Of a stretch of DNA of 64,000 bases, positions 1-64,000 are shown piece after piece. Origin of the DNA: Streptomyces sp. NBC_01314 (GTDB lineage: Bacteria > Actinomycetota > Actinomycetes > Streptomycetales > Streptomycetaceae); NCBI RefSeq assembly GCF_041435215.1, contig NZ_CP108394.1:5518001-5582000 (forward strand). The letters are read 5' to 3'. Both the position numbers and the translations under genes were made by a program. How positions within the stretch are numbered: the first letter of the stretch is position 1; every line of letters starts with the position of its first letter. The notes under the pieces are model-generated. The model worked only from the letters and a program-made list of their open reading frames with translations, did no database searches and was not told the origin of the DNA.

Positions 1-378
1 GCCACACCGTCCTACGCGTCCGTCTCCGCCCACGGCGAGTACACGACCTCGTCGTGGAGTTCCCTCCAGAGGGACGGCGTCCGCCTCAAGGTCGTCTACC
101 ACAAGGGGGGCAACGTGTGGGACACCCACTCGTTCCGCTTCGCCAAGTCGGGTGAGGGGGCGGAGGCCTGGGGCGACGGCGGCTGGGACTTCCCGGGCCT
201 GATCAGCTGGAACAGCTTCCCGGGCGGCGACAACAAGTGGACGGCGAACCTCCAGAGCCGTCTGCAGAACGCCACGTGGGGCGACGCCAACTTCCCGCTG
301 AAGGACGGCCGCTTCACCACGGAGCTGACCCGCGCCAAGCCCTCCGGCATCTCCTTCGACCCGAACGGCGCGGGCTGA
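1..378 (+). CDS. C-terminal part of an unrecognised protein, cut by the window edge
   Basis: The reading frame is open from base 1 and gives 125 residues to a TGA stop at 376-378; the start lies outside the window. The visible part is rich in Trp, Gly, Ser and Asp, has no membrane segment, and ends in a short polar tail. The composition resembles the C-terminal domain of a secreted Streptomyces protein, but I do not recognise the family. A strong hairpin follows 11 bases after the stop. Function unknown. Confidence 0.7.
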   Translation, partial: ATPSYASVSAHGEYTTSSWSSLQRDGVRLKVVYHKGGNVWDTHSFRFAKSGEGAEAWGDGGWDFPGLISWNSFPGGDNKWTANLQSRLQNATWGDANFPLKDGRFTTELTRAKPSGISFDPNGAG

Positions 379-389
379 TCCTCTGAAAA

Positions 390-434
390 CGCGTGGTTCC
401 CCGCGCCCCTGGAAGGGGTGCGGGGAACCACGCG
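390..434. terminator. Long palindrome, probable bidirectional terminator
   Basis: Arms 390-410 and 414-434 pair over 21 positions with one G-U and a 3-base loop. The core, GTTCCCCGCGCCCCT and its complement, is a motif I know to recur between Streptomyces genes. It sits between the convergent genes ending at 378 and 555. A related but weaker element is at 14835-14866. Confidence 0.75.
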
Positions 435-554
435 AAGAACCACGAGGTGCCCGCGGTCACAGCCCGCCCCGCGGCACGACGGCGGTCATCTGCCGACGAT
501 CACCTGCCGGCACCAGCAATCACCTGACGGCGGTCGCCGGCCCGGCACCAGCAG

Positions 555-1313
555 TCACTTGTCGGCGGTCGTCCGACTGGCCGGGACGTTCTCGCGACCC
601 GCCTGGTACGCCGCCACGCTCCCCCTCGCCTGCACGGTCTCCCGCTCGACCGTCGTCAGCATCCGCTCCCACCGCTGCCGCATCGGCCCGATCAGGCCGC
701 CGCCGACACCGACGACGAGAATTCCGGCGACCGTGGCGAGCGCGGCGTAGAGGACGGGCCGGGTGATGTCCTGGGCGATGCCGGCCTGGCCGAGCGCCGC
801 GATGACGCCGAGCCCGACGACACAGGCCCAGACGGCGGTCGCGAGGGTCCGGCCGTAGGAGACGGAGGCGAGCGCGCCCCCGACGATGCCGCGCACCGCG
901 TTGGCGATGGCCATCGCCACGACGACGAGCACGACGGCGACGACCGCGCGCGGCAGCCAGGCCACGATGCCGTTGATCATCGCGCTGACGGGGTTCGTGC
1001 CGAAGACACCGAGCGCGAACTGGAGGGTGAGCAGCATCAGCGCGTAGTACACGATCCTGCGGAGGATGCCGGTCAGGTCGTACGAGGAGTCCTGGAGCAG
1101 GCGAGACGTTCCGGCACGTTCCGACAGGCGCTCGGAACCGACTTTACGCAGAGCGCGGTCGAAGACGCGGGCGATCAGTTTCGAGACGAACCAGCCGACG
1201 ACCAGGATGACGAGGAAGGCGACGAGCTGCGGAACGAACTGTGCGACTTTGGACCAGGCGTCGTTCAAGCCCTGGGTGAAGTCGACGGACAGGTCGACGG
1301 ACAGGCTGACCAT
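555..1313 (-). CDS. Conserved TM-helix (mechanosensitive-channel-like) membrane protein
   Basis: 252 residues. About four hydrophobic segments are visible: one near residues 20-40 (VAFLVILVVGWFVSKLI), then three through about residue 200. The first is followed by the motif ARVFDRALRKVG, which is typical of the conserved TM-helix repeat family related to small mechanosensitive channels. It lacks the MscS beta domain, so channel activity is only inferred from the family. The ATG at 1313 is chosen because GAAGGGAA precedes it; a longer frame to 1517 has no ribosome site. The C-terminal tail is short and polar. It is divergent from the secreted protein at 1630 across a 316-base gap. Confidence 0.75.
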   Translation of the reverse strand: MVSLSVDLSVDFTQGLNDAWSKVAQFVPQLVAFLVILVVGWFVSKLIARVFDRALRKVGSERLSERAGTSRLLQDSSYDLTGILRRIVYYALMLLTLQFALGVFGTNPVSAMINGIVAWLPRAVVAVVLVVVAMAIANAVRGIVGGALASVSYGRTLATAVWACVVGLGVIAALGQAGIAQDITRPVLYAALATVAGILVVGVGGGLIGPMRQRWERMLTTVERETVQARGSVAAYQAGRENVPASRTTADK

Positions 1314-1629
1314 GGGTGGTTGTTCCCTTCGCGGGTACGTCGGATACGTCCCCTCCCCTTGTGGATAGCAGTGGGCCGACCGGGTGACGGCGCGGTGCAG
1401 GGCCGTTCGGGTGACCGCGCACGGGGTGCGCGGACGGCGCGTACGCCGGAGTGGACGTCCGTCACGTAAATACGTTGAGTTCTCCGCCACCCCCTGTGAC
1501 CCTCTTGTCAGTGGCATGACTTAGTCTTCGCACACGCTTCACACGCGTCACACGCGCCGCACAGGTCGAACACACCGGCCCCGCGCGACGACGCGCCCAT
1601 TTCTTTCGTTCCCCGGGGGGTTCGACACC
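1314..1629. other. Divergent intergenic region
   Basis: 316 bases between the channel-like gene and the secreted protein gene. I see a cluster of CACACGC-type repeats at about 1531-1562, and an AT-richer patch near 1465-1480 (CGTAAATACGTTGAG) that may hold promoter elements. No ORF or strong hairpin is supported. Confidence 0.4.
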
Positions 1630-3597
1630 GTGCGTATGCGCACTCTTCCGGCTGCCACCGCGCTGGCAGTCCTCTTCAGCTCCGCCGCGCTCGCGGTCGC
1701 ACCGGCTGCGTCCGCCGACACCACCAAGGTCCTGCCGGTCGCGTCGAGCGCGGACATCGTGGTGGACGGCGTCCACCAGCGGGTCTTCGTCAGCGACCCG
1801 ACCAACGGCAAGATCGTCGTCACCGACTACTACGGCATCGTCCGCAAGCAGTTCACGAACCTGCCGGGCGTCCAGGGCCTGGAGCTGTCGGCCGACTCCG
1901 GCACGCTGTACGCGGCCGTGCGCGACGCCGACGCGATCGTGGCCCTCGACACGGCGACGGAGACCGAGTCCGCCCGCTACCCGGTGGGCGACGCCCCGGT
2001 GGGCGTCGCCGTGGCCGGCGGCAAGGTCTGGTTCGGCTACGGCGCGGCCGGTGACGGCGACATCGGCTCGCTGGACCTGTCCGGCGAGGAGCCCGTGGTC
2101 ACCCTCGACCAGGACACCACGCACCTCTGGTACTACGCGCCGATCCTGGACGCGGCCCCCGGCTCCGACGCCGTGGTGGCAGGCGAGCCCGGCGGCAGCA
2201 AGCTGGCCGTGTACGACGTCGCGTCGGGCACCGCCACCCGTACCGCGGCCGTGGACACCGGCGGCGGGAACATGGGCGACCTCGCGGTCACCCCGGACGG
2301 GCAGCGCGTCGTCGTGGCCAGCGGCTCCCCGTACCACCACCAGGTCTTCAAGACCTCCGACCTGACGTCGGACGGCACCTACGCCAGCGACACCTACCCG
2401 AACTCGGTCGCCATCGCGCCCGACGGCACGGTCGCGGCCGGCATCGACGGCATCTACGAGCCGGACATCTACATCTACAAGCCGGGCGGCACCACCTCGG
2501 TCCGGGAGTACGACTTCACGAACACCGGTGGCAGCAGCGGCGGTGACGAGCTCCCCGACTCCGGCCTGGCCTGGGCGCCGGACGCCTCCCGCCTCTTCGC
2601 GGTGACGTACAACGACGAGGGCGTGCACTCGCTGCGCGTGCTGGACGCCCCCACCAGGGCGCTCACGTCGATCACCGTGAACGCCCCGGCCACGGCCACC
2701 CGCGCCAAGAAGCTCACGGTCAAGGGCAAGGTCACCTCGAAGGCGGCGCTCCCGGCCGGAACGAAGCTGACGGTGACCCGCACCGACCTGGAGTCCACGG
2801 GCGGCAAGGCGCTCGCCGCGGTGACCGTGGCGGCCGACGGCGGCTACACCTTCTCCGACACCCCGCCGGTCGGCGGCAAGGTCAAGTACACGGTGCGGTA
2901 CGCGGGCGACGCCGACCACACCGCCACGTCCGCCTCCGACACCGTCGAGGTCTCCCGCGCGACGCCCACGCTGTCGCTGGACAAGAACCGCAAGACGTAC
3001 GCGTACGGCGCGGACGTGAAGTTCACCGCGCACCTCGGCACGACGTACAAGAACCGCAAGGTCGAGATCTGGGCCGACCCGTACGGCTCCGACAGGCCGA
3101 ACAAGCTGGTGAAGTCGGGGACGGTGAGCTCGCAGGGGAACCTGTCGGTCACCGTCGACCTCAAGCGCGACACCAAGCTCTCGGTGAAGTTCGCGGGCGA
3201 CGCGCGCTACAAGGCGAAGACGGTCACCAACACCGTCTACACCAAGGTCAAGATCTCGTCGTCGATCTCGGGTCACTACAAGACCAGGTCGGTCTGGGGC
3301 CAGAAGTACCACTACGTCCGCAAGTCCAAGGACCCTGTCCTGAAGACCACGATGACGTACTACCCCGAGCGCAAGCAGCGCCTCAAGCTGGAGTTCTACT
3401 ACGACGGTGTCTGGCAGGACTGGGGCGCCGAGTACTTCTCCCTCGGCACGTCCGGCGGGTCCGACATCACCCTCACGGGCACCCCGACCACGAACGTCCG
3501 TCTCCGCTTCCGCTCCGAGTACCACGACACGACCTCCGGCGACAACGTCAACACCACGACGTACGGGGCCTGGAAGTACTTCATCTACACCAGTTAG
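1630..3597 (+). CDS. Secreted beta-propeller / Ig-like repeat protein
   Basis: 655 residues from a GTG start (an ATG two codons later is equally possible). Residues 1-30 form a Sec signal peptide ending near ASA. Residues about 35-340 carry repeated ADSGTLYAA / TPDGQRVVVAS / APDGTVAAG blades typical of YVTN/YncE-like propellers. From about 345 to 545 there are Ig-like segments beginning ITVNAP and ending VRYAGDADH or VKFAGDARY, as in bacterial Ig domain 5. The last 110 residues form a Tyr/Lys/Thr-rich domain I do not recognise. It is likely an extracellular or wall-associated protein; the ligand is unknown. A perfect 16-bp terminator follows. Confidence 0.8.
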   Translation: MRMRTLPAATALAVLFSSAALAVAPAASADTTKVLPVASSADIVVDGVHQRVFVSDPTNGKIVVTDYYGIVRKQFTNLPGVQGLELSADSGTLYAAVRDADAIVALDTATETESARYPVGDAPVGVAVAGGKVWFGYGAAGDGDIGSLDLSGEEPVVTLDQDTTHLWYYAPILDAAPGSDAVVAGEPGGSKLAVYDVASGTATRTAAVDTGGGNMGDLAVTPDGQRVVVASGSPYHHQVFKTSDLTSDGTYASDTYPNSVAIAPDGTVAAGIDGIYEPDIYIYKPGGTTSVREYDFTNTGGSSGGDELPDSGLAWAPDASRLFAVTYNDEGVHSLRVLDAPTRALTSITVNAPATATRAKKLTVKGKVTSKAALPAGTKLTVTRTDLESTGGKALAAVTVAADGGYTFSDTPPVGGKVKYTVRYAGDADHTATSASDTVEVSRATPTLSLDKNRKTYAYGADVKFTAHLGTTYKNRKVEIWADPYGSDRPNKLVKSGTVSSQGNLSVTVDLKRDTKLSVKFAGDARYKAKTVTNTVYTKVKISSSISGHYKTRSVWGQKYHYVRKSKDPVLKTTMTYYPERKQRLKLEFYYDGVWQDWGAEYFSLGTSGGSDITLTGTPTTNVRLRFRSEYHDTTSGDNVNTTTYGAWKYFIYTS

Positions 3598-3629
3598 CAG
3601 GCGCCACCGAGCAGTACGAGCAGCACCAC

Positions 3630-3676
3630 GGCGAGCGCCGCCGGGCGGATCCACGGGTCCCCCGGCGGCGCTCGCC
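3630..3676 (+). terminator. Intrinsic terminator after the secreted propeller gene
   Basis: Perfect 16-bp stem (3630-3645 with 3661-3676), 15-base loop, followed by GCTTTGC. It lies 32 bases after the stop of the upstream gene. Confidence 0.8.
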
Positions 3677-3835
3677 GCTTTGCGTCCCGGGACGGGGAAG
3701 AGCACGACCGTGAGGAAGGGGGCATTCCGAATGAATGGGAAAGCGGTCTCACTTACCTGCCGGTACGTGTGACGATACGGGCTCTGCCGAAACTTGAGAC
3801 CTCAAACTGAGGTCACGGTCGCAAAGGAACAGGAC

Positions 3836-4603
3836 ATGACCACCCCTGTGCCCTCCGCCCATGCCGCAGTCCCACCAGCCGCTCCGGCCGCACGGTCCCC
3901 ATCGGCGACCACCGCCGGGGCTGCCGGGCAACTGCTCGTCGTGGATGACGAGGAGGGGATCCGGTCCATGCTGACCATGGCGCTGGAGTTCCTCGGATAC
4001 CAGGTGACCGCCGCGGCGACCGGGCGGCAGGCGCTGCAGGCCGTCACGCGGTACGACCCCGATCTGATCCTCCTCGACGTCAACCTCCCCGACCTGGGCG
4101 GCTTCGAGGTGTGCCGGACCCTGCGCGACCGGGGCAACGCGGTCCCGGTCCTGTTCCTCACCGGGCTCGGCGGTGTCGACGACCGGGTGCGAGGCCTGGA
4201 CATGGGCGGCGACGATTTCGTCACCAAGCCGTTCGAGCTGAAGGAGGTCGCCGCCCGCGTCCGCGCCCTGCTGCGCCGGGCCGGCGGCGGCCACCCCGCG
4301 CCCGACCGCAACCGCCTCAGCGCCGGCGCCGTGCAGCTCGACGCCGACGCCCACCAGGTCTGGGCCGCCGGCCGCCCCGTCGAACTCACCACCACCGAAT
4401 TCGCCCTCCTGCGCTACCTCATGGAGAACCCCGGCCGTGTGCTGTCCCGGGGTCAGATACAGGAACGCGTCTGGAACCACCGCGACGAGGGGTCCGGCGT
4501 CGTCGACACGTACATCTACTATCTGCGCCGCAAACTGGGCGAGCCGGGCCAGTCCCTCATACGCACCGTCAGGGGCGTGGGCTACCAGCTGTGCACGAAC
4601 TGA
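3836..4603 (+). CDS. OmpR/PhoB-family response regulator
   Basis: 255 residues. The receiver domain (about 32-147) has the acidic pair in VVDDEE, the phosphoacceptor D81 in ILLDVNLPD and the conserved Lys in VTKPFE. The DNA-binding winged helix (about 160-253) ends with the typical VDTYIYYLRRKLGEPG and IRTVRGVGYQL motifs. An Ala/Pro-rich N-terminal extension of about 30 residues precedes the receiver. The ATG at 3836 follows AAAGGAACAG; an upstream frame to 3794 has no ribosome site. It lies 79 bases before the histidine kinase, its probable partner, in the same direction. The signal sensed is unknown. Confidence 0.93.
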   Translation: MTTPVPSAHAAVPPAAPAARSPSATTAGAAGQLLVVDDEEGIRSMLTMALEFLGYQVTAAATGRQALQAVTRYDPDLILLDVNLPDLGGFEVCRTLRDRGNAVPVLFLTGLGGVDDRVRGLDMGGDDFVTKPFELKEVAARVRALLRRAGGGHPAPDRNRLSAGAVQLDADAHQVWAAGRPVELTTTEFALLRYLMENPGRVLSRGQIQERVWNHRDEGSGVVDTYIYYLRRKLGEPGQSLIRTVRGVGYQLCTN

Positions 4604-4682
4604 GCGAGGGAGCCTCCGGGGGAGGGGCGGGCAACGGCAGCGGGGGCTACGGAAAGCTGGGCGGCGTGGACGGGCTGGTCGG

Positions 4683-6182
4683 ATGAGTGGGTTCACCGGG
4701 CTGGGCGAGAACATCAGGGCGGCCGGGCTGCTCGCGTCGAGTGACACGTGCCTACGGCCCCACCCCGGCCGCCCCCTCCCTCCCGTGAAGAAGCCGATCC
4801 GCCCCCACCCCACGGGCCGGCGCACCGTCGGCTTCTGGCTGTTCGCCACCCTCACCACGCTGGGCGCGGTCGCCGCCCTCTCCGCCCACTCCCTCGCCCA
4901 ACACCTCACCGCCCGCACCGACCAGGAGATAGCGAGGGCCAGCGGATCAGGCGGCCTCGGTGGATTCGGCAGCCTCGGCGATCCGGCTTCGGCCCCGTAC
5001 CCGGCCTGGGCGCCGGCCCCGAGGGCCACGACGGCATCGGTCCCACCATCGGTGTCACCGTCATCACTGCCCTCGGCATTCGCACCCGGGCCGGCGCCCG
5101 CCGCCACCACGAGTCCGGCCCCGGCTCCCGCACCGGCCCCACTCCTCGACGAGAACGACCTGATCCTCGTCCTGGACGCCGACGGCAAGGTCGTGGAGCG
5201 CCACGCGGGGTCCGACGCCCTCCCCGCGTTCCCGACGCTCACGCCCGCCCGGCTGAAGGCGTACGCGGGCCGGGCGCACCCGTCGGCGATCGGGGAGAGT
5301 TACCGGGCGAAGGTGGTGCGCGCGCCGGAGGCGGGCCGGAACCACGAGGGCGCCTACATCGTCACGGCCAGGTGGACGGCGGACGACCGGCGGGCCGTCG
5401 AGCACCTCCTCCAGGTCGAGACGGCCGCCGCGCTCCCCCTCCTCGCCGGCGTCCTGATCGGCGCCCGCCGCCTCGGTCGCCGCGAGGTCAGGGAGCGGCA
5501 GGGCACCGAGCGGCGGCTGCGTGAGTTCATGGCGTCCGCCGGGCACGAACTGCGCAACCCGCTGACCACGATCTCCGGCTACGCCGAGCTCGCCCGGGTC
5601 GGCGACCCCGCCTACGAACCCATGCGGCAGGAGGCGCTCGGCCGGATCGCCACCGAGGTCGGCCGGATGAGCACGCTCATCGACGAACTCGTGCTGCTGA
5701 CCCGCCTCGACCTCGGCCAGCCCCTGCAACTGACCTGCGTGGACCTGGCCCAGCTGTGCCGCGACGCGGCCTCCGCCGCCCGCGACTGCCACCCCTGCCA
5801 TCCCGTACGGCTGCTGCTCGCCCCGGGCGATCACACGGTCACCGGCGACCCGTTGCGGCTGCACCAGCTGGTCGCCAACCTGCTGGCCAACGCGCGTGTC
5901 CACACGCCGCCGGGCACCACGACCACGCTGGGGCTCGGCACGGAGGACGGCTACCGGGTGATCGAGGTCCTGGACGACGGTCCCGGAATCCCGGACGAGC
6001 TGCGCGCCCGGCTCTTCGACCCCTTCGTACGCGGCGAGGAGACACGGGCCGCCGGCAGCGGGCTGGGCCTCAGCATCGTCGCGGCGATCGCGACGGCCCA
6101 CGGCGGCACGGTCGCACTGGAACCGTCCCACCCGTCGAACCGGGGGGCGTGGTTCAGGGTGCTGATCCCGGCCTCGTCCTGA
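4683..6182 (+). CDS. Sensor histidine kinase
   Basis: 499 residues from ATG 4683; a GTG at 4785 is also possible, and neither has a strong ribosome site. One membrane segment lies at about residues 42-68 and a second near 245-263. Between them is a poorly conserved extracellular part of about 170 residues rich in Ala, Pro and Ser. The kinase core is complete: H288 in ASAGHELRNPL, N box NLLANARVHT, G1 box DDGPGIP, F box FDPFVRG and G2 box GSGLGLSI. It probably phosphorylates the regulator at 3836. The last bases run into short direct repeats of CCTCGTCCTGACTGG. Confidence 0.9.
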   Translation: MSGFTGLGENIRAAGLLASSDTCLRPHPGRPLPPVKKPIRPHPTGRRTVGFWLFATLTTLGAVAALSAHSLAQHLTARTDQEIARASGSGGLGGFGSLGDPASAPYPAWAPAPRATTASVPPSVSPSSLPSAFAPGPAPAATTSPAPAPAPAPLLDENDLILVLDADGKVVERHAGSDALPAFPTLTPARLKAYAGRAHPSAIGESYRAKVVRAPEAGRNHEGAYIVTARWTADDRRAVEHLLQVETAAALPLLAGVLIGARRLGRREVRERQGTERRLREFMASAGHELRNPLTTISGYAELARVGDPAYEPMRQEALGRIATEVGRMSTLIDELVLLTRLDLGQPLQLTCVDLAQLCRDAASAARDCHPCHPVRLLLAPGDHTVTGDPLRLHQLVANLLANARVHTPPGTTTTLGLGTEDGYRVIEVLDDGPGIPDELRARLFDPFVRGEETRAAGSGLGLSIVAAIATAHGGTVALEPSHPSNRGAWFRVLIPASS

Positions 6183-6496
6183 CTGGACCCGTCCTGACCG
6201 GCCTCGTCCTGACTGGCCATGGCCGGTCAGGTCCCACCTGTCATAGACCCGTCATAGCCGAAGGGTGGTGACCGGGAGGGGACTTTGCCGATGGCAGAGG
6301 AGTTTCTGATCATTCTCTGATCAAACTCCGATCCGTTCCGGAGCTACGACCGCTTAAGTGATCAACGTGCGGTGTCCACCACCTGTCATGACGGTGTGAC
6401 CTCGTACGACTCCCCTCCGAGGTCGGCCCGGCATTCGCCCTGATCGACGGCTCATCGATCTACGACGAACGGACGACGGCTCATCGACCGGCTCGG
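6183..6496. other. Intergenic region with TGATCA repeats
   Basis: 314 bases between convergent genes. TGATCA occurs at 6307-6312, 6318-6323 and 6359-6364, the first pair 11 bases apart. A direct repeat CGACGGCTCATCGA occurs twice near 6445 and 6474. No ORF is supported. The function is unknown. Confidence 0.4.
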
Positions 6497-7783
6497 CTAA
6501 CCGGGTACGTGTTGGGCCGACCTCAACTCCCCGCTCCGCTCCACCAGTTCGGCCAGATACTGCCGGGCGTGCTCCAGGGCCCCGGCCCGCCGCCCCGGCA
6601 CCCGGCTCCGCAACTCCACGAGCGTGACACCCAGTTCACGGGCGCGTCCCGTGTCCGCGACCAGCCCCCACTGATGGTGCGCCCGGTCGACCGCCGCCTC
6701 GACCAGCGGATCCCGCGCGGGGCGCCCCGCCACGAGCCGCGCCCGGGCGACCCCCATCCAGGCCTCGCAGCTCCCGGCCGCGTCCCCCGCGAACATGGCC
6801 AGATCCGCCCGCACCTCCCGCCAGTGCAACACCTCCTCCGACCCGTCCCCGAACTCCCGCAACGCCCCCTGCTCCCACCGAGCCGCAAGCCCGGCCGCCT
6901 CGGAATGCCGCCCCGCCTCGACTGCGACGGCAATGGCACTGTGAGGGTCGATGCCCGCCGCCGCCTCCGGCGCGGGCACGTCGTTCCGGCCCGGCGCCGG
7001 CCAGGTGTTCTCAGCCTGTCCGGCGTCCGAGGACGAGCCCGAAGGACGACTGCGGGGGGCCTGGGGCGCAGCCCCCGGGGACGGAATGGGGCGGGTAGGG
7101 GCGGCGGGGGCAACGGGGGCGGAACCGCCGTGCGGGGCACCCGCGCCGGGCGCCGCCGCGTCCCAGGCCAGCACCAGATCCCCGTAACCCCCCGTCCGCG
7201 CGAGCACCTGCTCGTGGAGCACACCGGCCCCCGGCCGCTGCCCACTCCGCAGTATCGTCGCCAGCGCCTTCATGTACCCCGGCACGGCCACCCCCCGCCG
7301 CAGCCCCGCCCCCGGCGGCGCGATCCGCCCGTACACACTCACCCCGGGCCCGGCCGACAGCGGCTGCCCCGCCAACTGCCGCCACACCTCCGCGTCGGCG
7401 TGCAGATCGACGAACAGGGTCGTGGACCCCGGCGTACGCAGCCGCAGTTCCTCCACGATCCAGTGCCAGGGAAACGCCGTGTACCGCACGGTCGCCGGCG
7501 TCGTACGCGCCAGCGCAAGGTGCACGAGCCGCTGCTTGCGGTCGAGTTGGAGCTGCCCGGCGAGGTACACGGTGAGCGGCCCGGGCGCGGTGGCCGCCGC
7601 CCGCAGCCGGGTGAGGACGGCCTGCGGCTCCAGCGGATCGGCCAGCTCGACCACGTTCGCCGTACCCGTACCGGACAGCACCTCGGGCGTGACGGCCGCC
7701 AGTACGGGAAGCACGGAGGCCGCGTCCACGAGGCACCCCTTGCCCATGGGCGAGGCCGCGAGCAGCAGCACTGTTCCGGGCAT
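6497..7783 (-). CDS. Protein of unknown function, 428 residues
   Basis: ATG 7783 is preceded by GGGAGGGAACG, a strong ribosome site; an ATG 24 bases upstream is less likely. The N-terminal half (about 1-200) alternates strands and helices (VLLLAASPM, LTVYLAGQLQ, TTLFVDLHAD), which loosely recalls caspase-like alpha/beta folds, but no His-Cys dyad can be assigned. A Pro/Ala-rich linker covers about 205-290. The C-terminal part (about 300-428) is helical with Trp/Ala/Arg repeats, like degenerate TPRs. No membrane segment or signal. I cannot assign a function. Confidence 0.75.
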   Translation of the reverse strand: MPGTVLLLAASPMGKGCLVDAASVLPVLAAVTPEVLSGTGTANVVELADPLEPQAVLTRLRAAATAPGPLTVYLAGQLQLDRKQRLVHLALARTTPATVRYTAFPWHWIVEELRLRTPGSTTLFVDLHADAEVWRQLAGQPLSAGPGVSVYGRIAPPGAGLRRGVAVPGYMKALATILRSGQRPGAGVLHEQVLARTGGYGDLVLAWDAAAPGAGAPHGGSAPVAPAAPTRPIPSPGAAPQAPRSRPSGSSSDAGQAENTWPAPGRNDVPAPEAAAGIDPHSAIAVAVEAGRHSEAAGLAARWEQGALREFGDGSEEVLHWREVRADLAMFAGDAAGSCEAWMGVARARLVAGRPARDPLVEAAVDRAHHQWGLVADTGRARELGVTLVELRSRVPGRRAGALEHARQYLAELVERSGELRSAQHVPG

Positions 7784-7910
7784 CGTTCCCTCCCCATCGA
7801 TTCCCATCGACTCCCGCCGACACTCCCGCCGACTCCCCGTCGATCACGTACGCCAGCCAGCACGGTAACCGCTGCGCGTGCAAAGGGGGAAAGGAGCGCG
7901 GTACGAGCGC

Positions 7911-9173
7911 TCACTTCGGGGCGCCCGGCGCCCTCCGCACCGGCTCCGACGCCCGCCGTACCGCGAAGATCGTCGTGTCGTCGTCGAGGCCTCCGCCGGT
8001 GTGGGCGAGGACGCCGTCGCGGACGAGGTGGACCAGGGCTTGGGGGTCGAGGGCGGGCGGCCCGGCGGTGAGGGCGCGGGTGAGGTACTCGCGGAGGGGG
8101 AAGAAGACACCACTCCCGTCACGGGCCTCCGTCACCCCGTCGGTGACCAGGAGCAACGTCTCGTCGGCGGCGAGCCGGACCGTGACCGTCCGGGGCGTCC
8201 GCGGCGCCAACTCGCCGAGCCCCAGCGGGAGTCCGTCCCACAGCGGCAGGAAGCGCACGCCGCCGGGGGAGACCACGAGCGGGGGTTCGTGCCCGAAGTT
8301 GACGACGTCCACGGTGAGTTCGTCGAGCCCGGTGAGGTCCGGCCCCCAGTCGGTCCGCTCGCTGCGCAGTTCGGGGAAGTCGAGGAGCACGGCGGTGGCG
8401 AAGCGCTCGGAGTCGTCGCGGCCGACGTGCGCGCAGTACCTGACGTGCCGCACCATCCGCGTCTCCAGCCGCTCGGCCACGGTGACCGGGTCGGACTCGT
8501 AGTAGGCGGCCTCACGGAACGTGCCGAGCAGCACGGACGCCGCCTCCACCGCCGCGAGCCCCTTGCCCTGGACGTCGCCGACGACGACCCGGGTGCCGTG
8601 CGGGCTGGGCTGGATGTCGTAGAAGTCTCCACCCACCCGGGCCTGGCTGTCGGCGGCGAGGTAGATCTCCGCGTGGTCGAGGCCGCCGACGTCCGGCGGC
8701 AACTGGCGCAGCAGGATACGGCGGGTGGTGTCGACGACGGCCCGCATGTGCAGCATCCGCTCCTGCCCGCGCAGCCGTACCGCGCAGGCCAGCACCGACA
8801 GGATCCCGCCGAGGGCGACGAGGACGAAGTCGGGCAGCCCGGTGCGTTCCTGGTGCGGCCAGGAGCTGTCGCCCACGACGTACATGAGCAGGGCGAGCGC
8901 CGCGAACAGCGCGGTCGTCCACACCCGGCAGACGGCGGCGGCCACGCCCGGTACGAGAACCAGCCACGAGATGACCCGGAAGTCGCCGCCGGTCATCCAG
9001 TCGAGCACCGGTACGGCGAGCAGGACCACCAGCGGCGGAAGCCAGGAGATGTCGTGCCCGCGGACCCGGAGCAGCTGCAGCCGCTCGACGGGGTCCGGCT
9101 CCCGGCGCACACGCGGCACCGGCATCCGCATCCGCATGCCCCACAGCGAAACACGCCCCCGGGACCCCCGCAT
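7911..9173 (-). CDS. Membrane PP2C-type (SpoIIE) serine phosphatase
   Basis: 420 residues; ATG 9173 follows GAGGAGCC. Residues about 42-135 hold three to four hydrophobic segments. The SpoIIE/RsbU phosphatase domain starts near 150 (RRILLRQLPP) and keeps its metal-binding motifs: VGGDFYD, GDVQGKG, VTDGVTEARDG and DDDTTIF. In Streptomyces such proteins dephosphorylate anti-sigma-factor antagonists of the SpoIIAA/RsbV type; the partner here is unknown. It shares its strand with the gene at 6497 but is separated from it by 127 bases. Confidence 0.9.
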   Translation of the reverse strand: MRGSRGRVSLWGMRMRMPVPRVRREPDPVERLQLLRVRGHDISWLPPLVVLLAVPVLDWMTGGDFRVISWLVLVPGVAAAVCRVWTTALFAALALLMYVVGDSSWPHQERTGLPDFVLVALGGILSVLACAVRLRGQERMLHMRAVVDTTRRILLRQLPPDVGGLDHAEIYLAADSQARVGGDFYDIQPSPHGTRVVVGDVQGKGLAAVEAASVLLGTFREAAYYESDPVTVAERLETRMVRHVRYCAHVGRDDSERFATAVLLDFPELRSERTDWGPDLTGLDELTVDVVNFGHEPPLVVSPGGVRFLPLWDGLPLGLGELAPRTPRTVTVRLAADETLLLVTDGVTEARDGSGVFFPLREYLTRALTAGPPALDPQALVHLVRDGVLAHTGGGLDDDTTIFAVRRASEPVRRAPGAPK

Positions 9174-9322
9174 CCCGACCGGCTCCTCGCCCGACCCCCA
9201 CCGGCGCCGCGCCGCACCGCCCTGTCACGGCCTCCGTGTCCCGACTTGCCAGCGGCTCCCCCCAGGTGTGCTCTGGTAGTCGGGGCGGAGAGTCACGGGG
9301 GAGGGAAGAGAGGAGTGCTCCC

Positions 9323-9799
9323 ATGGCGCAAGCGGCACCCACTCCGGGCCGGCCGGTGATTCCGGGCAGGCCCTCTGCTCCGGGCAGGCAGGCGGCGCCT
9401 GCCACACCCGATGTCTTCAGCGAGCGCACCCACGCGCTCACGAACCGGATCCTGCCCGTGGTCCTCGGCCTTGTGTACGGCTACTGGGCGGCGGCCATGA
9501 ACCGCGACGCCGGCCCCATCACCGGCTGGAACGTCCTCTTCGGCTTCGTGACCGCGTTCGTGTTCGCGGCGCTCCACACGGCCGTACTGGCCGTGGCACC
9601 CCGTCTGCGCCGCGAACCGCGCGCCCTCCTCTGGGCCACCTTCGCGGGCTGCGCCTTCGGCTTCCTCTACAGCCAGGCGTCCCAGCACACCGTGCTGCGC
9701 TCCACGCTCATGTCGCTCGCCGTCGCGGCGTCGTTCTTCGCGGTGAACTTCTACCGCTACTACACGCACGAGGACGCGAGGGGCCACCGGCTGCGGTGA
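9323..9799 (+). CDS. Small integral membrane protein
   Basis: 158 residues; ATG 9323 follows AGAGAGGAG. A Pro/Gly/Ala-rich N-terminus of about 35 residues precedes about four hydrophobic segments (ILPVVLGLVYGYWAA, VLFGFVTAFVFAALHTAV, ALLWATFAGCAFGFLY, LMSLAVAASFFAVNFY). The C-terminus is short, basic and cytoplasmic. It belongs to a Streptomyces family of unknown function. It is divergent from the PP2C gene and ends 26 bases from the stop of the convergent SH3 gene. Confidence 0.8.
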   Translation: MAQAAPTPGRPVIPGRPSAPGRQAAPATPDVFSERTHALTNRILPVVLGLVYGYWAAAMNRDAGPITGWNVLFGFVTAFVFAALHTAVLAVAPRLRREPRALLWATFAGCAFGFLYSQASQHTVLRSTLMSLAVAASFFAVNFYRYYTHEDARGHRLR

Positions 9800-9825
9800 T
9801 CCGGTCCCGCTCAGTCCACTCCCGC

Positions 9826-10347
9826 TCAGTCCGCCTCCGCCTCCCACTCCCAGGTGCCGGAGGCCGTGAAGGTCCAGGTGAACGAGACGGACCCGTTCCG
9901 CTGCTCGTCCCCATCCCCGTGCCCGTGCCCGTCCTGACAGGGATCGCAGTCCTTCCAGCGCGGGCACGGGTCCGTGCACTTGGGTACGGAGCGACCGTGG
10001 GTGTCGACGTACACGGCGCTCGCCCAGCCGCGGGCGTCCGCGAGCCAGTACCAGTGCCGGTCACCGAACACCTGTTGGCCTCGGACCACGCAGTCGACCC
10101 GGGCCTGACTGCCGGGCGCGAGGAAGCCGACGACGCGTGAGTGCGTGGTCGGCTGTTCGCGGAGGTTGAGATCACCGCGGGCGACGACCGTGCCCCGGAC
10201 GGAACCCTCGTGGTCCGTGGCGGAGTGGCCCGCTGAGAGGTCCGCCGCCCCGGCCGTCGTCGCGAGCGCCGACACCGTCAGCAAACCACCCGTGATCCCG
10301 GCCGCGACGAGGGCCCGCAGGACCGCAGTATCCGGACAACTTCGCAT
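9826..10347 (-). CDS. Secreted SH3-domain protein
   Basis: 173 residues; ATG 10347 follows GAGGAGGCC. A Sec signal peptide ends near residue 35 (TTAGAA). Residues about 50-115 match a bacterial SH3 domain (LNLREQPTTHSRVVGFL, then WYWLADARGWASAVYVDT). A His/Gly/Asp-rich stretch (DGHGHGDGDEQ) near 145 could bind metal, and the tail is Trp-rich. Bacterial SH3 domains often bind peptidoglycan peptides, so a wall role is inferred. The Cys residues in PKCTDPC may form disulfides. Confidence 0.8.
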   Translation of the reverse strand: MRSCPDTAVLRALVAAGITGGLLTVSALATTAGAADLSAGHSATDHEGSVRGTVVARGDLNLREQPTTHSRVVGFLAPGSQARVDCVVRGQQVFGDRHWYWLADARGWASAVYVDTHGRSVPKCTDPCPRWKDCDPCQDGHGHGDGDEQRNGSVSFTWTFTASGTWEWEAEAD

Positions 10348-10630
10348 GCTCGGCCTCCTCAACACCCCCCTCGCTACCCCCTGTCACTCCCTTTCCAGGT
10401 AACACCCGTTCGGGTGAGCGCTCCACCGGAGGGGAGGTGGTCGCCGCACCGGAGGAAGGTGGTCGGTCACCCGGCCGGTCTCCCTGTCCGGTCCCCCCGC
10501 CCGGACTCCCGGCCGATCTCTCGGCCGGTCTCTCGGCCGGTCTCCCGTTCGATCCCCCGTTCGGCTTGTCCTGCGGGGCCATTCGCAGTCACCACCGGCG
10601 GGAGCGCTCGCACGGTGGTGGACGGGGGTC

Positions 10631-11590
10631 TTGCCTGGAGGGGTGTCCCCCCGTGCCCGCGGCACCCTGTCGGCCGTGCTGACCGTGCTCGCCTGCCTGC
10701 TTTCGCCGGTGGGCGCGCTGGCCGCGTGGGCGACGTACGAGATCGCGGACCGGACGCGGTACGAGGCGGTCATGGCGCCGCTGGCCACCGACCCCGACGT
10801 ACGGGAGGCGCTCGCGGACGCGGTCGCCGACGGGATCCTGCGCGAGATCCGGGTGGGGCCGCGGCTACGGCGACCGGTACGGGACTTCACCTACGACGCG
10901 GCGCACTCCTTCACGCGGACGGAAGCGTTCCGCACGGCGTGGCACACGGCGAACCGGGCGGCACACGACGCGGTGCTGACGGCGATGCGCGAGGAGGTCG
11001 CGGGTGGCGGGGGCGGCGGCGGAAGTGGGGGCGCGGGCGGCGGCGAGGCCCGGCCGGTGACGCTCGACCTCGCGCCGGTCGGCGAACGCGTCAAACGTCA
11101 ACTCGTCCGCGACCACGTGCCGTTCGCCCATCGCATCCCGGTCGCGCACACCGAGGTCGAGGTGCTGTCGGCCGCAGAACTGGTTCAGCTTCGGAAGGGG
11201 TATCGCGTGCTCGAAATCGCCGCGTTCTGGCTCCCGGTCGGCGCGCTCGCGCTGGCCGCCGGGGGCATTCTCGTCGCGACACAACGCCGCCGGGCCGTCT
11301 GCGCGACGGGCCTCGGCACGGCTCTCGGCGGCGCGCTCCTCGGCGTCGCCGTCGCCCTCGGCCGCCATCTGACCCTCGCCGACCTGCCCCCGGACGTCTC
11401 CCCCGCGGCGGCCGGCGCCGTCTACGACGCCCTCACCGCCACCCTCCGCACCGTCACCTGGGGCCTCCTGGGCCTCGGCTCGACCGTGGCCGCGGTCGCC
11501 TGGCTCACGGGCCGCCTCGCGCGACTTCGCCGAGGGTCCGCAACGCCCCCGCCAACTCCGGCAGAGGAACCGACGCGAGCCCCAGTCTGA
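10631..11590 (+). CDS. Membrane protein with large extracytoplasmic loop
   Basis: 319 residues from TTG 10631; GTG 10643 is an alternative, and the start is uncertain. One membrane segment at the N-terminus (LTVLACLLSPVGALAAWATY) is followed by about 160 polar residues, then three membrane segments (about 195-220, 225-245 and 270-295). A Gly-rich loop lies near 120. The family is conserved in Streptomyces without known function. The last 86 bases overlap the 3' end of the convergent MocR gene. The upstream 280 bases hold CTCGGCCGGT direct repeats but no ORF. Confidence 0.75.
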   Translation: MPGGVSPRARGTLSAVLTVLACLLSPVGALAAWATYEIADRTRYEAVMAPLATDPDVREALADAVADGILREIRVGPRLRRPVRDFTYDAAHSFTRTEAFRTAWHTANRAAHDAVLTAMREEVAGGGGGGGSGGAGGGEARPVTLDLAPVGERVKRQLVRDHVPFAHRIPVAHTEVEVLSAAELVQLRKGYRVLEIAAFWLPVGALALAAGGILVATQRRRAVCATGLGTALGGALLGVAVALGRHLTLADLPPDVSPAAAGAVYDALTATLRTVTWGLLGLGSTVAAVAWLTGRLARLRRGSATPPPTPAEEPTRAPV

Positions 11591-13277
11591 CGCAGTCGGC
11601 GGCGGGCGCCGCCGCCCGGAGCTGCCCCGCCCGGGAACGCTCACCCTCCTGCGCCGCCGCCCCGTCCGGCCCCGGCCGCCCTGTCCGCGTCCAGGGCCCC
11701 GACCCCGCGGCCCACCCCGGCGGCACCGACCGCCCCGGCTCTCCCGTCTGCCCCGACCGCCCCGACCGCCCCGACCGCCCCGACCGCGGGCAGTCTGGCC
11801 GCTGGGGCGATGGGTGTCCCCCGGCTCGATCGAAGCCGGGAGTGGGGGAGGGTGGGCGCGGCGGCACCCTGTCACCGCCGGTGAGCATGCCCGGCCCCCG
11901 ACCCGCACCGGCCGCCGGGCCGCCGCCTGCCACCCCCCGACCTGCGTCGGCCGCCGGACCACCGAAGGCAGGCCCCCGCCCAGCCCCCACCGCCGGAACA
12001 CCGAACGCCGACCCCGAAGTCACCGCCACTCCCCTCTCCGCCGCCGCCGCGCAGAACGTGTCGGCACGCCACGGCTCCGGCAACTCCCACCACGCGTAGT
12101 ACGCCCGCGGATCCCCCCGTACGGCGAACCCCGCGAGATGCTCGGCGACCAGCCGCTGCCGGGCCGCCGCGTCCGCCCGCTTCGCCGCGACCAGCCGCCC
12201 GACCGTCCCGTCCGCGATCCACCGCACCCCTGCCTCCAGCGCGAACCGCCCCGCCGTCCAGCCACCCGAACGCAACGCGTCCGCCGCCCCCTCGACCCGC
12301 CCCTCCGGCACCACCAGGAACCCGACCGTCAGCCCCGGCGCCACCCGCTTGGACAACCCGTCGACGACGAACACCCGCTCCGGCGCATACGCGGCCAACG
12401 GCGGCGGCACCTCCTCGCCGTACCCCCCACCCGCATCGCCGCCCACATCGCCGCCCGCACCAGCGCCTTGAACGCCGCCCGCCAGGAACGACCAGATCCG
12501 GTCCTCGATCACCGGCAGGTCCAACTCCCGCACCACATCCGCGAGTTCGGCCCGCCGTGCGCCTCCCATCGTCACGGACGTCGGATTGTGCAACGTCGGC
12601 TGCACATACACCGCCGACAGCGGCGCCGCCCGGTGCGCGGCGGCCACGGCCTCCGGCCGCACCCCCTGCCCGTCCGTCGCGAGCGGTACCAGGGTCACCC
12701 CCAGCCGCCCGGCGATCTCCTTGACCAGCGGATACGTGAGGGCCTCGACCCCGACGCGGCCCCCGGGCCGTACGAGGTGGGCGAGGGCCGCCGCGATGGC
12801 CTGGCGGGCGTTCCCGGCGAAGAGGAAGCGGTCCGGGGCCGGGCGCCAGCCGGCCGTGGCGAGCAGCCCGGCCGCGGCCTCGCGCGCGGCGGCCGTACCG
12901 GTCGCCGGGGCCGTGCGCAGCGCGTCCGTCAGCACGTCCGGCCGCAGCAGTGGCGCGATCCCGGCGGCCAGCAGCTCCGACTGACCGGGCGCGGAAGGGT
13001 AGTTGAGCTCCAGGTTCACGGGCGCCGAGCCGGCCGGCTCGGCCAGCGCCCACCCCGCCGACCCCGGCGGCGCCGCCCGTACGAACGTCCCGCGCCCGAC
13101 CTCCCCCACCACCAGCCCGCGCCGCACCAGCTCCGCGTACACCCGCCCGGCGGTGGACCCGGCGATCCCCCGCCGCCGAGCGAACACCCGCTGCGGCGGC
13201 AGCCGGTCACCGGGCTGCAGCCGCCCGGCGGCGATGTCGTCGGCGACGCGATCGGCGATACGCCGGTAGTCGGCCAC
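11505..13277 (-). CDS. MocR-type GntR/aminotransferase regulator
   Basis: 590 residues from GTG 13277, supported by GGGGA six bases upstream; GTG 13310 is an alternative. The N-terminal GntR winged helix (about 1-70; RIADRVADDIAAGRLQPGDRLPPQR, shown here only as the landmark RLQPGDRLPPQR) is followed by a fold-type I aminotransferase domain. The PLP lysine is in VDGLSKRVAPG, and the PTLHNPTS segment carries the pocket Asn. Near the end a Gly/Ala/Arg/Pro-rich stretch of about 125 residues splits the C-terminal small domain before VRLGLASVPLPELAGAL. It probably controls the divergent hydrolase gene and itself. Confidence 0.88.
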   Translation of the reverse strand: MADYRRIADRVADDIAAGRLQPGDRLPPQRVFARRRGIAGSTAGRVYAELVRRGLVVGEVGRGTFVRAAPPGSAGWALAEPAGSAPVNLELNYPSAPGQSELLAAGIAPLLRPDVLTDALRTAPATGTAAAREAAAGLLATAGWRPAPDRFLFAGNARQAIAAALAHLVRPGGRVGVEALTYPLVKEIAGRLGVTLVPLATDGQGVRPEAVAAAHRAAPLSAVYVQPTLHNPTSVTMGGARRAELADVVRELDLPVIEDRIWSFLAGGVQGAGAGGDVGGDAGGGYGEEVPPPLAAYAPERVFVVDGLSKRVAPGLTVGFLVVPEGRVEGAADALRSGGWTAGRFALEAGVRWIADGTVGRLVAAKRADAAARQRLVAEHLAGFAVRGDPRAYYAWWELPEPWRADTFCAAAAERGVAVTSGSAFGVPAVGAGRGPAFGGPAADAGRGVAGGGPAAGAGRGPGMLTGGDRVPPRPPSPTPGFDRAGGHPSPQRPDCPRSGRSGRSGRSGQTGEPGRSVPPGWAAGSGPWTRTGRPGPDGAAAQEGERSRAGQLRAAAPAADCVRLGLASVPLPELAGALRTLGEVARGGP

Positions 13278-13310
13278 GGCCGTTCCCCGCCTTCCCCCGG
13301 CGTTCAGCAC

Positions 13311-13371
13311 ATTGCACCGAGAGCAAAGATCTTATTGCACCGAGGAGTTGGGGAACCCTAGGGTCGAACCC
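13311..13371. promoter_or_regulatory. Divergent promoter with 11-bp direct repeats (probable MocR operator)
   Basis: ATTGCACCGAG occurs at 13311-13321 and again at 13334-13344, start to start 23 bases, i.e. about two helical turns, as is usual for MocR direct-repeat operators. Rightward, TTGCAC (13335-13340, inside repeat 2) and TAGGGT (13359-13364) are 18 bases apart and place the RNA start at the ATG of the hydrolase. Leftward, TAAGAT (13334-13329) is a possible -10 for the regulator gene. Confidence 0.65.
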
Positions 13372-14178
13372 ATGACCACCTTCCTCGCATACGAGGACAA
13401 AGGGGAAGCGGGCCCGTCGCACCCCCTTCCTCTCGTCCTCATCCACGGCCACCCCTTCGACCGCACGATGTGGCACCCCCAGATCACCGCGTTCGCCGCC
13501 TCCCGCCGCGTCATCGCCCCCGATCTGCGCGGCTACGGGGAGTCCCCCGTGGTCCCGGGCGTCACCCCGCTCCCGGCCTTCGCCGAGGACATCGCCGCGC
13601 TCCTCGACGACCTCGGGGTCTCCGACTTCGTGCTCGGGGGCCTCTCCATGGGCGGACAGATCGCGATGGAGTGCTACCGCCAGTACCCGCACCGCGTCCG
13701 CGGCCTCCTCCTCGCCGACACCTTCCCGGCCGCCGAGACCCCGGAGGGCCGGCGGACCCGGGACGCCATGGCCGACCGGCTGCTGCGCGAGGGCATGACG
13801 GGGTACGCCGACGAGGTGCTGTTCAAGATGGTCGCGCCGTACGCGGACGCGGAGGTCGCGGCACATGTGCGCCGCATGATGACGGCCACCGACCCGGAGG
13901 GCGCGGCGGCGGCCCTGCGCGGCCGCGCCGAACGCCCCGACTACCGCGACCTGCTCACCCGCGTCACCGTTCCGGCCCTGGTCGTCGTGGGCGCCGACGA
14001 CGAGTACACCCCCGTCTCCGACGCCGAGGCCATGCACGCCGCCCTCCCCGACTCCACCCTCCACGTCGTCGAGGGCGCCGCCCACCTGCCGAACCTGGAG
14101 CGCCCGGACGAGTTCAACAAGGCGCTGGAGCACTTCCTGGCGCGGCTGGACCGGGGGCGGCACCACCCCCGCCCCTGA
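13372..14178 (+). CDS. Alpha/beta hydrolase
   Basis: 268 residues. The fold landmarks are all present: oxyanion segment HGHPFD near 25-30, nucleophile elbow GLSMGG with S92, acid D209/D210 in VVGADDEYTP, and H238 in GAAHLPN. Length and motifs fit the esterase/haloperoxidase-like subfamily; the substrate is unknown. No ribosome site precedes the ATG and the -10 box TAGGGT ends seven bases upstream, so translation is probably leaderless. It is divergent from the MocR regulator and probably its target. Confidence 0.9.
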   Translation: MTTFLAYEDKGEAGPSHPLPLVLIHGHPFDRTMWHPQITAFAASRRVIAPDLRGYGESPVVPGVTPLPAFAEDIAALLDDLGVSDFVLGGLSMGGQIAMECYRQYPHRVRGLLLADTFPAAETPEGRRTRDAMADRLLREGMTGYADEVLFKMVAPYADAEVAAHVRRMMTATDPEGAAAALRGRAERPDYRDLLTRVTVPALVVVGADDEYTPVSDAEAMHAALPDSTLHVVEGAAHLPNLERPDEFNKALEHFLARLDRGRHHPRP

Positions 14179-14285
14179 CCACCAGGCACGTGGGACGGTT
14201 CACCCGTTTGGCCTACACCGAGTGCGGCGCTCCCCCTGCCGCGTGACCATGCGGATGAGCTGTCCATCCGTCGGAGGAGGCCCTC

Positions 14286-14744
14286 ATGGCCCAGCACAGC
14301 ACCGCACCGCGTTCGAACCGCACGTCGCAGGAGACGCCGACGTCCCAGCGGGAGGCCCGCTCGGAGTGGGCCCACGGCGGGATGGTCTTCGCCGGTGTCC
14401 TGATGATGGTCATCGGCGTCATGAGCATCCTCAACGGCATCGCGGGGATCGCCACGGACGACGTGTACGCGAGCATCGGGAACTACGCCTTCGAGTTCAG
14501 CCTCACCACATGGGGCTGGATCCACCTGATCATCGGACTCGCCGTCCTGGGCACCGGCTATGCCGTCATCCAGGGCCGCACCTGGGCTCGTGCGGTGGGC
14601 ATCGCCCTGACGTCCCTGTTCGCCATCGAGTACTTCATGTTCCTGCCGTACGCCCCCGTCTGGGCCGTCATCTGCATCGGCATCGCGGTGTTCGCGATCT
14701 GGTCCCTGGCGACGGCCCCGGAGTCACGCGCGCACGGCATGTGA
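14286..14744 (+). CDS. DUF7144-like four-TM membrane protein
   Basis: 152 residues, ATG 14286 after GGAGGAGG. A polar N-terminus of about 28 residues precedes four hydrophobic helices (about 32-55, 78-97, 103-120 and 125-143). The pattern WAHGGMVFAGVLMMVIGVM and WGWIHLIIGL matches the DUF7144 family as I remember it. The family has no known function. It stands alone downstream of the hydrolase gene, with a 107-base gap. Confidence 0.8.
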   Translation: MAQHSTAPRSNRTSQETPTSQREARSEWAHGGMVFAGVLMMVIGVMSILNGIAGIATDDVYASIGNYAFEFSLTTWGWIHLIIGLAVLGTGYAVIQGRTWARAVGIALTSLFAIEYFMFLPYAPVWAVICIGIAVFAIWSLATAPESRAHGM

Positions 14745-14834
14745 CACCGCCGGACGCACAAGAGCTCGGGGGTACCACCTCGGGCGTACGGCTTCGCCGG
14801 CGACCGCGGGTCCGCCGTGGTCGCTCGCGCGGTT

Positions 14835-14893
14835 CCCCGCGGCCCTGTCCTCTCAGGGGCGCGGGGCTGCGTCGAACCGCGGCTCCGCCGCGG
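14835..14893. repeat. Pair of intergenic palindromes
   Basis: First stem: 14835-14846 with 14855-14866 (one mismatch), core CCCCGCG...CGCGGGG. Second stem: CCGCGG at 14877-14882 and 14888-14893. The first shares its core with the 390-434 palindrome. They lie in the 250-base gap after 14744 and may terminate that gene's transcript. Confidence 0.55.
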
Positions 14894-14994
14894 GGGCCCG
14901 ACCAGCCCCCACCCGCACCACACACCATGCAACCTTCTCCCCGCCCCACCCGTCATTAAGAGGACCTTGGCAACAGAACGAAAGGCACCGGCCC

Positions 14995-16065
14995 GTGGAG
15001 AGCGCGACCATCGAGCGGCCGGAGCCTATGCCGGACCGGGCACCACGAGCCGGGACGGCCCCACGGAAGCGGCGCCGCGGCAAGGCCGGGTTCGCCGCCC
15101 TGCTCCTCCTCGGAGTCAGCCTCGTCGTCGCCTCCCGCACGGCCGACCTGGACGCCTTCACCCCGGTCACGCAACTCCTCGCGTTCCTGCCCTGGCTCCT
15201 CGCCCCCACCGGCCTGGCGCTCCTCCTCGCCCTCGTCGCGCGCTGGTGGACCGGCCTGACCTGGGGCGTGGTCGTCCTCGGCGCGCTCGCCTGGTACATC
15301 GAGCCGTACGGCAAGGTGAGCGAGCCGGGCGGGCCGGTGCTCGCCGAGGTACGGGTGATGACGTCGAACGTGCAGTTCGGCCGGGGCACCGACGCCCTCA
15401 TCAAGGCCGTACGCCGCGACCGCCCCGACATCGTCTTCGTCGAGGAGTGCGAACTCACCTGCTCGGCCACCCTCCGCGACACCTTCGGCTACCTCGACGA
15501 CAGGCAGGACGGCGGTTCCGGCGACTCGAAGAAGAAGTCCGTCGAGTACCCCCACCGCCAGGCCGTCGAGGGCTACGGCTCCACCGGCTCCGTCATCCTC
15601 AGCCGCTACCCCCTGAAGTCCGCCGCCCCGATCCCCGGCTCGATGGGCATGCCCGGCGCGGTCGCCGACATCGAGGGCCATCCCGTACGGCTGCAGCTGG
15701 CGCACCCCATGCCCCCGCTGCCGGGACAGCTGGACACCTGGCGGCGGGAGCTCGGCGCGCTGCGGGCGTACGCGGCGAAGGACACCCGTACGCCGACGAT
15801 CCTGGCCGGCGACTTCAACGCCACCCAGGACCACGCGGCCTTCCGCGCCGTCCTCGACACGGGCCTGAGCGACGCCGCGCGTCTGACCGGGCAGGACCGC
15901 AGGCCGACCTGGCCCGCCCGGACGACCCCGAGGTTCGGCGCCCAGATCGACCACGTCCTCGTCTCCACCAAGGACTTCTCCGCACGCGAGGTCCGCTTCC
16001 TGGAGCTGTCGGGCACCGACCACAACGCCGTCACCGTGGACCTCGACCTTCACCGGCGCGGGTGA
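14995..16065 (+). CDS. Membrane-anchored endonuclease/exonuclease/phosphatase-family protein
   Basis: 356 residues from GTG 14995. The N-terminus has a basic stretch (PRKRRRGKAG) and three membrane segments up to about residue 102. The EEP domain (about 118-354) keeps its catalytic signature: TSNVQFG with the first Asn, FVEE, GDFNAT, the QIDHVLVS segment and the final GTDHNAVTVD with Asp-His. The fold covers nucleases and phospholipid or phosphoester phosphatases, and the extracytoplasmic position favours the latter or an extracellular DNase. The FUSC gene starts 58 bases downstream. Confidence 0.85.
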   Translation: MESATIERPEPMPDRAPRAGTAPRKRRRGKAGFAALLLLGVSLVVASRTADLDAFTPVTQLLAFLPWLLAPTGLALLLALVARWWTGLTWGVVVLGALAWYIEPYGKVSEPGGPVLAEVRVMTSNVQFGRGTDALIKAVRRDRPDIVFVEECELTCSATLRDTFGYLDDRQDGGSGDSKKKSVEYPHRQAVEGYGSTGSVILSRYPLKSAAPIPGSMGMPGAVADIEGHPVRLQLAHPMPPLPGQLDTWRRELGALRAYAAKDTRTPTILAGDFNATQDHAAFRAVLDTGLSDAARLTGQDRRPTWPARTTPRFGAQIDHVLVSTKDFSAREVRFLELSGTDHNAVTVDLDLHRRG

Positions 16066-16123
16066 ACCAAAGAGTCACAAACGCTCCCCATAAGCCCCAA
16101 AATCCCCCAGCCATAATGGGTGC

Positions 16124-18085
16124 ATGTCCCGCACGCTCCCCATCGGCCTCGCCCCGCCCGACTGGCTGGTGCGGAACCTCAAGCCACAGCAGGCCCCGGT
16201 CAACCGGCCGGCCGTCGCACGCGCCGCCGTCGCGCTGACGCTGCCGCTCGTGCTCGGCCTCGCCGCCGGCCGGCCCGAGTACGGCGCGCTCGCCTCCATG
16301 GGCGCCCTCTCGGGCGTCATCAGCGACACGGCGGCCGCGTACCGGATGCGGCTGCTCAACATCGCGATCCCGCAGCTGTTCGCCGCCGTGGGCATCACGC
16401 TCGGCTCGCTGGTGTACGGGCAGGGCTGGATCACCGTCGCGGCGCTCACCCTGGCCGCGCTCGTCTCCGGGATGATCTCGTCGATCGGTGCCGTGGCCTC
16501 CGTGTCGGGGCTGCTCCTGCTCCTCAACTCGGTGGTGGGCGCGGGCCTGCCGATGCCGGGGGAGTGGTGGCTGGCCCCGGTCCTGATGACCGGCGGCGGC
16601 CTCCTGGTCCTCGCCCTCGCTCTGCTCGCCTGGCCCCTCAGGGCGGGCGTACCGGAACGGGTCGCCGTCGCGGACACCTACCGCAGGGTCGCGGACCTCC
16701 TCGCGACCACGACGACGGACGACCCCGACGGAGCCGAGGCCGCGTACGAGGCCGCCCGGCACCTCGTCACCCGGTCCCTCGACCAGTCCTACGACCTCGT
16801 CCTCGCCCGCCGCGCCCGGCACCACGGCCGCAGCCCCGAACTGGTGCGGCTGCTGGCCCAGTTGAACGCGATCACCCCGCTGGTGGAGGCCGCCCCGGCG
16901 GTACGGCTGTCCGGCCGGCCGCTGCCCGCGGAGATCCCCACGGCCGTACGCCATCTCGCGGAAGCCGTGGAGACGGGGTATTCAGGGCCGCTGGGGCTGC
17001 GGCTGCCGGAGCCCGGGAGCGGGATCGGGCGGGCGGTCGACCAGGCGCTGCGGCACGCCGCCGACGTCGCCGCCGAGAAGTCGCCGGACGCCCTGAAGAA
17101 GACCGGCGACCGGGCCGGGCGGCCCGCCCCGCTGGGGGTGCGCGCCGCCCGGGTCGCGCGGAACGTCGCCCTCTCCGGCGCCTCCTGGCGCTACGGCCTG
17201 CGTCTCGCGCTGTGCATCGGCATCGCGCAGGCCCTGGTGTCGCTCGTGGCCGTGCCGCGCTCGTACTGGGTGGCGCTGACCATCACGTTCGTGCTGAAGC
17301 CGGACTTCGGGTCGGTCTTCTCCCGGGCGCTGCTGCGGGCGCTCGGCACGGTCGTGGGGCTCGTGGTCGCGGCCGGGATCCTCGCGGAGGTGCCGCGCGG
17401 CTGGTGGGACGTGCCGGTGATGCTGCTGCTCGCCCCGCTCATCCCGGTGTTCACACCCCGGGGCTACGGCTACCAGACGGCCGCCATCACCCCGGTGATC
17501 CTGCTCCTGTCCGACATCCTCAACCACCAGGGCACCGGCCTGCTGATGCCGCGTCTCGTCGACTCCCTCATGGGCTGCGCGATCGCCCTGGTCGCGGGCT
17601 ATCTGCTCTGGCCGGAGAGCTGGCACGCACGGGTCGGCGCCCGGCTCGCGGACGCCGTCGCCGACACGGCCGCGTACGTCGAGGGCGCCTTCGGGGAGGT
17701 CCCGGCCGACCCCTCCGGGCGGACCCGGATGCGCCGCCGCCTCTACCGGGACCTGTCCGCGATCCGTACGGAGTTCCAGCGGGCCCTGACCGAACCGCCC
17801 CCCATCGGCCGGCGGGCCGCCGCCTGGTGGCCGCTGGTCGTGGCCGTCGAGCGGATCGTCGACGCGACGACGGCCGCACGGGTCCGGATCAAGCAGGGCG
17901 CGGAGCCGCCGTCCACCGCCGAGGTCGGTCACGTAGCGCTCCAACTGCGGGAGTTGGCGGACGGACTACGGAGGACGGAGACGCTCTACGCGGTCCGCTC
18001 CGACCTCGGCGGACCGCCGGGAAGCGTGCTGGAGCCACTGCGCCAGGAGGTGGCGGCGGCCAGGGCGATCACCTCTCCCCTCTGA
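16124..18085 (+). CDS. FUSC-family membrane protein
   Basis: 653 residues. Two blocks of membrane helices (about 30-180 and 350-500) are separated and followed by helical cytoplasmic parts. The second block contains the family landmark RSYWVALTITFVLKPDFGSVFSRALLRALGT (landmarks only: SYWVALTITFVLKPD). This fits the FUSC/aromatic-acid-exporter type family. The N-terminal helix block is the duplicated half. CATAAT at 16112-16117 ends seven bases before the ATG and no ribosome site is present, so the transcript may be leaderless. Substrate unknown. Confidence 0.88.
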   Translation: MSRTLPIGLAPPDWLVRNLKPQQAPVNRPAVARAAVALTLPLVLGLAAGRPEYGALASMGALSGVISDTAAAYRMRLLNIAIPQLFAAVGITLGSLVYGQGWITVAALTLAALVSGMISSIGAVASVSGLLLLLNSVVGAGLPMPGEWWLAPVLMTGGGLLVLALALLAWPLRAGVPERVAVADTYRRVADLLATTTTDDPDGAEAAYEAARHLVTRSLDQSYDLVLARRARHHGRSPELVRLLAQLNAITPLVEAAPAVRLSGRPLPAEIPTAVRHLAEAVETGYSGPLGLRLPEPGSGIGRAVDQALRHAADVAAEKSPDALKKTGDRAGRPAPLGVRAARVARNVALSGASWRYGLRLALCIGIAQALVSLVAVPRSYWVALTITFVLKPDFGSVFSRALLRALGTVVGLVVAAGILAEVPRGWWDVPVMLLLAPLIPVFTPRGYGYQTAAITPVILLLSDILNHQGTGLLMPRLVDSLMGCAIALVAGYLLWPESWHARVGARLADAVADTAAYVEGAFGEVPADPSGRTRMRRRLYRDLSAIRTEFQRALTEPPPIGRRAAAWWPLVVAVERIVDATTAARVRIKQGAEPPSTAEVGHVALQLRELADGLRRTETLYAVRSDLGGPPGSVLEPLRQEVAAARAITSPL

Positions 18086-18131
18086 GCCCGCCCCCCTCAA
18101 GGTCAACTCGGCGCAGGGCGCTGAATCGTTA

Positions 18132-18153
18132 CGTCATCCCCGCACGGGTGACG
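18132..18153 (+). terminator. Weak hairpin after the FUSC gene
   Basis: CGTCATCCC (18132-18140) can pair with GGGTGACG (18146-18153) with one bulged T. It is 46 bases after the stop and lacks a clear T-run. Confidence 0.35.
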
Positions 18154-18226
18154 GGGGGAGAGTTCGCAGGCGGAAAGGCGCAATGATCAATCCTGTTCAA
18201 ACGCCCTACCTATAAGGGGATTTTTC

Positions 18227-18442
18227 ATGCGTCGCACCGCGACCGTCCTGCTCGGAACCCTCGCCCTCGCCGGCGCCATGGCTCCGGCCGCCCAAGCGAT
18301 CCCGGACCCGGTCGGAACCGTCACCTGCATCGCCGAGACCCCGGCCGGCGTGACGGAGCTCGTCGACCCCGCCGTGCTGCTCGACCCCGCCGGTCTGCTG
18401 GACCCGGCCGCCGCCCCGGGCGTCAGCTGCCTGGCTCCCTGA
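18227..18442 (+). CDS. Small secreted protein, 71 residues
   Basis: ATG 18227 follows AAGGGG. Residues 1-24 are a Sec signal peptide ending AQA. The mature part of about 47 residues has two Cys (VTCIAET and VSCLAP), which could form one disulfide, and a short repeat LLDPAG/LLDPAA. It is followed by a perfect terminator. It resembles other tiny Streptomyces secreted proteins; function unknown. Confidence 0.75.
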   Translation: MRRTATVLLGTLALAGAMAPAAQAIPDPVGTVTCIAETPAGVTELVDPAVLLDPAGLLDPAAAPGVSCLAP

Positions 18443-18464
18443 CCTCCGCGGCAGCCCGAAGACG

Positions 18465-18500
18465 TGCGGGCCGTCCTCCCCGACAGGAGGACGGCCCGCA
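18465..18500. terminator. Bidirectional terminator between small secreted protein and PhoX
   Basis: Perfect 15-bp stem, 18465-18479 with 18486-18500, six-base loop. It lies between convergent stops at 18442 and 18522. Confidence 0.85.
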
Positions 18501-18521
18501 TTCGCATGTGTGCGGACGGGA

Positions 18522-20606
18522 TCAGACGCCGATGTCGCGGCCGTCCGCGCGCCACACCGCGACGACCGCCGGGCGGACGTACGTGCCCGGGCCGTCGGGC
18601 CAGGCGCTCTTCGGGTTCTCGACGGTGGCTCCGTCGAGCTCGCCCGGGTGCTGGACGGCGACCAGGACGCGGGAGTCCTGGATGATCGGACCGCAGGTCT
18701 CGGCACCGCTCGGAACCGTCAGGAACTGCTTCAGCTCACCGCGCCGCTTACCGCGCGTGGCGACACCGAACAGCCCGTCGTGCGAGCCGAGCTGCGAGCC
18801 GTCGGTGGAGATCCACAGGTTGCCGTGGGCGTCAAAGGCGACGTTGTCCGGGCAGGAGATCGGGCTGACGTCGTCCTTCGGGAAGCCCGCGAAGTAGGTC
18901 GCCGGGTCCTCGGGGTCGCCCGCGACGAGGAACAGCAGCCAGCCGAACCTGGTGCTCTCGGGCCGGTTGCGGTGCTCGGTGAGTTCGAGGACCTGACCGT
19001 GCTTGTTGGTGTTGCGCGGGTTGGCCTCGTCCGCCTTGGCGTTGGAGCCGACACCGCGGTTGGTGTTGTTGGTGAGGGCGACGTAGACCTTGCCGGTGAC
19101 CGGGTTGGGCTCGATGTCCTCGGGGCGGTCCATCTTGGTGGCGCCGACCTTGTCCCCGGCGAGCCGGGTGAAGACGAAGACCTCGTCGGCCGTCATCCCG
19201 TCCACGTGCGAGACGGCACCCTCGGCGGTGGCGGTGGCCAGCGGGATCCACTCACCGGCGCCGTCGAACTCGCCGTCGGCCGGCAGCTTGCCCGTGCCGT
19301 CGATCTCGATCGCCGGGGAGTCGCCGGTCAGCTTGGCGACGTAGAGCGTGCCCTCGTCGAGCAGCGAGAGGTTGTGCTCGCGGACGGAGCGGCTCGACCC
19401 CTTCTTCATCCGCTTGCCGCTGACGAACTTGTAGAAGTAGTCGAAGCGCTCGTCGTCACCGGAGTAGACGACCGGACGCCCGTCCGAGGTCAGCCGGATG
19501 GTGGCCGCCTCGTGCTTGAACCGCCCGAGCGCGGTGTGCTTGCGGGGTGTGGAGGAGGGGTCGTACGGATCGAACTCCACCACATACCCGAAGCGGTGCG
19601 CCTCGTTCGGCTCCTGGGCGACGTCGAACCGCTTGTCGAACCGCTCCCACTTCCGCTCGGTGGCGCCCGTGCCGATGCCGTACCGCTTGTCGGTCGTACG
19701 GCTGCTGTTGGCGAAGTACTGGTTGAAGTTCTCCTCGCCGTGCAGCGTGGTGCCCCAGGGGGTCGTGCCGCCCGAGCAGTTGTTGAGGGTGCCGAACACC
19801 TTGGTACCGGTCGGGTCGGCGGAGGTCTTGAGCAGGTCGGACCCGGCGGCGGGGCCGGTCAGGCGGAACTCGGTGGTGGCGGTGACGCGCCGGTTGAGCT
19901 GGTGCCGGGTCACTGCGGTGAGCTTGCCGGTGCGCCGGTCCTCCTCGACCACGACGGCGGACAGCCCGTGCGCGGCCCAGGCGACCTCGACCTGGTCGCG
20001 GGTCGGGTTGGCGGCGTCGTAGCCGCGGAACATCAGGATCTCGTCGGTGTACTCGTGGTTCGCGACGAGGAGCCGGCGGCCGCGCTCACCGGGGAGCGGG
20101 AGCAGCGCGAGGAAGTCGTTGTTGTAGCCGAACTGGCCGGCCTGGGCCTTCGCCGTCTGGTTCTCCGGGTCGAAGGCGGGGGCGCCACGCAGGATCGGCT
20201 CGCCCCAGCGGATGACGACGTTCTGCTTGTACCCCTCGGGGACGGTCACGGTGTCGGCGGTGTTGGGCTCGACGGCGGTGAACCGCAGACCGCGGGCGGC
20301 CTTGCTCTTGGCCGCCGTGGCCGCCGCGGCCTTCGCGGCCTCGGCGGCGTCCGCCGTGGTGGCCGCGGCGGCCGGCGGGGCGGTGCCGAGCGTAACGGCC
20401 GTACCGGCCGCGCCGGCCACGGAGACGACGGCGGCGGCCCTCATCACCGAGCGGCGGCTCAGCGCGGTCGCGATGACGTCACCCAGGTATTCGTTGGTAC
20501 TGGTGTTCGGTACCTCGTGGAAGCAGGCGTCCCCACAGCGGAAACGACAGGTCATGGCGGAACGGCCGCCGGGATGCGAGCCGATCATGGGCAGCAGCTT
20601 GCGCAC
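18522..20606 (-). CDS. PhoX-family phosphatase, Tat-exported
   Basis: 694 residues from GTG 20606, preceded by GAGGAGCGCGC. An unusually long N-region with a Cys cluster (TCRFRCGDACF) precedes the twin arginines R51-R52 (LSRRSVMRAAAV), as I remember for Streptomyces PhoX. The DUF839/PhoX body contains HGEENFNQYF, DAHGNLWISTDG and AVQHPGELDG. PhoX enzymes are Ca/Fe-dependent extracellular phosphomonoesterases used under phosphate starvation; a PHO box upstream agrees with this. The residues 70-95 linker is Ala-rich. Confidence 0.9.
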   Translation of the reverse strand: MRKLLPMIGSHPGGRSAMTCRFRCGDACFHEVPNTSTNEYLGDVIATALSRRSVMRAAAVVSVAGAAGTAVTLGTAPPAAAATTADAAEAAKAAAATAAKSKAARGLRFTAVEPNTADTVTVPEGYKQNVVIRWGEPILRGAPAFDPENQTAKAQAGQFGYNNDFLALLPLPGERGRRLLVANHEYTDEILMFRGYDAANPTRDQVEVAWAAHGLSAVVVEEDRRTGKLTAVTRHQLNRRVTATTEFRLTGPAAGSDLLKTSADPTGTKVFGTLNNCSGGTTPWGTTLHGEENFNQYFANSSRTTDKRYGIGTGATERKWERFDKRFDVAQEPNEAHRFGYVVEFDPYDPSSTPRKHTALGRFKHEAATIRLTSDGRPVVYSGDDERFDYFYKFVSGKRMKKGSSRSVREHNLSLLDEGTLYVAKLTGDSPAIEIDGTGKLPADGEFDGAGEWIPLATATAEGAVSHVDGMTADEVFVFTRLAGDKVGATKMDRPEDIEPNPVTGKVYVALTNNTNRGVGSNAKADEANPRNTNKHGQVLELTEHRNRPESTRFGWLLFLVAGDPEDPATYFAGFPKDDVSPISCPDNVAFDAHGNLWISTDGSQLGSHDGLFGVATRGKRRGELKQFLTVPSGAETCGPIIQDSRVLVAVQHPGELDGATVENPKSAWPDGPGTYVRPAVVAVWRADGRDIGV

Positions 20607-20683
20607 AGCGCGCTCCTCGATGCTCTTTGTGCATTTTGAGTGTGAGCGCGACGCTAGGTGGGCGTGTGTTCGAGAACGGGGAC

Positions 20684-20705
20684 GCAGGGTGAACATGGGG
20701 TGAAC
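20684..20705 (-). promoter_or_regulatory. PHO box (PhoP binding site) upstream of PhoX
   Basis: On the minus strand two adjacent 11-base units read GTTCACCCCAT (20705-20695) and GTTCACCCTGC (20694-20684), matching the Streptomyces PhoP direct-repeat unit (G/T TCAYYYR). A possible -10, TAGCGT, lies about 27 bases downstream. PhoR-PhoP activation under phosphate limitation is inferred. Confidence 0.85.
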
Positions 20706-20857
20706 CTGCGGCAGTTGAGGCGCTGTTGACAGCGCGGGGCGGCGGGGATAATGAAAGGCCCCGCCCCACCCCAAGATCGCCACGCCCGGCCGCTAACCTT
20801 ACGTGTCCGTCCTGGCCAGGGATTGACGGGCTACAACTCACCCGAAGGGTTGCGCAT

Positions 20858-22867
20858 ATGGGCATTCTCTCTCTCCTGCGGAATGCGTTCAGCCGCTCAC
20901 GCAAGGGGCGCGACACGGTTCCTTCGCAGGAGGCGGAGCGGGTTTCCTCGCCGGAGGCCGCCGACGGCTCCGCGGCGAACACCGAGCCGGCTTCCCCGCG
21001 GGAGGCCGAGCCGAGGGTTCCGGCCCCGGCGACCGAGCCCGAGCCGACGACCACCGCCGCCGCCGCGCCTGCGGCCGCCTCCACGCCGCCCACCTCCGTC
21101 GCCGACGACCTCGTCTCCGCGGCCTTCGACAACGTGACGGTACCGAAGCCGCGGGACGGGGAGCCCGAGGCTTCGGCCGAGACCGGTACACCGGCTGGGG
21201 CTGAGGTTCCGGCTCCGGCTCCGGCTGGGGATGAGCCGGACGTTCCGGCTGAGGCTGCCGTTCCGGCTGAGGCCGAGCCGAAGGCGGAAGTGACCGCAGA
21301 GGCCGAGGTGGCGCCGAAGACGGAGGCCGAGCCCACCGCTGAGACGGACGGGGAGACCAAGGCGGAGACGCCGGTCGTGGAGCCGACCCCGGCTGCCGAG
21401 CCTGAGCCCGCCGTCGAGCCTGAACCCGCGGAGTCGGCTGAGCCTGTGGCGTCGGCCGAGGCCGAGGAGGCTGCGGCGCCGGTCGTCAAGGCCGAGCCCG
21501 CGGCTGCGAAGGACGAAACGGAAGCCGCGACTGAGCCTGTGGCGCCGGTCGCCGACCCGGAGCCGAAGGCGGACGCGGAGACCGTGGTGTCTGCCGCCGA
21601 GCCGGAGCCGGTCGCGGAGGTCGTCGCCGAGGCCGAGCCGCAGCCGGTCGCGGAGGCCGAGCCTGCCGGTGCGGAAACGCCGGAGCCGGTCGCCGTGGCC
21701 GCCGATGAGCCCGCAGCCGAGGCGGAAGCCACCTCCGAGGGCGGCGCCGAGCCCGAGGCCTCACCCGAGCCGGAGGCCGCTGCCGCGCCGGAACCGTCAG
21801 CCGTAGAGGAGCCGGAGACCGCGCCGGAGACCGAAACCGCCTCCGAGGCGGAACCGGAAGCCGCGAACGAGCGCGACGCCACCCCTGAGCCCGACACCTC
21901 TGCCGAGCCCGAGCCCACTCCCGAGCCGGTGGCTGCCACCGAGCCGGAGGCCACCCCGGAACCGGCCACCGCCACCCAGCCGGAAGCCACTCCCGAACCG
22001 GCAGTCGTTCCCGAACCGGCCGCCGTTCCCGAACCGGAAGCCGCCCCCGAACCCGTGGCCGCGGCTCTCGACGCCACGCCCGAACCCGCGGTCGCCGACG
22101 GTGAAGGCGCCCCGCAGGTGGCACCCGCAGCCGACGACGAAAGCCGCACGGGTGGTGCGGGTGGGAAAACGGACCCGGCCGAAGGCGGAGCCGAGGCCGT
22201 CGTGCCAGCCACCGCAGGCGGAGCCGAGGCCGTGCCGGCCGGCCTGCGTACCGCGTACGACGCCGCCAGGGCCGTACTCGGGAAGCGGGACCTCGCCGAC
22301 GCCCGCGCCAAGGTGTACCTCGTCCTCGACAGGTCCGCGTCGATGCGCGGCTACTACAAGGACGGTTCCGCCCAGGCACTCGGTGAGCAGACCCTCGCCC
22401 TCGCCGCCCACCTCGACCCCGAGTCCCCCACCGTCCCCGTCGTCTTCTTCTCCACGGAGCTGGACGGCACCGGCGAGCTCACCCTCGACTCGTACGACAA
22501 CAAGGTCGACGAGCTGCACGGCGGACTCGGCCGCATGGGCCGTACCAGCTACCACGTGGCCGTCGAGGAGGTGCTCGCCCAGCACCAGAAGGCGGCCGAC
22601 ACCGGCGCCCCCGCCCTCGTCGTCTTCCAGACCGACGGCGCCCCGGACACCAAGACCCCCGCGAACCAGGCGCTCGCGGACGCCGCGAAGAACCACCCGG
22701 CCGTCCACTTCGCGTTCGTCGCGTTCGGCGACCCGGAGAACAAGGCCTTCGACTACCTCCGCAAGCTGAAGACGGACAACACGTCCCACTTCCTGGCCGG
22801 AGAGACCCCGCGCGAACTCACGGACGCCGAGGTCTACGAGGGCATCCTGGCCACCTGGCGCCCGTAG
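20858..22867 (+). CDS. VWA-domain (TerF-like) protein with long Ala/Glu/Pro linker
   Basis: 669 residues, ATG 20858. A short basic N-terminus ([17 protein letters not shown]) precedes about 420 residues of degenerate EPE/AEP/PEP repeats. The C-terminal 210 residues form a von Willebrand A domain with the metal site D491-R-S-A-S and later QTDGAPD. The domain resembles TerF-type VWA proteins of the tellurite-resistance group. No signal peptide, so probably cytoplasmic; the linker is likely disordered and highly acidic. Followed by a perfect 17-bp terminator. Role unknown. Confidence 0.82.
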
Positions 22868-22875
22868 TCACCCAC

Positions 22876-22913
22876 GGCGGACGGGCCCCGGCGAAGGCCG
22901 GGGCCCGTCCGCC
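22876..22913 (+). terminator. Intrinsic terminator after the VWA gene
   Basis: Perfect 17-bp stem, 22876-22892 with 22897-22913, four-base loop, nine bases after the stop. Confidence 0.85.
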
Positions 22914-22927
22914 ACCCGAAACGCGTG

Positions 22928-22962
22928 TGAGTCGAGCTTCATGGGGCCAGTAGGATTTCGGC
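22928..22962 (+). promoter_or_regulatory. Probable leaderless promoter of metG
   Basis: TAGGAT at 22951-22956 ends six bases before the metG ATG; TGAGTC at 22928-22933 is a possible -35 with a 17-base spacer. There is no ribosome site, so transcription probably starts at the ATG. Confidence 0.5.
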
Positions 22963-24579
22963 ATGGCGGCCACTGGAACCGAGAAGCAGGGTGGCAAGGC
23001 GTTCTACGTCACCACCCCCATCTATTACGTCAACGACGCTCCTCACCTGGGCCACGCCTATACGACCGTCGCAGGGGACGTGCTCACACGCTGGCACCGT
23101 CAGCGCGGCGAGAAGGTGTGGTACCTCACCGGCACGGACGAGCACGGTCAAAAGATCATGCGTACCGCCGATGCCAACGGAGTGACTCCGCAGGAGTGGT
23201 GCGACAAGCTCGTCGAGGAGGCCTGGAAGCCCCTCTGGGAGCACCTGGAGATCGCGAACGACGACTTCATCCGCACCACGCAGAAGCGGCACACCGACCG
23301 CGTTCAGGAGTTCGCCCAGGACCTGTACGACAAGGGCGAGATCTACAAGGGCGGCTACGAGGGCCCGTACTGCGTCGGCTGCGAGGAGTACAAGCTCCCG
23401 GGCGAACTGCTCGACGGCGAAGGCGACTTCGCGGGTCAGAAGCTCTGCCCGATCCACAAGAAGCCCGTGGAGATCCTCAGCGAGGAGAACTACTTCTTCA
23501 AGCTGAGCGAGTACGGCGAGAAGCTCCTCGCCCACTACGAGGCGAACCCCGGCTTCATCCAGCCCGAGTCCGCGCGCAACGAGGTCGTGAACTTCGTCCG
23601 CCAGGGCCTGCAGGACCTGTCGATCTCCCGCTCGACCTTCGACTGGGGCATCCCGATCCCGTGGGACCAGAAGCACGTGATCTACGTGTGGGTCGACGCG
23701 CTGCTCAACTACGCCACGGCGGTCGGCTACAACGAGAACGAGGAGAAGTTCGGGGCCACGTTCCCGGCCGACGTCCACCTCGTCGGCAAGGACATTCTCC
23801 GCTTCCACGCGGTGATCTGGCCCGCCATGCTGATGGCGCAGGGCCTCCCCCTGCCAGGGAAGATCGCGGCGAACGGCTGGCTGATGGTCGGCGGAGAGAA
23901 GATGTCGAAGTCGAACCTGACCGGCATCAAGCCGCAGGATCTGACCTCGCACTTCGGTGTCGACGCCTATCGCTGGTACTTCCTGCGCGCGATCGCCTTC
24001 GGTCAGGACGGCTCGTTCTCCTGGGAGGACTTCTCCGCCCGCTACACGAGCGAGCTCGCGAACGACTACGGCAACCTCGCCTCCCGTGTCGCGGCCATGG
24101 TCGGCAAGTACTACGCCGGGGCCCTGCCGGAGGCCACGGCCGACAGTGAGGCCGAGAAGGCGCTGCACGACGGCCTGGCCAAGGCGGTCGCCGAGGCCGA
24201 CCGGAAGATCGGCGACGAGCTGGACTTCCAGGGCGGCATCCTGGCCGTGTTCGACTTCGTCAAGCAGGTCAACGGCTACATCACGGAGCAGGAGCCGTGG
24301 AAGGTCGCCAAGGACACGAGTGACGAGGGCAAGGCCCGCCTGGCCACGATCCTCTACACGGCTGCCGAGTCCCTCCGCGCTGTCGCCGTCCTCCTCAACC
24401 CGATCATGCCGGACACTTCCGCGCAGCTCTGGGACTCCCTGGGCGCGGAGGTCACTCTCGGAGCCCTCGCGGACCAGAACGTCCAGGAGGCGGGCGAGTG
24501 GGGCAAACTCCCGGCCGGCTCGACGGTGACCAAGGGCGCGATCCTCTTCCCGCGCCTGGAGGAGAAGCCGAAGGCGTAG
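22963..24579 (+). CDS. metG: Methionyl-tRNA synthetase
   Basis: 538 residues. It charges tRNA-Met with methionine for initiation and elongation. Class I signatures are clear: HLGH (28-31) as the HIGH motif and KMSKS (313-317). The connective peptide keeps a CVGCEEY knuckle and a later LCPIH, which suggest a one-zinc form. The length fits a form without the C-terminal dimerisation domain. ATG 22963 has no ribosome site and a -10 box directly upstream. A strong terminator follows, so it is a single-gene unit. Confidence 0.97.
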   Translation: MAATGTEKQGGKAFYVTTPIYYVNDAPHLGHAYTTVAGDVLTRWHRQRGEKVWYLTGTDEHGQKIMRTADANGVTPQEWCDKLVEEAWKPLWEHLEIANDDFIRTTQKRHTDRVQEFAQDLYDKGEIYKGGYEGPYCVGCEEYKLPGELLDGEGDFAGQKLCPIHKKPVEILSEENYFFKLSEYGEKLLAHYEANPGFIQPESARNEVVNFVRQGLQDLSISRSTFDWGIPIPWDQKHVIYVWVDALLNYATAVGYNENEEKFGATFPADVHLVGKDILRFHAVIWPAMLMAQGLPLPGKIAANGWLMVGGEKMSKSNLTGIKPQDLTSHFGVDAYRWYFLRAIAFGQDGSFSWEDFSARYTSELANDYGNLASRVAAMVGKYYAGALPEATADSEAEKALHDGLAKAVAEADRKIGDELDFQGGILAVFDFVKQVNGYITEQEPWKVAKDTSDEGKARLATILYTAAESLRAVAVLLNPIMPDTSAQLWDSLGAEVTLGALADQNVQEAGEWGKLPAGSTVTKGAILFPRLEEKPKA

Positions 24580-24598
24580 CCACGCACTGCGACTACGC

Positions 24599-24644
24599 AG
24601 CGGGAGCCCAGGAAGGACTGACCTTCCTGGGCTCCCGCTCTTTC
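24599..24644 (+). terminator. Intrinsic terminator after metG
   Basis: Perfect 18-bp stem, 24599-24616 with 24622-24639, five-base loop, then CTTTC. Confidence 0.88.
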
Positions 24645-24704
24645 GCTGCCACTTGAGCCATAGGGCCGGCAACCTTGTACGCCCGGGTGCGCGTCTCCCG
24701 ATAC

Positions 24705-25070
24705 ATGGCACTGTTCGGAAACGCGCACACCGTCAATCCCGGCAAGGCCCAGCAGGACTACGGACGTTTGCTGGGTCACGGGGAGCAGGTCCACGCCGCG
24801 TTCCTGCTGATCCGCGACACCATCCTGTTCACCGACCGCCGTCTCATCCTGATCGACAAACAGGGGATCACCGGCAAGAAGGTGGAGTACCACTCCGTCC
24901 CCTACCGCAGCATCACGCACTTCGCGGTCGAGACGGCCGGCCACTTCGACCTCGACGCCGAGCTGAAGATCTGGCTGTCCGGCACCCATGAACCGATCGA
25001 GAAGACGTTCACCAAGGGTGTGGACATCTACGAGGTGCAGGCGATCCTCACGCAATTCGTGGCCCGGTAG
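24705..25070 (+). CDS. Bacterial PH-domain protein
   Basis: 121 residues from ATG 24705; no clear ribosome site. The sequence fits the bacterial pleckstrin-homology family: strands AAFLLIRDTILFTDRRLILID, seen as landmarks TILFTDRRLILID and GKKVEYHSVPYRSITHFAVE, and a C-terminal helix DIYEVQAILTQFVAR. It covers the full domain with no extra region, so it is soluble and cytoplasmic. Function unknown; in other bacteria such domains assemble into oligomeric rings. Confidence 0.85.
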   Translation: MALFGNAHTVNPGKAQQDYGRLLGHGEQVHAAFLLIRDTILFTDRRLILIDKQGITGKKVEYHSVPYRSITHFAVETAGHFDLDAELKIWLSGTHEPIEKTFTKGVDIYEVQAILTQFVAR

Positions 25071-25138
25071 CGACCGTCGGCCGCACCGCACACCGGGACC
25101 TGGGAAGCCGCACGCCCCAAGGCCCTCCGCATGTTCTC

Positions 25139-25558
25139 TCACTCCTCCTCGGCCGGCACGCAGAGGACGGGGAAGCGCGACAGGTGCAGCAGTTTGTGGG
25201 GGGTCGAGCCCAGTAAGGCTCCGCGCATCGGGCTCTCGCCCCACGTGCCCACCACGATGAGCCGGGTGTCGTGGCGTGACGCGGCGTCGATCAGGGCCTG
25301 TGCCGGCTTCTGGTCGATGATCTCGACGAGGGTCGGTACGCCGGCCGCTTCGGCCGCGGTGACCGCGTGTTCGAGTGCGATGCGTCCGGCCTGGTGGAGG
25401 GCCTCGCGGTGGGTGCGGTACTCGTCGCCCTTGCCGCCCGGGGCCGCCGCGCCGTAGACCAGCACGAGGGGCTCGCCGTAGTTGGCGGACACCTCGATCG
25501 CGACCCGCAGCGCGCGTACGGCGCCCGGCGACTCGTCGTATCCGAGAACGATCGCCAT
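25139..25558 (-). CDS. Universal stress protein (UspA family)
   Basis: 139 residues. Starts ATG 25558, one base after the TGA of the permease gene, so it is translationally coupled. The fold is visible: N-terminal MAIVLGYDESPGA strand with the conserved Asp, and the ATP-binding loop VVGTWGESPMRGALLGST (Gly-x2-Gly-x9-Gly-Ser). Coupling to an amino-acid permease suggests it modulates or senses transport; such pairs are common in actinobacteria. Confidence 0.9.
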   Translation of the reverse strand: MAIVLGYDESPGAVRALRVAIEVSANYGEPLVLVYGAAAPGGKGDEYRTHREALHQAGRIALEHAVTAAEAAGVPTLVEIIDQKPAQALIDAASRHDTRLIVVGTWGESPMRGALLGSTPHKLLHLSRFPVLCVPAEEE

Positions 25559-25559
25559 C

Positions 25560-27080
25560 TCAGGACTCCCTGCCCTTTCCATGGACGAGCCGGGGGTCGG
25601 CCACGCCCGGACGTTCCGACCAGAAGGCGGGGGTCACCAGGCGGAGCACGACCATGAGCACCACACCCGTGAGCGCGATGCCGATGCCGATGACGAGTGG
25701 CGGGCCGAGCCCGAACCAGGAGACGCCGCTGTAGGAGTTCGCGGGGTCGGACATGTCGGAGACCGATTCCACCAGCAGCCACGCCAGCAGTCCGGCACCG
25801 GCCAGCGGGCCGAGGCCGATGAGCAGGAAGTGGTGGACGCTCTCGGTCAGATGGCGGCGGTAGTAGACCGCGCAGGCGACACCCGTGAGCGCGTAGTAGA
25901 ACGCGATGAGCAAGGACAGCGCGGTGAGCGAGTCGAACAGTGCGTTCTCGCTGATCGCGTTGACGACGAGATACCAGGCGATGGCGATGCCGGCGACCCA
26001 CCACGTGCTCACGTCGGGCGTGCGGAAGCGCGGGGCGATGTGCGCGAAGTGTGCGGGCAGCGCGTGCCGGCGGGCCATGGACAGCGCCGTGCGGGACGCC
26101 GGGATGATCGTCGTCTGTGTCGACGCCAGCGCGGACGTGGAGACGGCGAGCAGGACGACCCAGTCCCAGCCGCCCATCACCTCGCCGGCGAGCAGCGCGA
26201 AGATGTACTCCTCGTCGTCCGCGTTGTCGGTCAGATAGGCGGTCCCGGCGTAGGCGACGACCGCGTATCCGACCGACACGTAGGTCACCAGCAGGATGAC
26301 CGTGGACCAGACGCCGGCCTTGCCCGGGGCGGTCGCGGAGTCCTCGACCTCCTCGGTGAGGTTGACCGCCGACTCCCAGCCCCAGTAGATGAACACGCCC
26401 AGCAGCAGGGCCGCGGTGAGCGTCGCGCCACCGGACCCGAAGGGGTTGAGCCAACTGAGCGACGGATCGACGGCGTCGAGGGTGCCGGTGTCGGCGTAGA
26501 CGCGGTAGAGCGCCACCACCGCGAAGGCGAGCAGGCAGACGACCTGGGCGAGGATGAGGACGTTCTGCACCTTGGCCGACACCTCGGTGCCGATGACGCA
26601 CACGGCCGTCATCACGAGGATGAGCAGCACGGTGAGCGACTGGCGTACGACGTCGTTGTCGACCCAGCTGTCGAGGCCGAAGGCGAGCAGGGCGAAGCTG
26701 ACAGCGACGTCCGCCAGCGATCCGACCACCAGGACCCCGGTCATCGCGATGGCCCAGCCGCCGAGCCAGCCGGCCCACGGCCCCATCGCCCGGGTGACCC
26801 ACGAGAAGGTCGTGCCGCAGTCCTGGTCGACCTTGTTGAGGTAGTAGAACGCCGACGCGATCAGCAGCATCGGCACGAACGAGGCGACCATCACGCCGGG
26901 GGCGTAGATGCCCACGAGCGCCACGACCGGGCCGATGACCGCCGCCAGCGAGTACGCCGGGGAGGTGGAGTTGAGCCCGATGACGAGCGCGTCGACGAAG
27001 CCGATCGCGTTGGGCTTCAGTCCGTCGGGCGGGCGGGTGGCAGGGGTGTCGTCGGCGGTGTCGGCGGTGTCGTCGGCCAT
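25560..27080 (-). CDS. APC-superfamily amino-acid permease
   Basis: 506 residues with about twelve membrane helices. The first helix contains the family signature GLNSTSPAYSLAAVIGP, and helix 6 the GWESAVNLTEEV motif typical of amino acid/polyamine/organocation transporters. A 22-residue Asp/Thr-rich N-terminus is cytoplasmic. It lies 68 bases after the saccharopine-dehydrogenase-like gene and one base before the USP gene, so the three probably form an operon. The substrate is not predictable from sequence alone. Confidence 0.92.
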   Translation of the reverse strand: MADDTADTADDTPATRPPDGLKPNAIGFVDALVIGLNSTSPAYSLAAVIGPVVALVGIYAPGVMVASFVPMLLIASAFYYLNKVDQDCGTTFSWVTRAMGPWAGWLGGWAIAMTGVLVVGSLADVAVSFALLAFGLDSWVDNDVVRQSLTVLLILVMTAVCVIGTEVSAKVQNVLILAQVVCLLAFAVVALYRVYADTGTLDAVDPSLSWLNPFGSGGATLTAALLLGVFIYWGWESAVNLTEEVEDSATAPGKAGVWSTVILLVTYVSVGYAVVAYAGTAYLTDNADDEEYIFALLAGEVMGGWDWVVLLAVSTSALASTQTTIIPASRTALSMARRHALPAHFAHIAPRFRTPDVSTWWVAGIAIAWYLVVNAISENALFDSLTALSLLIAFYYALTGVACAVYYRRHLTESVHHFLLIGLGPLAGAGLLAWLLVESVSDMSDPANSYSGVSWFGLGPPLVIGIGIALTGVVLMVVLRLVTPAFWSERPGVADPRLVHGKGRES

Positions 27081-27148
27081 GGTCCCTCGCTCCGGTCGTG
27101 GGCGAATCCGTTGAATCCACCCAACAGGGGGCTAAGGGACTTTCTACG

Positions 27149-28399
27149 CTATCCGGGCTCTCCGGCCACGTCCTCGCGCATGCCCCACGGTGAGCCGTAC
27201 TCCGTCAGCAGAGCGAGGAACGGTCGGGGAGGCAGTGCTTCGGGGCCGAGTACGCCGCTGCCGTGCCAGGCTCCGGACGCGATGAGTTCGAGGGCGACCA
27301 CGGGGTTGACCGCGGTCTGCCAGACCACGGCCTGGGAGCCGTACTCCCGCATCGACCACTGGTTGTCGACCACGTGGTAGAGGTACACCTCGCGGGGCCG
27401 CCCGTCCTTGGTGCCCTTGACCCAGGTGCCCGCGCACGTCTTTCCGCGCATACGGTCCCCGAGGCCGGCCGGGTCGGGCAGGCACGCGGCGACGACGTCC
27501 CGCGGGGAGACCGCGGCCTTGCCACCTCCCGTACCGACGGTGACGGTGACGGGGTCCGTGCGGTCGAGCCCCAGCTTGTGGAGGGTCTTGAGCACGCCGA
27601 TGAACTCGTCGCCCAGGCCGTACTTGAAGGTGACCCGCTTCGCCTTCAGCCACCGGGGGACCAGCAGTACTTCCTCGTGCTCGACGTTGACGCACTCCAC
27701 CGGCCCGATGCCCTCCGGGAAGTCGAAGACCTCCGGCTCGCTGAAGGGCGGCGTGGTGAACCAGCCGCGGCCCTCCTCGTAGACGACCGGCGGGTTCAGG
27801 CACTCCTCGATGGTCGTCCAGATACTGAAGGAGGGCGCGAAGTCGTATCCGTCCACGACCAGGTCGGCCCCGTCACGGATGCCGATCTCCTCGATCCCGT
27901 CCTCGTCGAACAGCTCGTCGGCGGCGTACCGGGCGAACACGTCCGACAGGCCGGGCTCCACCCCCATGCCGACCAGCGCGAGCCGGCCCGCCGCCTCCCA
28001 CTCGGCGGCCCGTTCGAACTGCGCGTCGCCCAGCTTGACGCCGCACTCCTCGTAGGGGCGGTTCGGGTGCGGCTGGGACAGGGACATCGCCATGTCCAGG
28101 TAGTGGGCGCCGTGCGCGAGCGCCGCGTCGAACAACGGCAGGACGAACCGTGGATCGGTGGCGTTGAGCAGCACATCGCAGCGATGCTCGGCGAGGGCGG
28201 CCCGCACGGCCCCGGTGTCCGACGCGTCGAGCCGCACCGCCGTGAACCTGTGCCCGTCCTTCCCGAGTGCCGCGACGGCCGACTCCGCCCGCGCGGGGTC
28301 GTAGTCGGCCACCACCATGTGCTCGAAGAACGCCCGCCGGGCCGCGATCCTGACAACCGCCCCGCCCACGCCTCCCGCCCCGACCATGAGAACTCGCAC
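27149..28399 (-). CDS. Saccharopine dehydrogenase-like oxidoreductase
   Basis: 416 residues from GTG 28399, preceded by AAGGAG. The N-terminal Rossmann loop VGAGGVGGAVV and ADYDPARAE mark the NADP-binding domain; DVLLNATDPRFV and GVEPGLSDVFARYA are typical of the saccharopine dehydrogenase family. The C-terminal domain is complete. The family includes lysine catabolic and carboxynorspermidine enzymes. Its place before an amino-acid permease suggests amino acid or polyamine use, but the exact reaction is open. Confidence 0.87.
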   Translation of the reverse strand: MRVLMVGAGGVGGAVVRIAARRAFFEHMVVADYDPARAESAVAALGKDGHRFTAVRLDASDTGAVRAALAEHRCDVLLNATDPRFVLPLFDAALAHGAHYLDMAMSLSQPHPNRPYEECGVKLGDAQFERAAEWEAAGRLALVGMGVEPGLSDVFARYAADELFDEDGIEEIGIRDGADLVVDGYDFAPSFSIWTTIEECLNPPVVYEEGRGWFTTPPFSEPEVFDFPEGIGPVECVNVEHEEVLLVPRWLKAKRVTFKYGLGDEFIGVLKTLHKLGLDRTDPVTVTVGTGGGKAAVSPRDVVAACLPDPAGLGDRMRGKTCAGTWVKGTKDGRPREVYLYHVVDNQWSMREYGSQAVVWQTAVNPVVALELIASGAWHGSGVLGPEALPPRPFLALLTEYGSPWGMREDVAGEPG

Positions 28400-28727
28400 C
28401 GCGCAGCACTCCTTCGTCCGGTTCATCCCGCTCGTCCCGCGGTCGGCGGGAGCACCTCCCGGCCCGTTCGGTGGGCCGGGACGATATCAGCCGAATCCTC
28501 CCGCGAGGTGCCTGATTCGGCGATTCCTCGCGCACCGCACGATCGATTCCACGGATGCCCGGACCACACGCTCCGCGTCCCGGCGCGCACGGGAGTCATC
28601 ACCTGCCCCACGGCCCGACGCGGGGTAGGAGTCCCGTGGCTTCCGCTCGGGGCACATCCGTTCAGCCCGGGTGTCGCCGCTCGTTCCACACCTAGACTTC
28701 TACGACCGCTGGGGAGAAGAGGTGCCC
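28400..28727. other. Intergenic region without recognised features
   Basis: 328 bases between the divergent saccharopine-dehydrogenase-like gene and the DrmD-like fragment. I see no ORF with convincing codon bias, no strong hairpin and no clear promoter. Confidence 0.4.
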
Positions 28728-29060
28728 GTGAAAGCTGGGGGGACGAGCGAGATGGCCGTGCAGTCGGGGGATCCGGACACGTCGGGCACACCGAACAGTG
28801 GGGTACCGGCCCCCGGGCAGCGCGTCACCGTGCGCCGCCGTCCCTGGGTGGTCACCGACATAGTCCGCTCGACCGCCGCCAGCGACGACCCGGCGCGTGC
28901 CGCCGAAGCCGCCACCACTCACCTGGTCAAGCTGTCCTCCCTGGAGAGCGACGGCCGGGACGAGGAACTGCGGGTCGTGTGGGAGCTGGAGCAGGCGACG
29001 GATGTCCACGACCAGTACCGCGAAGGCGCGGGCCACTGCACGCACCTCGAAGATCGCTGA
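28728..29060 (+). pseudogene. N-terminal fragment of a DISARM DrmD-like helicase
   Basis: About 110 residues from GTG 28728 (ATG 28752 also possible, after GGGGGACGAG). The segment TVRRRPWVVTDIVRST, followed by HLVKLSSLESDGRDEELRVV and WELEQATDVHD, matches from memory the N-terminal domain of the SNF2-like DISARM helicase DrmD, a protein of about 1000 residues. The match ends near residue 92; the frame then stops, and a neighbouring frame reads DGLFPQPDALF, reminiscent of the next DrmD segment. The helicase motors are absent. It is therefore probably a remnant, though a free-standing small protein cannot be excluded. Confidence 0.55.
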
Positions 29061-29172
29061 GCAGGACTCCGCGGACGGGTTGTTCCCCCAGCCGGACGCC
29101 CTGTTCTGAACCGCACGCCGACGCGCCCTGCTTCTGGTGTCAACCAGGTGCGAGGCGCGAACCGTTGCGAGG

Positions 29173-29382
29173 TCAGCTCCCCGAGGCGTACGTCACAAAA
29201 TTCGCCCATGCTTCCGGCGCGAGCACGACCTGAGGGCCGCCCGTGTCCTTGGAGTCGCGGACGTGCACTGTGCGAGGTGCGGTCGCGATCTCGACGCAGC
29301 TGTCGCCTTCGGTGCCGTCGCTGTAGCTGCTCTTGAACCACTTCAGCTCGGAGGCGTCTCCGGCAGAGACCTTGCGGATCAT
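29173..29382 (-). CDS. DUF397 protein
   Basis: 69 residues. The family core is clear: WFKSSYSDGTEGDSCVEIA, VHVRDSKD and the C-terminal AWANFVTYA. The ATG overlaps the TGA of the Xre gene by four bases (ATGA), so the two are co-translated. In Streptomyces DUF397 proteins act with neighbouring Xre regulators (the whiJ-type systems of developmental control). Partner of the gene at 29379. Confidence 0.92.
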   Translation of the reverse strand: MIRKVSAGDASELKWFKSSYSDGTEGDSCVEIATAPRTVHVRDSKDTGGPQVVLAPEAWANFVTYASGS

Positions 29383-30254
29383 GTTTCTCCCAGCACTTGC
29401 TCGATGAAGGCGAGTGACTCCCTCGGGGTGAGAGCCTGGGCCCGGATGATGCCATACCGCAGTTCGAGGATCCGCAGCTCCTTCGGGTCGGAGGTCGGGC
29501 GGCCATTGAACGCACCGTCGGAACGCCCAACTGCCGTGCCATCCGCGAACTTCAGCATCTCGATCTTGCCGTCCACACCGGGGTGGGCCTCGGTGTCCGT
29601 CGGCATGACCTGGAACGTCACGTTACGCAATCGCGCCACCTCCAGCAGGTGTTCGAGCTGTCGGCGCCGCACCATTGTCCCTCCGATGCGACGCCGTAGC
29701 GCCGCCTCTTCTTGGACAAAGCTGAGTGGACGCGCGGGAGACTTTTCAAAGATCGACTTGCGCGCCATGCGAGCGGCCACCAGGCGCTCCACCTCCTCCT
29801 CCGAGTAGGGCGGTTGCCGTGCCTCGAAGAGGGCCCGCGCGTGCTCCGGTGTCTGCAACAGGCCGTGGATGCTGAGTCCGACGTACACACCGATCTCGGC
29901 CGCCTGTGCCTCCAGCTTCGCCAAGTCCCGGACCTTCTTCGGATAGCGAACCCGGGCCACATCCTCCTTCATCGCCGAGAGCAACCCACCCGCCCCCAAC
30001 ACCTCGTCCGCCCTGTCCAGATACTCACCCCGGGGGATCCGCTTGCCGCCCTCGATCTTGTAGACCAAGTCCTCCCCGTACCCCACCGCCACCCCGAACT
30101 CGGCGGCCCGCATCCCCACCGCCTCCCGCCGCAGCCTCAACTGCCGCCCCACGGTGGCGACGACCGCCACTCCCCAGTCGTCGTCCGGGTCGACCTCCCA
30201 CCCCGGCTCGTCCGCCTCGCTCTTGAGCCGTCGTACCTCGCCGTCCACCGACAT
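29379..30254 (-). CDS. Xre-family regulator with DUF5753 domain
   Basis: 291 residues; ATG 30254 follows GGAGGGGTG. A helix-turn-helix lies near residues 35-90 (VGRQLRLRREAVGMRAAEFG and YKIEGGKRIPRG). The DUF5753 domain covers about 115-287 with landmarks YVGLSIHGLLQTPEHARAL and NVTFQVMPTD. Coupled to DUF397 and divergent from an RsbW-like ATPase gene across a region with three GGACA repeats, a probable operator. Likely a WhiJ-like regulator. Confidence 0.92.
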   Translation of the reverse strand: MSVDGEVRRLKSEADEPGWEVDPDDDWGVAVVATVGRQLRLRREAVGMRAAEFGVAVGYGEDLVYKIEGGKRIPRGEYLDRADEVLGAGGLLSAMKEDVARVRYPKKVRDLAKLEAQAAEIGVYVGLSIHGLLQTPEHARALFEARQPPYSEEEVERLVAARMARKSIFEKSPARPLSFVQEEAALRRRIGGTMVRRRQLEHLLEVARLRNVTFQVMPTDTEAHPGVDGKIEMLKFADGTAVGRSDGAFNGRPTSDPKELRILELRYGIIRAQALTPRESLAFIEQVLGET

Positions 30255-30310
30255 ACCGCACCCCTCCGTCGTACCGCCATGCCGCAACGCCCGTACCCCT
30301 ATAGCCGGTA

Positions 30311-30408
30311 CCGACAGCCCGGACAGCAGTGGACAAGCTCCGGACAGTCACCGTACGCACCGGCGTCGTCACTGTTCACGGTAAGCACGCACGGCCACTC
30401 TCAGTGAG
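30311..30408. promoter_or_regulatory. Divergent promoter with three GGACA direct repeats
   Basis: GGACA occurs at 30321-30325, 30331-30335 and 30342-30346, 10-11 bases apart, all on one face of the helix. The whole region 30311-30430 is repeated at 34077-34196, where the three copies are kept. This conservation points to a regulatory site, plausibly for the Xre protein. Confidence 0.55.
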
Positions 30409-30852
30409 GTGAACAAGGAAAAGTCCACCCAACTCGACACCCCCACCCGCCGCTTCAGCATCCTGCTGTCCCCCACACCGCGCGGCGCCCGCCTCGCCCG
30501 GCTCCTCGCCACGGAATGGCTGCGCACCTGGGACCCGCCGTACGGCGTCCTCGACACCGCCGAACACCTCGTCGCCGAACTCGCCGCGAACGCCGCCACC
30601 CACGGCCGGCTCCCCGGCCGGGACTTCCGCCTCGTCCTCCACACCCGGGACAACACACTCCGCATCGAGGTGACGGACACACGCGGCGACGCCCTCCCGC
30701 GCCACCGCCACCCGTCCCCCGACGCCGAATCCGGACGCGGCCTGCTCCTCGTCGAGGCACTCGCCAATCGCTGGGGCACCGAACTCGGCCTCGTCCCCCG
30801 CAAGACCGTATGGGCCGAACTCGATCTCAACACCGTTGCGTTCGAGTCTTGA
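30409..30852 (+). CDS. RsbW-like ATP-binding protein
   Basis: 147 residues from GTG 30409. HATPase_c_2 signatures: AEHLVAELAANAATHG (N box), VTDTRGD (G1-like) and DAESGRGLLLVEALANRWG (G2-like). Such proteins are small anti-sigma-factor-type kinases or ATP-binding partners that accompany Xre-DUF397 pairs in Streptomyces. Two broken relatives lie at 33324 and 34174. Confidence 0.9.
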   Translation: MNKEKSTQLDTPTRRFSILLSPTPRGARLARLLATEWLRTWDPPYGVLDTAEHLVAELAANAATHGRLPGRDFRLVLHTRDNTLRIEVTDTRGDALPRHRHPSPDAESGRGLLLVEALANRWGTELGLVPRKTVWAELDLNTVAFES

Positions 30853-31129
30853 GCCGCAGGCCGGCCCTGGTGAATGACGCCACGGGACGTCCTGACAGAT
30901 CAGCTCAAGCCCTCGTCACGCGTGTGGCCGAGGCGGCGGCCGGAACGTGACGCGCTCGGCCGCTTGCGCGCGTTGCATCGGATCGTTCGAGCCGGACTCC
31001 CGCTGCCGGGTCTGCGCCTAACTCAATGGCCGACTGTCAGTCCCCCGCGCTTCGATCGGGTTGATCGGCGTGAACACGCCAAGAAATGGGCGGGTTTGCG
31101 CTGCTCTGACCATCCACAGGGGGTACGAC

Positions 31130-32644
31130 TTGAGACCGAGAATCATGCTGGCCGTGGGGGCTGCCTCGCTGGCGCTGTTGGGCAGCAATCTGACCGTGGC
31201 GCAGGCGGCGGACGATCCCGCAGCCGTACCGGAAAGCTCGCTGAGCACGAGTGCGGACCTCGCCGACCCGGCAGATGAGGAACTGCCGTTGGCTGAGGAA
31301 GACACTGAGGGTGACCCGGAGTCGGAGCCGTCGGAAGAGGACATAGCGCTGGGCATCGAAGGCACGGCCGATGAGCCGGCGGCGGCGCCGGATACCGCCG
31401 AGGACGGACAGCCCGTCACGATGGAGACCGGCACGCAGACGGCGTGCGGCGAGCAGGCGGAGTCGGGCGCCGACGAGGCGCCCGACGGGCAGTACGTGGC
31501 CTGCGTATCGCCTCCGACGCCGGCGGACGAGCTGACTGCCGAGGAACAGGCCGCACTGTCGCGCAGTGATGCCACCGCCAACCCGTCCGCAGGTGAGGCG
31601 GCTGCCCTGGCTGTCGCAGCGGCCCGCGAAAGCGTCGACCAGGAAGCCTTGCTGCAGGACACGACGGATGACGCGGCCTCGGAGACCGAACCCGTCGAAA
31701 GCCCGGACGCTCTCACCGCCGCGGCCAAGCGCTCGCCGTGGAAGGAACCCAAGTGGTGCATCGACGAGGGTGTGGACTCGACCTGGTACATGCAGCGGAT
31801 GCGAAGCTGCGGTGTGTGGCGCGGCAAGGTCTACGCCAAGGATGTGCGCACGGGCCGCGTGGTCGGCAACATCAAGTTTCTCTTCATCGGATACTCCTTC
31901 ACGGCCCGCGACTCCAAGACGTGGGCGGCTCAGGTCAAGTTCGTGGAGGTGTCCCGGTCAGGGAAGGCGGTGAGCGGCACGAAGGCGTACGGCAGTGCTT
32001 CCTGCGTGGGCAAGTGCAAGGTGACGGACAAGGACTTCCCGGCGCAGACGATCAGTTCGAGAGCCGAGCCCTTCGGTCAGTTCTTCATGAAGTCCACCAT
32101 CGACACCAAGGCATCCAAGCAGCGGGGTACCGGGCGGAGCATCGCCACTATGCGGTTCCGTAACTCTGAGTGGCTTGCGCCGTCGGAGCCCCTGAAGCTG
32201 TCCACCCTGGAAGTTCGGTGCGACAACGCCCTGCCCGGTGCGCCGAAGCAGGTCGGCTGTGTGAATCTCCGTGCTGTGCCAGTGATCAGTTACAGCCTGA
32301 CGGGGCCGTGGCCTCAGATAGCCAAGCACATCAAGGACGCCCAGGCCGACGGAAAACCCGGCAAGTACGGTACGACCGACTACCTCACGCGGCTCACGAA
32401 CAAGACGAAGATCGACAAGAACCGTGGCAAGGCGTGTCCGTCGAGCCTGGAGCGCCCACCGGGCAAGTCCTGCGACGAGTACCCCTTCGCCAGCACATGG
32501 CAGGGTGCCAAATACAGCGGCGGTCCGTTCAGCCGACGCATGGTCAACGACAAACAGAACAAGGGTGCCGGTCGCGCGCTGAAAGGTTTCTACGCCTACA
32601 GCCGCGTCCTCGAAGGGGACCGGTACCTGGTATGGATCAGGTAG
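31130..32644 (+). CDS. Secreted NucA/NucB-type DNase
   Basis: 504 residues from TTG 31130, supported by AGGGGGTACGAC; ATG 31145 is the alternative. Residues 1-27 are a Sec signal peptide ending AQA. An acidic, Ser/Glu/Asp-rich region covers about 28-195. A middle domain (about 203-385) has several Cys and repeated strands. The C-terminal part carries the NucA/NucB signature GKSCDEYPFAST (446-456) with the catalytic Asp-Glu pair, preceded by ACPSS and RPPG. B. subtilis NucA cuts DNA during uptake and NucB is an extracellular DNase. The next gene, 11 bases on, looks like its inhibitor. The 277 bases upstream hold no other gene. Confidence 0.82.
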   Translation: MRPRIMLAVGAASLALLGSNLTVAQAADDPAAVPESSLSTSADLADPADEELPLAEEDTEGDPESEPSEEDIALGIEGTADEPAAAPDTAEDGQPVTMETGTQTACGEQAESGADEAPDGQYVACVSPPTPADELTAEEQAALSRSDATANPSAGEAAALAVAAARESVDQEALLQDTTDDAASETEPVESPDALTAAAKRSPWKEPKWCIDEGVDSTWYMQRMRSCGVWRGKVYAKDVRTGRVVGNIKFLFIGYSFTARDSKTWAAQVKFVEVSRSGKAVSGTKAYGSASCVGKCKVTDKDFPAQTISSRAEPFGQFFMKSTIDTKASKQRGTGRSIATMRFRNSEWLAPSEPLKLSTLEVRCDNALPGAPKQVGCVNLRAVPVISYSLTGPWPQIAKHIKDAQADGKPGKYGTTDYLTRLTNKTKIDKNRGKACPSSLERPPGKSCDEYPFASTWQGAKYSGGPFSRRMVNDKQNKGAGRALKGFYAYSRVLEGDRYLVWIR

Positions 32645-32655
32645 CCCCCTGACGG

Positions 32656-33279
32656 ATGAGACCGGAAGACAACACCGTGAATGAGTCAGTCCACACCCGA
32701 ACCGCTCTGGTGCACGCCGAGTATCACCTCTTCCAGATCTCGGATCCGGAGGGGCCCGTGGCCGGTGACCTCGACGCGTCTCACAACGGGCTCGTGTCGG
32801 CCATCGACGGAGCCATCGAGGTGTCGACCGGGATCCACACCGGCAACGTCCAGGTGACCGTCGAACTTCATACGGTGAAGCCCGAGCCCGCTGCGGACTG
32901 GGAAGAGATCGCCGAGATCTCATGGCAATCCCCGTCCGGGGAAGCGCTCGTGGCTCCACTCATGGACGACCCCGTAGACCTGCCCTCGCTGGCCTCGCGA
33001 GGACCGGGCCACTACCGGTTGCGGGTCCATGCCCGGGGCAGGGACACGGCTGTCGACCAGACAGTGGTGGATGATGTCGTGGAGTCCTATCTGCTCCAGA
33101 GCTGGCCCGCGGCACACCAGGAAGCTCTTCTGGTGAGGGCGACCGACGCCTACGGGGCCCACCTCCGGGCCCAGGAGGCCGACGACACCATCGTCATCGA
33201 CCACGAGGACTCTCTCGACACCCAGACCGGCCGGGAACGCGACATCCTGCGCCGGGCCGAACGCGGCCATCAGCCCTGA
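32656..33279 (+). CDS. Nin/ComJ-like nuclease inhibitor (putative immunity protein)
   Basis: 207 residues from ATG 32656; GTG 32677 after GGAAGAC is possible. No signal peptide. The first 140 residues show a beta-rich pattern that I can align by eye with B. subtilis Nin (ComJ), the inhibitor of NucA: YHLFQISDP, GLVSAIDGAIEVSTGIHTGN and GHYRLRVHARG correspond to YHQFTVFQK, KGYAAADGAISFEAQRNTK and GDYQLTCWTVP. The last 60 residues are a helical, acidic extension. Position directly behind a NucA/NucB DNase gene supports an immunity role. The assignment is an inference from remote similarity plus context. Confidence 0.6.
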   Translation: MRPEDNTVNESVHTRTALVHAEYHLFQISDPEGPVAGDLDASHNGLVSAIDGAIEVSTGIHTGNVQVTVELHTVKPEPAADWEEIAEISWQSPSGEALVAPLMDDPVDLPSLASRGPGHYRLRVHARGRDTAVDQTVVDDVVESYLLQSWPAAHQEALLVRATDAYGAHLRAQEADDTIVIDHEDSLDTQTGRERDILRRAERGHQP

Positions 33280-33300
33280 CCAACAGCCCGCGTCCTCGGT

Positions 33301-33330
33301 TGGGGCAGCTTCAGCACACGGGCTGCCCCA
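33301..33330 (+). terminator. Hairpin after the nuclease-inhibitor pair
   Basis: Perfect 9-bp stem TGGGGCAGC (33301-33309) with GCTGCCCCA (33322-33330), 22 bases after the stop. Confidence 0.6.
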
Positions 33331-33449
33331 TCCCCGACGCCGAGTCCGGACGCGGCCTCCTCGTCGAGGCCCTCGCGGACCGCTGGGGCGTCGAACTCGG
33401 CCCCGTACGCCGAAAAACCGTATGGGCCGAACTCGACCTCGGCTCTTGA
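33324..33449 (+). pseudogene. C-terminal remnant of an RsbW-like ATPase
   Basis: 41 codons reading PDAESGRGLLVEALADRWG and ending KTVWAELDLGS. This is closely related to the end of the intact ATPase at 30409 but lacks the N-terminal two thirds and has lost one Leu codon in the GRGLLL motif. No start codon or ribosome site. A decayed paralogue, perhaps once joined to the 5' piece at 34174. Confidence 0.8.
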
Positions 33450-33544
33450 ACGGGCCATTACCGGCTTTACCGACGGCCCGGCATGACCGAGAGGCGCCAC
33501 GTACTGCGCGTGAAACTCCCGTCACGGCAAGTAAGTTCAGCCGG

Positions 33545-33616
33545 TAGCATCGAACCCGTGACGCACCCGTGGGTGCGTCCTCCCTTCACTCCGGGCCCCT
33601 CCTCTTCGGGGCCCGG
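33545..33616 (+). promoter_or_regulatory. Structured leader of a small gene
   Basis: TAGCAT (33545-33550) is a possible -10. It is followed by two perfect hairpins: 33560-33568 with 33571-33579 (core ACGCACCC/GGGTGCGT, two-base loop), and 33591-33599 with 33608-33616 (CCGGGCCCC/GGGGCCCGG). Both lie in the leader of the 33682 ORF. No known riboswitch was recognised. Confidence 0.5.
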
Positions 33617-33681
33617 CCCGACGAGAGCGGTCCCGGGACTGTGTGTATGGCCGCCTCACGTCGAAGGGAGGACGCCCTCAG

Positions 33682-33795
33682 ATGGGCTGTCACGAGGAGC
33701 GGAAGCCGACTCTCGTCATCCGGCTGACCCGGCTTTTGCCGGAGCCGACCGCGAAGCACGCGAGGAGGTGGCTGCTCTGGTGGCTCAGCAGGTAG
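33682..33795 (+). CDS. Orphan 37-residue cationic, Trp-rich protein
   Basis: ATG 33682 is preceded by GGGAGG with a 10-base spacer. The peptide starts MGCHEERKPTLVIRLTRLL, has many Arg/Lys, and ends RRWLLWWLSR; it could form an amphipathic or membrane-active helix. Codon third positions are GC-rich. A structured leader lies upstream and a perfect 12-bp terminator starts two bases after the stop, so it looks like an independent transcription unit. I know no family for it. Confidence 0.5.
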   Translation: MGCHEERKPTLVIRLTRLLPEPTAKHARRWLLWWLSR

Positions 33796-33796
33796 C

Positions 33797-33827
33797 CGGA
33801 TGTCCCCATACACAGTGGGGACATCCG
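33797..33827 (+). terminator. Terminator of the 37-codon gene
   Basis: Perfect 12-bp stem CGGATGTCCCCA (33797-33808) with TGGGGACATCCG (33816-33827), seven-base loop, two bases after the stop. There is no T-run. Confidence 0.65.
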
Positions 33828-34076
33828 ACAAGCTCCTGACGAGCCTGGGCCCCTGCTCGGATGCCCGTCCGATGCGGGGGCCCTCCTTGAGTCCCAGTAC
33901 AGCACACCGGGTGCCGGTGCGGCATCACCAAGTGACGACCACCCAGTTGGGCCCTCGCACGACCGACGGTTCCCACCTCGCCCTGGCCGGAACCCAGCGG
34001 TCTGCGCTCCGGCGCCACAGGCGTTCTCGGTGACCTTCATCACCCAGACCGTTTGGCGATTCCTGCAAAGCCATTC
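33828..34076. other. Intergenic region without recognised features
   Basis: 249 bases (346 to the next start). I see no convincing ORF or known motif. It continues into the duplicated promoter region. Confidence 0.35.
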
Positions 34077-34196
34077 CGACAGCCCGGACAACAGCGGACA
34101 AGCTCCGGACAGTCACCCTACGCATCGGCGTTGTCACTGTTTGCGGTGAGCGCGCTCCGCCACGCTCAGTGACGTGAACCACAAAAGCTCTACCCA
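34077..34196 (+). repeat. Second copy of the 30311-30430 promoter region
   Basis: Aligns base for base with 30311-30430, including GGACA at 34086, 34096 and 34107 and the shared CTCCGGACAGTCACC. It leads into the broken ATPase gene at 34174, just as the first copy leads into the intact one. This is a segmental duplication. Confidence 0.8.
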
Positions 34197-34421
34197 ACTT
34201 CCCACCCTCACACGTCACTTCAGCGTGGTCCGGCCCTCCACACCATATGGAGCCCACCTCGCCCTCCTGCTCACCACCGAGCGGCCACCCACCCGGGACC
34301 TGCCCGCGGCGTCATCGACGCTGCCGAACACGTCGTCACCGACCCGGAAACCCGGATGGCCGGCACTTCCCCCATGACAGCAGTCCGGACCCGGTGGGAC
34401 CGCGCGACGGAAAGTACCTGA
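34174..34421 (+). pseudogene. Frameshifted RsbW-like ATPase 5' part
   Basis: From GTG 34174 the frame reads MNHKSSTQLPTLTRHFSVV, parallel to the intact paralogue at 30409. Near 34306 the homology moves to another frame (GVIDAAEHVVTD, the N-box region) and continues to a TGA at 34419-34421. ATP-binding G boxes are missing. One frameshift plus truncation; not functional. Confidence 0.8.
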
Positions 34422-34671
34422 TGCCTGCTCTCTCGCTCACCAAGGCCCACGGGTCCCGCAACGACATCTTCGTCGTCGACGGCGCGCCCCTCGATCACTT
34501 CGCCACGGCGGACGAGCTCACCCGTGCCGTCAGCCTGCTGTGCGACCGCAGGCGCTGCTGCTGGGCGAGTCCGCCGTACTGCGCCGCCACCGCCGGGCCC
34601 TCGCATCGGCCGGCGAGGCCACGGCCGTGGCAGCCCGAAAAGCCGGCCTCCACCGAACCGCAGAAAACTGA
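34421..34671 (+). pseudogene. Fragment of a diaminopimelate-epimerase-like gene fused to another remnant
   Basis: ATG 34421 overlaps the previous TGA. About 43 residues read MPALSLTKAHGSRNDIFVVD and then LTRAVSLLCDR, which match the N-terminus of DapF-type epimerases (TKxHGxxND, LCDR). The match then ends abruptly; a different frame from 34552 reads ALLLGESAVLRRHRRALASA to a TGA at 34671, from a source I do not recognise. The catalytic Cys residues of DapF are absent. A degraded junction of two genes. Confidence 0.6.
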
Positions 34672-34758
34672 GCTCCGGTGCCTCAGGCGCTCTTCCCAAA
34701 GAACCACGAGAGAGAAAGAAACCCCACCAAGCCCCACCCCTCCCGCCCACAGCGTCCG

Positions 34759-34907
34759 CTCACTCGGTCGAGTGAACAACACCAACTCGGCTGGCTTCCG
34801 GACAGGTTGGCTGCTCTACGCTCAGCGCGGCACCACACAACCGCAGCAGCCACACAACCGCAGACATGCGACGGCCCCCGCCGGGACTGCAATCCCATGC
34901 GAGGGCC
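34759..34907 (+). promoter_or_regulatory. Leader region of the HTH gene with hairpins
   Basis: CACTCGGTCGAGTG (34759-34772) is a palindrome; CACACAACCGCAG is repeated twice at about 34831 and 34850. A nested hairpin, GGCCC 34873-34877 with GGGCC 34903-34907 and inner GGGA/TCCC (34883-34886, 34893-34896), lies just before the start of the 34936 gene. This leader type recurs in Streptomyces upstream of similar genes, from memory. Confidence 0.4.
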
Positions 34908-34935
34908 TGACCACAGAGGAAGCAGAACCTTCCCA

Positions 34936-35856
34936 ATGGATACGCAGAACCCTAGCGTGCACCCGCACGCCCAGACCCGAACCACGGGCAAAAACCACCC
35001 CCGCCGGAGCACCCACGCGGGCGGGGTGATCCACGACAACTCCCGTCACACCACCCGCTTCACGGTGGTCGGCAACCACCTCGCCCAGCACGCCGAGCTG
35101 TCCGCGCTGGCCATCGGACTCGCCGTCCACGTCCAGTCGCTCCCCACCGGCGCCCGCGCCGACATCAAGACCCTCGCCGACCGTTTCCCGGAGAGCCCGG
35201 CTCGTATCGCCGCCGCCCTGCGCGAACTGGAGACCCACGGTTACCTGCGCCGCACCCGCGAACGCACCGACAGCGGCCGGATCGTCACCCGCACCGTCTC
35301 CTGCAACCAGCCGGGCCGGCACGGGGACGCACCCGACGACGCACCCAAACCCTCTGCCGGGCCCCCGGCCCGGCGGGCGGCCGAACAACGCAAGAACCCC
35401 CCACGCCGCGCCCTCCCCGCCGTACCCCAGCCCGGGTACACCTCCCCCGCCCTCCTCCAGACAGCGACCGACGTCCTCGCCGGCCTCCGCCGCGAGGACC
35501 CCCGCCTGCTCCTCTCCGCCACCGACGCCGAACACCTCGCCCCCGGCGTCGCCGCCTGGCTGGAGCGCGACCTCACCCCCACCGCGGTACGCCACGCGCT
35601 GACCAGCGACCTGCCCGCCGAGCCCCTGTACCGCCCGGCCGCCCTCCTGGCCCACCGCCTCACGGACCGGCTCCCGCCCCTGCCACCGTGGCGCGCCCCT
35701 GCCGAGCCCGCACCCGTCCAGTACCGGGTCCGGAACTGCGACGGCTGTGACCGCGGCTTCCATTCGCCCGGCCCCGGCGCACGGTGCCGCGACTGCCGGG
35801 AGCGCCCCGCCGGGGATTCCGGCCCGGTACGCGGAAGCCTGGAGGTGGAGCGGTGA
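34936..35856 (+). CDS. Winged-helix DNA-binding protein with C-terminal zinc-ribbon-like motif
   Basis: 306 residues, ATG 34936. Residues about 40-115 form a GntR/MarR-like winged helix (LSALAIGLAVHVQSLPTGA, TLADRFPESPARIAAALREL, GYLRRTRERTDSGRI). A Pro-rich linker follows, then a helical domain. The end has CDGCDRGFHSPGPGARCRDC, a C4 motif able to bind zinc. Families of this shape are common in Streptomyces accessory regions, sometimes as replication or mobile-element regulators. Function unknown. Confidence 0.78.
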   Translation: MDTQNPSVHPHAQTRTTGKNHPRRSTHAGGVIHDNSRHTTRFTVVGNHLAQHAELSALAIGLAVHVQSLPTGARADIKTLADRFPESPARIAAALRELETHGYLRRTRERTDSGRIVTRTVSCNQPGRHGDAPDDAPKPSAGPPARRAAEQRKNPPRRALPAVPQPGYTSPALLQTATDVLAGLRREDPRLLLSATDAEHLAPGVAAWLERDLTPTAVRHALTSDLPAEPLYRPAALLAHRLTDRLPPLPPWRAPAEPAPVQYRVRNCDGCDRGFHSPGPGARCRDCRERPAGDSGPVRGSLEVER

Positions 35857-36002
35857 GCGGCGAGAGCCTGCGGGAGCACAGGCACGAGCTCCTGAGGGGT
35901 GACCCGGGAGGCGCCCGTGAGCCGGGCACCGCTGCGCTCGCCGCCCGGCTCCGCCGTGCCCCTGGCCGGATACCCTGGCCGGGGCACCCTCTGGAGGACA
36001 CC

Positions 36003-36350
36003 ATGAGCACCCAGGCCGATCACGGACATGAGCTGATCCCCCGTCCCGAGCAGACCCCTGATGCCCTGCGCGCCGCCCTCGCCGTCGTCGCCCCGGGCCG
36101 TCTGGAAGAGATACAGAGGACGAAGGACGAGACCTTCGCCAAGGCCGTCGAGTGGCAGTCCCTGAGTCCGGTACAGAGCTGGGTCCTCGCCTGGGCCAGG
36201 GACATCGAGATCGGCCGCCGTCCCGAGCTGTCCGCCCGCCATGCTCACGCGAAGAGCAACCTGGAGCACGAGGATGCCGTCGTCGCGCAGGAAGCCCTAC
36301 GAGAGCTGAGCGCAGTACTGGACGAGGCCATGAAGGCAGTGCGCGAGTGA
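36003..36350 (+). CDS. DUF6247-family protein
   Basis: 115 residues; ATG 36003 follows TGGAGGACACC. A GTG at 35853, overlapping the stop of the upstream gene and also behind a good ribosome site (GGAGG), would add 50 residues. The region PDALRAALAVVAPGRLEEI and the helical C-terminal half with HAHAKSNLEHEDA fit DUF6247 as I remember it. These small helical proteins are often next to toxin-like genes and may act as antitoxins; here a 38-codon ORF overlaps its stop. Confidence 0.7.
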   Translation: MSTQADHGHELIPRPEQTPDALRAALAVVAPGRLEEIQRTKDETFAKAVEWQSLSPVQSWVLAWARDIEIGRRPELSARHAHAKSNLEHEDAVVAQEALRELSAVLDEAMKAVRE

Positions 36351-36463
36351 GCTGGAAGTGGGAGTACGCCTTCGGCGCGGAGGAAGCCGCCCGCACTGCG
36401 TACCAGGTCGTTGTACGCAGCGAGCGGGTCTACGTCGTCCAGATCACCTATCTCGGCTTCTGA
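36347..36463 (+). CDS. 38-residue ORF overlapping DUF6247
   Basis: GTG 36347 overlaps the DUF6247 stop by four bases (GTGA), a classic coupling arrangement. The peptide begins MSWKWEYAFGAEEAARTAYQ and ends VYVVQITYLGF; it has one helix and one strand. It may be a truncated toxin or a small partner of DUF6247. No family recognised. Confidence 0.5.
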   Translation: MSWKWEYAFGAEEAARTAYQVVVRSERVYVVQITYLGF

Positions 36464-36643
36464 AGTACAGAGGCTGCTCCGAGACCCCCGAGGCCTCGTA
36501 CGAGACTCAAGCGAGGCCGCTCACTCCGGCCTGCGCCTCGCGTGATGCCGGACAGGGGCGGACGACCGGGTCTGCGGGGCCCGGCGAAGGGGCTCTGATC
36601 CGTCACCCTCACGCACCCGTCGGCGACCCGTTCCGCGGACATG

Positions 36644-36688
36644 GTGACGCCGCCCGGCCACCGGAGAAGGGTGGCCGGACGGCGTCAC
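36644..36688 (-). terminator. Terminator after the pectate lyase gene
   Basis: 18-bp stem with one mismatch, 36644-36661 with 36671-36688, nine-base loop, 17 bases downstream of the minus-strand stop at 36705. Confidence 0.75.
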
Positions 36689-36704
36689 GTATGCGTGGGA
36701 ACGG

Positions 36705-38057
36705 TCAGGAGAGGGTGCCCGCGCCCGTCGTGCCGGTCAGGTCGGTCAGGAGGTTGGTGACCTTGGTCTGGAGGCCGGCGGTGAGGGCCGGGGTCCAGTT
36801 GACGGTCGTCTTCAGCTTCTTCGAGTTCGCGGCGTTGTACGCGGCGACGAGGTTGGTGGCCTTGCCGTTGACGATGTTGCCGGTGCCGGCGATCGAGCCG
36901 GTGCCGTCGCCGCTCAGCAGCTTGGCGATCTTCGCGTCGGCGGGGATCTTCCAGACGTTGCGCTCGGCGACGACCTGGGCCTTGGCGCGGGAGTCGATGC
37001 TGTACTTGGGGGCGTAGCCGTTGACCGTGGTGGTGTCGTAGACGTTGTTGTAGATGTGGATCTGGCCGATGCGGGCCAGGGGCGCCCGCTGCACGATCCC
37101 CTTCCACAGGTTGTGGTGGATGGTCACGCGCAGCTTGCCGGTGCTGTCGGTGTCGCTGCTGCCGATCAGCATGGTCTTGTCGTGGTTGAGGAACCGGTTG
37201 CGCTCGACGGTCACCAGGTCGGAGCCGTTGGTGATGTCGAGGGCTCCGTCGTGGACCTGGTACTTGCGGCCGAAGTGCGTCGCCTCGGTCTTGTCGAAGG
37301 TCGGCGCGTCGGTGAACGTGTTGTGGTCCGCCCAGACGTTGGTCGCGCCGCGCAGCGTGACCGAGTCGTAGTTGGAGTTCCACTCGCCGGACGAGCCGTC
37401 GGTCGGGTCCCACTGCGGGAAGCAGTCTTTGGTGTCCGCGAAGGTCAGGTTGCGCACGATGACGTTCTTGACGTTCTGGACCAGGACGCTGCCGCCGAGG
37501 ATGCCTGCCTTGGTGCCGGGGACGCCCACGATGGTGGTGTTGGACGGCACCCTGAAGAGGATGTTCTTCTTCTGCTTGTTGGCGGCGTCCGCGCGGGCGG
37601 TCTCCTGGGTGCCCTTCGGCGCCTTCTTGCCGTACGTCGACGGGTCGAACGCCTTGAGGTAGGCGGAGAGCGAGTAGCCGGTGCCGGAGGCGTAGTCCGC
37701 GCAGGTCAGCTTCTTGCCGGAGTCGTTCGTGTTGGCGTCGATCGTGCCCTTGATCTTGATGATGCGGGGCGTGGTGTCGGTGGCGGAGCCGAGCGCCTTC
37801 ACGAGCTGCGCCCGGGTCGACACCGTGAAGGTGTGCGCCGCGTCGGCCTTCGCACCACCGGTCGTACCGGAACCGGACGCCGCCCAGCCGTCCTTCGCGG
37901 GCAGCACCTGGTGGTACAGGTCCGCGGGGCTGGCGCTGGCGTTCATCACGAGGACGCCGGCGCCGACAGCGGCGGCCACTGCGGCGGCGGAGACCGCGAG
38001 GGTCCGGCGCGTGCGGAGGGACCGGCGGTGGGACGGGCGCGGAGAGGCAGAGGCCAC
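36705..38057 (-). CDS. Secreted pectate lyase, PL1 family
   Basis: 450 residues from GTG 38057, after AAGGACTCATCC. A basic N-region (RRSLRTRRTL) and a hydrophobic stretch to about residue 43 form the signal peptide. The right-handed beta-helix (about 75-370) has the PL1 landmarks: YDSVTLRG with calcium-site D231, HDGALDITNGSD, NHDKTMLIGSSD and the catalytic RAPLAR (R324, R329). It cleaves polygalacturonate by beta-elimination. Polar Lys/Thr-rich C-terminal tail. Single-gene unit with its own terminator. Confidence 0.93.
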   Translation of the reverse strand: MASASPRPSHRRSLRTRRTLAVSAAAVAAAVGAGVLVMNASASPADLYHQVLPAKDGWAASGSGTTGGAKADAAHTFTVSTRAQLVKALGSATDTTPRIIKIKGTIDANTNDSGKKLTCADYASGTGYSLSAYLKAFDPSTYGKKAPKGTQETARADAANKQKKNILFRVPSNTTIVGVPGTKAGILGGSVLVQNVKNVIVRNLTFADTKDCFPQWDPTDGSSGEWNSNYDSVTLRGATNVWADHNTFTDAPTFDKTEATHFGRKYQVHDGALDITNGSDLVTVERNRFLNHDKTMLIGSSDTDSTGKLRVTIHHNLWKGIVQRAPLARIGQIHIYNNVYDTTTVNGYAPKYSIDSRAKAQVVAERNVWKIPADAKIAKLLSGDGTGSIAGTGNIVNGKATNLVAAYNAANSKKLKTTVNWTPALTAGLQTKVTNLLTDLTGTTGAGTLS

Positions 38058-38196
38058 GGATGAGTCCTTACGTAACGTACGTGATTCGGGGGAACACGTG
38101 GTTCGTGTGGAGCCCCCGTGAAGGGAGTTCCGACTCATGTGTGGTCGCCGGTCCGGGATAGGTTGCCGCCGGCTGAACTTTTTCGGTTGTGAGTTG

Positions 38197-38238
38197 ATGG
38201 CTGTCACTTCATGGCTGTCACTTCATGGCTGTCACTTG
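38197..38238. repeat. Three tandem copies of a 14-bp unit across a stop codon
   Basis: ATGGCTGTCACTTC at 38197-38210 and 38211-38224, then ATGGCTGTCACTTG at 38225-38238. The third copy contains the stop (TCA at 38232-38234) and last codons of the minus-strand cupin gene. Confidence 0.9.
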
Positions 38239-38585
38239 ATGTGGTCCAGCACCTCCTGGAACTCCTTCGTCGGGGAGAACTCCACGAGTTCGACGTCCTC
38301 CAGGGCCTCCGGTGAGTGACCGGGGCCCCAGTAGTAGGCCTGTCCCGCCTCGTAGAAGTCCTCGCCCTCCTTGGTGCGCATCCGCAGCCGGCCGCTGACG
38401 ACGAGGCCCCAGTGGGGGCACTGGCACAGGTCGTCGGGGAGTCCTTTGAGCGCCGGGGCCATGTCGATGCCCTTGGGGAGCTTGAGGAAGGCGACGCTCA
38501 TGCCGCCGCCCATCTCCTGGATGCGCACTTCCAGGCCGTCGCCCTCGATCTCGACGGGGGCTTCCGTCCGCGTGACTGCCGTCAT
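38232..38585 (-). CDS. Cupin-fold protein
   Basis: 117 residues. A single small beta-barrel is suggested by GGMSVAFLKLPKGIDM, HWGLVVSGRLRMRTKEGEDF and AGQAYYWGPGHSPEA. The usual metal-binding His motifs are reduced to one His near CPHWG and one in PGHSP, so metal binding is uncertain. No signal peptide. Members of this group are small cytoplasmic proteins of unknown role. It ends in a tandem 14-bp repeat. Confidence 0.75.
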   Translation of the reverse strand: MTAVTRTEAPVEIEGDGLEVRIQEMGGGMSVAFLKLPKGIDMAPALKGLPDDLCQCPHWGLVVSGRLRMRTKEGEDFYEAGQAYYWGPGHSPEALEDVELVEFSPTKEFQEVLDHIK

Positions 38586-39108
38586 GATTCCTCCACGAGC
38601 GATCCGTCGCGGGGCCTCGGGAATCTACCTGCCGGGGTCCGCTCTCTCGGGGACCCTGCACTTTCCAGTCTGCGCCTGCCTTTCACACACCTCGAATCGG
38701 CGTGACTTGCGTCACGACCGAAATGCGCCCGATGGAATTGATCGACCCGCTTTCCCCGAGCGACAAATCGCTTCTTTCACATCCCAATAGGGGTGCTTGC
38801 CGCCACGGGTGGCAAATTCGACTGATCATCCGGATCGGCGATGCCTTGCCTGCCGTCCCGGCGGATCGGCCTTCTGCCTGGTCCCGGGGTCGCACGGGGG
38901 GTCTGAGCAGGTACGTCGACGGCTGGGTTCGTACGTCCTGCCGCCCCCGCGAAACGCCATCGGCACCGCCCTGACAGTCGCACGGGCGTTCGTTGCCCGG
39001 TGCGCTCGGCGGTCCCCATAATGACCGGGCTCGCCAGGGCCGTGGCCAACCAGGAGGTCATACAGGGCCGAAGTCGAACCGAAGCCGGACCACTCAGTGA
39101 GGCCACGT
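38586..39108. other. 523-base divergent intergenic region
   Basis: Between the cupin and CAP genes. An 8-bp hairpin TTGCCGCC/GGTGGCAA lies at 38797-38815. I looked for a c-di-AMP riboswitch, which often precedes secreted wall genes in actinobacteria, and did not find its conserved 3' signature. No ORF is supported. Confidence 0.4.
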
Positions 39109-39975
39109 ATGTCGCGCATGAACAGTCATCGCCGGAAGACGAAACGTTCCGAGACCAACCGCTCGGAGCCGGGGCGTCCGAGAACGAAACGCCGGAAGCC
39201 AGCCGTCGCCGTCGCCGTCGTGATGACCGTGGGCGCCGTCGGCATCCCCACGGCCGCGTGGGCCGGCGGCATCGGGCTGGGAAGCTGGAGCAGTGTGGCG
39301 TCCTCCTGGTGGGGAGGGCAGGAGTCGGATGCGGCTCCGCCGACGCCGTCGCGCACACCTTCCGCGTCCGCGACAGACCCCTCCGCGAGCGCCTCCCCCA
39401 CCCCGGCCCGCAAGAAGCGTCCCGCCCGCTCCGCGAGCCCGAGCGCGTCTCCCTCGAAGTCCGGCAGCCCGACCGCCAAGCCCACCCCCGACTCCGCCGA
39501 CGCCCCCGACAGGACCACTCCGCCTCCGAGCGCCCAGAAGGCCACGAAGGCCACGAGTGCCGACAGCACGCCCCGCGCCTCCGACGACAGCGCGGACTCC
39601 GGCCCCACGGATCGCGTACTGACCCTGGTCAACGCCGAACGCTCGAAGGCGGGTTGCTCCCCGGTGACCGTGGACGCCAAGCTCACCAAGGCCGCGCAGG
39701 ACCACAGCCAGGACATGGCCGATCACACGAACATGTCCCACACCGGTTCCGACGGCTCGTCCATGAGCGACCGGCTCGCCCGTGTCGGGTACAGGTTCAG
39801 TACGGCGGGCGAGAACGTCGCCGCCGGGTACGGCACCCCTGAGAGCGTCATGGACGGCTGGATGAACAGCCCCGGCCACAAGGCCAACATCCTCAACTGC
39901 GCCTTCAAGGAGATCGGCATCGGCCTGGCCGGGCCGGGCAACTACTGGACGCAGGACTTCGGCTCACAGGCATAG
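39109..39975 (+). CDS. Secreted CAP-domain protein
   Basis: 288 residues; ATG 39109 follows GAGGCCACGT. A basic N-terminus and a hydrophobic segment (VAVAVVMTVGAVGIPTAAWA) form a signal or anchor. A Ser/Pro/Ala/Thr-rich spacer covers about 65-165. The last 125 residues are a CAP/SCP domain with LTLVNAERSKAGCSP, HTNMSHTG, GENVAAGY and GHKANIL. Bacterial CAP proteins act outside the cell, often near the wall. Its 3' end overlaps the convergent DUF397 gene by 34 bases. Confidence 0.88.
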   Translation: MSRMNSHRRKTKRSETNRSEPGRPRTKRRKPAVAVAVVMTVGAVGIPTAAWAGGIGLGSWSSVASSWWGGQESDAAPPTPSRTPSASATDPSASASPTPARKKRPARSASPSASPSKSGSPTAKPTPDSADAPDRTTPPPSAQKATKATSADSTPRASDDSADSGPTDRVLTLVNAERSKAGCSPVTVDAKLTKAAQDHSQDMADHTNMSHTGSDGSSMSDRLARVGYRFSTAGENVAAGYGTPESVMDGWMNSPGHKANILNCAFKEIGIGLAGPGNYWTQDFGSQA

Positions 39976-40142
39976 CCACCGAGGTGCCGTATGAGGGCGG
40001 CGGCGCCGTGGCGGGTGACGGGGAGTATTCGGGCGGGGTCGTCGCTCTCGCGGAGGAGTATGCGGGAAGGGGACAGGGCGAGTTCGACGCAGTTCGTGCC
40101 GTCGGATCCGCTGGAGAAGCTGGACTTCTGCCACTGGGTCAC
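39942..40142 (-). CDS. DUF397 protein
   Basis: 66 residues; core WQKSSFSSGSDGTNCVELA and ILLRESDDP. Starts three bases after the stop of the Xre gene at 40146. Second member of this family in the window; same gene order as 29173. Confidence 0.9.
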   Translation of the reverse strand: MTQWQKSSFSSGSDGTNCVELALSPSRILLRESDDPARILPVTRHGAAALIRHLGGYACEPKSCVQ

Positions 40143-40145
40143 GTC

Positions 40146-40994
40146 CTACAACTCCTTCGCGAGACGGTGGATGTAGTCCCGGGACGGTACGGGGTCGAGC
40201 GACACCCCGGCCACTCTACGAAACAGCGCGCGCATTGCCTTCAGTTGTGCGGGAGCATCCATGAAGGCAGGCCCATACGTGGTGTCCCGCTGCGCCGAGT
40301 CCAGCGCGGGGACCCGGCCTCCCGCATAGATCAACTCCGCGCTCGCCCCCGCGAATCCGTCGACGTCGAACGGAATGACTCGCAGGGTGACACCGTGATT
40401 CTCGGACAGCGCGAGGAGCGAGTCCAGTTGAGTCCGCGCCACACTCCGGTCGGCGACCCGGGTGCGCAGCACGGGCTCATGCAGCACCGCCGTGTAGGGC
40501 GTTTCCTCGCGCCCGAGAACGACCTTGCGGCTCATCCGGTGCTCGACGCGTAGCTCCACTTCGCTCTGCCGAAGCTCGGGGCGCCAGTACGTGTATACGG
40601 CCCGCGCATAGTCCTCGGTCTGCAGCAACCCCGGGACATGGGCGGTGGCGATGTCCTGGAGGTACGTGGCGTGGTGCTCCATCTCCGCCAGATCCGCGAA
40701 GATCGGAGGCAGCGCACCCGCGAACTTTTCCCACCAGCCTCGCGTCCGATCTGTCGCCATGGCCACGAGTGCTCCGACCAACTCCTGGTCGGTGCAGGTG
40801 TAGTGAGCCGCCAGCTGTCGTACACGCTGTTCGCTGACGCCAGCGATGCCCGCTTCCATGTGGCTCATCTGCGCCGATGTCGACCCGAGGAACCGCGCCA
40901 CATCCCGGGCGGTCAGACCGGCGGCCTCCCTCAGCCTGCGCAGCTCCGTGCCCAGTCGCACCTGACGCTCGGTCGGCTGACTCCTCGGCGGCAT
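40146..40994 (-). CDS. Xre-family regulator with DUF5753 domain
   Basis: 282 residues; ATG 40994 follows GAGGAAGAGG. HTH near residues 12-60 (LGTELRRLREAAGLTARDVA, SAQMSHMEAGIAGVS). DUF5753 covers about 90-280 with ATAHVPGLLQTEDYARAVYT and GVTLRVIPFDVDGF. It forms an operon with the DUF397 gene and is divergent from the ATPase at 41210. The intergenic region differs from that of the first module: no GGACA repeats, so specificity differs. Confidence 0.92.
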   Translation of the reverse strand: MPPRSQPTERQVRLGTELRRLREAAGLTARDVARFLGSTSAQMSHMEAGIAGVSEQRVRQLAAHYTCTDQELVGALVAMATDRTRGWWEKFAGALPPIFADLAEMEHHATYLQDIATAHVPGLLQTEDYARAVYTYWRPELRQSEVELRVEHRMSRKVVLGREETPYTAVLHEPVLRTRVADRSVARTQLDSLLALSENHGVTLRVIPFDVDGFAGASAELIYAGGRVPALDSAQRDTTYGPAFMDAPAQLKAMRALFRRVAGVSLDPVPSRDYIHRLAKEL

Positions 40995-41209
40995 GCGGAC
41001 CTCTTCCTCAACAAGCCGTACCGGCATCCCACTTATGAGGGGCAGACTACGCAACCGGCTTGCGGCGGCACAAATTAATGCCATACCTTCAGTGACGCGC
41101 CGCACACCCTGCGGAACCACCGGCCCCCGGAAGCGCCCCGCCCTGCCACGGCGGGTGCGGCAGGCCACCGGTCGCCCCCCAACTCCCCCGCCGGCCAGAG
41201 GAGTCACGC

Positions 41210-41671
41210 ATGCTCGATACCGGAGAGCCCACCGACGAATCGACGCCCCGCCCGGACGAACCCTGGACCTACACCCTCACCATCCCCAACGACCCCCGCG
41301 CCGTCACCATCTGCCGCCGCACCCTCCGTCTGATCCTGACCCTGCACGGCCTCCCCCACCTCACCGACGCCGCCGAACTCCTCGCCACCGAGCTGATCAC
41401 CAACGCCGTACGGCACACCAAGGGCCCGGCCGCCATAAAGCTCCGCTGGGCCGACCCGGTGCTGCGGATCACCGCATGGGACACGGCACCGCGACGCTTC
41501 GCCCGCGCCCTCGCTCCCCGAGCCCCCAGCCCCACCTCCGACACCGGCCGCGGCCTCGCCCTCGTCGATGCCTGCGCCGAGAACTGGGGGTGGTTCAACT
41601 CGATCCACACCGCCGAACCCCACCGCACGGACGGCAAGTTCGTCTGGTGCGAGCTGACCACGGCGGTGTGA
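41210..41671 (+). CDS. RsbW-like ATP-binding protein
   Basis: 153 residues. HATPase motifs: AELLATELITNAVRHTKGP (N box), AWDTAPR (G1-like, altered) and DTGRGLALVDACAENWG (G2-like). Same family as 30409. Starts 215 bases from the divergent Xre gene. Probable partner of the Xre-DUF397 pair. Confidence 0.9.
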   Translation: MLDTGEPTDESTPRPDEPWTYTLTIPNDPRAVTICRRTLRLILTLHGLPHLTDAAELLATELITNAVRHTKGPAAIKLRWADPVLRITAWDTAPRRFARALAPRAPSPTSDTGRGLALVDACAENWGWFNSIHTAEPHRTDGKFVWCELTTAV

Positions 41672-41750
41672 ACGTTTCTTCCTCGCTCGAAAGAGCGATC
41701 ATCCCCCAAGTGGCCCAAATCGGCGCGAGATACCCCATAGGTTCCACCAC

Positions 41751-42665
41751 ATGGTCACTTCAGCCCACGAGGGCCTGCACCGCATCTTCCAGGAGAAGCC
41801 CGAGATCCTCGCACCCGTCTTCGGAGTGCTGGGCCTCCCCTTTCCGAAGAAGGCGACCGTGGACGCGCTCACCACCGACGTGACGGAGACCAAACCGATG
41901 GAGCGGCGCGTGGACACCGTGCTGCGCATCGGCCCGTCCGACGGCGAGGACTTCATGCTCGCGGTCGAAGTACAGGGTGAGCGAAAGCCGGACAAGGAGA
42001 GGAGCTGGCCGTACTACGTCTCATACCTCCAGTCCAAGTACCGTCTGCCCGTACTACTCCTCGTCGTCTGCCAGGACCGGCGCACCGCGAAGTGGGCGTC
42101 GGGCCCCTTCGACTGCGGCACGCGAGGCTGGATCACTCAGCGCACCCACCCCATGGTCGTCGGGCCGGACAACCTTCCGGCGATCACCGACGCGAGGACC
42201 GCGGCGAACAACCTCGCCATGGCCGCCTTCTCCGCTCTCGCACACGCCCGCAGCGCTCAGATCAACGACATACCGGACGCGATGGGCCGCGCCCTTGAGG
42301 AGGCGGACGGGAAGGCAGCCGACTACTTCTACGAGTTCCTGGAAGTCAACCTGCGGGGCACTCCCGCCGGAGAGAAATGGAGGGACATCATGAGCTTCGT
42401 CAGCTACTTCCCCGGTCGCGGGACAGTCCGCGAGACGGCTTACCTGGAGGGTGCGGCCAAGGGCGAGGCCAAAGGAGTCCTGCGCGTCCTGGAGGTGCGT
42501 GGCATTCCCGTCACCGACGACGTCCGCGAACGCATCACCACGTGCACCGACATCGACCGCCTCGACATCTGGCTCACCCAATCCGGCACAGTTGAACGCG
42601 CGGAAGACCTTTTCGTGGAGGACCCGCAGGTCACTGGCGGTGCGATCAGCGGGGAGCCCGTGTGA
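41751..42665 (+). CDS. Rpn/PD-(D/E)XK-like nuclease-fold protein
   Basis: 304 residues. The N-terminal part (EGLHRIFQEKPEILAPVFG) and the core RRVDTVLRI...FMLAVEVQGERKPDKE with D, E-x-Q and K resemble the restriction-fold core of Rpn (YhgA-like) recombination-promoting nucleases. The rest includes YYVSYLQSKYRLPVLLLVVC. The C-terminal 60 residues (VLRVLEVRGIPVTDDVRERI) form a small helical module that recurs in the next gene. TAGGTT at 41738-41743 ends seven bases before the ATG and no ribosome site is seen: probably leaderless. Mobile-element link not shown. Confidence 0.65.
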   Translation: MVTSAHEGLHRIFQEKPEILAPVFGVLGLPFPKKATVDALTTDVTETKPMERRVDTVLRIGPSDGEDFMLAVEVQGERKPDKERSWPYYVSYLQSKYRLPVLLLVVCQDRRTAKWASGPFDCGTRGWITQRTHPMVVGPDNLPAITDARTAANNLAMAAFSALAHARSAQINDIPDAMGRALEEADGKAADYFYEFLEVNLRGTPAGEKWRDIMSFVSYFPGRGTVRETAYLEGAAKGEAKGVLRVLEVRGIPVTDDVRERITTCTDIDRLDIWLTQSGTVERAEDLFVEDPQVTGGAISGEPV

Positions 42666-43114
42666 AGCCTCATCTCCGCCGCCAGATCCCGGCTTCTGAC
42701 CTCATCGAGCGGCTGAACCCGGACCTGCAGGAGAAGGTGAGAGGGCGGTACATGGTCACGACGCTCTCCATGGCCATCGGGCTGTCCCTGGACGACGCCG
42801 TCGCCGACCACAACGCGCACCTGGGTGAGATCAGCCGACGTGATTCGCTCACCCTCGACGAGATCACCGCATTGCGGGCCCTCGCGGGCAACTGGAGCCA
42901 GGAATACACCGAGGCCTGGGCGGCCGGGTTCGCGGAGGGGCGGGCCACCGCGGTCCTGCGGATCCTGCAGAGCCGGGGCATCGAGGTCACCGGAAACACC
43001 TGGGAGCACATCACCGCGTGCTCCGATCTGTCCGTCCTCTCCCACTGGCTGGACCTGGCCTCTACCGTCACCGCCGCGGAGCAACTCTTCACTCCGCAGC
43101 CCAGTCAAGTGTGA
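42662..43114 (+). CDS. Helical protein with the C-terminal module of its upstream neighbour
   Basis: 150 residues; GTG 42662 overlaps the previous stop by four bases, so it is translationally coupled. The N-terminal half (SMAIGLSLDDAVADHNAHLG) is helical and unknown. The C-terminal half (VLRILQSRGIEVTGNTWEHI, SDLSVLSHWLDLASTV, AEQLF) aligns with the end of the 41751 protein (VLRVLEVRGIPVTDDVRERI, TDIDRLDIWLTQSGTV, AEDLF). No nuclease core. It may bind or regulate the nuclease-like partner. Confidence 0.7.
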   Translation: MKPHLRRQIPASDLIERLNPDLQEKVRGRYMVTTLSMAIGLSLDDAVADHNAHLGEISRRDSLTLDEITALRALAGNWSQEYTEAWAAGFAEGRATAVLRILQSRGIEVTGNTWEHITACSDLSVLSHWLDLASTVTAAEQLFTPQPSQV

Positions 43115-43188
43115 CAGCAACACCGTCGCCGCCAGGCCGGCAAGGCCGGGTGGCGACGGCGAGCTTCCGGCTTCCTCTCCGCTCAGCC

Positions 43189-45063
43189 TCAGCCCCGGTC
43201 CCCACCCCCGCCGGGCCCTCCGAAGCCACCCTCCGGGGCCTCGCCCGCCGTGACCGTGGCGATCTTCTTCGCCGAGCCGAGCTTGCCGGAGCCGGCGAGG
43301 CCGCCGGTGTCGGTGCCGGAGGTGGAGCCGCCGGAGTACACCGTGTACTCCTCGCCGCTCTTGATCGACCCACCCGAGTACACGACGTTCTGGATGGTCT
43401 TCGAGGTGACGTAGGACGCCACGACCTTCCCGTCCGCGTCGACGATGTGCAGGGTCGTGCCCGCCTCGACCGACGCGTCCAGGGTCGCCGACAGCCAGCC
43501 CTGTTCCGACTCCTCGTCCGGGGCGACGACCATGCCCGCGCTGCCGGCGGCGAGGAGCGTGCCGCCGCTGACGGTGAAGCTGCCGTTGACGTCGAGCGCT
43601 CCGTTGCCGCCCATCTCGGGGCCGTTGACGACGATCGTGCCGCCGGTGATCTCGGCGGTGCCGTTGGAGTCGAAGCCGTCGCCCTGGGAGTTGAGGATCA
43701 GGGTGCCGCCGGTGACCTTGGCGGAGTAGTCGCCGACGTTCTCGCCACCGCCGCCACCGCCTGGACCGCGGCCACCGGGGCCGCCGCCCTGTCCGCCTTC
43801 TTCGCCCTGCGCTTCCTCCTCGGAAGTCGCCTCGCTGCCGGACGCGTTGACGCCGTCGTCGTCGGAGGTGACGTTCGAGGTGCCGCCCCGGACGAGGATG
43901 TCCTTGCCCTCCAGGCCCTCGTTGGAGCCGGTGATGTTCAGCGTGCCCTCGCTGATGACGAGGTCGCCCTCGGCGTGGATGCCGTCGTCGCCGGCCGCGA
44001 GGGTGACGTCGGCGCCGTTGAGGTGGACGGCCGCGTCGCCGTGCAGGGCGTCGGCGGAGGCGTTCACGTCGACCGTGCCGCCCTCCAGCACCGTGATCAC
44101 CCCGGACTTCAGGCCGTGCGCGGAGGTGTCGTCGGAGGCCTCGCCCTTCACGGTCAGTCTGCCGCCGGTGACGACGAGGTCGGTGGCGGCGTCCACGGCG
44201 TCACCGTTCGCGGTGACGGAGACCTTGCCGCCCGAGACGGCGATGTAACCCGCGTCCTCCTCGTCCGCGTTGTCGGACTTCAGTCCGTCGCCCTTCGCCG
44301 TCACGGTGACCGTGCCACCGTTCACCACCAGGTAGTCCTTGCCCCGGATGCCGTCGTCGGCGGCCTCGACGGTGACGTTCCCGCCCTCGACGACCAGGCC
44401 GTCCTTGCCGGCGATCGCGTCGTTGCCGTTCCCCTTCACGGTCAGCGAGCCGCTGCCGCCGATCGTCAGGTCGCCCGCGCTGTAGAGGGCGGCGTTCGCC
44501 TCGGCGTCGTCGGCGTAGGAGTCCGTGTCGCTCAGTTTGTTCTCGCTGCCGTCCGCGAGGACGACCACGAGCCGCTCCGCCTCGGTCGCGGCGATCGCCG
44601 ACCCGGAGGAGCTGGAGATGTCGACCCCGTCGAGGACCAGCTTGACGGTCGCCTCGGGGGCGGTGACCACGATCCGCCCGTCGTCGAGGGACCCGCTCAG
44701 CAGATACGTGCCGCTGGAGGTGATGGTGACGGTGGACCCGTCGACGTCCACGCCCTTGCCGTCGGCGGAGGCCGAGTCACCCTTCAGCTCGATGGAGACG
44801 GCCTCCGACTTCTCGTACTCCGTGTCGCCGTCCTCGGCGTGCGTGTCCTCGTTGTCGGCGAGGACCGCGGACGCGTCCTGCGTCCCGTCCACGGCCGCCG
44901 CGCTCGCGCTCGACGAGGAGTCGGACGACGCCGAGCCGGAGTCACTGCCGGAGGAGCAGCCGGCCAGCGCGGCGGTCGCGAGGACGACGGAGGTGAGGGC
45001 GGCCACCGCCTTCGTACGGAACCCCCGTGCCCTCCTCTTCCACGCGTTCATACGGATGTTCAT
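43189..45063 (-). CDS. Beta-helix carbohydrate-binding lipoprotein (Cthe_2159-like)
   Basis: 624 residues. ATG 45063 overlaps the stop of the VTC gene (ATGA). Lipobox ALAGC with Cys36 gives a lipoprotein. A Ser-rich spacer is followed by about 450 residues of repeated strands (LSGSLDDGRIVVTA, VTVEAADDGIRGKDYLV, LTVKGEASDD and many GDDGI/SDDDGV turns), the pattern of right-handed beta-helix proteins of the Cthe_2159 polygalacturonate-binding family. Asp-rich turns suggest calcium binding. A Gly-rich loop lies near 485. Third gene of the DUF4956-VTC operon. Confidence 0.82.
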   Translation of the reverse strand: MNIRMNAWKRRARGFRTKAVAALTSVVLATAALAGCSSGSDSGSASSDSSSSASAAAVDGTQDASAVLADNEDTHAEDGDTEYEKSEAVSIELKGDSASADGKGVDVDGSTVTITSSGTYLLSGSLDDGRIVVTAPEATVKLVLDGVDISSSSGSAIAATEAERLVVVLADGSENKLSDTDSYADDAEANAALYSAGDLTIGGSGSLTVKGNGNDAIAGKDGLVVEGGNVTVEAADDGIRGKDYLVVNGGTVTVTAKGDGLKSDNADEEDAGYIAVSGGKVSVTANGDAVDAATDLVVTGGRLTVKGEASDDTSAHGLKSGVITVLEGGTVDVNASADALHGDAAVHLNGADVTLAAGDDGIHAEGDLVISEGTLNITGSNEGLEGKDILVRGGTSNVTSDDDGVNASGSEATSEEEAQGEEGGQGGGPGGRGPGGGGGGENVGDYSAKVTGGTLILNSQGDGFDSNGTAEITGGTIVVNGPEMGGNGALDVNGSFTVSGGTLLAAGSAGMVVAPDEESEQGWLSATLDASVEAGTTLHIVDADGKVVASYVTSKTIQNVVYSGGSIKSGEEYTVYSGGSTSGTDTGGLAGSGKLGSAKKIATVTAGEAPEGGFGGPGGGGDRG

Positions 45064-45890
45064 GCGGGACTCCCGTTCAGTGCCGGTGCGGTGGGGAAGT
45101 GGCGCCGCAGAACGGGCAGCCAACGATGGGCGGGCAGGTCGGGCCGGAGCGCGGCGAGCCCGGTGCCGTACTTGGAGACCGGGCAGGGCCGGTGCCTGAG
45201 CGACCACAGCAGCCGGTCGGCGCCGGAGCCCGCGCGCCCGGCCTTGGTCTCGACGATGGTCCGCTCGGGGGTGCGCAGTTCGGTGCCGTCGGGCAGCGCC
45301 CAGGTCAGGTCGGTGTCGACGGTGACCCGGCTGCCGCTGCCCGGCAGGAACAGGGTGGTGCGGCGGTAGAGGGTGGTGAGCGTGGGCGCCAGAAGGAGGT
45401 CCCGCGCGTCGATGCCCGCCTCACCGAGGACGTCGTCGGCGTACGCGCGCGCCTCGGGGCCCAGCCGCTCCGGCTCCCCGTCGTACGGGATGCGCTGCTT
45501 GACGGTGGTGCCGCGCGGGCCGCGCGTCTTGACTTCCAGGAAGTGCTGCCCGGACCCCAGATACGTCCGGATCCGCAGCTTGAAACGGCGTCGCCGGCGG
45601 CGGGCCGCGCCCAGATAGCCGTCCATGTCCGGGGTGTCGAAGTACACGGACCGGTACGCGAACTGCCGCTCGCCGTCGACCTCCAGGACCCGCACTCCCC
45701 CGGTCTCGGCTCCGCTCGACCGGGAGGTGCCCCCACCGTCGAGCCCGCCGACCACGAAGGGGAGGTCGGTGAGGGGCAGCATGTACTTGCGGTCCAGGCG
45801 GGTCAGCAGCTCGGCACGGTCGACGAGTTCGTCGAGGCCGATGGGGCGCAGCGCCCCCACCACGGGGGCGACGGAGTCCAGCGCCGTCAT
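45060..45890 (-). CDS. VTC-domain polyphosphate polymerase
   Basis: 276 residues; starts inside the stop of the DUF4956 gene (ATGA). It has the CYTH/VTC tunnel residues in order: RKY near 34-36, YRSVYFDTP, K104-x-R106-x-R108, E119-V-K121-x-R123, TLYRR 173-177, VTVDTD with D192, VETK 213-216 and SKY 239-241. VTC4 in yeast makes polyphosphate from ATP with these positions; all appear intact here. No membrane segment of its own, so it is probably docked to the DUF4956 protein. Expected role: polyphosphate synthesis at the membrane. Confidence 0.87.
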   Translation of the reverse strand: MTALDSVAPVVGALRPIGLDELVDRAELLTRLDRKYMLPLTDLPFVVGGLDGGGTSRSSGAETGGVRVLEVDGERQFAYRSVYFDTPDMDGYLGAARRRRRRFKLRIRTYLGSGQHFLEVKTRGPRGTTVKQRIPYDGEPERLGPEARAYADDVLGEAGIDARDLLLAPTLTTLYRRTTLFLPGSGSRVTVDTDLTWALPDGTELRTPERTIVETKAGRAGSGADRLLWSLRHRPCPVSKYGTGLAALRPDLPAHRWLPVLRRHFPTAPALNGSPA

Positions 45891-46615
45891 GCCCGGACCC
45901 CGTGTCCCTGACCATGAGCCTGCCCCTGACCATGAGCCTGCCCCTGCGCCGCTCCGTGCGCCTGTCCCTGCGCCGCTCCGTGCGCCTGTCCCTGCCCTTG
46001 CGCGTGTCCCTGCGCCTGCGCGTGCCCTTGCCCGATCCGGCGTCCGGCCTCCTCGCGTACGCGCGGTCCCTCGCCGGTGACGACGTACCGGACGTCGACC
46101 AGGGTCATGTCGTTGACCAGGTCGACGCTCTGCACGGACAGGTTCACCACCCGCCCACCCAGCAGTACTTCGAGGTACGCGCGCAGGGCGTCCTCGTCGG
46201 TGTAGGCGGCGTCGAGGCGCAGGCTGCGCTGCCGGTAGCGGCCGAAGAGCCTCGGGTGGTCGCCGACGTACATCGTGGCGACGATCAGTGCCATGAGGAG
46301 GGTCGACAGGACGTTGACCTGCTCCGGGAGCCCGGCCAGCAGGCCGAGGGCGAGGGCGGAGAAGTAGTACGCGATCTCGTGCTGGGCGATCTCGTTGGAC
46401 CGCAGCCGGATGATCGACAGGACGCCGAACAGCCCCATTCCGAGGCCGATGCCGACCGACGAGGAGCTGAGCGTCATCGCCACCGCGAGGACACCGACGT
46501 TGACGCCAAGGAAGGCGGCGATGAGGTCCCGGCGGTGGTGGCGCGGGAAGTAGACCGCGAAGGTCAGCACGGAGATGGCAGCCAGATCGGCGACCACGAG
46601 AAGGGTCTGGTCCAT
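45887..46615 (-). CDS. DUF4956 membrane protein with His/Gln-rich tail
   Basis: 242 residues, ATG 46615. Four hydrophobic segments cover about 5-22, 30-70, 82-95 and 104-118. The signature LSIIRLRSNEIAQHEIAYYF is typical of DUF4956. A cytoplasmic domain follows to about 190. The last 45 residues are built of His-Gly/Gln-Ala repeats (QGHAQGQGQAHGAAQ-type) coded by 18- and 24-bp DNA repeats at 45901-46035. The His content could bind metal or be a sticky polar tail. It overlaps the VTC gene by four bases. Confidence 0.85.
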   Translation of the reverse strand: MDQTLLVVADLAAISVLTFAVYFPRHHRRDLIAAFLGVNVGVLAVAMTLSSSSVGIGLGMGLFGVLSIIRLRSNEIAQHEIAYYFSALALGLLAGLPEQVNVLSTLLMALIVATMYVGDHPRLFGRYRQRSLRLDAAYTDEDALRAYLEVLLGGRVVNLSVQSVDLVNDMTLVDVRYVVTGEGPRVREEAGRRIGQGHAQAQGHAQGQGQAHGAAQGQAHGAAQGQAHGQGQAHGQGHGVRA

Positions 46616-46668
46616 GTCAAAAGACAATCGGGGGTCAACCTTTGAGCGCGCTTTGCCTTCCCTTAACT

Positions 46669-46683
46669 GAACTTGAGAAGTTC
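46669..46683. promoter_or_regulatory. Palindrome in the DUF4956/S8 divergent region
   Basis: GAACTT-GAG-AAGTTC (46669-46683) is a perfect 6-3-6 inverted repeat in the 224-base region between the divergent genes; further on, TTCAAG occurs twice near 46757-46770. A possible operator. Confidence 0.4.
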
Positions 46684-46839
46684 TGCGGACCAAGGACGAG
46701 CGAACTCGATCAACTGCGGCCGTTTCTTGTGAAACATCTGTGAAGGCCCGGAAGTATTCAAGGTTTCAAGATTGTTACTGCCGAGTCGTCTGTGACATTG
46801 AGGGTCCTCGGGGGATCGAGATCTTTCGGATCGAGCGAC

Positions 46840-49800
46840 ATGGACCCACAGTTGACGAACCATCACCTACGCCCGAGGGCGGCCGTCACCTTACTGGCAC
46901 CGCTCCTCGCCGGAGCCCTGACCCTGACCGCGGTCACCGCTCCCTCCTACGCCAACTCCACTGAACACAGTGGCAGTTACGGCCACGGCCAGAACCACGA
47001 CGTCTACACCTACATCGTCAAGCTCGCCGACGCGCCCGTCGCCGCATACGAGGGCGGGCTGCCCCGACTGAAACGGACGGCACCCGCCCCGGGCGAACGG
47101 CTCGACGCCGGCTCCACCGCGGTCCGCAGCTACGTGCGGCATCTGGATGCCCGCCGGGACGAGGTCCTGGACGCCGTCCCTGACGCGAAGAAGCTGTACG
47201 ACTACGACTACACGTTCAACGGGTTCGCCGCCCGGCTCACCGGTCGGCAGGCCGCGAAGCTGGCCGTCACGCCGGGCGTGCTGTCGGTGACCCGCTCCAC
47301 GGTCGTGCAGCCGATCGCTCCCGCTTCGCCGGAGTCGGTGGCCGGGGCGGCCAAGGGGACCAAGAGAGCTGACGGGACCGAGGCGGCCGACGGGACCAAG
47401 AGGGCCGTCGGCGGTGAGCGCACCTCGTCGTACGCCTCACCCGCACCCGCACCCGCACCCGCACCCGCTGACAAGAGTGGCACTGCCAAGGCGGCCCTCC
47501 CCGACATACCCCGGTTCCTCGGCCTCACCGGGAAGAAGGGCCTGTGGGCGAAGGCCGGCGGTCCCGAGCGGGCCGGCGAGGGCATGATCGTCGGGGTGAT
47601 CGACCCGTTCGATCCGAAGAACCCGATGCTCGCCCCGCTGCCGGAGCCCCGCCCCGACGCGGACGTCATCGCCAAGAAGTGGCGCGGCACCTGCGACGAG
47701 GGCGACGACAGCGACCCGGACCACAAGGTCACCTGCAACAACAAGGTGATCGGGGCCGCCTGGTTCCGAGCCGAGGTGCCGGACCCCCAGCCGATCGACG
47801 TGCCCTCGCCGCTCGACATGCACAGCCACGGCACCCACATCGGCACCACGATCGCCGGCAACTACCGGACCCCGGTGACGATCGACGGCACGAACATCAC
47901 CGGCACGCTCAGCGGGCTGGCTCCGGCGGCACGCCTGGCCTTCTACAAGACCTGCTGGAGCACCGGTTGCGGAGGCGCGGACAACACCGCCGCGATCGAC
48001 CGCGCGGTGGCCGACGGCGTGGACGTCATCAGCTTCTCCATCGGCGGCACGCTGACCGACCCGACCTCCACGGAGGCGATGTTCAACGCGGCGAAGGCAG
48101 GGGTGTTCGTCTCAACCGCGGCGGGCAACGGCGGCCCGGACACCGTGGAGAACACGGCTCCCTGGATCACGACGGTCGCGGCGGAGTCCCACGACACCTA
48201 CTACACCTCGACCCTGACCCTCGGCGACGGCCGCGCCTTCACCAACCCCGACCTTACCGTGGGGGCTCCCGCCACTCCGCTGGTCAACGCCGTCGCGGTC
48301 GGCAGGCAGGACGCGAAGCAGATCGAGTACTGCGCGCCGGGCACGCTCGACCCGGACAGGGCGAAAGGGAAGATCGTCGTCTGCGACCGGGGCGGCGAGG
48401 GCTTCACCTACCAGGACAGGTTCGACGAGCTGAAGAAGTCCGGCGCGGTCGCGATGGTCCTGGCCAACACGCCGACCAGCCACCAGGACCTCGTCGTGGA
48501 CCCACAGTTCCCCATGATCTCGGTGGGCCCGAAGGACCGGGAGACGATCAAGGAGTACGCCGCCGGTCCGGGCGCCGGCGCGGAGATCTCGCCGACCAGG
48601 AGCGGGCACGTCCGGGCTCCCGTCATCACCGGCTTCTCCTCCTCGGGCCCCGACCCGTTCTCCGGCGGCGACCTGCTCAAACCCGACATCGCCGCACCGG
48701 GCAGAATGATCGCGGCGGGCACCGTGCCCGGCGGCTTCGCGGGATACACCGGTGAGTACGGCTTCATGGACGGCACGTCGATGGCGGCCCCGCACATCGC
48801 CGGACTCGCCACCCTGCTCATGCAACTGCACCCGGACTGGACCCCGATGGAGGTCAAGTCCGCGCTGATGACCACGGCGACCACGACCGACAACGAGGGC
48901 GAGCCGATCGGCCGGCGATACGGTGAGGGCACCGATATCGCTCCCGCCACCCCGCTCGACCACGGAGCGGGCTCGCCCAGGGTGACCCGTGCCGCCGACC
49001 CCGGCCTGGTCTACGACTCGACGCCCACCGACTGGACGGCGTACCTCTGCGCCCTCGGCGAGCAGCCCACCGCCGCCGACGGCACCGACCCCTGTGCCGC
49101 TGCCCCGAGGACCGACCCCAGCGACCTCAACTACCCGTCCCTCTCCGTCGGTGGCCTCCTCGGCAGCCAGACGGTGACCCGCACGGTCACCAACGTCGAC
49201 GACGTCACCGCCACCTACCGGGCAAAGCTGCGGACACCGCGCGGCTACAAGGCCGACGTCACACCGAAGCGGCTCACGCTGAAGCCCGGCGCGTCGGCCA
49301 CGTACCGGGTGAGGTTCACCCGGACATCCGCGCCCTACGGCGAGTCGGTCTTCGGATCCCTCACCTGGAGCGACGCCCACAGCCACCACCGGGTGACCAG
49401 CCCCATCACCCTGAGCGCCGCCCGCATCGAGGCTCCCGCGGAGGTCACGGTGACCGGCGGCGAGGGCTCGACCGGCCCCGTCACGCTCACGCCGGGCATC
49501 GGCTGGAACGGCAAGCTGACGACCGAGGTCACGGGCCTGTACGCGGGTGAGAAGACCACCGGGACCCTCACCGGCACCGACACCTCCGGCTTCTGGGACA
49601 GCCCGCACGAGAACGAGGCCGTGGTGCGGCACCGGATCCATGTCCCCGAGGGCGCCTTCACCCGTGTCGCCGTCACCGCCGCGGACCACGTCCCCGGCAG
49701 CGACCTCGACCTCTACGCCTTCCGCACCGACGGCGAACGCGTCGGCGAATCGCCCGGCTTCAGCTCCGACGAACACGCCGACCTGCCGCCCGGCGACTAC

Positions 49801-50058
49801 GACGTCTACGTCGTCCAGTACGAACTGCCGGCCGGCACCACCGGCCAGCAGTACACGCTCTGGAGCTGGAAGGTCGGCCAGGGCGACCCCGACGCCCGCG
49901 CCACCGTCACCCCGGCCACCCTGCCGGTGGCCGCGGGAGACCGGCCCGAACTCAAGGTGACCTGGCCCGCTTTGAAGGCCACGCCGTACCTCGGCCTCGT
50001 CGAGTACGGCGACGGTTCGACCACCCTCGGGCGCACGGTCCTGGCAGTCACGCCGTAA
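46840..50058 (+). CDS. Secreted S8 (subtilisin-like) serine protease
   Basis: 1072 residues, ATG 46840. Signal peptide to about 38 (APSYANS), then an inhibitor-I9-type propeptide (about 53-160; FNGFAARLTGRQAAKLAV). A Pro/Ala spacer lies at 200-210. Catalytic triad: D255 in GVIDPFDP, H330 in HSHGTH and S647 in GTSMAAPHIAG. A protease-associated (PA) insertion precedes the Ser. After the catalytic domain come an Fn3-like domain (DLNYPSLSVGG, RTVTNVDDVTATY) and two beta domains to the end. Resembles large secreted plant/actinobacterial subtilases. Confidence 0.92.
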   Translation: MDPQLTNHHLRPRAAVTLLAPLLAGALTLTAVTAPSYANSTEHSGSYGHGQNHDVYTYIVKLADAPVAAYEGGLPRLKRTAPAPGERLDAGSTAVRSYVRHLDARRDEVLDAVPDAKKLYDYDYTFNGFAARLTGRQAAKLAVTPGVLSVTRSTVVQPIAPASPESVAGAAKGTKRADGTEAADGTKRAVGGERTSSYASPAPAPAPAPADKSGTAKAALPDIPRFLGLTGKKGLWAKAGGPERAGEGMIVGVIDPFDPKNPMLAPLPEPRPDADVIAKKWRGTCDEGDDSDPDHKVTCNNKVIGAAWFRAEVPDPQPIDVPSPLDMHSHGTHIGTTIAGNYRTPVTIDGTNITGTLSGLAPAARLAFYKTCWSTGCGGADNTAAIDRAVADGVDVISFSIGGTLTDPTSTEAMFNAAKAGVFVSTAAGNGGPDTVENTAPWITTVAAESHDTYYTSTLTLGDGRAFTNPDLTVGAPATPLVNAVAVGRQDAKQIEYCAPGTLDPDRAKGKIVVCDRGGEGFTYQDRFDELKKSGAVAMVLANTPTSHQDLVVDPQFPMISVGPKDRETIKEYAAGPGAGAEISPTRSGHVRAPVITGFSSSGPDPFSGGDLLKPDIAAPGRMIAAGTVPGGFAGYTGEYGFMDGTSMAAPHIAGLATLLMQLHPDWTPMEVKSALMTTATTTDNEGEPIGRRYGEGTDIAPATPLDHGAGSPRVTRAADPGLVYDSTPTDWTAYLCALGEQPTAADGTDPCAAAPRTDPSDLNYPSLSVGGLLGSQTVTRTVTNVDDVTATYRAKLRTPRGYKADVTPKRLTLKPGASATYRVRFTRTSAPYGESVFGSLTWSDAHSHHRVTSPITLSAARIEAPAEVTVTGGEGSTGPVTLTPGIGWNGKLTTEVTGLYAGEKTTGTLTGTDTSGFWDSPHENEAVVRHRIHVPEGAFTRVAVTAADHVPGSDLDLYAFRTDGERVGESPGFSSDEHADLPPGDYDVYVVQYELPAGTTGQQYTLWSWKVGQGDPDARATVTPATLPVAAGDRPELKVTWPALKATPYLGLVEYGDGSTTLGRTVLAVTP

Positions 50059-50087
50059 CCGCCGCCCCACGGGCGACCGGCTCGGCG

Positions 50088-50744
50088 TCAGGTCACCGCC
50101 GTGATCACGACCACGGTCGTCGCCATCGTCGCCGCCGTGAGGGCCGCCGCCGTGGCCGCCGCGGTCGCGGCCATGCGGCGCAGCGCGGGGTCGGCCCAGT
50201 GGTGTTCGGCGATCTCGGTCATCCGCCGCCTGGCCGGGGACTCCTCGGAGTCGGCGTCCGGGAAGGCGAGGGTGTGCAGGTCTCCGTGGTGGAGGAGGGA
50301 GATCAGGGCAGCGGTGCGGGGGTCCGGTTCGGCGCCCTCCAGGACCACTTGCGCCAGGCGCCCGCGCAGCGCGGACTCCACCGTGCCGTCGGCCTCCGGG
50401 TAGCGGGTGGTGCGGAAGACGAGCAGGACACGGCGCTTCTCCTCACGGATCAGGCCCTTGTCCAGCACGCCCCGCAGAGCGCTCTCGTACTCCTTCGCGC
50501 GGTGCTCCTGGATCCACTTCCCGGCGTCGTCGGGAAGTGGGTCCAGGAGCGCGTCGGCCGAGTCGTCCGACAGCGACCGCTCCAGCAGGGCCGCCGCCGC
50601 GATCGCGTGGGGCGTCCGCAGGGGGAGCCGGGCCTCACCCGTGGAGTCGTCGAGGGAGAGAAGAAGGATCTCCTCGCCGAGGGTCGTGGGGACGGGGACC
50701 GAGGCGGGAGTGTCGGCTGGAGTGGGCGTGGTCGACGTGGTCAT
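50088..50744 (-). CDS. GPP34 (GOLPH3-like) protein
   Basis: 218 residues. The GPP34 fold landmarks LGEEILLLSLDDSTGEARL and LDKGLIREEKRRVLLVF are followed by RRRMTEIAEHHWADPALRRM and a C-terminal hydrophobic helix (ATAAALTAATMATTVVVIT). Eukaryotic GOLPH3 binds phosphatidylinositol phosphates; in Streptomyces many copies of unknown role occur. The Thr/Pro-rich N-terminus is likely flexible. Convergent with the S8 gene (29 bases). Confidence 0.88.
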   Translation of the reverse strand: MTTSTTPTPADTPASVPVPTTLGEEILLLSLDDSTGEARLPLRTPHAIAAAALLERSLSDDSADALLDPLPDDAGKWIQEHRAKEYESALRGVLDKGLIREEKRRVLLVFRTTRYPEADGTVESALRGRLAQVVLEGAEPDPRTAALISLLHHGDLHTLAFPDADSEESPARRRMTEIAEHHWADPALRRMAATAAATAAALTAATMATTVVVITAVT

Positions 50745-50758
50745 GATCAGTACGACGC

Positions 50759-51322
50759 GTGCGGGAGTTCGGCAGTTGCGAAAATCGAGTTGAGCCCCCC
50801 ACCCCCGCGCTCCCAGAAGGCAGCCTGCTCGCCACCCTCGCCGCCACCCGCCCCGGCGGCCGGATCCTCGAACTCGGAACCGGCGTCGGCGAAGGCACGG
50901 CCTGGCTCCTCGGCGGAATGAACGCGACGGCGACGCTGGTCACCGTCGAACTCGACGACTCCGTACAGGCCGTCGCCCGCAAGCGGTTCGGCGGCGACGA
51001 ACGGATCACCTTCGTCACCGGGGACGGCGGACGCTGGCTGGACGAGTTCGACGGCGTGCCCTTCGACCTGGTCTTCGCGGACACCTGGCCCGGCAAGTTC
51101 ACCCACCTCGACGCCGCCCTGAACCTGGTGGCGCCCGGCGGCGCGTACGTGGTCGACGATCTGACGCCCGTCCCCGGCCGGCCCGAGGGTCACGAGGCGG
51201 CGGTGACCGACCTGCTCGCGGTTCTGGAGGGGCGCTCGGACTTCCGGACGACCCGGCTGGCCTGGTCGAGCGGCCTGCTGATCGCCGTCCGCACCAGCGA
51301 CGCCACCGGCACCTCGGCCTGA
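50759..51322 (+). CDS. Class I SAM-dependent methyltransferase
   Basis: 187 residues from GTG 50759. Motif I GGRILELGTGVGEGTAWLL, the acidic end of strand 2 in VTVELDD, and FDLVFADTWPGKF after strand 4 resemble small O-methyltransferases. A catalytic-metal set is not clear. Divergent from GPP34 with 14 bases between starts. Its last 133 bases overlap the convergent gene ending at 51190. Confidence 0.82.
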   Translation: MREFGSCENRVEPPTPALPEGSLLATLAATRPGGRILELGTGVGEGTAWLLGGMNATATLVTVELDDSVQAVARKRFGGDERITFVTGDGGRWLDEFDGVPFDLVFADTWPGKFTHLDAALNLVAPGGAYVVDDLTPVPGRPEGHEAAVTDLLAVLEGRSDFRTTRLAWSSGLLIAVRTSDATGTSA

Positions 51323-51762
51323 CCGTCCGGACCCAACCCCGGACCCGAACCCGGACCCGCGCTCGAACCCGCACCCGCACCCCCGGTCGGCCCCGCGCCT
51401 GGACCCGTGTCCATGCCCAGCGCCGTACGGGCCGCCCGGACATGGCGCAGCCCTTCGACCGCCGTGCGCGTGACCTGCGCGTACTCATCGGGCGTGCGGG
51501 CCCGGGTCAGCTGCGCGCGGGCGGTGCGGAGGCGTTCGGTGGCGTCGGTCAGGGACTCGGCCGCACTTCCGCCCGCCCCTGCCTGCGCCCGTACGTCGAT
51601 GCCGGCCAGGCTGCCGCCCAGCCGTACGACCCAGCGGTTGGCATCGGCCTCCGCGTCCAGGTCGGACGACGGTCCGGGTCCGTCCACGGACCGCCGCCGC
51701 GCGACGATCGCGACCACCGCCCCAACGATCAGCAGCACTGCCACCAGCACGGCCAGCTTCAT
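51190..51762 (-). CDS. Small membrane-anchored protein, 3' end overlapping a methyltransferase gene
   Basis: 190 residues; ATG 51762 follows GGAGGAGGCC. An N-terminal membrane helix (LAVLVAVLLIVGAVVAIVA) is followed by a helical domain (about 28-120) and a Gly/Pro/Ala tail with many GPG repeats. The last 44 codons lie antisense to the methyltransferase; the family's usual end is probably near the GPG stretch, so the extension may reflect a frameshift in this strain. Function unknown. Confidence 0.65.
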   Translation of the reverse strand: MKLAVLVAVLLIVGAVVAIVARRRSVDGPGPSSDLDAEADANRWVVRLGGSLAGIDVRAQAGAGGSAAESLTDATERLRTARAQLTRARTPDEYAQVTRTAVEGLRHVRAARTALGMDTGPGAGPTGGAGAGSSAGPGSGPGLGPDGQAEVPVASLVRTAISRPLDQASRVVRKSERPSRTASRSVTAAS

Positions 51763-51788
51763 GGCCTCCTCCAGCATTCCGACGTTCC

Positions 51789-51878
51789 GTCCCGTACAAC
51801 TCGTATGTCCCGTAGGGCTTTTACGTCCCGTACGGCTCCTACGGGTTCCTCACCCTGTACGTCCCATCACATCCCCTC
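51789..51878. repeat. Five degenerate 18-bp tandem repeats
   Basis: Units start at 51789, 51807, 51825, 51843 and 51861. Three begin GTCCCGTA, one GTCCCATC, and the fourth is diverged (GGGTTCCTCACCCTGTAC). They occupy the region just upstream of the 51762 gene. Unit length near two helical turns suggests multiple binding sites, but a slippage product is equally possible. Confidence 0.6.
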
Positions 51879-51962
51879 CCACTGTGATCGTCCGACGAGA
51901 AACCTGTGCGTCCCCTGATGACTTCCCCAGCAGGTACCCGACACGGGGACGAACGCACGCCG

Positions 51963-51999
51963 AAGGCCCGGAACCCAAGGGGGAGGGGTTCCGGGCCTT
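51963..51999 (-). terminator. Terminator downstream of dioxygenase 1
   Basis: 14-bp perfect stem, 51963-51976 with 51986-51999, nine-base loop. It is 110 bases after the minus-strand stop at 52109. Confidence 0.7.
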
Positions 52000-52108
52000 G
52001 TGGAGCCGTACGACCGCGGCCGCCGACGGCCGACCGCTCAGCGACGACGTACGCCGGCCGGGGTCGGCTCGCCGAGGCGGACTCCGACGCCGTGTCCGAC
52101 GCGCCCGG

Positions 52109-53068
52109 CTACGCGGAGTCGCCCGTGCCGGTGTTCGTGGCCTCCGGGTCGACGCCGACCGTGAGGGAGCCGACGACGCCCTTGGCGATGCCGTTCTTCT
52201 TGTACTTCAGCTTGAGCAGACCGCCCTGGACGCCGCTGCCGTCGTAGATCGTGTCGTCGTCGAGGGTCGTGCGCTCGGTCGTGGAGGTCGAGTACGGCTC
52301 GACCTCGGCGGACGCGAGGACGGACTCCTCGTCGAAGAAGAGCTGGCCGGTGTGGCAGGTGGTGCCGCCCTCGTAACCGGCGTCGGTCCACTCGCCGTTG
52401 ACGTGCACCTTGGTGTGGATGTGCACGCAGCGCCCCCGGTACCAGCCCGGGAAGATCGTCTCGAAGGTGACGAAGCCCTGCTTGTCGGTCTTCCAGGTGC
52501 CCCGCAGATAGCGGGTGTCGCTGGTCGGCTCCTCGTGCCCGCCGCCACCGCCGCCGCCACCGGCCGGGGGCTCCCCGGTCGGGGTGCCGGACGGCACGTC
52601 CGTGGGCGTGCCCGAGGGGGCGTCGGTGGGGGCGGTGCCGCCGCCCTCGGAGAAGCTCTCGTAGCCGGAGTAGAGGCCCAGCGCGTCGCAGTGCCAGATG
52701 TCGACGGCCGCGTCGCGGATCGGCTTGCAGGTCTCGGAGTCGATCACCTTCAGGCGAAGGGTGAGGGGGATGCCCTCCTTGTCCTCGGTGATGTCCTTGC
52801 GGAGCTTGTCCGCGTCGATGTAGTACGGGCCCTCGGTGGTCTCCGAGGTGAGCTTGTAGCACTCCTCGCCGGCGCTCGCGCTGGTGGAGGCGAGGGGCTT
52901 CGCGCTCCCCTTCTTGCCCGTCCCCGCGCTCGCGGTCGCGACGACCGCTCCGCCCACACCCACGGCGGCCACGGCACCCGCGCCCGCCACGACGACCTTG
53001 CGGCGCGTCAGGTCCCGCTTGTGCTTCGGCCCCTGGGCCTTCTCGTTTCCGGTCTGGTTTCCCGTCAT
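52109..53068 (-). CDS. Tat-exported intradiol ring-cleavage dioxygenase 1
   Basis: 319 residues, ATG 53068, no ribosome site. A twin-arginine signal (DLTRRKVVVAGAGAV, R22-R23) exports the folded enzyme. Intradiol dioxygenases open catechols between the two hydroxyls using Fe(III) held by two Tyr and two His; here Y133 (GLYSGYE), Y210 (PGWYRGR), H216 and H218 (CVHIHTK) fit. A Gly/Pro-rich loop (about 150-178) interrupts the fold. About 80% similar by eye to its neighbour at 53235. Probably acts outside the cell on aromatic compounds or catechol siderophores. Confidence 0.87.
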   Translation of the reverse strand: MTGNQTGNEKAQGPKHKRDLTRRKVVVAGAGAVAAVGVGGAVVATASAGTGKKGSAKPLASTSASAGEECYKLTSETTEGPYYIDADKLRKDITEDKEGIPLTLRLKVIDSETCKPIRDAAVDIWHCDALGLYSGYESFSEGGGTAPTDAPSGTPTDVPSGTPTGEPPAGGGGGGGGHEEPTSDTRYLRGTWKTDKQGFVTFETIFPGWYRGRCVHIHTKVHVNGEWTDAGYEGGTTCHTGQLFFDEESVLASAEVEPYSTSTTERTTLDDDTIYDGSGVQGGLLKLKYKKNGIAKGVVGSLTVGVDPEATNTGTGDSA

Positions 53069-53161
53069 GGCCAGGAAATTAGGGAGGCAGGCTGTCAAAG
53101 CCGTGGGAAAGGACTGTGGTTTGCCCCGCATTCCCGTGCGGATTCCCGCACGGGAGAAAAG

Positions 53162-53193
53162 GGGGCCCGAAATCGCCGTCTATTTCGGGCCCC
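53162..53193 (-). terminator. Intrinsic terminator before dioxygenase 1
   Basis: 12-bp perfect stem GGGGCCCGAAAT with ATTTCGGGCCCC, eight-base loop, then TTTT on the minus strand. A second 9-bp hairpin follows at 53133-53154. It can end the dioxygenase 2 transcript or attenuate dioxygenase 1. Confidence 0.8.
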
Positions 53194-53207
53194 TATTCAG
53201 CGACAAC

Positions 53208-53226
53208 TCTGGCTAGGCTTACCTTA
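53208..53226 (-). promoter_or_regulatory. DmdR/DtxR-like iron box upstream of dioxygenase 1
   Basis: Minus-strand TAAGGTAAGCCTAGCCAGA resembles the actinobacterial iron box TTAGGTTAGGCTAACCTAA, with most core positions kept. Iron-dependent repression of the downstream dioxygenase is inferred. Confidence 0.55.
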
Positions 53227-53234
53227 CTTGTGCT

Positions 53235-54227
53235 CTAGCTCGCGGAGGCCGACGGCGACGCCGAGGTGCTCGGCCGCGGCGGCATCCCCGTCCCTTCGTT
53301 GGTCGCTTCCGGGTCCACGCCGACCGTGAGCGAGGCCCGCACTCCCCTCGTGATCTCCCGCTGGTCGTAGCGGAGCTTCAGAAGGCCGCCCTGGGCGCCG
53401 CTGTCGTCGTAGAGAAAGTCCTCGTCGAGCGTCGTGCGTTCGGCGGTGTTGGACGCGTACGGCTCCACGACCGTGGAGGCGAGAACGGACTCCTCGTCGA
53501 AGAAGAACTGGCCGGTGTGGCAGGTGTTTCCGCCCTCATAGCCCGCCTCCGTCCACTCGCCGTTGACATGGACCTTCGTGTGGATATGCACGCAGCGGCC
53601 CGTGTACCAGCCCGGGAAGACGGTCTTGAAGGTGACGAACCCCTGCCGGTCCGTGCGCCAGGTGCCGCGCAGATAGCGGGTGTCGTCCGTCGGTTCCTGG
53701 TGGCCGCCGCCCGGAGGCGGGCCGGACGGGCCCCCGCTCGGAGGCGGGCCGGTCGGGGGTTCGCTCGGAGGCGGGCCGGTCGGGGGTTCGCCGGTCGGGG
53801 CCGGGCCGCCATCGCCGTTGCCCACGTCCTCGTAGCCGGAGTAGACGCCGACGGCGTCGCAGTGCCAGATGTCGACGGCGGCGTTGCGGATCGGCCGGCA
53901 TGTCTCGGAGTCGATCACCTTGAGCCGGAGCAGGAGCGGGATGCCCTCACGGTCCTCCGTGACGTCCCTGCGGAGCTTGTCCGCGTCGATGTAGTACGGG
54001 CCCTCCATGGTCTCCGACGTCAGCAGGTAGCACTCCTCCGGGACGGGAGCGCGGCCGCCGGATCCGGATTCTCCTCTCTGCTCACCGGCGAAGGCGTCAG
54101 CCGCCATGGCACCGCCCAGGCCCATCGCCGCGACGGCACCCGCACCGGCCACGACGACCTTGCGCCGGGTCACGTCCCGCGTTTCGGTCGGCTCTTGGGG
54201 CTGCTGTTCCTGTTGATTCGCTGTCAT
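53235..54227 (-). CDS. Tat-exported intradiol ring-cleavage dioxygenase 2
   Basis: 330 residues, ATG 54227. Twin-arginine signal RDVTRRKVVVAGAGAV (R21-R22). Same Fe(III) ligand set as its neighbour: YSGYE, PGWYTGR and CVHIHTK. The loop in the middle is a Gly/Pro repeat (about 144-175). A Ser/Ala/Pro-rich tail of about 15 residues is extra. Strong identity to dioxygenase 1 over most of the length shows recent tandem duplication, including the upstream iron box and terminator. Confidence 0.87.
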   Translation of the reverse strand: MTANQQEQQPQEPTETRDVTRRKVVVAGAGAVAAMGLGGAMAADAFAGEQRGESGSGGRAPVPEECYLLTSETMEGPYYIDADKLRRDVTEDREGIPLLLRLKVIDSETCRPIRNAAVDIWHCDAVGVYSGYEDVGNGDGGPAPTGEPPTGPPPSEPPTGPPPSGGPSGPPPGGGHQEPTDDTRYLRGTWRTDRQGFVTFKTVFPGWYTGRCVHIHTKVHVNGEWTEAGYEGGNTCHTGQFFFDEESVLASTVVEPYASNTAERTTLDEDFLYDDSGAQGGLLKLRYDQREITRGVRASLTVGVDPEATNEGTGMPPRPSTSASPSASAS

Positions 54228-54294
54228 GCGCCCGGAAGTTAGATAGGAACCCTGTCAGCGAGCTGAGAAAACGATGCCTTTTCCCCACACACGG

Positions 54295-54335
54295 AAAAGG
54301 GTCCTGAAATCGACGGACGACTTCAGGACCCTTTT
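54295..54335 (-). terminator. Intrinsic terminator between aspS and dioxygenase 2
   Basis: 18-bp stem with one mismatch, 54295-54312 with 54318-54335; the A-rich left arm gives a T-run on the minus strand. It ends aspS or attenuates dioxygenase 2. Confidence 0.8.
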
Positions 54336-54345
54336 CACAGACAAG

Positions 54346-54364
54346 CCAAGAAAGGCTTGCCTTA
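54346..54364 (-). promoter_or_regulatory. Iron-box-like site upstream of dioxygenase 2
   Basis: Minus-strand TAAGGCAAGCCTTTCTTGG partly matches the iron box and contains the inverted repeat AAGGC-AAG-CCTT. Its position relative to terminator and gene copies that of 53208-53226. Confidence 0.45.
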
Positions 54365-54385
54365 CTTCATTGTCCGCCTCATTGC

Positions 54386-56149
54386 CTACTTCGGCTGCGG
54401 CTTCCGCACCGACAGGTGCAGCTCGCGCAGCCGCGCCTCCTCCAGCTCCGTCGGCGCGCCCATCATCAGGTCCTGGGCGTTGCCGTTGAGCGGGAAGGCG
54501 ATGGTCTCGCGGATGTTGGGCTCGTCCGCGAGGAGCATGACGATGCGGTCGACACCCGGCGCGATACCGCCGTGCGGCGGGGCGCCGAAGCGGAAGGCGC
54601 GCAGCATGCCCGCGAACTGCTCCTCGACGGTGTCGCGCTCGTAGCCCGCGATCTCGAAGGCCTTGAGCATGATCTCGGGCTCGTGGTTCCGGATCGCGCC
54701 GGAGGACAGCTCGACGCCGTTGCAGACGATGTCGTACTGCCAGCCGAGGATGTCCAGCGGGTCCTGGGTCTCCAGGGCCTCAAGACCGCCCTGCGGCATG
54801 GAGAAGGGGTTGTGCGAGAAGTCGATCTTGCCGGTCTCCTCGTCCTTCTCGTACATCGGGAAGTCGACGATCCAGCAGAACCGGAAGACGCCCTCCTCGA
54901 AGTGCCCGGCACGCTTGGCGGCCTCGACCCGCACCGCGCCCATGATCTTCGAGACCTCGTCGAACTCGCCCGCGCCGAAGAACACCGCGTGGCCGGCGGC
55001 CAGCGACAGGCGCTTGGTCAGCTCGGCGACGTTCTCCTCGGTGAGGAACTTGGCGATCGGGCCGGACAACGAACCGTCCTCGGCGACCCGCACCCAGGCC
55101 AAACCCTTCGCGCCCTGCTCGATCGCGTACTCGCCGAGCTGGTCGAAGAACCTGCGCGGCTGGGCCGAGACGTCCGGCACGGCGAGCGCGCGGACGTGCT
55201 TGCCGGCGAACGCCTTGAACTCCGAGCCCTCGAAGACATCGGTGATGTCCACCAGCTCCAGCTGGGCCCGCAGGTCCGGCTTGTCGGAGCCGTACTTGAG
55301 CATCGCCTCGCGGAACGGGATGCGCGGGAAGGGTGAGGTGACGGGCCGGCCCTTGCCGAACTCCTCGAACAGCTCGGTCATGAGCTTCTCGATGGGCTGG
55401 AACACGTCCTCCTGCTCGACGAAGGACATCTCCACGTCGAGCTGGTAGAACTCGCCCGGCGAACGGTCCGCGCGCGCGTCCTCGTCACGGAAGCAGGGCG
55501 CGATCTGGAAGTACCGGTCGAAGCCCGAGATCATCAGCAGCTGCTTGAACTGCTGCGGGGCCTGGGGGAGGGCGTAGAACTTGCCCGGGTTGAGGCGCGA
55601 CGGCACGACGAAGTCGCGGGCACCCTCCGGGGAGGTGGCGGACAGGATCGGCGTGGCCATCTCGTTGAACCCGAGGGCCGTCATCTTGTGACGGATGGCG
55701 CTGATCACGGCCGTACGCAGCATGATGTTGCGGTGCATGCGCTCACGGCGCAGGTCGAGGAAGCGGTACTCCAGGCGCCGCTCCTCGTTGACCCCGTCCT
55801 CGGCGTTGATCGTGAAGGGCAGCGGGGCGGCCGCGCCGAGCAGCTCGACCTCGCCGACCTCGACCTCGATCTCGCCGGAGGGCAGGTCCGGGTTGATGTT
55901 CTCGGCGCCTCGCGAGACGACCTTGCCGTCGACGCGGACGGTCGACTCCTTGGAGATCTTGTCCAGCGCCTCGTACGCCGGGGTGCCCGGGCGGGCCACC
56001 AGCTGCGTGATGCCGTAGTGATCGCGGAGATCGATGAAGAGGATGCCGCCCAGGTCGCGCCGATTGTGCAGCCAGCCGCTCAGCCGGACGTCGGTGCCGA
56101 CGTCAGAGGCGCGGAGTTCGCCGCAGCTGTGGGACCTGTACCGATGCAT
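54386..56149 (-). CDS. aspS: Aspartyl-tRNA synthetase
   Basis: 587 residues. The OB-fold N-terminus ([21 protein letters not shown] landmarks: [11 protein letters not shown]) binds the anticodon. Class II motifs: motif 1 near the [12 protein letters not shown] helix, motif 2 [20 protein letters not shown] (landmark [10 protein letters not shown]) and motif 3 GVDRIVMLL. The bacterial GAD insertion is present (about 300-420). It charges tRNA-Asp; in lineages lacking AsnRS it may also serve tRNA-Asn. Lies 70 bases from the parS site. Confidence 0.97.
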
Positions 56150-56190
56150 CGTCGTTCATCCAGCCTTCGCTGATCGGGGATCTTGGCGGG

Positions 56191-56234
56191 TGTCTCACGG
56201 CCGGTGTCTCACGGCCGATGTTTCACGTGAAACA
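56191..56234. promoter_or_regulatory. parS centromere site with two adjacent half-site-like repeats
   Basis: TGTTTCACGTGAAACA (56219-56234) is a perfect 16-bp palindrome containing the Streptomyces ParB-binding site GTTTCACGTGAAAC. Directly before it are TGTCTCACGGCCGG (56191-56204) and TGTCTCACGGCCGA (56205-56218), which match its left half with one change. The rest of the 393-base intergenic region 56150-56542 holds CACCGGACAGCACCGGAC repeats but no ORF. Confidence 0.9.
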
Positions 56235-56542
56235 AACCCAAGGGTACCGGGCACCCCGAGATCACCTCCCCACCATTTACCACCGGGCGGCACCGGACAG
56301 CACCGGACCGCGCCGGGCGACACCGAACGGCAGGACCACGGCCCCGCGACTGCCACCGCACACTGACCGGATACGCACGGTCATAGCCATGGGCAGGACC
56401 GTAAGCGGTTACTGTCGCTAGCGTCGATTGCCGTCACCTCCGTCGCCGCCGGTCGTGGTTACTTGTCATGGCTTCCGGTCCCGCCCGGTGCCCGGTACTG
56501 CTTCGGTGGCACGGTCCGATCAGCTGTTCTTAGAGTGGGTCA

Positions 56543-59017
56543 ATGCGCACTGGTGAGCCCCCGCCCACTGTGGGGGACGTCCTGTCCGCCCTCGCGACGG
56601 GACTGTGGACCTGGGACAGCGCTGCCGGAACCGTCACGTTGGACGCCGAAGCCGCCCGGCTCATGGGGCTGCCCGCGGAACCGACGACGCTCACCCAGGC
56701 CGGGGCGCGGGCACGTCTGCACCCCGTCGACTGGAACGAGATCGTGTCGGTCGTGCAGCTCGCCATCGCCGAGGACACCCTCGCCGAGGTACGGATCCGG
56801 GTCATGGACGACGGGGGCCGGGTGATCCGCACGGTCCGCAGCCGTTCCAAGCCCACCTTCGACCCGGTGCGCAAGTCCTTCGAACTGATCGGCACCATCC
56901 AGGAGGTCACCGAGCCCTCACCGGAGACCGCCGCCCGCGCGCCCTCCGTCACCGGCGACTGGCGCCGCTCGCGCGAGGCGTTCCTGCTGGACGCGGGCCG
57001 GGCGCTGGCCGAGGCGCGGTCCACGGCGGAGGTGCTGCGGGTCGCGGGAGGCCTGGCGATGCCGGGCTTCTCACCGGACGGGCTCGCCGTGTTCGGGGTG
57101 GAGGCCGACCACCTCACCGTCATCGGGCACCACGGACACAACCAGGGCGACGAGGGCCCGTTCACCCACATGCCGCTGGAGACGGACTATCCGGCCGCCG
57201 AGGTGGTCCGCACCGGCCGCGCCGTCTACCTCTCCTCCCCCGAGGACTACAAGAGGCGCTACCCCACGGCCTGGCCGCTCGCCGAACAGTTCGCCCGCCA
57301 GTCGTGGGCGTTCCTGCCGCTGATCGTCGCCGGCCGCACGATGGGCGCGTGGATGGCGGGCTTCACCCACCCCGTCACCTTCACCCCCGACGAGCGCTCG
57401 GTGCTGACCACCGTCGCCCGCATGCTCGCCCAGGCCCTGTCCCGGGCCGGCGCCGCCGAGACCGAACGCGAGCTGACCGACGGCCTCCAGCGCACGATGC
57501 TCCCCACGCTGGGCCCCGAGATACCGGGCATGACCGTCGCCGCGCGATACGTCCCCACCGGCGGCGGACTCCAGGTCGGCGGCGACTGGTACGACATGAT
57601 CGCCCTGCCGAGCGGCCGCTTCGCCCTGGTCATCGGCGACGTCCAGGGCCACGACGTACGCGCCGCCGGCCTCATGGGCCAGCTCCGTATAGCTCTGCGC
57701 GCCTACGCCTCCGAGGGGCACCCCCCGGACGCCGTCCTCTCCCGCGCCTCCCGCTTCCTGCACGGCGTCACCAACGACTCCGCCACCGACTGCGCCGACC
57801 TGCGCTTCGCGACCTGCCTCTACGTCGAGGTCGACCCGGTGTCCGGCCTGCTCGACGTCGCCCGCGCCGGGCACCCCGACCCGGCGATCCGCATGGCCGA
57901 CGGCACGGTCCTCGTCCGCCCGACCCCGGGCGGCCTGCCCCTCGGCATCGACCCCGACGCCGACTACCCCACGACCCGCCTCGTCCTCGAACCCGGCGAA
58001 ACCATGCTCCTCTGCACCGACGGCCTCATCGAAACAGGCGGCCACGACCTCGACACGGGCTGGCGCCGCATCCGCACGATCCTGGAATCCTTCGACGCCG
58101 TCCAGTACGAGGGAGAGGGCGCCGGGGGGATGGGGGAGGGCCGGGTGGGTGCGGAAGGATCGGGTGCCGATGAAGCACAAGGCCTTGTGCCGGGTCGCGT
58201 TGAAACGAGCCGCCTGGAAGTAGAAACGGGCGGGCCAGCGGCAGGCGGCGCGGAGCAGGATGACCTCACGCCGGGAGGCCCGCGGCCCACGTCCCTCACA
58301 CCCGCCCGCCCGGAGCCCACGTCCCCCACACCCGCCCGACTGGAGCCCACGTCCCCCACACCCGCCCGCCCGGAGCCCACGTCCCCCACACCCGCCCGAC
58401 TGGAGCCCACCGGCCTGGCGCCCGGGCGGCTGGAGGCATTGGCCGATGCGCTGGTCCAAGGGGTGCATGGCCCCTCCTCGCACCACACGCCCGGCCCCCT
58501 CGCCGACCGGCGGGAGGACGACATAGCGCTGCTGCTGCTGTGCCGGGAGAGCGAGGGGTGCGGCTGCGGCGACACCACCGCCGTACGCCCACCCGTACGC
58601 CGCACCGCGCTGACCATCGCCCAGGCGGAGCCCGAACGCATCGCCGGAGCCCGCCAACAGGTACGCGAGCTGCTCCACGACTGGAGCTGCGGCGACCAGG
58701 TCGACTCCGCGGTCCTCCTCGTCTCCGAGATGCTCACCAACGTCCTCGTCCACACGGACGCCGACGCGCTCCTCGTCGCCGAGATGACCGGCGATGGCGG
58801 CAAGCGCCGGATGCGCGTCGAGGTCACCGACGCCAGCGACGACCTCCCCCACAAACGCCACCCCGGCGAACTCGCCTCCTCCGGACGCGGCCTCGTCCTC
58901 ATGGACGTGCTCGCGGACGCCTGGGGAGTGGACCCCCGCGGCGACGGCAAGAGCATCTGGTTCGAGCTCTACGAAGCGGCACCGCCGGACGGCTCGAACG
59001 GAGGGTCACTGAACTAG
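56543..59017 (+). CDS. PAS-GAF-PP2C-ATPase signalling protein
   Basis: 824 residues. Domains in order: PAS (about 8-120, GLWTWDSAAGTVTLDAEAARLMG as landmark WTWDSAAGTVTL), GAF (about 145-310), SpoIIE/RsbU phosphatase (from about 325; QVGGDWYDMI, GDVQGHD, TDGLIE, final REDDIALLLL) and an RsbW-like ATPase (about 690-815; SEMLTNVLVHTDADALLV, SSGRGLVLMDVLADAWG). The phosphatase domain is interrupted between about 520 and 640 by a low-complexity insertion with 10-residue repeats. TAGAGT (56531-56536) ends six bases before the ATG: leaderless. Likely controls a sigma-factor partner-switch. Confidence 0.9.
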   Translation: MRTGEPPPTVGDVLSALATGLWTWDSAAGTVTLDAEAARLMGLPAEPTTLTQAGARARLHPVDWNEIVSVVQLAIAEDTLAEVRIRVMDDGGRVIRTVRSRSKPTFDPVRKSFELIGTIQEVTEPSPETAARAPSVTGDWRRSREAFLLDAGRALAEARSTAEVLRVAGGLAMPGFSPDGLAVFGVEADHLTVIGHHGHNQGDEGPFTHMPLETDYPAAEVVRTGRAVYLSSPEDYKRRYPTAWPLAEQFARQSWAFLPLIVAGRTMGAWMAGFTHPVTFTPDERSVLTTVARMLAQALSRAGAAETERELTDGLQRTMLPTLGPEIPGMTVAARYVPTGGGLQVGGDWYDMIALPSGRFALVIGDVQGHDVRAAGLMGQLRIALRAYASEGHPPDAVLSRASRFLHGVTNDSATDCADLRFATCLYVEVDPVSGLLDVARAGHPDPAIRMADGTVLVRPTPGGLPLGIDPDADYPTTRLVLEPGETMLLCTDGLIETGGHDLDTGWRRIRTILESFDAVQYEGEGAGGMGEGRVGAEGSGADEAQGLVPGRVETSRLEVETGGPAAGGAEQDDLTPGGPRPTSLTPARPEPTSPTPARLEPTSPTPARPEPTSPTPARLEPTGLAPGRLEALADALVQGVHGPSSHHTPGPLADRREDDIALLLLCRESEGCGCGDTTAVRPPVRRTALTIAQAEPERIAGARQQVRELLHDWSCGDQVDSAVLLVSEMLTNVLVHTDADALLVAEMTGDGGKRRMRVEVTDASDDLPHKRHPGELASSGRGLVLMDVLADAWGVDPRGDGKSIWFELYEAAPPDGSNGGSLN
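58291..58410 (+). repeat. Four 30-bp minisatellite units inside the PP2C gene
   Basis: Units at 58291, 58321, 58351 and 58381 encode TSPTPARPEP/TSPTPARLEP-type decapeptides, alternating Pro and Leu. Exact 60-bp periodicity suggests recent expansion. Confidence 0.9.
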
Positions 59018-59100
59018 CCGCGCCCCACGAACTCGCCCTCACCCAGCCGCCTCAGCCCCACGCCCCGAACAGCCGTGCCACCGGGACAAGGTGAAGCATC

Positions 59101-59160
59101 GAGTTTGCACGAGGCGTCTATACAGCGCACACTCTGCACAAAGTCGCAGGTCAAAGGCCT
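59101..59160 (+). pseudogene. 20-codon remnant of a BRO-N gene
   Basis: The translated segment EFARGVYTAHTLHKVAGQRP parallels EIAQGVYTVDASRKLAAHRL in the intact gene at 59312, and the DNA shares GGCGTCTATACAG. No start, and no further match. A decayed partial copy; the rest of 59018-59311 has no recognised feature. Confidence 0.5.
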
Positions 59161-59311
59161 CGTGAGAGACGACGAGAGCGAGAACTCCCGCGAATTCCGC
59201 CGCCCAAACGCGGCAGAATCGATACGTCCACCCACGATCGGGTGAACCTCCTTGCTATGGACACGAGTCGCACCTCCACCTGCCTAGCTTCCAGAGCGGA
59301 GGTGATGCTCG

Positions 59312-60247
59312 ATGCACGAGCAGAACAACACGCCGCCGGAAGAACCGACGGCACACCAGGACGCGATCGACATCAACGACTTCGTGTTCGCGGCGACGGG
59401 GGCCCGAATGCGGAGGCTGACGACCCCGGACGGGGAGCACTGGTTCGTAGCGGCGGACGTGGCCACGGACCTGGGCTACGCAAACACGCGCCAGGCACTC
59501 ATCTGGCATGTTGCACCGGACTGCACAAGGCGGCTGGAGGAGATTGCACAGGGCGTCTATACAGTAGACGCCTCACGCAAACTTGCAGCTCACAGGCTGC
59601 AAAAGTCGATGAAGATGGTGAACCTGCGCGGGCTCATCGCACTCGTCAACGGTTGCGCCAAGCCCGAATGCGCTCCCTTCAAGACGTGGGTCTCCGAAGT
59701 CATCGCCACCATCCAGCGCGACGGCTACTACACCCTCGAACGGGCCCCCGTACAACCCGCCCCCACCGGCGGCACCGCCTACGCCATGCCCCAGCAAGTG
59801 GCCGACGCCATCGTCCGGCTCGAAGAGCGGAACATCCGGGCGGACGAGATGCTGACGGCCTTCCAGGAAGAGCGGAACGACCTGCTGCGCCAGATCAACC
59901 GCAGCCAGAGCATCATGGCCGACGCGCTGCAGGACATCGCCGCAACCCTCAGGCACCCCGGCAACCGCCCCCATCCCACCCCGGAGCCGGAGTTGACCCC
60001 TCAGGAACTCCTCGCCACTTGGAAGGCGAAGAACCTCGTGGTCACCGCGGACATCCACGCGGTCGCGGCCTACCTCGCCCCGGCGCTGGTACGCGGCGAG
60101 GCCCGTTACCGCATGGAGGAAATCTCCACCCGTACGGGGCTGCCCCAGGAACGCGTCAACGACTGCCTGAGGATGCTCCTCAAGCGAGGTTGCGTCCGGC
60201 AAACGGGCTGCACGCCGGACGGGGCACCGGTCTACGTCCTGCCGTAG
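59312..60247 (+). CDS. BRO-N domain protein (phage antirepressor-like)
   Basis: 311 residues, ATG 59312 after GGAGGTGATG. BRO-N domain about 20-135: FVFAATGARMRRLTTPDGEHW and WFVAADVATDLGYANTRQAL, then MKMVNLRGLIALV and the helical KTWVSEVIATIQRDGYY. A coiled region (about 165-220) and a C-terminal winged-helix-like part (about 230-310, YRMEEISTRTGLPQERVNDC) follow. Such proteins are usual in phages but also occur free-standing in Streptomyces. No other phage genes lie near. Confidence 0.85.
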   Translation: MHEQNNTPPEEPTAHQDAIDINDFVFAATGARMRRLTTPDGEHWFVAADVATDLGYANTRQALIWHVAPDCTRRLEEIAQGVYTVDASRKLAAHRLQKSMKMVNLRGLIALVNGCAKPECAPFKTWVSEVIATIQRDGYYTLERAPVQPAPTGGTAYAMPQQVADAIVRLEERNIRADEMLTAFQEERNDLLRQINRSQSIMADALQDIAATLRHPGNRPHPTPEPELTPQELLATWKAKNLVVTADIHAVAAYLAPALVRGEARYRMEEISTRTGLPQERVNDCLRMLLKRGCVRQTGCTPDGAPVYVLP

Positions 60248-60278
60248 CGCCGTAGCGCCGTAGCAAGCTCACATGGAT

Positions 60279-60319
60279 GAGGCCCGAAGTCGCAAAACGG
60301 AGTTGCGGCTTCGGGCCTC
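60279..60319. terminator. Bidirectional terminator between BRO-N and glycosyltransferase genes
   Basis: 17-bp stem with one mismatch, 60279-60295 with 60303-60319, seven-base loop, between convergent stops. Confidence 0.8.
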
Positions 60320-60382
60320 GCCGTACCGTACCGAATTCCAACAACCGGCCGTTGCCCAACCCGTCAAACGCGACCACCCCGG

Positions 60383-61891
60383 TCAGAGCCGCTCGTACAC
60401 GATCAACCGTCGCCCATGGGTCCGCTCGTCCGCCACCACGGTGAAGTACTTCTTCAGCACGGCGGCCTTCACCTCGTCCCGTCCCCCCGTCAGCGGCCGG
60501 GCCACGCCGGGCGCGTCGGTGACCAGCAGGATCCGCCGCTCCGCCAGCATCGCGGCCCGTATCCGGGCCGGATCCGCCTCCACTCCCTTCAGAGTCCCGG
60601 ACAGCGCGGGACTCTGCGCGAGCGCGATGTCCCGTAACCCCGCGAAGTCGTCGGGGGAGACCAGCGCGGTGTCGCGCCGGGCCGACGGCGCGAAGAGCAC
60701 CGCGTCGCCGGGCTGCTTCAGGCGTCGCACGTCCTCGGCGGTCGCGAGGACGTCGTCGACGCGGCTGGCGGGGGACCGTTTGGCCAGCGACTGCGGCAAC
60801 AGTGCCACCACCGCGACGGCGACCACCACCGGGACGAGCCATGACGACGCTCTCGGGAACCGTGGCGGGACGGCCTGTACCGCCACGCTGAGGGCCGCCC
60901 CGATCAGGAGCGCCAGACCCAGCATGCTGAACAGGACATAGCGTTCCAGGAACAGGGGCCGGATCAGGGAGAGGCCGAGCAGGCCGATCTGCGGCACCGC
61001 CAGCAGCGGCAGCGCGACGGCCGCCACCGACAGTCGCCCCGCCCGCGGTCGGCTCAGCAGGGCCCCGAGACCGCCGATCGTCAGCAGGACCGCCGGGCCG
61101 ATCATCATGTGCCAGGTCAGCGGCGGTATCCAGGAGACCTGGCCGGACTGCCTCCGGCTGAACAGGACCAACGGCAGGACACCCGCCGTCGCGACCACCG
61201 ATGCCGCCGCCCAGCGTGCCCACGTCGCCCGCGACGCCCGCGTCCACGCCAGGGTCGCCGCATGCGCGGGCACGATCAGCAACGACAGCCAGTTCAGCAG
61301 CCCGCACACCAGGATCGCGGCCCCGTACCCCGCCCAGTACGCCGCCCGGTGCGTACCGTGGCCACTCCGCTCGCGTTGGAGCGCGGTCACCAGTGACAGC
61401 GTCGAGATTCCCGCGCCCGCCGCTATGAGCGCGTACGGGCGGCCCTCCTGGAGATGGAACTGCACGGCCGGCAGCAGCCCGAACGCCAGTCCACCGCCCA
61501 GTCCCGCCCAGACCCCGGCCAGCCGACGGCCGATGACCGTCACACAGACGGCCGCGACCGCCATGGCCAGCACCGAGGGCAGCCGCAGGGTCGTCGTACC
61601 GGGTCCGAAGCACGAGAAGAGGCCGTGCATCAGCAGGTAGTAGAACCCGTGGACGACATCGGCCTGCCCCAGCAGGTGCCAGATGTCGGCGGCCGACCGC
61701 CGCGCCACCTGCCAGGTCGCGGCCTCGTCCCGCCACACGGTGTGCTGCCGGGACAGCCCCCACAGGCCGAGAACGAGGGTCCACACCATGGGGACCGACC
61801 AGAGCGGGAGACGCCGCACCACGGCCACTGCCGCGGCCACTGCCACAGCCCCGGCCGCCGAGCAGGCGGTCGTGACGGCCGTGACGGCCAT
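60383..61891 (-). CDS. GT39/ArnT-like membrane glycosyltransferase
   Basis: 502 residues from ATG 61891; TTG 61927 is possible but the codons between look non-coding. About ten to eleven membrane helices. The first loop keeps the acidic signature HTVWRDEAATWQVA typical of GT-C/PMT-family mannosyl- and arabinosyl-transferases. HFQLEGRPY-like motif VQFHLQEGRPYALI follows. A soluble C-terminal domain (about 400-502) lies at the end. Acts on polyprenyl-phosphate sugars at the membrane; acceptor unknown. Confidence 0.8.
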   Translation of the reverse strand: MAVTAVTTACSAAGAVAVAAAVAVVRRLPLWSVPMVWTLVLGLWGLSRQHTVWRDEAATWQVARRSAADIWHLLGQADVVHGFYYLLMHGLFSCFGPGTTTLRLPSVLAMAVAAVCVTVIGRRLAGVWAGLGGGLAFGLLPAVQFHLQEGRPYALIAAGAGISTLSLVTALQRERSGHGTHRAAYWAGYGAAILVCGLLNWLSLLIVPAHAATLAWTRASRATWARWAAASVVATAGVLPLVLFSRRQSGQVSWIPPLTWHMMIGPAVLLTIGGLGALLSRPRAGRLSVAAVALPLLAVPQIGLLGLSLIRPLFLERYVLFSMLGLALLIGAALSVAVQAVPPRFPRASSWLVPVVVAVAVVALLPQSLAKRSPASRVDDVLATAEDVRRLKQPGDAVLFAPSARRDTALVSPDDFAGLRDIALAQSPALSGTLKGVEADPARIRAAMLAERRILLVTDAPGVARPLTGGRDEVKAAVLKKYFTVVADERTHGRRLIVYERL

Positions 61892-62340
61892 GCGACATCT
61901 CAGGGACAGCGGAGCATCAGTGCTCAAGCGATCGGAGAACTGAGAACGTCCGGGCGGCGAAATCCCCTGTCATCAAGCACCCTGCCTCTGCCCATGTCTT
62001 CTCTCCCCGTTCCCCTGTCCATACGGCGAGGGCAGCGGGCACGCCGAACCACGCCCTGGCCACAGGCCAGGGCGGGTCCGAGTGCTGATCTCCCCCTGAG
62101 AGCCACCCGTTTCGGAGGTCAGCCGACCGGGTGGACATGTCAGAACCTACGCGGCGGGAAGAAGACCTATCCAGTCGTTTTTCGGGTGGGCATGATCACG
62201 CGAAAGGCAGTGAACCCGGAGAGAAAAAGCCCCGTCCACGTGTGGACGGGGCCTTCCGGACGGGGCCTTCCTGCACTGAGCCGCGGACCTACAGCGTTTC
62301 GCCGCGTGCCTATAGCCCTGGAGTCCTTGGGAACGCAGAC
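61892..62340. other. Intergenic region with hairpins
   Basis: 449 bases. A perfect 10-bp hairpin CGCCCTGGCC/GGCCAGGGCG lies at 62052-62074. The pirin terminator is at 62229-62252. No ORF is supported. Confidence 0.5.
62229..62252 (-). terminator. Intrinsic terminator of the pirin gene
   Basis: 11-bp perfect stem GCCCCGTCCAC/GTGGACGGGGC with two-base loop; AAAAA on the plus strand gives TTTTT downstream on the minus strand. Confidence 0.8.
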
Positions 62341-63312
62341 CTACAGTCCTTCGGCGGTCATCCCGTGAACCGCCGGGATCGTCCCCAGCCGCCCCTTCTG
62401 GAAGTCCTCGAACGCCTGCTGCAGCTCGTCGCGGGTGTTCATGACGAACGGGCCGTAGTGGGCCATGGGCTCACGGATCGGCTGTCCGCCGAGGAGCACG
62501 ATCTCCAGGTCGGGGGCGTTGGAGTCCTGCTGCTCGTCCGCGCGGAAGGTGATCGAGGAGCCCGCGCCGAAGACAGCCGTCTGGCCGAGCTGGATCGGAC
62601 GCCGGTCCGCACCGACGGTGCCGCGTCCACCGAGGACGTACGCGAGGGCGTTGAAGTCCTCGCGCCACGGCAGGGTGATCTCCGCGCCCGGCGCGACGGT
62701 CGCGTGGAGCAGGGTGATCGGGGTGTGGGTGATGCCCGGCCCCTCGTGGCCGTCCAGCTCACCGGCGATGACGCGGAGGAGCGCGCCGCCGTCGGGGGTG
62801 GTGAGCAGCTGGACCTGGCCGCCGCGGATGTCCTGGTACCTCGGGGCCATCATCTTGTCCCTGGCCGGGAGGTTCACCCACAGCTGGATGCCGTGGAAGA
62901 GACCGCCGGACATGACGAGGGACTCCGGCGGCGCCTCGATGTGGAGGAGGCCCGAGCCGGCCGTCATCCACTGGGTGTCGCCGTTGGTGATGGTGCCGCC
63001 GCCGCCCTGGCTGTCCTGGTGGTCGAAGATCCCGTCGATGATGTAGGTGACGGTCTCGAAGCCGCGGTGGGGGTGCCAGGGGGTGCCCTTCGGCTCTCCC
63101 GGCGCGTAGTCCACCTCACCCATCTGGTCCATCATGATGAACGGGTCGAGGTGGCGGTAGTTGATCCCGGCGAACGCGCGGCGGACCGGGAAGCCCTCGC
63201 CCTCGAAACCACTGGGCGCGGTCGTCACGCTGAGCACCGGACGGGCCACCGCGTCGGTCGGCGCGGCGACACGGGGCAGGCTCAGCGGGTTCTCGACGGT
63301 CACTGCAGGCAT
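62341..63312 (-). CDS. Pirin-family protein
   Basis: 323 residues, ATG 63312 after AAGGAGGTACC, a near-perfect ribosome site. Two cupin domains; the N-terminal one has the metal motif HPHRGFETVTYII (His-x-His) and later LLHIEAPPE, as in pirins. Pirins include quercetin dioxygenases and transcription cofactors; the role here is unknown. An AT-rich patch (63336-63358) upstream is a likely promoter or operator. Confidence 0.9.
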   Translation of the reverse strand: MPAVTVENPLSLPRVAAPTDAVARPVLSVTTAPSGFEGEGFPVRRAFAGINYRHLDPFIMMDQMGEVDYAPGEPKGTPWHPHRGFETVTYIIDGIFDHQDSQGGGGTITNGDTQWMTAGSGLLHIEAPPESLVMSGGLFHGIQLWVNLPARDKMMAPRYQDIRGGQVQLLTTPDGGALLRVIAGELDGHEGPGITHTPITLLHATVAPGAEITLPWREDFNALAYVLGGRGTVGADRRPIQLGQTAVFGAGSSITFRADEQQDSNAPDLEIVLLGGQPIREPMAHYGPFVMNTRDELQQAFEDFQKGRLGTIPAVHGMTAEGL

Positions 63313-63413
63313 GTCGGTACCTCCTTGTGCGCTCAGTTTAGTTGATTATTGAACTTCCTGCCAGCCCCAACAGCGCACGGACGGCATCCCATTCCCTCCC
63401 CGCGGTGGACGCC

Positions 63414-63904
63414 TCATCCCGCTCCGGGCCACGGAACCAGTGCCACCACTCCCACGGCCATGAAGACCACCCCGGCCACCACAGCCGGACCCTCGACCAG
63501 ACCAGCACTACGAGCAGCCACGTCCCGGCCGACCGCACCGCCGCCCCGCGTCCGACCTTGTTGTTCGCCGGGCCCTAGGGGTCGTAGACGATGTTGTTCT
63601 CCGGGCCCTCGGGGTCGTAGACGATCCCGACCCGCTCGGCGCCCCGGCCCTGCGCGCCACGGCGCTCGCGGCCCCGGCCGCACACGTCGGCGAAGGAGGC
63701 GAAGGAGACGAAGGAGTAGACGTACTTCGTGACGGTGCCGTCCCCGGACCGCTCCTCGTACGACGACTCCAGCTGCCCTTCCACCGTGATCCCCCGGCTG
63801 CGCAGCGCGGCGGCCATCCGCTTCCTCCCCCAGCCGCCCGTCACGGCCCAGACTCCGGCCACGGCCACCACGGGGCCCAGCAGCCACAGGACGAGCGGCG
63901 TCAC
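63414..63904 (-). pseudogene. Broken DUF3592-like membrane protein gene
   Basis: From GTG 63904 the frame gives one membrane helix (PLVLWLLGPVVAVAGVWAV), a domain with GITVEGQLESSYEER and TKYVYSFVSFASF, and IVYDPEGPENN. There a 33-bp in-frame duplication follows in which GAG became TAG, stopping at 63575-63577. Read through, GPANNKVGRGAAVRSAGTWL continues, and after one frameshift near 63505 comes the expected second helix (VVAGVVFMAVGVVALVPW) ending at 63414. Two disabling changes, so probably a pseudogene. Confidence 0.65.
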
Positions 63905-64000
63905 CCGGTCGGGCGAGCCACAGCACGAGCGGCACCAGCGGACAGGCGGCGAGCAGACCCGCCGCGACCCGGTGCCGGGGGCTCGGCGACCAGCGCCGCA
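63902..64000 (-). CDS. Partial gene at the right window edge
   Basis: On the minus strand a high-GC3 frame encodes a hydrophobic helix (RVAAGLLAACPLVPLVLWLA) running into the DUF3592-like start. Its own start lies beyond the window and its true stop is unclear; a TGA in another frame overlaps the GTG at 63904 (GTGA). Identity unknown. Confidence 0.3.

Follow-up and report, generated by a model that had tools for sequence, protein, structure and literature searches.

The locus examined here raises the question of whether two adjacent genes of the actinobacterium Streptomyces sp. NBC_01314, the first predicted to encode a secreted DNase and the second a small protein likened to a Bacillus inhibitor, form a functional pair, and what such a pair would do for its host. 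Both genes lie within a stretch of 64,000 nucleotides of contig NZ_CP108394.1, termed the window below. In Bacillus subtilis, the gene for the nuclease NucA (ComI) adjoins that for its inhibitor Nin (ComJ), an arrangement resembled by the window pair, in which inhibition is predicted. Inhibition by Nin is reported for NucA as well as NucB, and the way in which Nin blocks NucA is named as open by the NucB authors (PMC5758888). Zhang et al. (2012; PMC3482391) describe Tox-ComI and Imm-ComJ as forming toxin-immunity pairs, one of which, they suggest, gave rise to the Bacillus competence pair. In their table, Actinobacteria are entered for Tox-ComI, whereas Imm-ComJ appears there for proteobacteria, bacteroidetes, cyanobacteria, firmicutes and viridiplantae and not for Actinobacteria.

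The upstream gene encodes a NucA/NucB-type nuclease (Table 1). Superposition of its catalytic domain on NucB of Bacillus licheniformis (PDB 5omt, 28% identity) extends across all 109 residues; the domain shares the fold and the catalytic residues of this relative of NucA, and the roles of these residues in NucB are described in PMC5758888. The catalytic Asp and Glu lie in an SCDEYPF motif and are retained in 36/36 full nuclease-partner pairs, with all four catalytic residues present in 28 of them. These data establish the family, fold and active-site residues of the protein, and DNase activity itself is predicted. Unlike NucB, a stand-alone enzyme of 110 residues (PMC5758888), the window domain makes up the final quarter of a longer protein, which adds an acidic linker and a beta-sandwich domain to what is found in NucA. 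PF14040 was the sole domain in a Pfam scan of the nuclease, which returned no RHS, HINT or other delivery domain and no family for the middle domain; the match extends to residue 524 of 527 in a longer reading frame, placing the putative toxin domain at the C-terminus. Cysteines occur at positions 106, 125, 210, 227, 292, 296, 364, 377, 436 and 448, and the two in the catalytic domain are invariant in a 28-row alignment. Searches covering 150 genomes from the family of the window (probably Streptomycetaceae) showed the middle domain solely alongside the nuclease or as one broken fragment, and the linker gave just two weak matches apart from the own genome. Judged from the sequence, TTG 31130 is most likely the start codon: the positions of AGGGG and TTG match those of the window in 7 of the 11 relatives tried, which is support and not an independent count because the search pattern covers that very stretch. 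The resulting N-terminus is signal-like (best 15-residue Kyte-Doolittle mean 2.04), the gene ends with TAG at 32642-32644, and both open reading frames of the pair are intact. The original prediction of a NucA/NucB-type protein with a signal-like start, an acidic N-terminus of some 170 residues and a Cys-rich middle domain was borne out, the middle domain proving to be Cys-bearing.

Table 1. Features of the nuclease-partner locus (positions in the window).
Feature	Position	Strand	Evidence or remark
Ribosome-binding site AGGGGG, six bases before TTG 31130	31118..31123	+	same position in 7/11 relatives
Secreted NucA/NucB-type nuclease gene (predicted), 504 residues, TTG start	31130..32644	+	PF14040 E 2.3e-11, 44.5 bits vs cut-off 23.8
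Predicted signal peptide, residues 1-27	31130..31210	+	hydrophobic stretch, similar in close relatives; by-eye cleavage site near AQA-A
Acidic low-complexity linker, residues 28-195	31211..31714	+	46 D/E, 2 K/R in 168 residues
Cys-bearing beta-sandwich middle domain	31715..32314	+	AF2 model pLDDT 92.6; conserved in 28-row alignment
NucA/NucB catalytic domain	32267..32641	+	
Catalytic residues His, Asp, Glu, Asn	32327-32329, 32474-32476, 32477-32479, 32558-32560	+	alignments; equivalents of BlNucB H53, D93, E94, N117
ComJ-fold immunity/inhibitor protein (function predicted), 207 residues from ATG, no signal peptide	32656..33279	+	
C-terminal extension past ComJ fold	33112..33276	+	partly helical; end nearly unchanged in closest relatives
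Cassette common to relatives whose flanks differ from the window's	31028..33333	+	blastn block limits in L134, L135, L139, L141, L158
3' fragment of second HATPase gene, adjoining the cassette on the right (flanking, outside the system)	33332..33446	+	direct repeats

The partner gene starts 11 bases past the nuclease stop, at ATG 32656, and its product lacks a signal-like start, both as originally predicted. An alternative start, GTG 32677, would widen the gap to 32 bases; homology with Streptomyces scabiei starts exactly there. The protein contains 37 D/E vs 15 K/R and zero Cys. By sequence, no family was found for it in Pfam, NCBIfam, PADLOC or the PDB. The ComJ profile PF11033 gave no match at E 1 for the window partner or any of 26 family members, matched 0/150 genomes of the window's family while detecting the positive control B. 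subtilis, and exceeded its cut-off in 1/396 genomes of the phylum, that one with an internal stop. Structural comparison nevertheless shows that the partner carries the ComJ fold: residues 10-152 superpose on B. subtilis ComJ (PDB 4mqd), at 13% identity over the aligned fold. The proposed likeness to Nin holds for the fold and fails for the profile. The partner exceeds the 132-residue ComJ by ca. 75 residues in all, and from the limits of the ComJ-like part ca. 55 of these make up a C-terminal extension, close to the 60 suggested beforehand. Elsewhere in the same genome, near the right end of the chromosome (C1:11119577-11119999, minus strand; locus L061), the partner family has another member, which is 53% identical and lacks a nuclease; its frame stops ahead of the WPxP stretch and may be truncated.

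A ComJ fold need not imply a nuclease inhibitor. CgnJ of the crocagin cluster (PDB 6i86) has this fold in common with the window partner and is titled a biosynthetic gene product, so the fold has other uses. The two window genes might accordingly be chance neighbours, with the partner serving a purpose unrelated to the nuclease, a reading to which partner branches without NucA also lend something. We know of no nuclease neighbour of CgnJ.

Linkage between the two gene families bears directly on this point. Two independent searches, judged to cover the same 150 genomes of the window's family (drawn from a larger group; at most ca. 20 candidates per genome scored in the partner, PF14040, middle-domain and linker searches), returned 65 partner places and 60 PF14040 places. 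Sixteen of the 65 and 15 of the 60 lie at most 1 kb apart, which are the unbiased linkage counts, and against the 16 observed neighbours a rough estimate gives ca. 0.01 expected by chance. The nuclease is upstream and co-directional in 11 pairs, with 5 pairs convergent and 0 divergent. Among 80 named loci, the best 80 of 143 from a GTDB species scan in which each required one peptide pattern, a nuclease domain lies at most 700 bp from the partner in 48, including 11 of the 13 loci with partners at least 70% identical. An iterated HMM linked 36/79 partners and 35/62 nucleases, counts that lean towards linkage because the HMM searched solely stretches around earlier matches.

The two proteins also diverge in parallel. 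Across the 36 full pairs, a set that leaves out loci without full domains, their distances correlate strongly (Mantel r 0.887; 0/5000 permutations, the best reaching 0.354), which shows co-transmission, not contact, because shared host ancestry contributes. Linked and unlinked nucleases fall into different branches of the nuclease tree (8 changes vs 19.9 in shuffles, 0/500; 2 of 62 rows shorter than 70 residues omitted). Separation is less clear-cut in the partner tree (15 changes vs 24.4, 0/500), from which 5 of 79 rows below 110 residues were omitted, leaving 74. Alignment A3 comprised 61 rows from 76 candidate loci plus the window and alignment A4 28 rows from 31 candidate loci plus the window. 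Given the linkage, the orientation and this parallel divergence, we regard chance neighbourhood as highly improbable. Two branches of the partner tree, of 19 and 8 of the 74 rows, are without a nuclease in the flanking stretches examined. The larger comprises L013, L016, L019, L021, L023, L024, L029-L031, L063, L065, L067, L068, L071, L073-L076 and L080, and its members end in a long C-terminal extension with many charged residues; the smaller comprises L011, L012, L017, L018, L020 and L026-L028.

Comparison with close relatives indicates that the pair travels together. In loci L134, L135, L139, L141 and L158, blastn aligned a block from ca. 31030 to 33310-33333, i.e., these two genes, and gave no further match on either side of it. 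That the two genes form a module is shown by their linkage, their parallel divergence and this joint transfer. Plasmid-borne copies of the cassette occur in several Streptomyces, some of them near conflict genes (RHS, zeta toxin, lactococcin 972, Imm7, Imm51). This mobile and patchy distribution, extending to plasmids, differs from that of the B. subtilis pair and weighs against a DNA-uptake function in which the nuclease would cut incoming DNA and the partner would tune it. While the folds equal those of NucB/NucA and ComJ, the cassette is no conserved locus, orphan partners exist, and 0/10 neighbouring proteins scanned match a competence family. Natural competence of Streptomyces is, to our knowledge, not established, and a role in uptake thus seems very unlikely. 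Several further observations concern the surroundings of the cassette. In the window it is flanked by pieces of a duplicated HTH/HATPase regulator region (30311-30852, 33332-33446, 34076-34342), comprising an intact HATPase gene on the left, the 3' fragment next to the cassette on the right and, beyond that, a 5' piece; the 3' fragment shares direct repeats of 84 nt with 30745-30828 (86%) and of 35 nt with 30717-30751 (91%). Streptomyces cupreus (L141, 2465-7581) carries two adjacent modules of nuclease and partner that differ from each other, the genes being co-directional in one and convergent in the other, and in NBC_00015 an IS5-family element lies between nuclease and partner.

Co-occurrence of the two genes, expected from the original prediction and upheld by the 48 loci and 16 partner places above, breaks down in the remaining 32 of the 80 named loci, where the nuclease was absent by HMM within up to 4 kb on each side. 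tblastn recovered nuclease traces in 2 of these 32, so that 30/80 loci contain none. In 13 of the 48 loci having both genes the nearest nuclease frame is shorter than 165 codons, some of which may be accounted for by frameshifts in draft assemblies. At the very locus of the window, S. scabiei 87.22 and Streptomyces sp. MNU76 carry the partner alone (91% DNA identity), directly 3' of the gene located at 24669-25075 in the window. Around this orphan, the blocks matching the window are 24655-25066, 34643-35871, 35958-36463 and 36729-38473 in S. scabiei, and 22730-24641, 24669-25075 and 38234-39984 in MNU76. Partner dN/dS is 0.36-0.43 among S. scabiei, MNU76 and the window and 0.13-0.18 among L134, L135, L141 and L123. 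Persistence of partners without a nuclease suits an immunity role. A pectate lyase gene (PF00544; 36705-38207, minus strand) of the window is also found downstream of the orphan in S. scabiei.

The original proposal of a secreted DNase with cytoplasmic immunity, for which competition was suggested as a use beside DNA scavenging and DNA release during mycelial lysis, gains support from the linkage, the ComJ fold and the orphan partners, and we consider it probable that the genes encode a toxin-immunity pair directed against competing bacteria, with an exported nuclease and a cytoplasmic inhibitor. The nuclease would leave the cell via its signal peptide and fold outside with disulfides; its cysteines, including the two invariant ones of the catalytic domain, together with the signal suggest that it matures there. 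After entry into competitors it would attack their DNA, acting as a non-specific, metal-dependent DNase. The partner would remain in the cytoplasm, bind the nuclease domain and block it as Nin does NucA, keeping producer and kin safe, and cells in which the nuclease was lost or had never been present would retain the partner for defence. In the 36 pairs the partner domain is acidic without exception (mean -14.4) and the nuclease domain is basic in 27 (mean +5.4), which fits a blocker of the DNA-binding face. Traits of polymorphic toxins are likewise found, namely a C-terminal toxin domain followed by a partner gene, orphan partners and short nuclease frames.

Alternatively, the enzyme might be a secreted DNase serving nutrition, biofilm or extracellular DNA turnover, whose inhibitor merely protects the producer before export, as barstar protects its producer from barnase. 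Such a role accords with a signal-peptide protein in which Pfam finds the nuclease domain alone, without RHS or delivery domain, and with NucB itself being an extracellular, biofilm-degrading DNase (PMC5758888). Self-protection would, however, be useless in the 30 loci without a nuclease trace and in the two relatives with an orphan at the window's locus, and linked and unlinked nucleases occupy different branches; we therefore regard this reading as unlikely. DNA degradation in the mycelium is known from Streptomyces development, which makes a nuclease for programmed lysis of the own mycelium, restrained by the partner, conceivable. An exported, Cys-bearing enzyme would act outside, though, and PF14040, present in 46/150 genomes of the family, is too patchy for a developmental function, so that we give this explanation very little credence. 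A cytoplasmic inhibitor makes most sense against an enzyme entering from kin or rivals, as the toxin-immunity reading holds.

We read the window pair as a new, sequence-divergent actinobacterial branch of the Tox-ComI/Imm-ComJ kind. As in the pairs described by Zhang et al. (PMC3482391), a ComI-type nuclease precedes a ComJ-type immunity gene; unlike in those pairs, the window nuclease has a predicted signal peptide and no RHS/HINT match, and its partner falls outside PF11033. Three points are new: the actinobacterial partner family lies beyond sequence detection, the nuclease combines a predicted signal peptide with a middle domain of its own, and some branches of the partner family are NucA-free. 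Among the matches listed in a search of open-access PMC, with subscription journals outside its scope, none reported ComJ-type partners of NucA/NucB proteins in Streptomyces, NucA-free branches or a middle-domain nuclease. More tentatively, and with less than even confidence, we suggest that actinomycetes harbour a large, fast-diverging ComJ-fold superfamily unseen by sequence libraries, one part of which would confer immunity against exported NucA/NucB toxins, while NucA-free branches would guard against other enzymes or have taken new jobs, as CgnJ did; NucA-ComJ of B. subtilis would then be a tamed toxin-immunity pair. These results give a testable function to genes annotated as 'hypothetical protein' in Streptomyces and further actinomycetes, extend ComJ-type inhibitors to a phylum in which Pfam detects hardly any, and make divergent pairs available for solving how Nin blocks NucA.

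ComI-type nuclease domains were also encountered in other settings. At locus L213 (888-7310, minus strand), an RHS/FG-GAP protein of 2141 codons bears a NucA/NucB domain close to its C-terminal end, and the flank examined gave no match to the partner family. On Rahnella and Mesorhizobium plasmids (L129, 2521-3939, and L131, 2503-3849), such domains are followed by SMI1/KNR4 (SUKH) genes, which Zhang et al. (PMC3482391) list with Tox-ComI.
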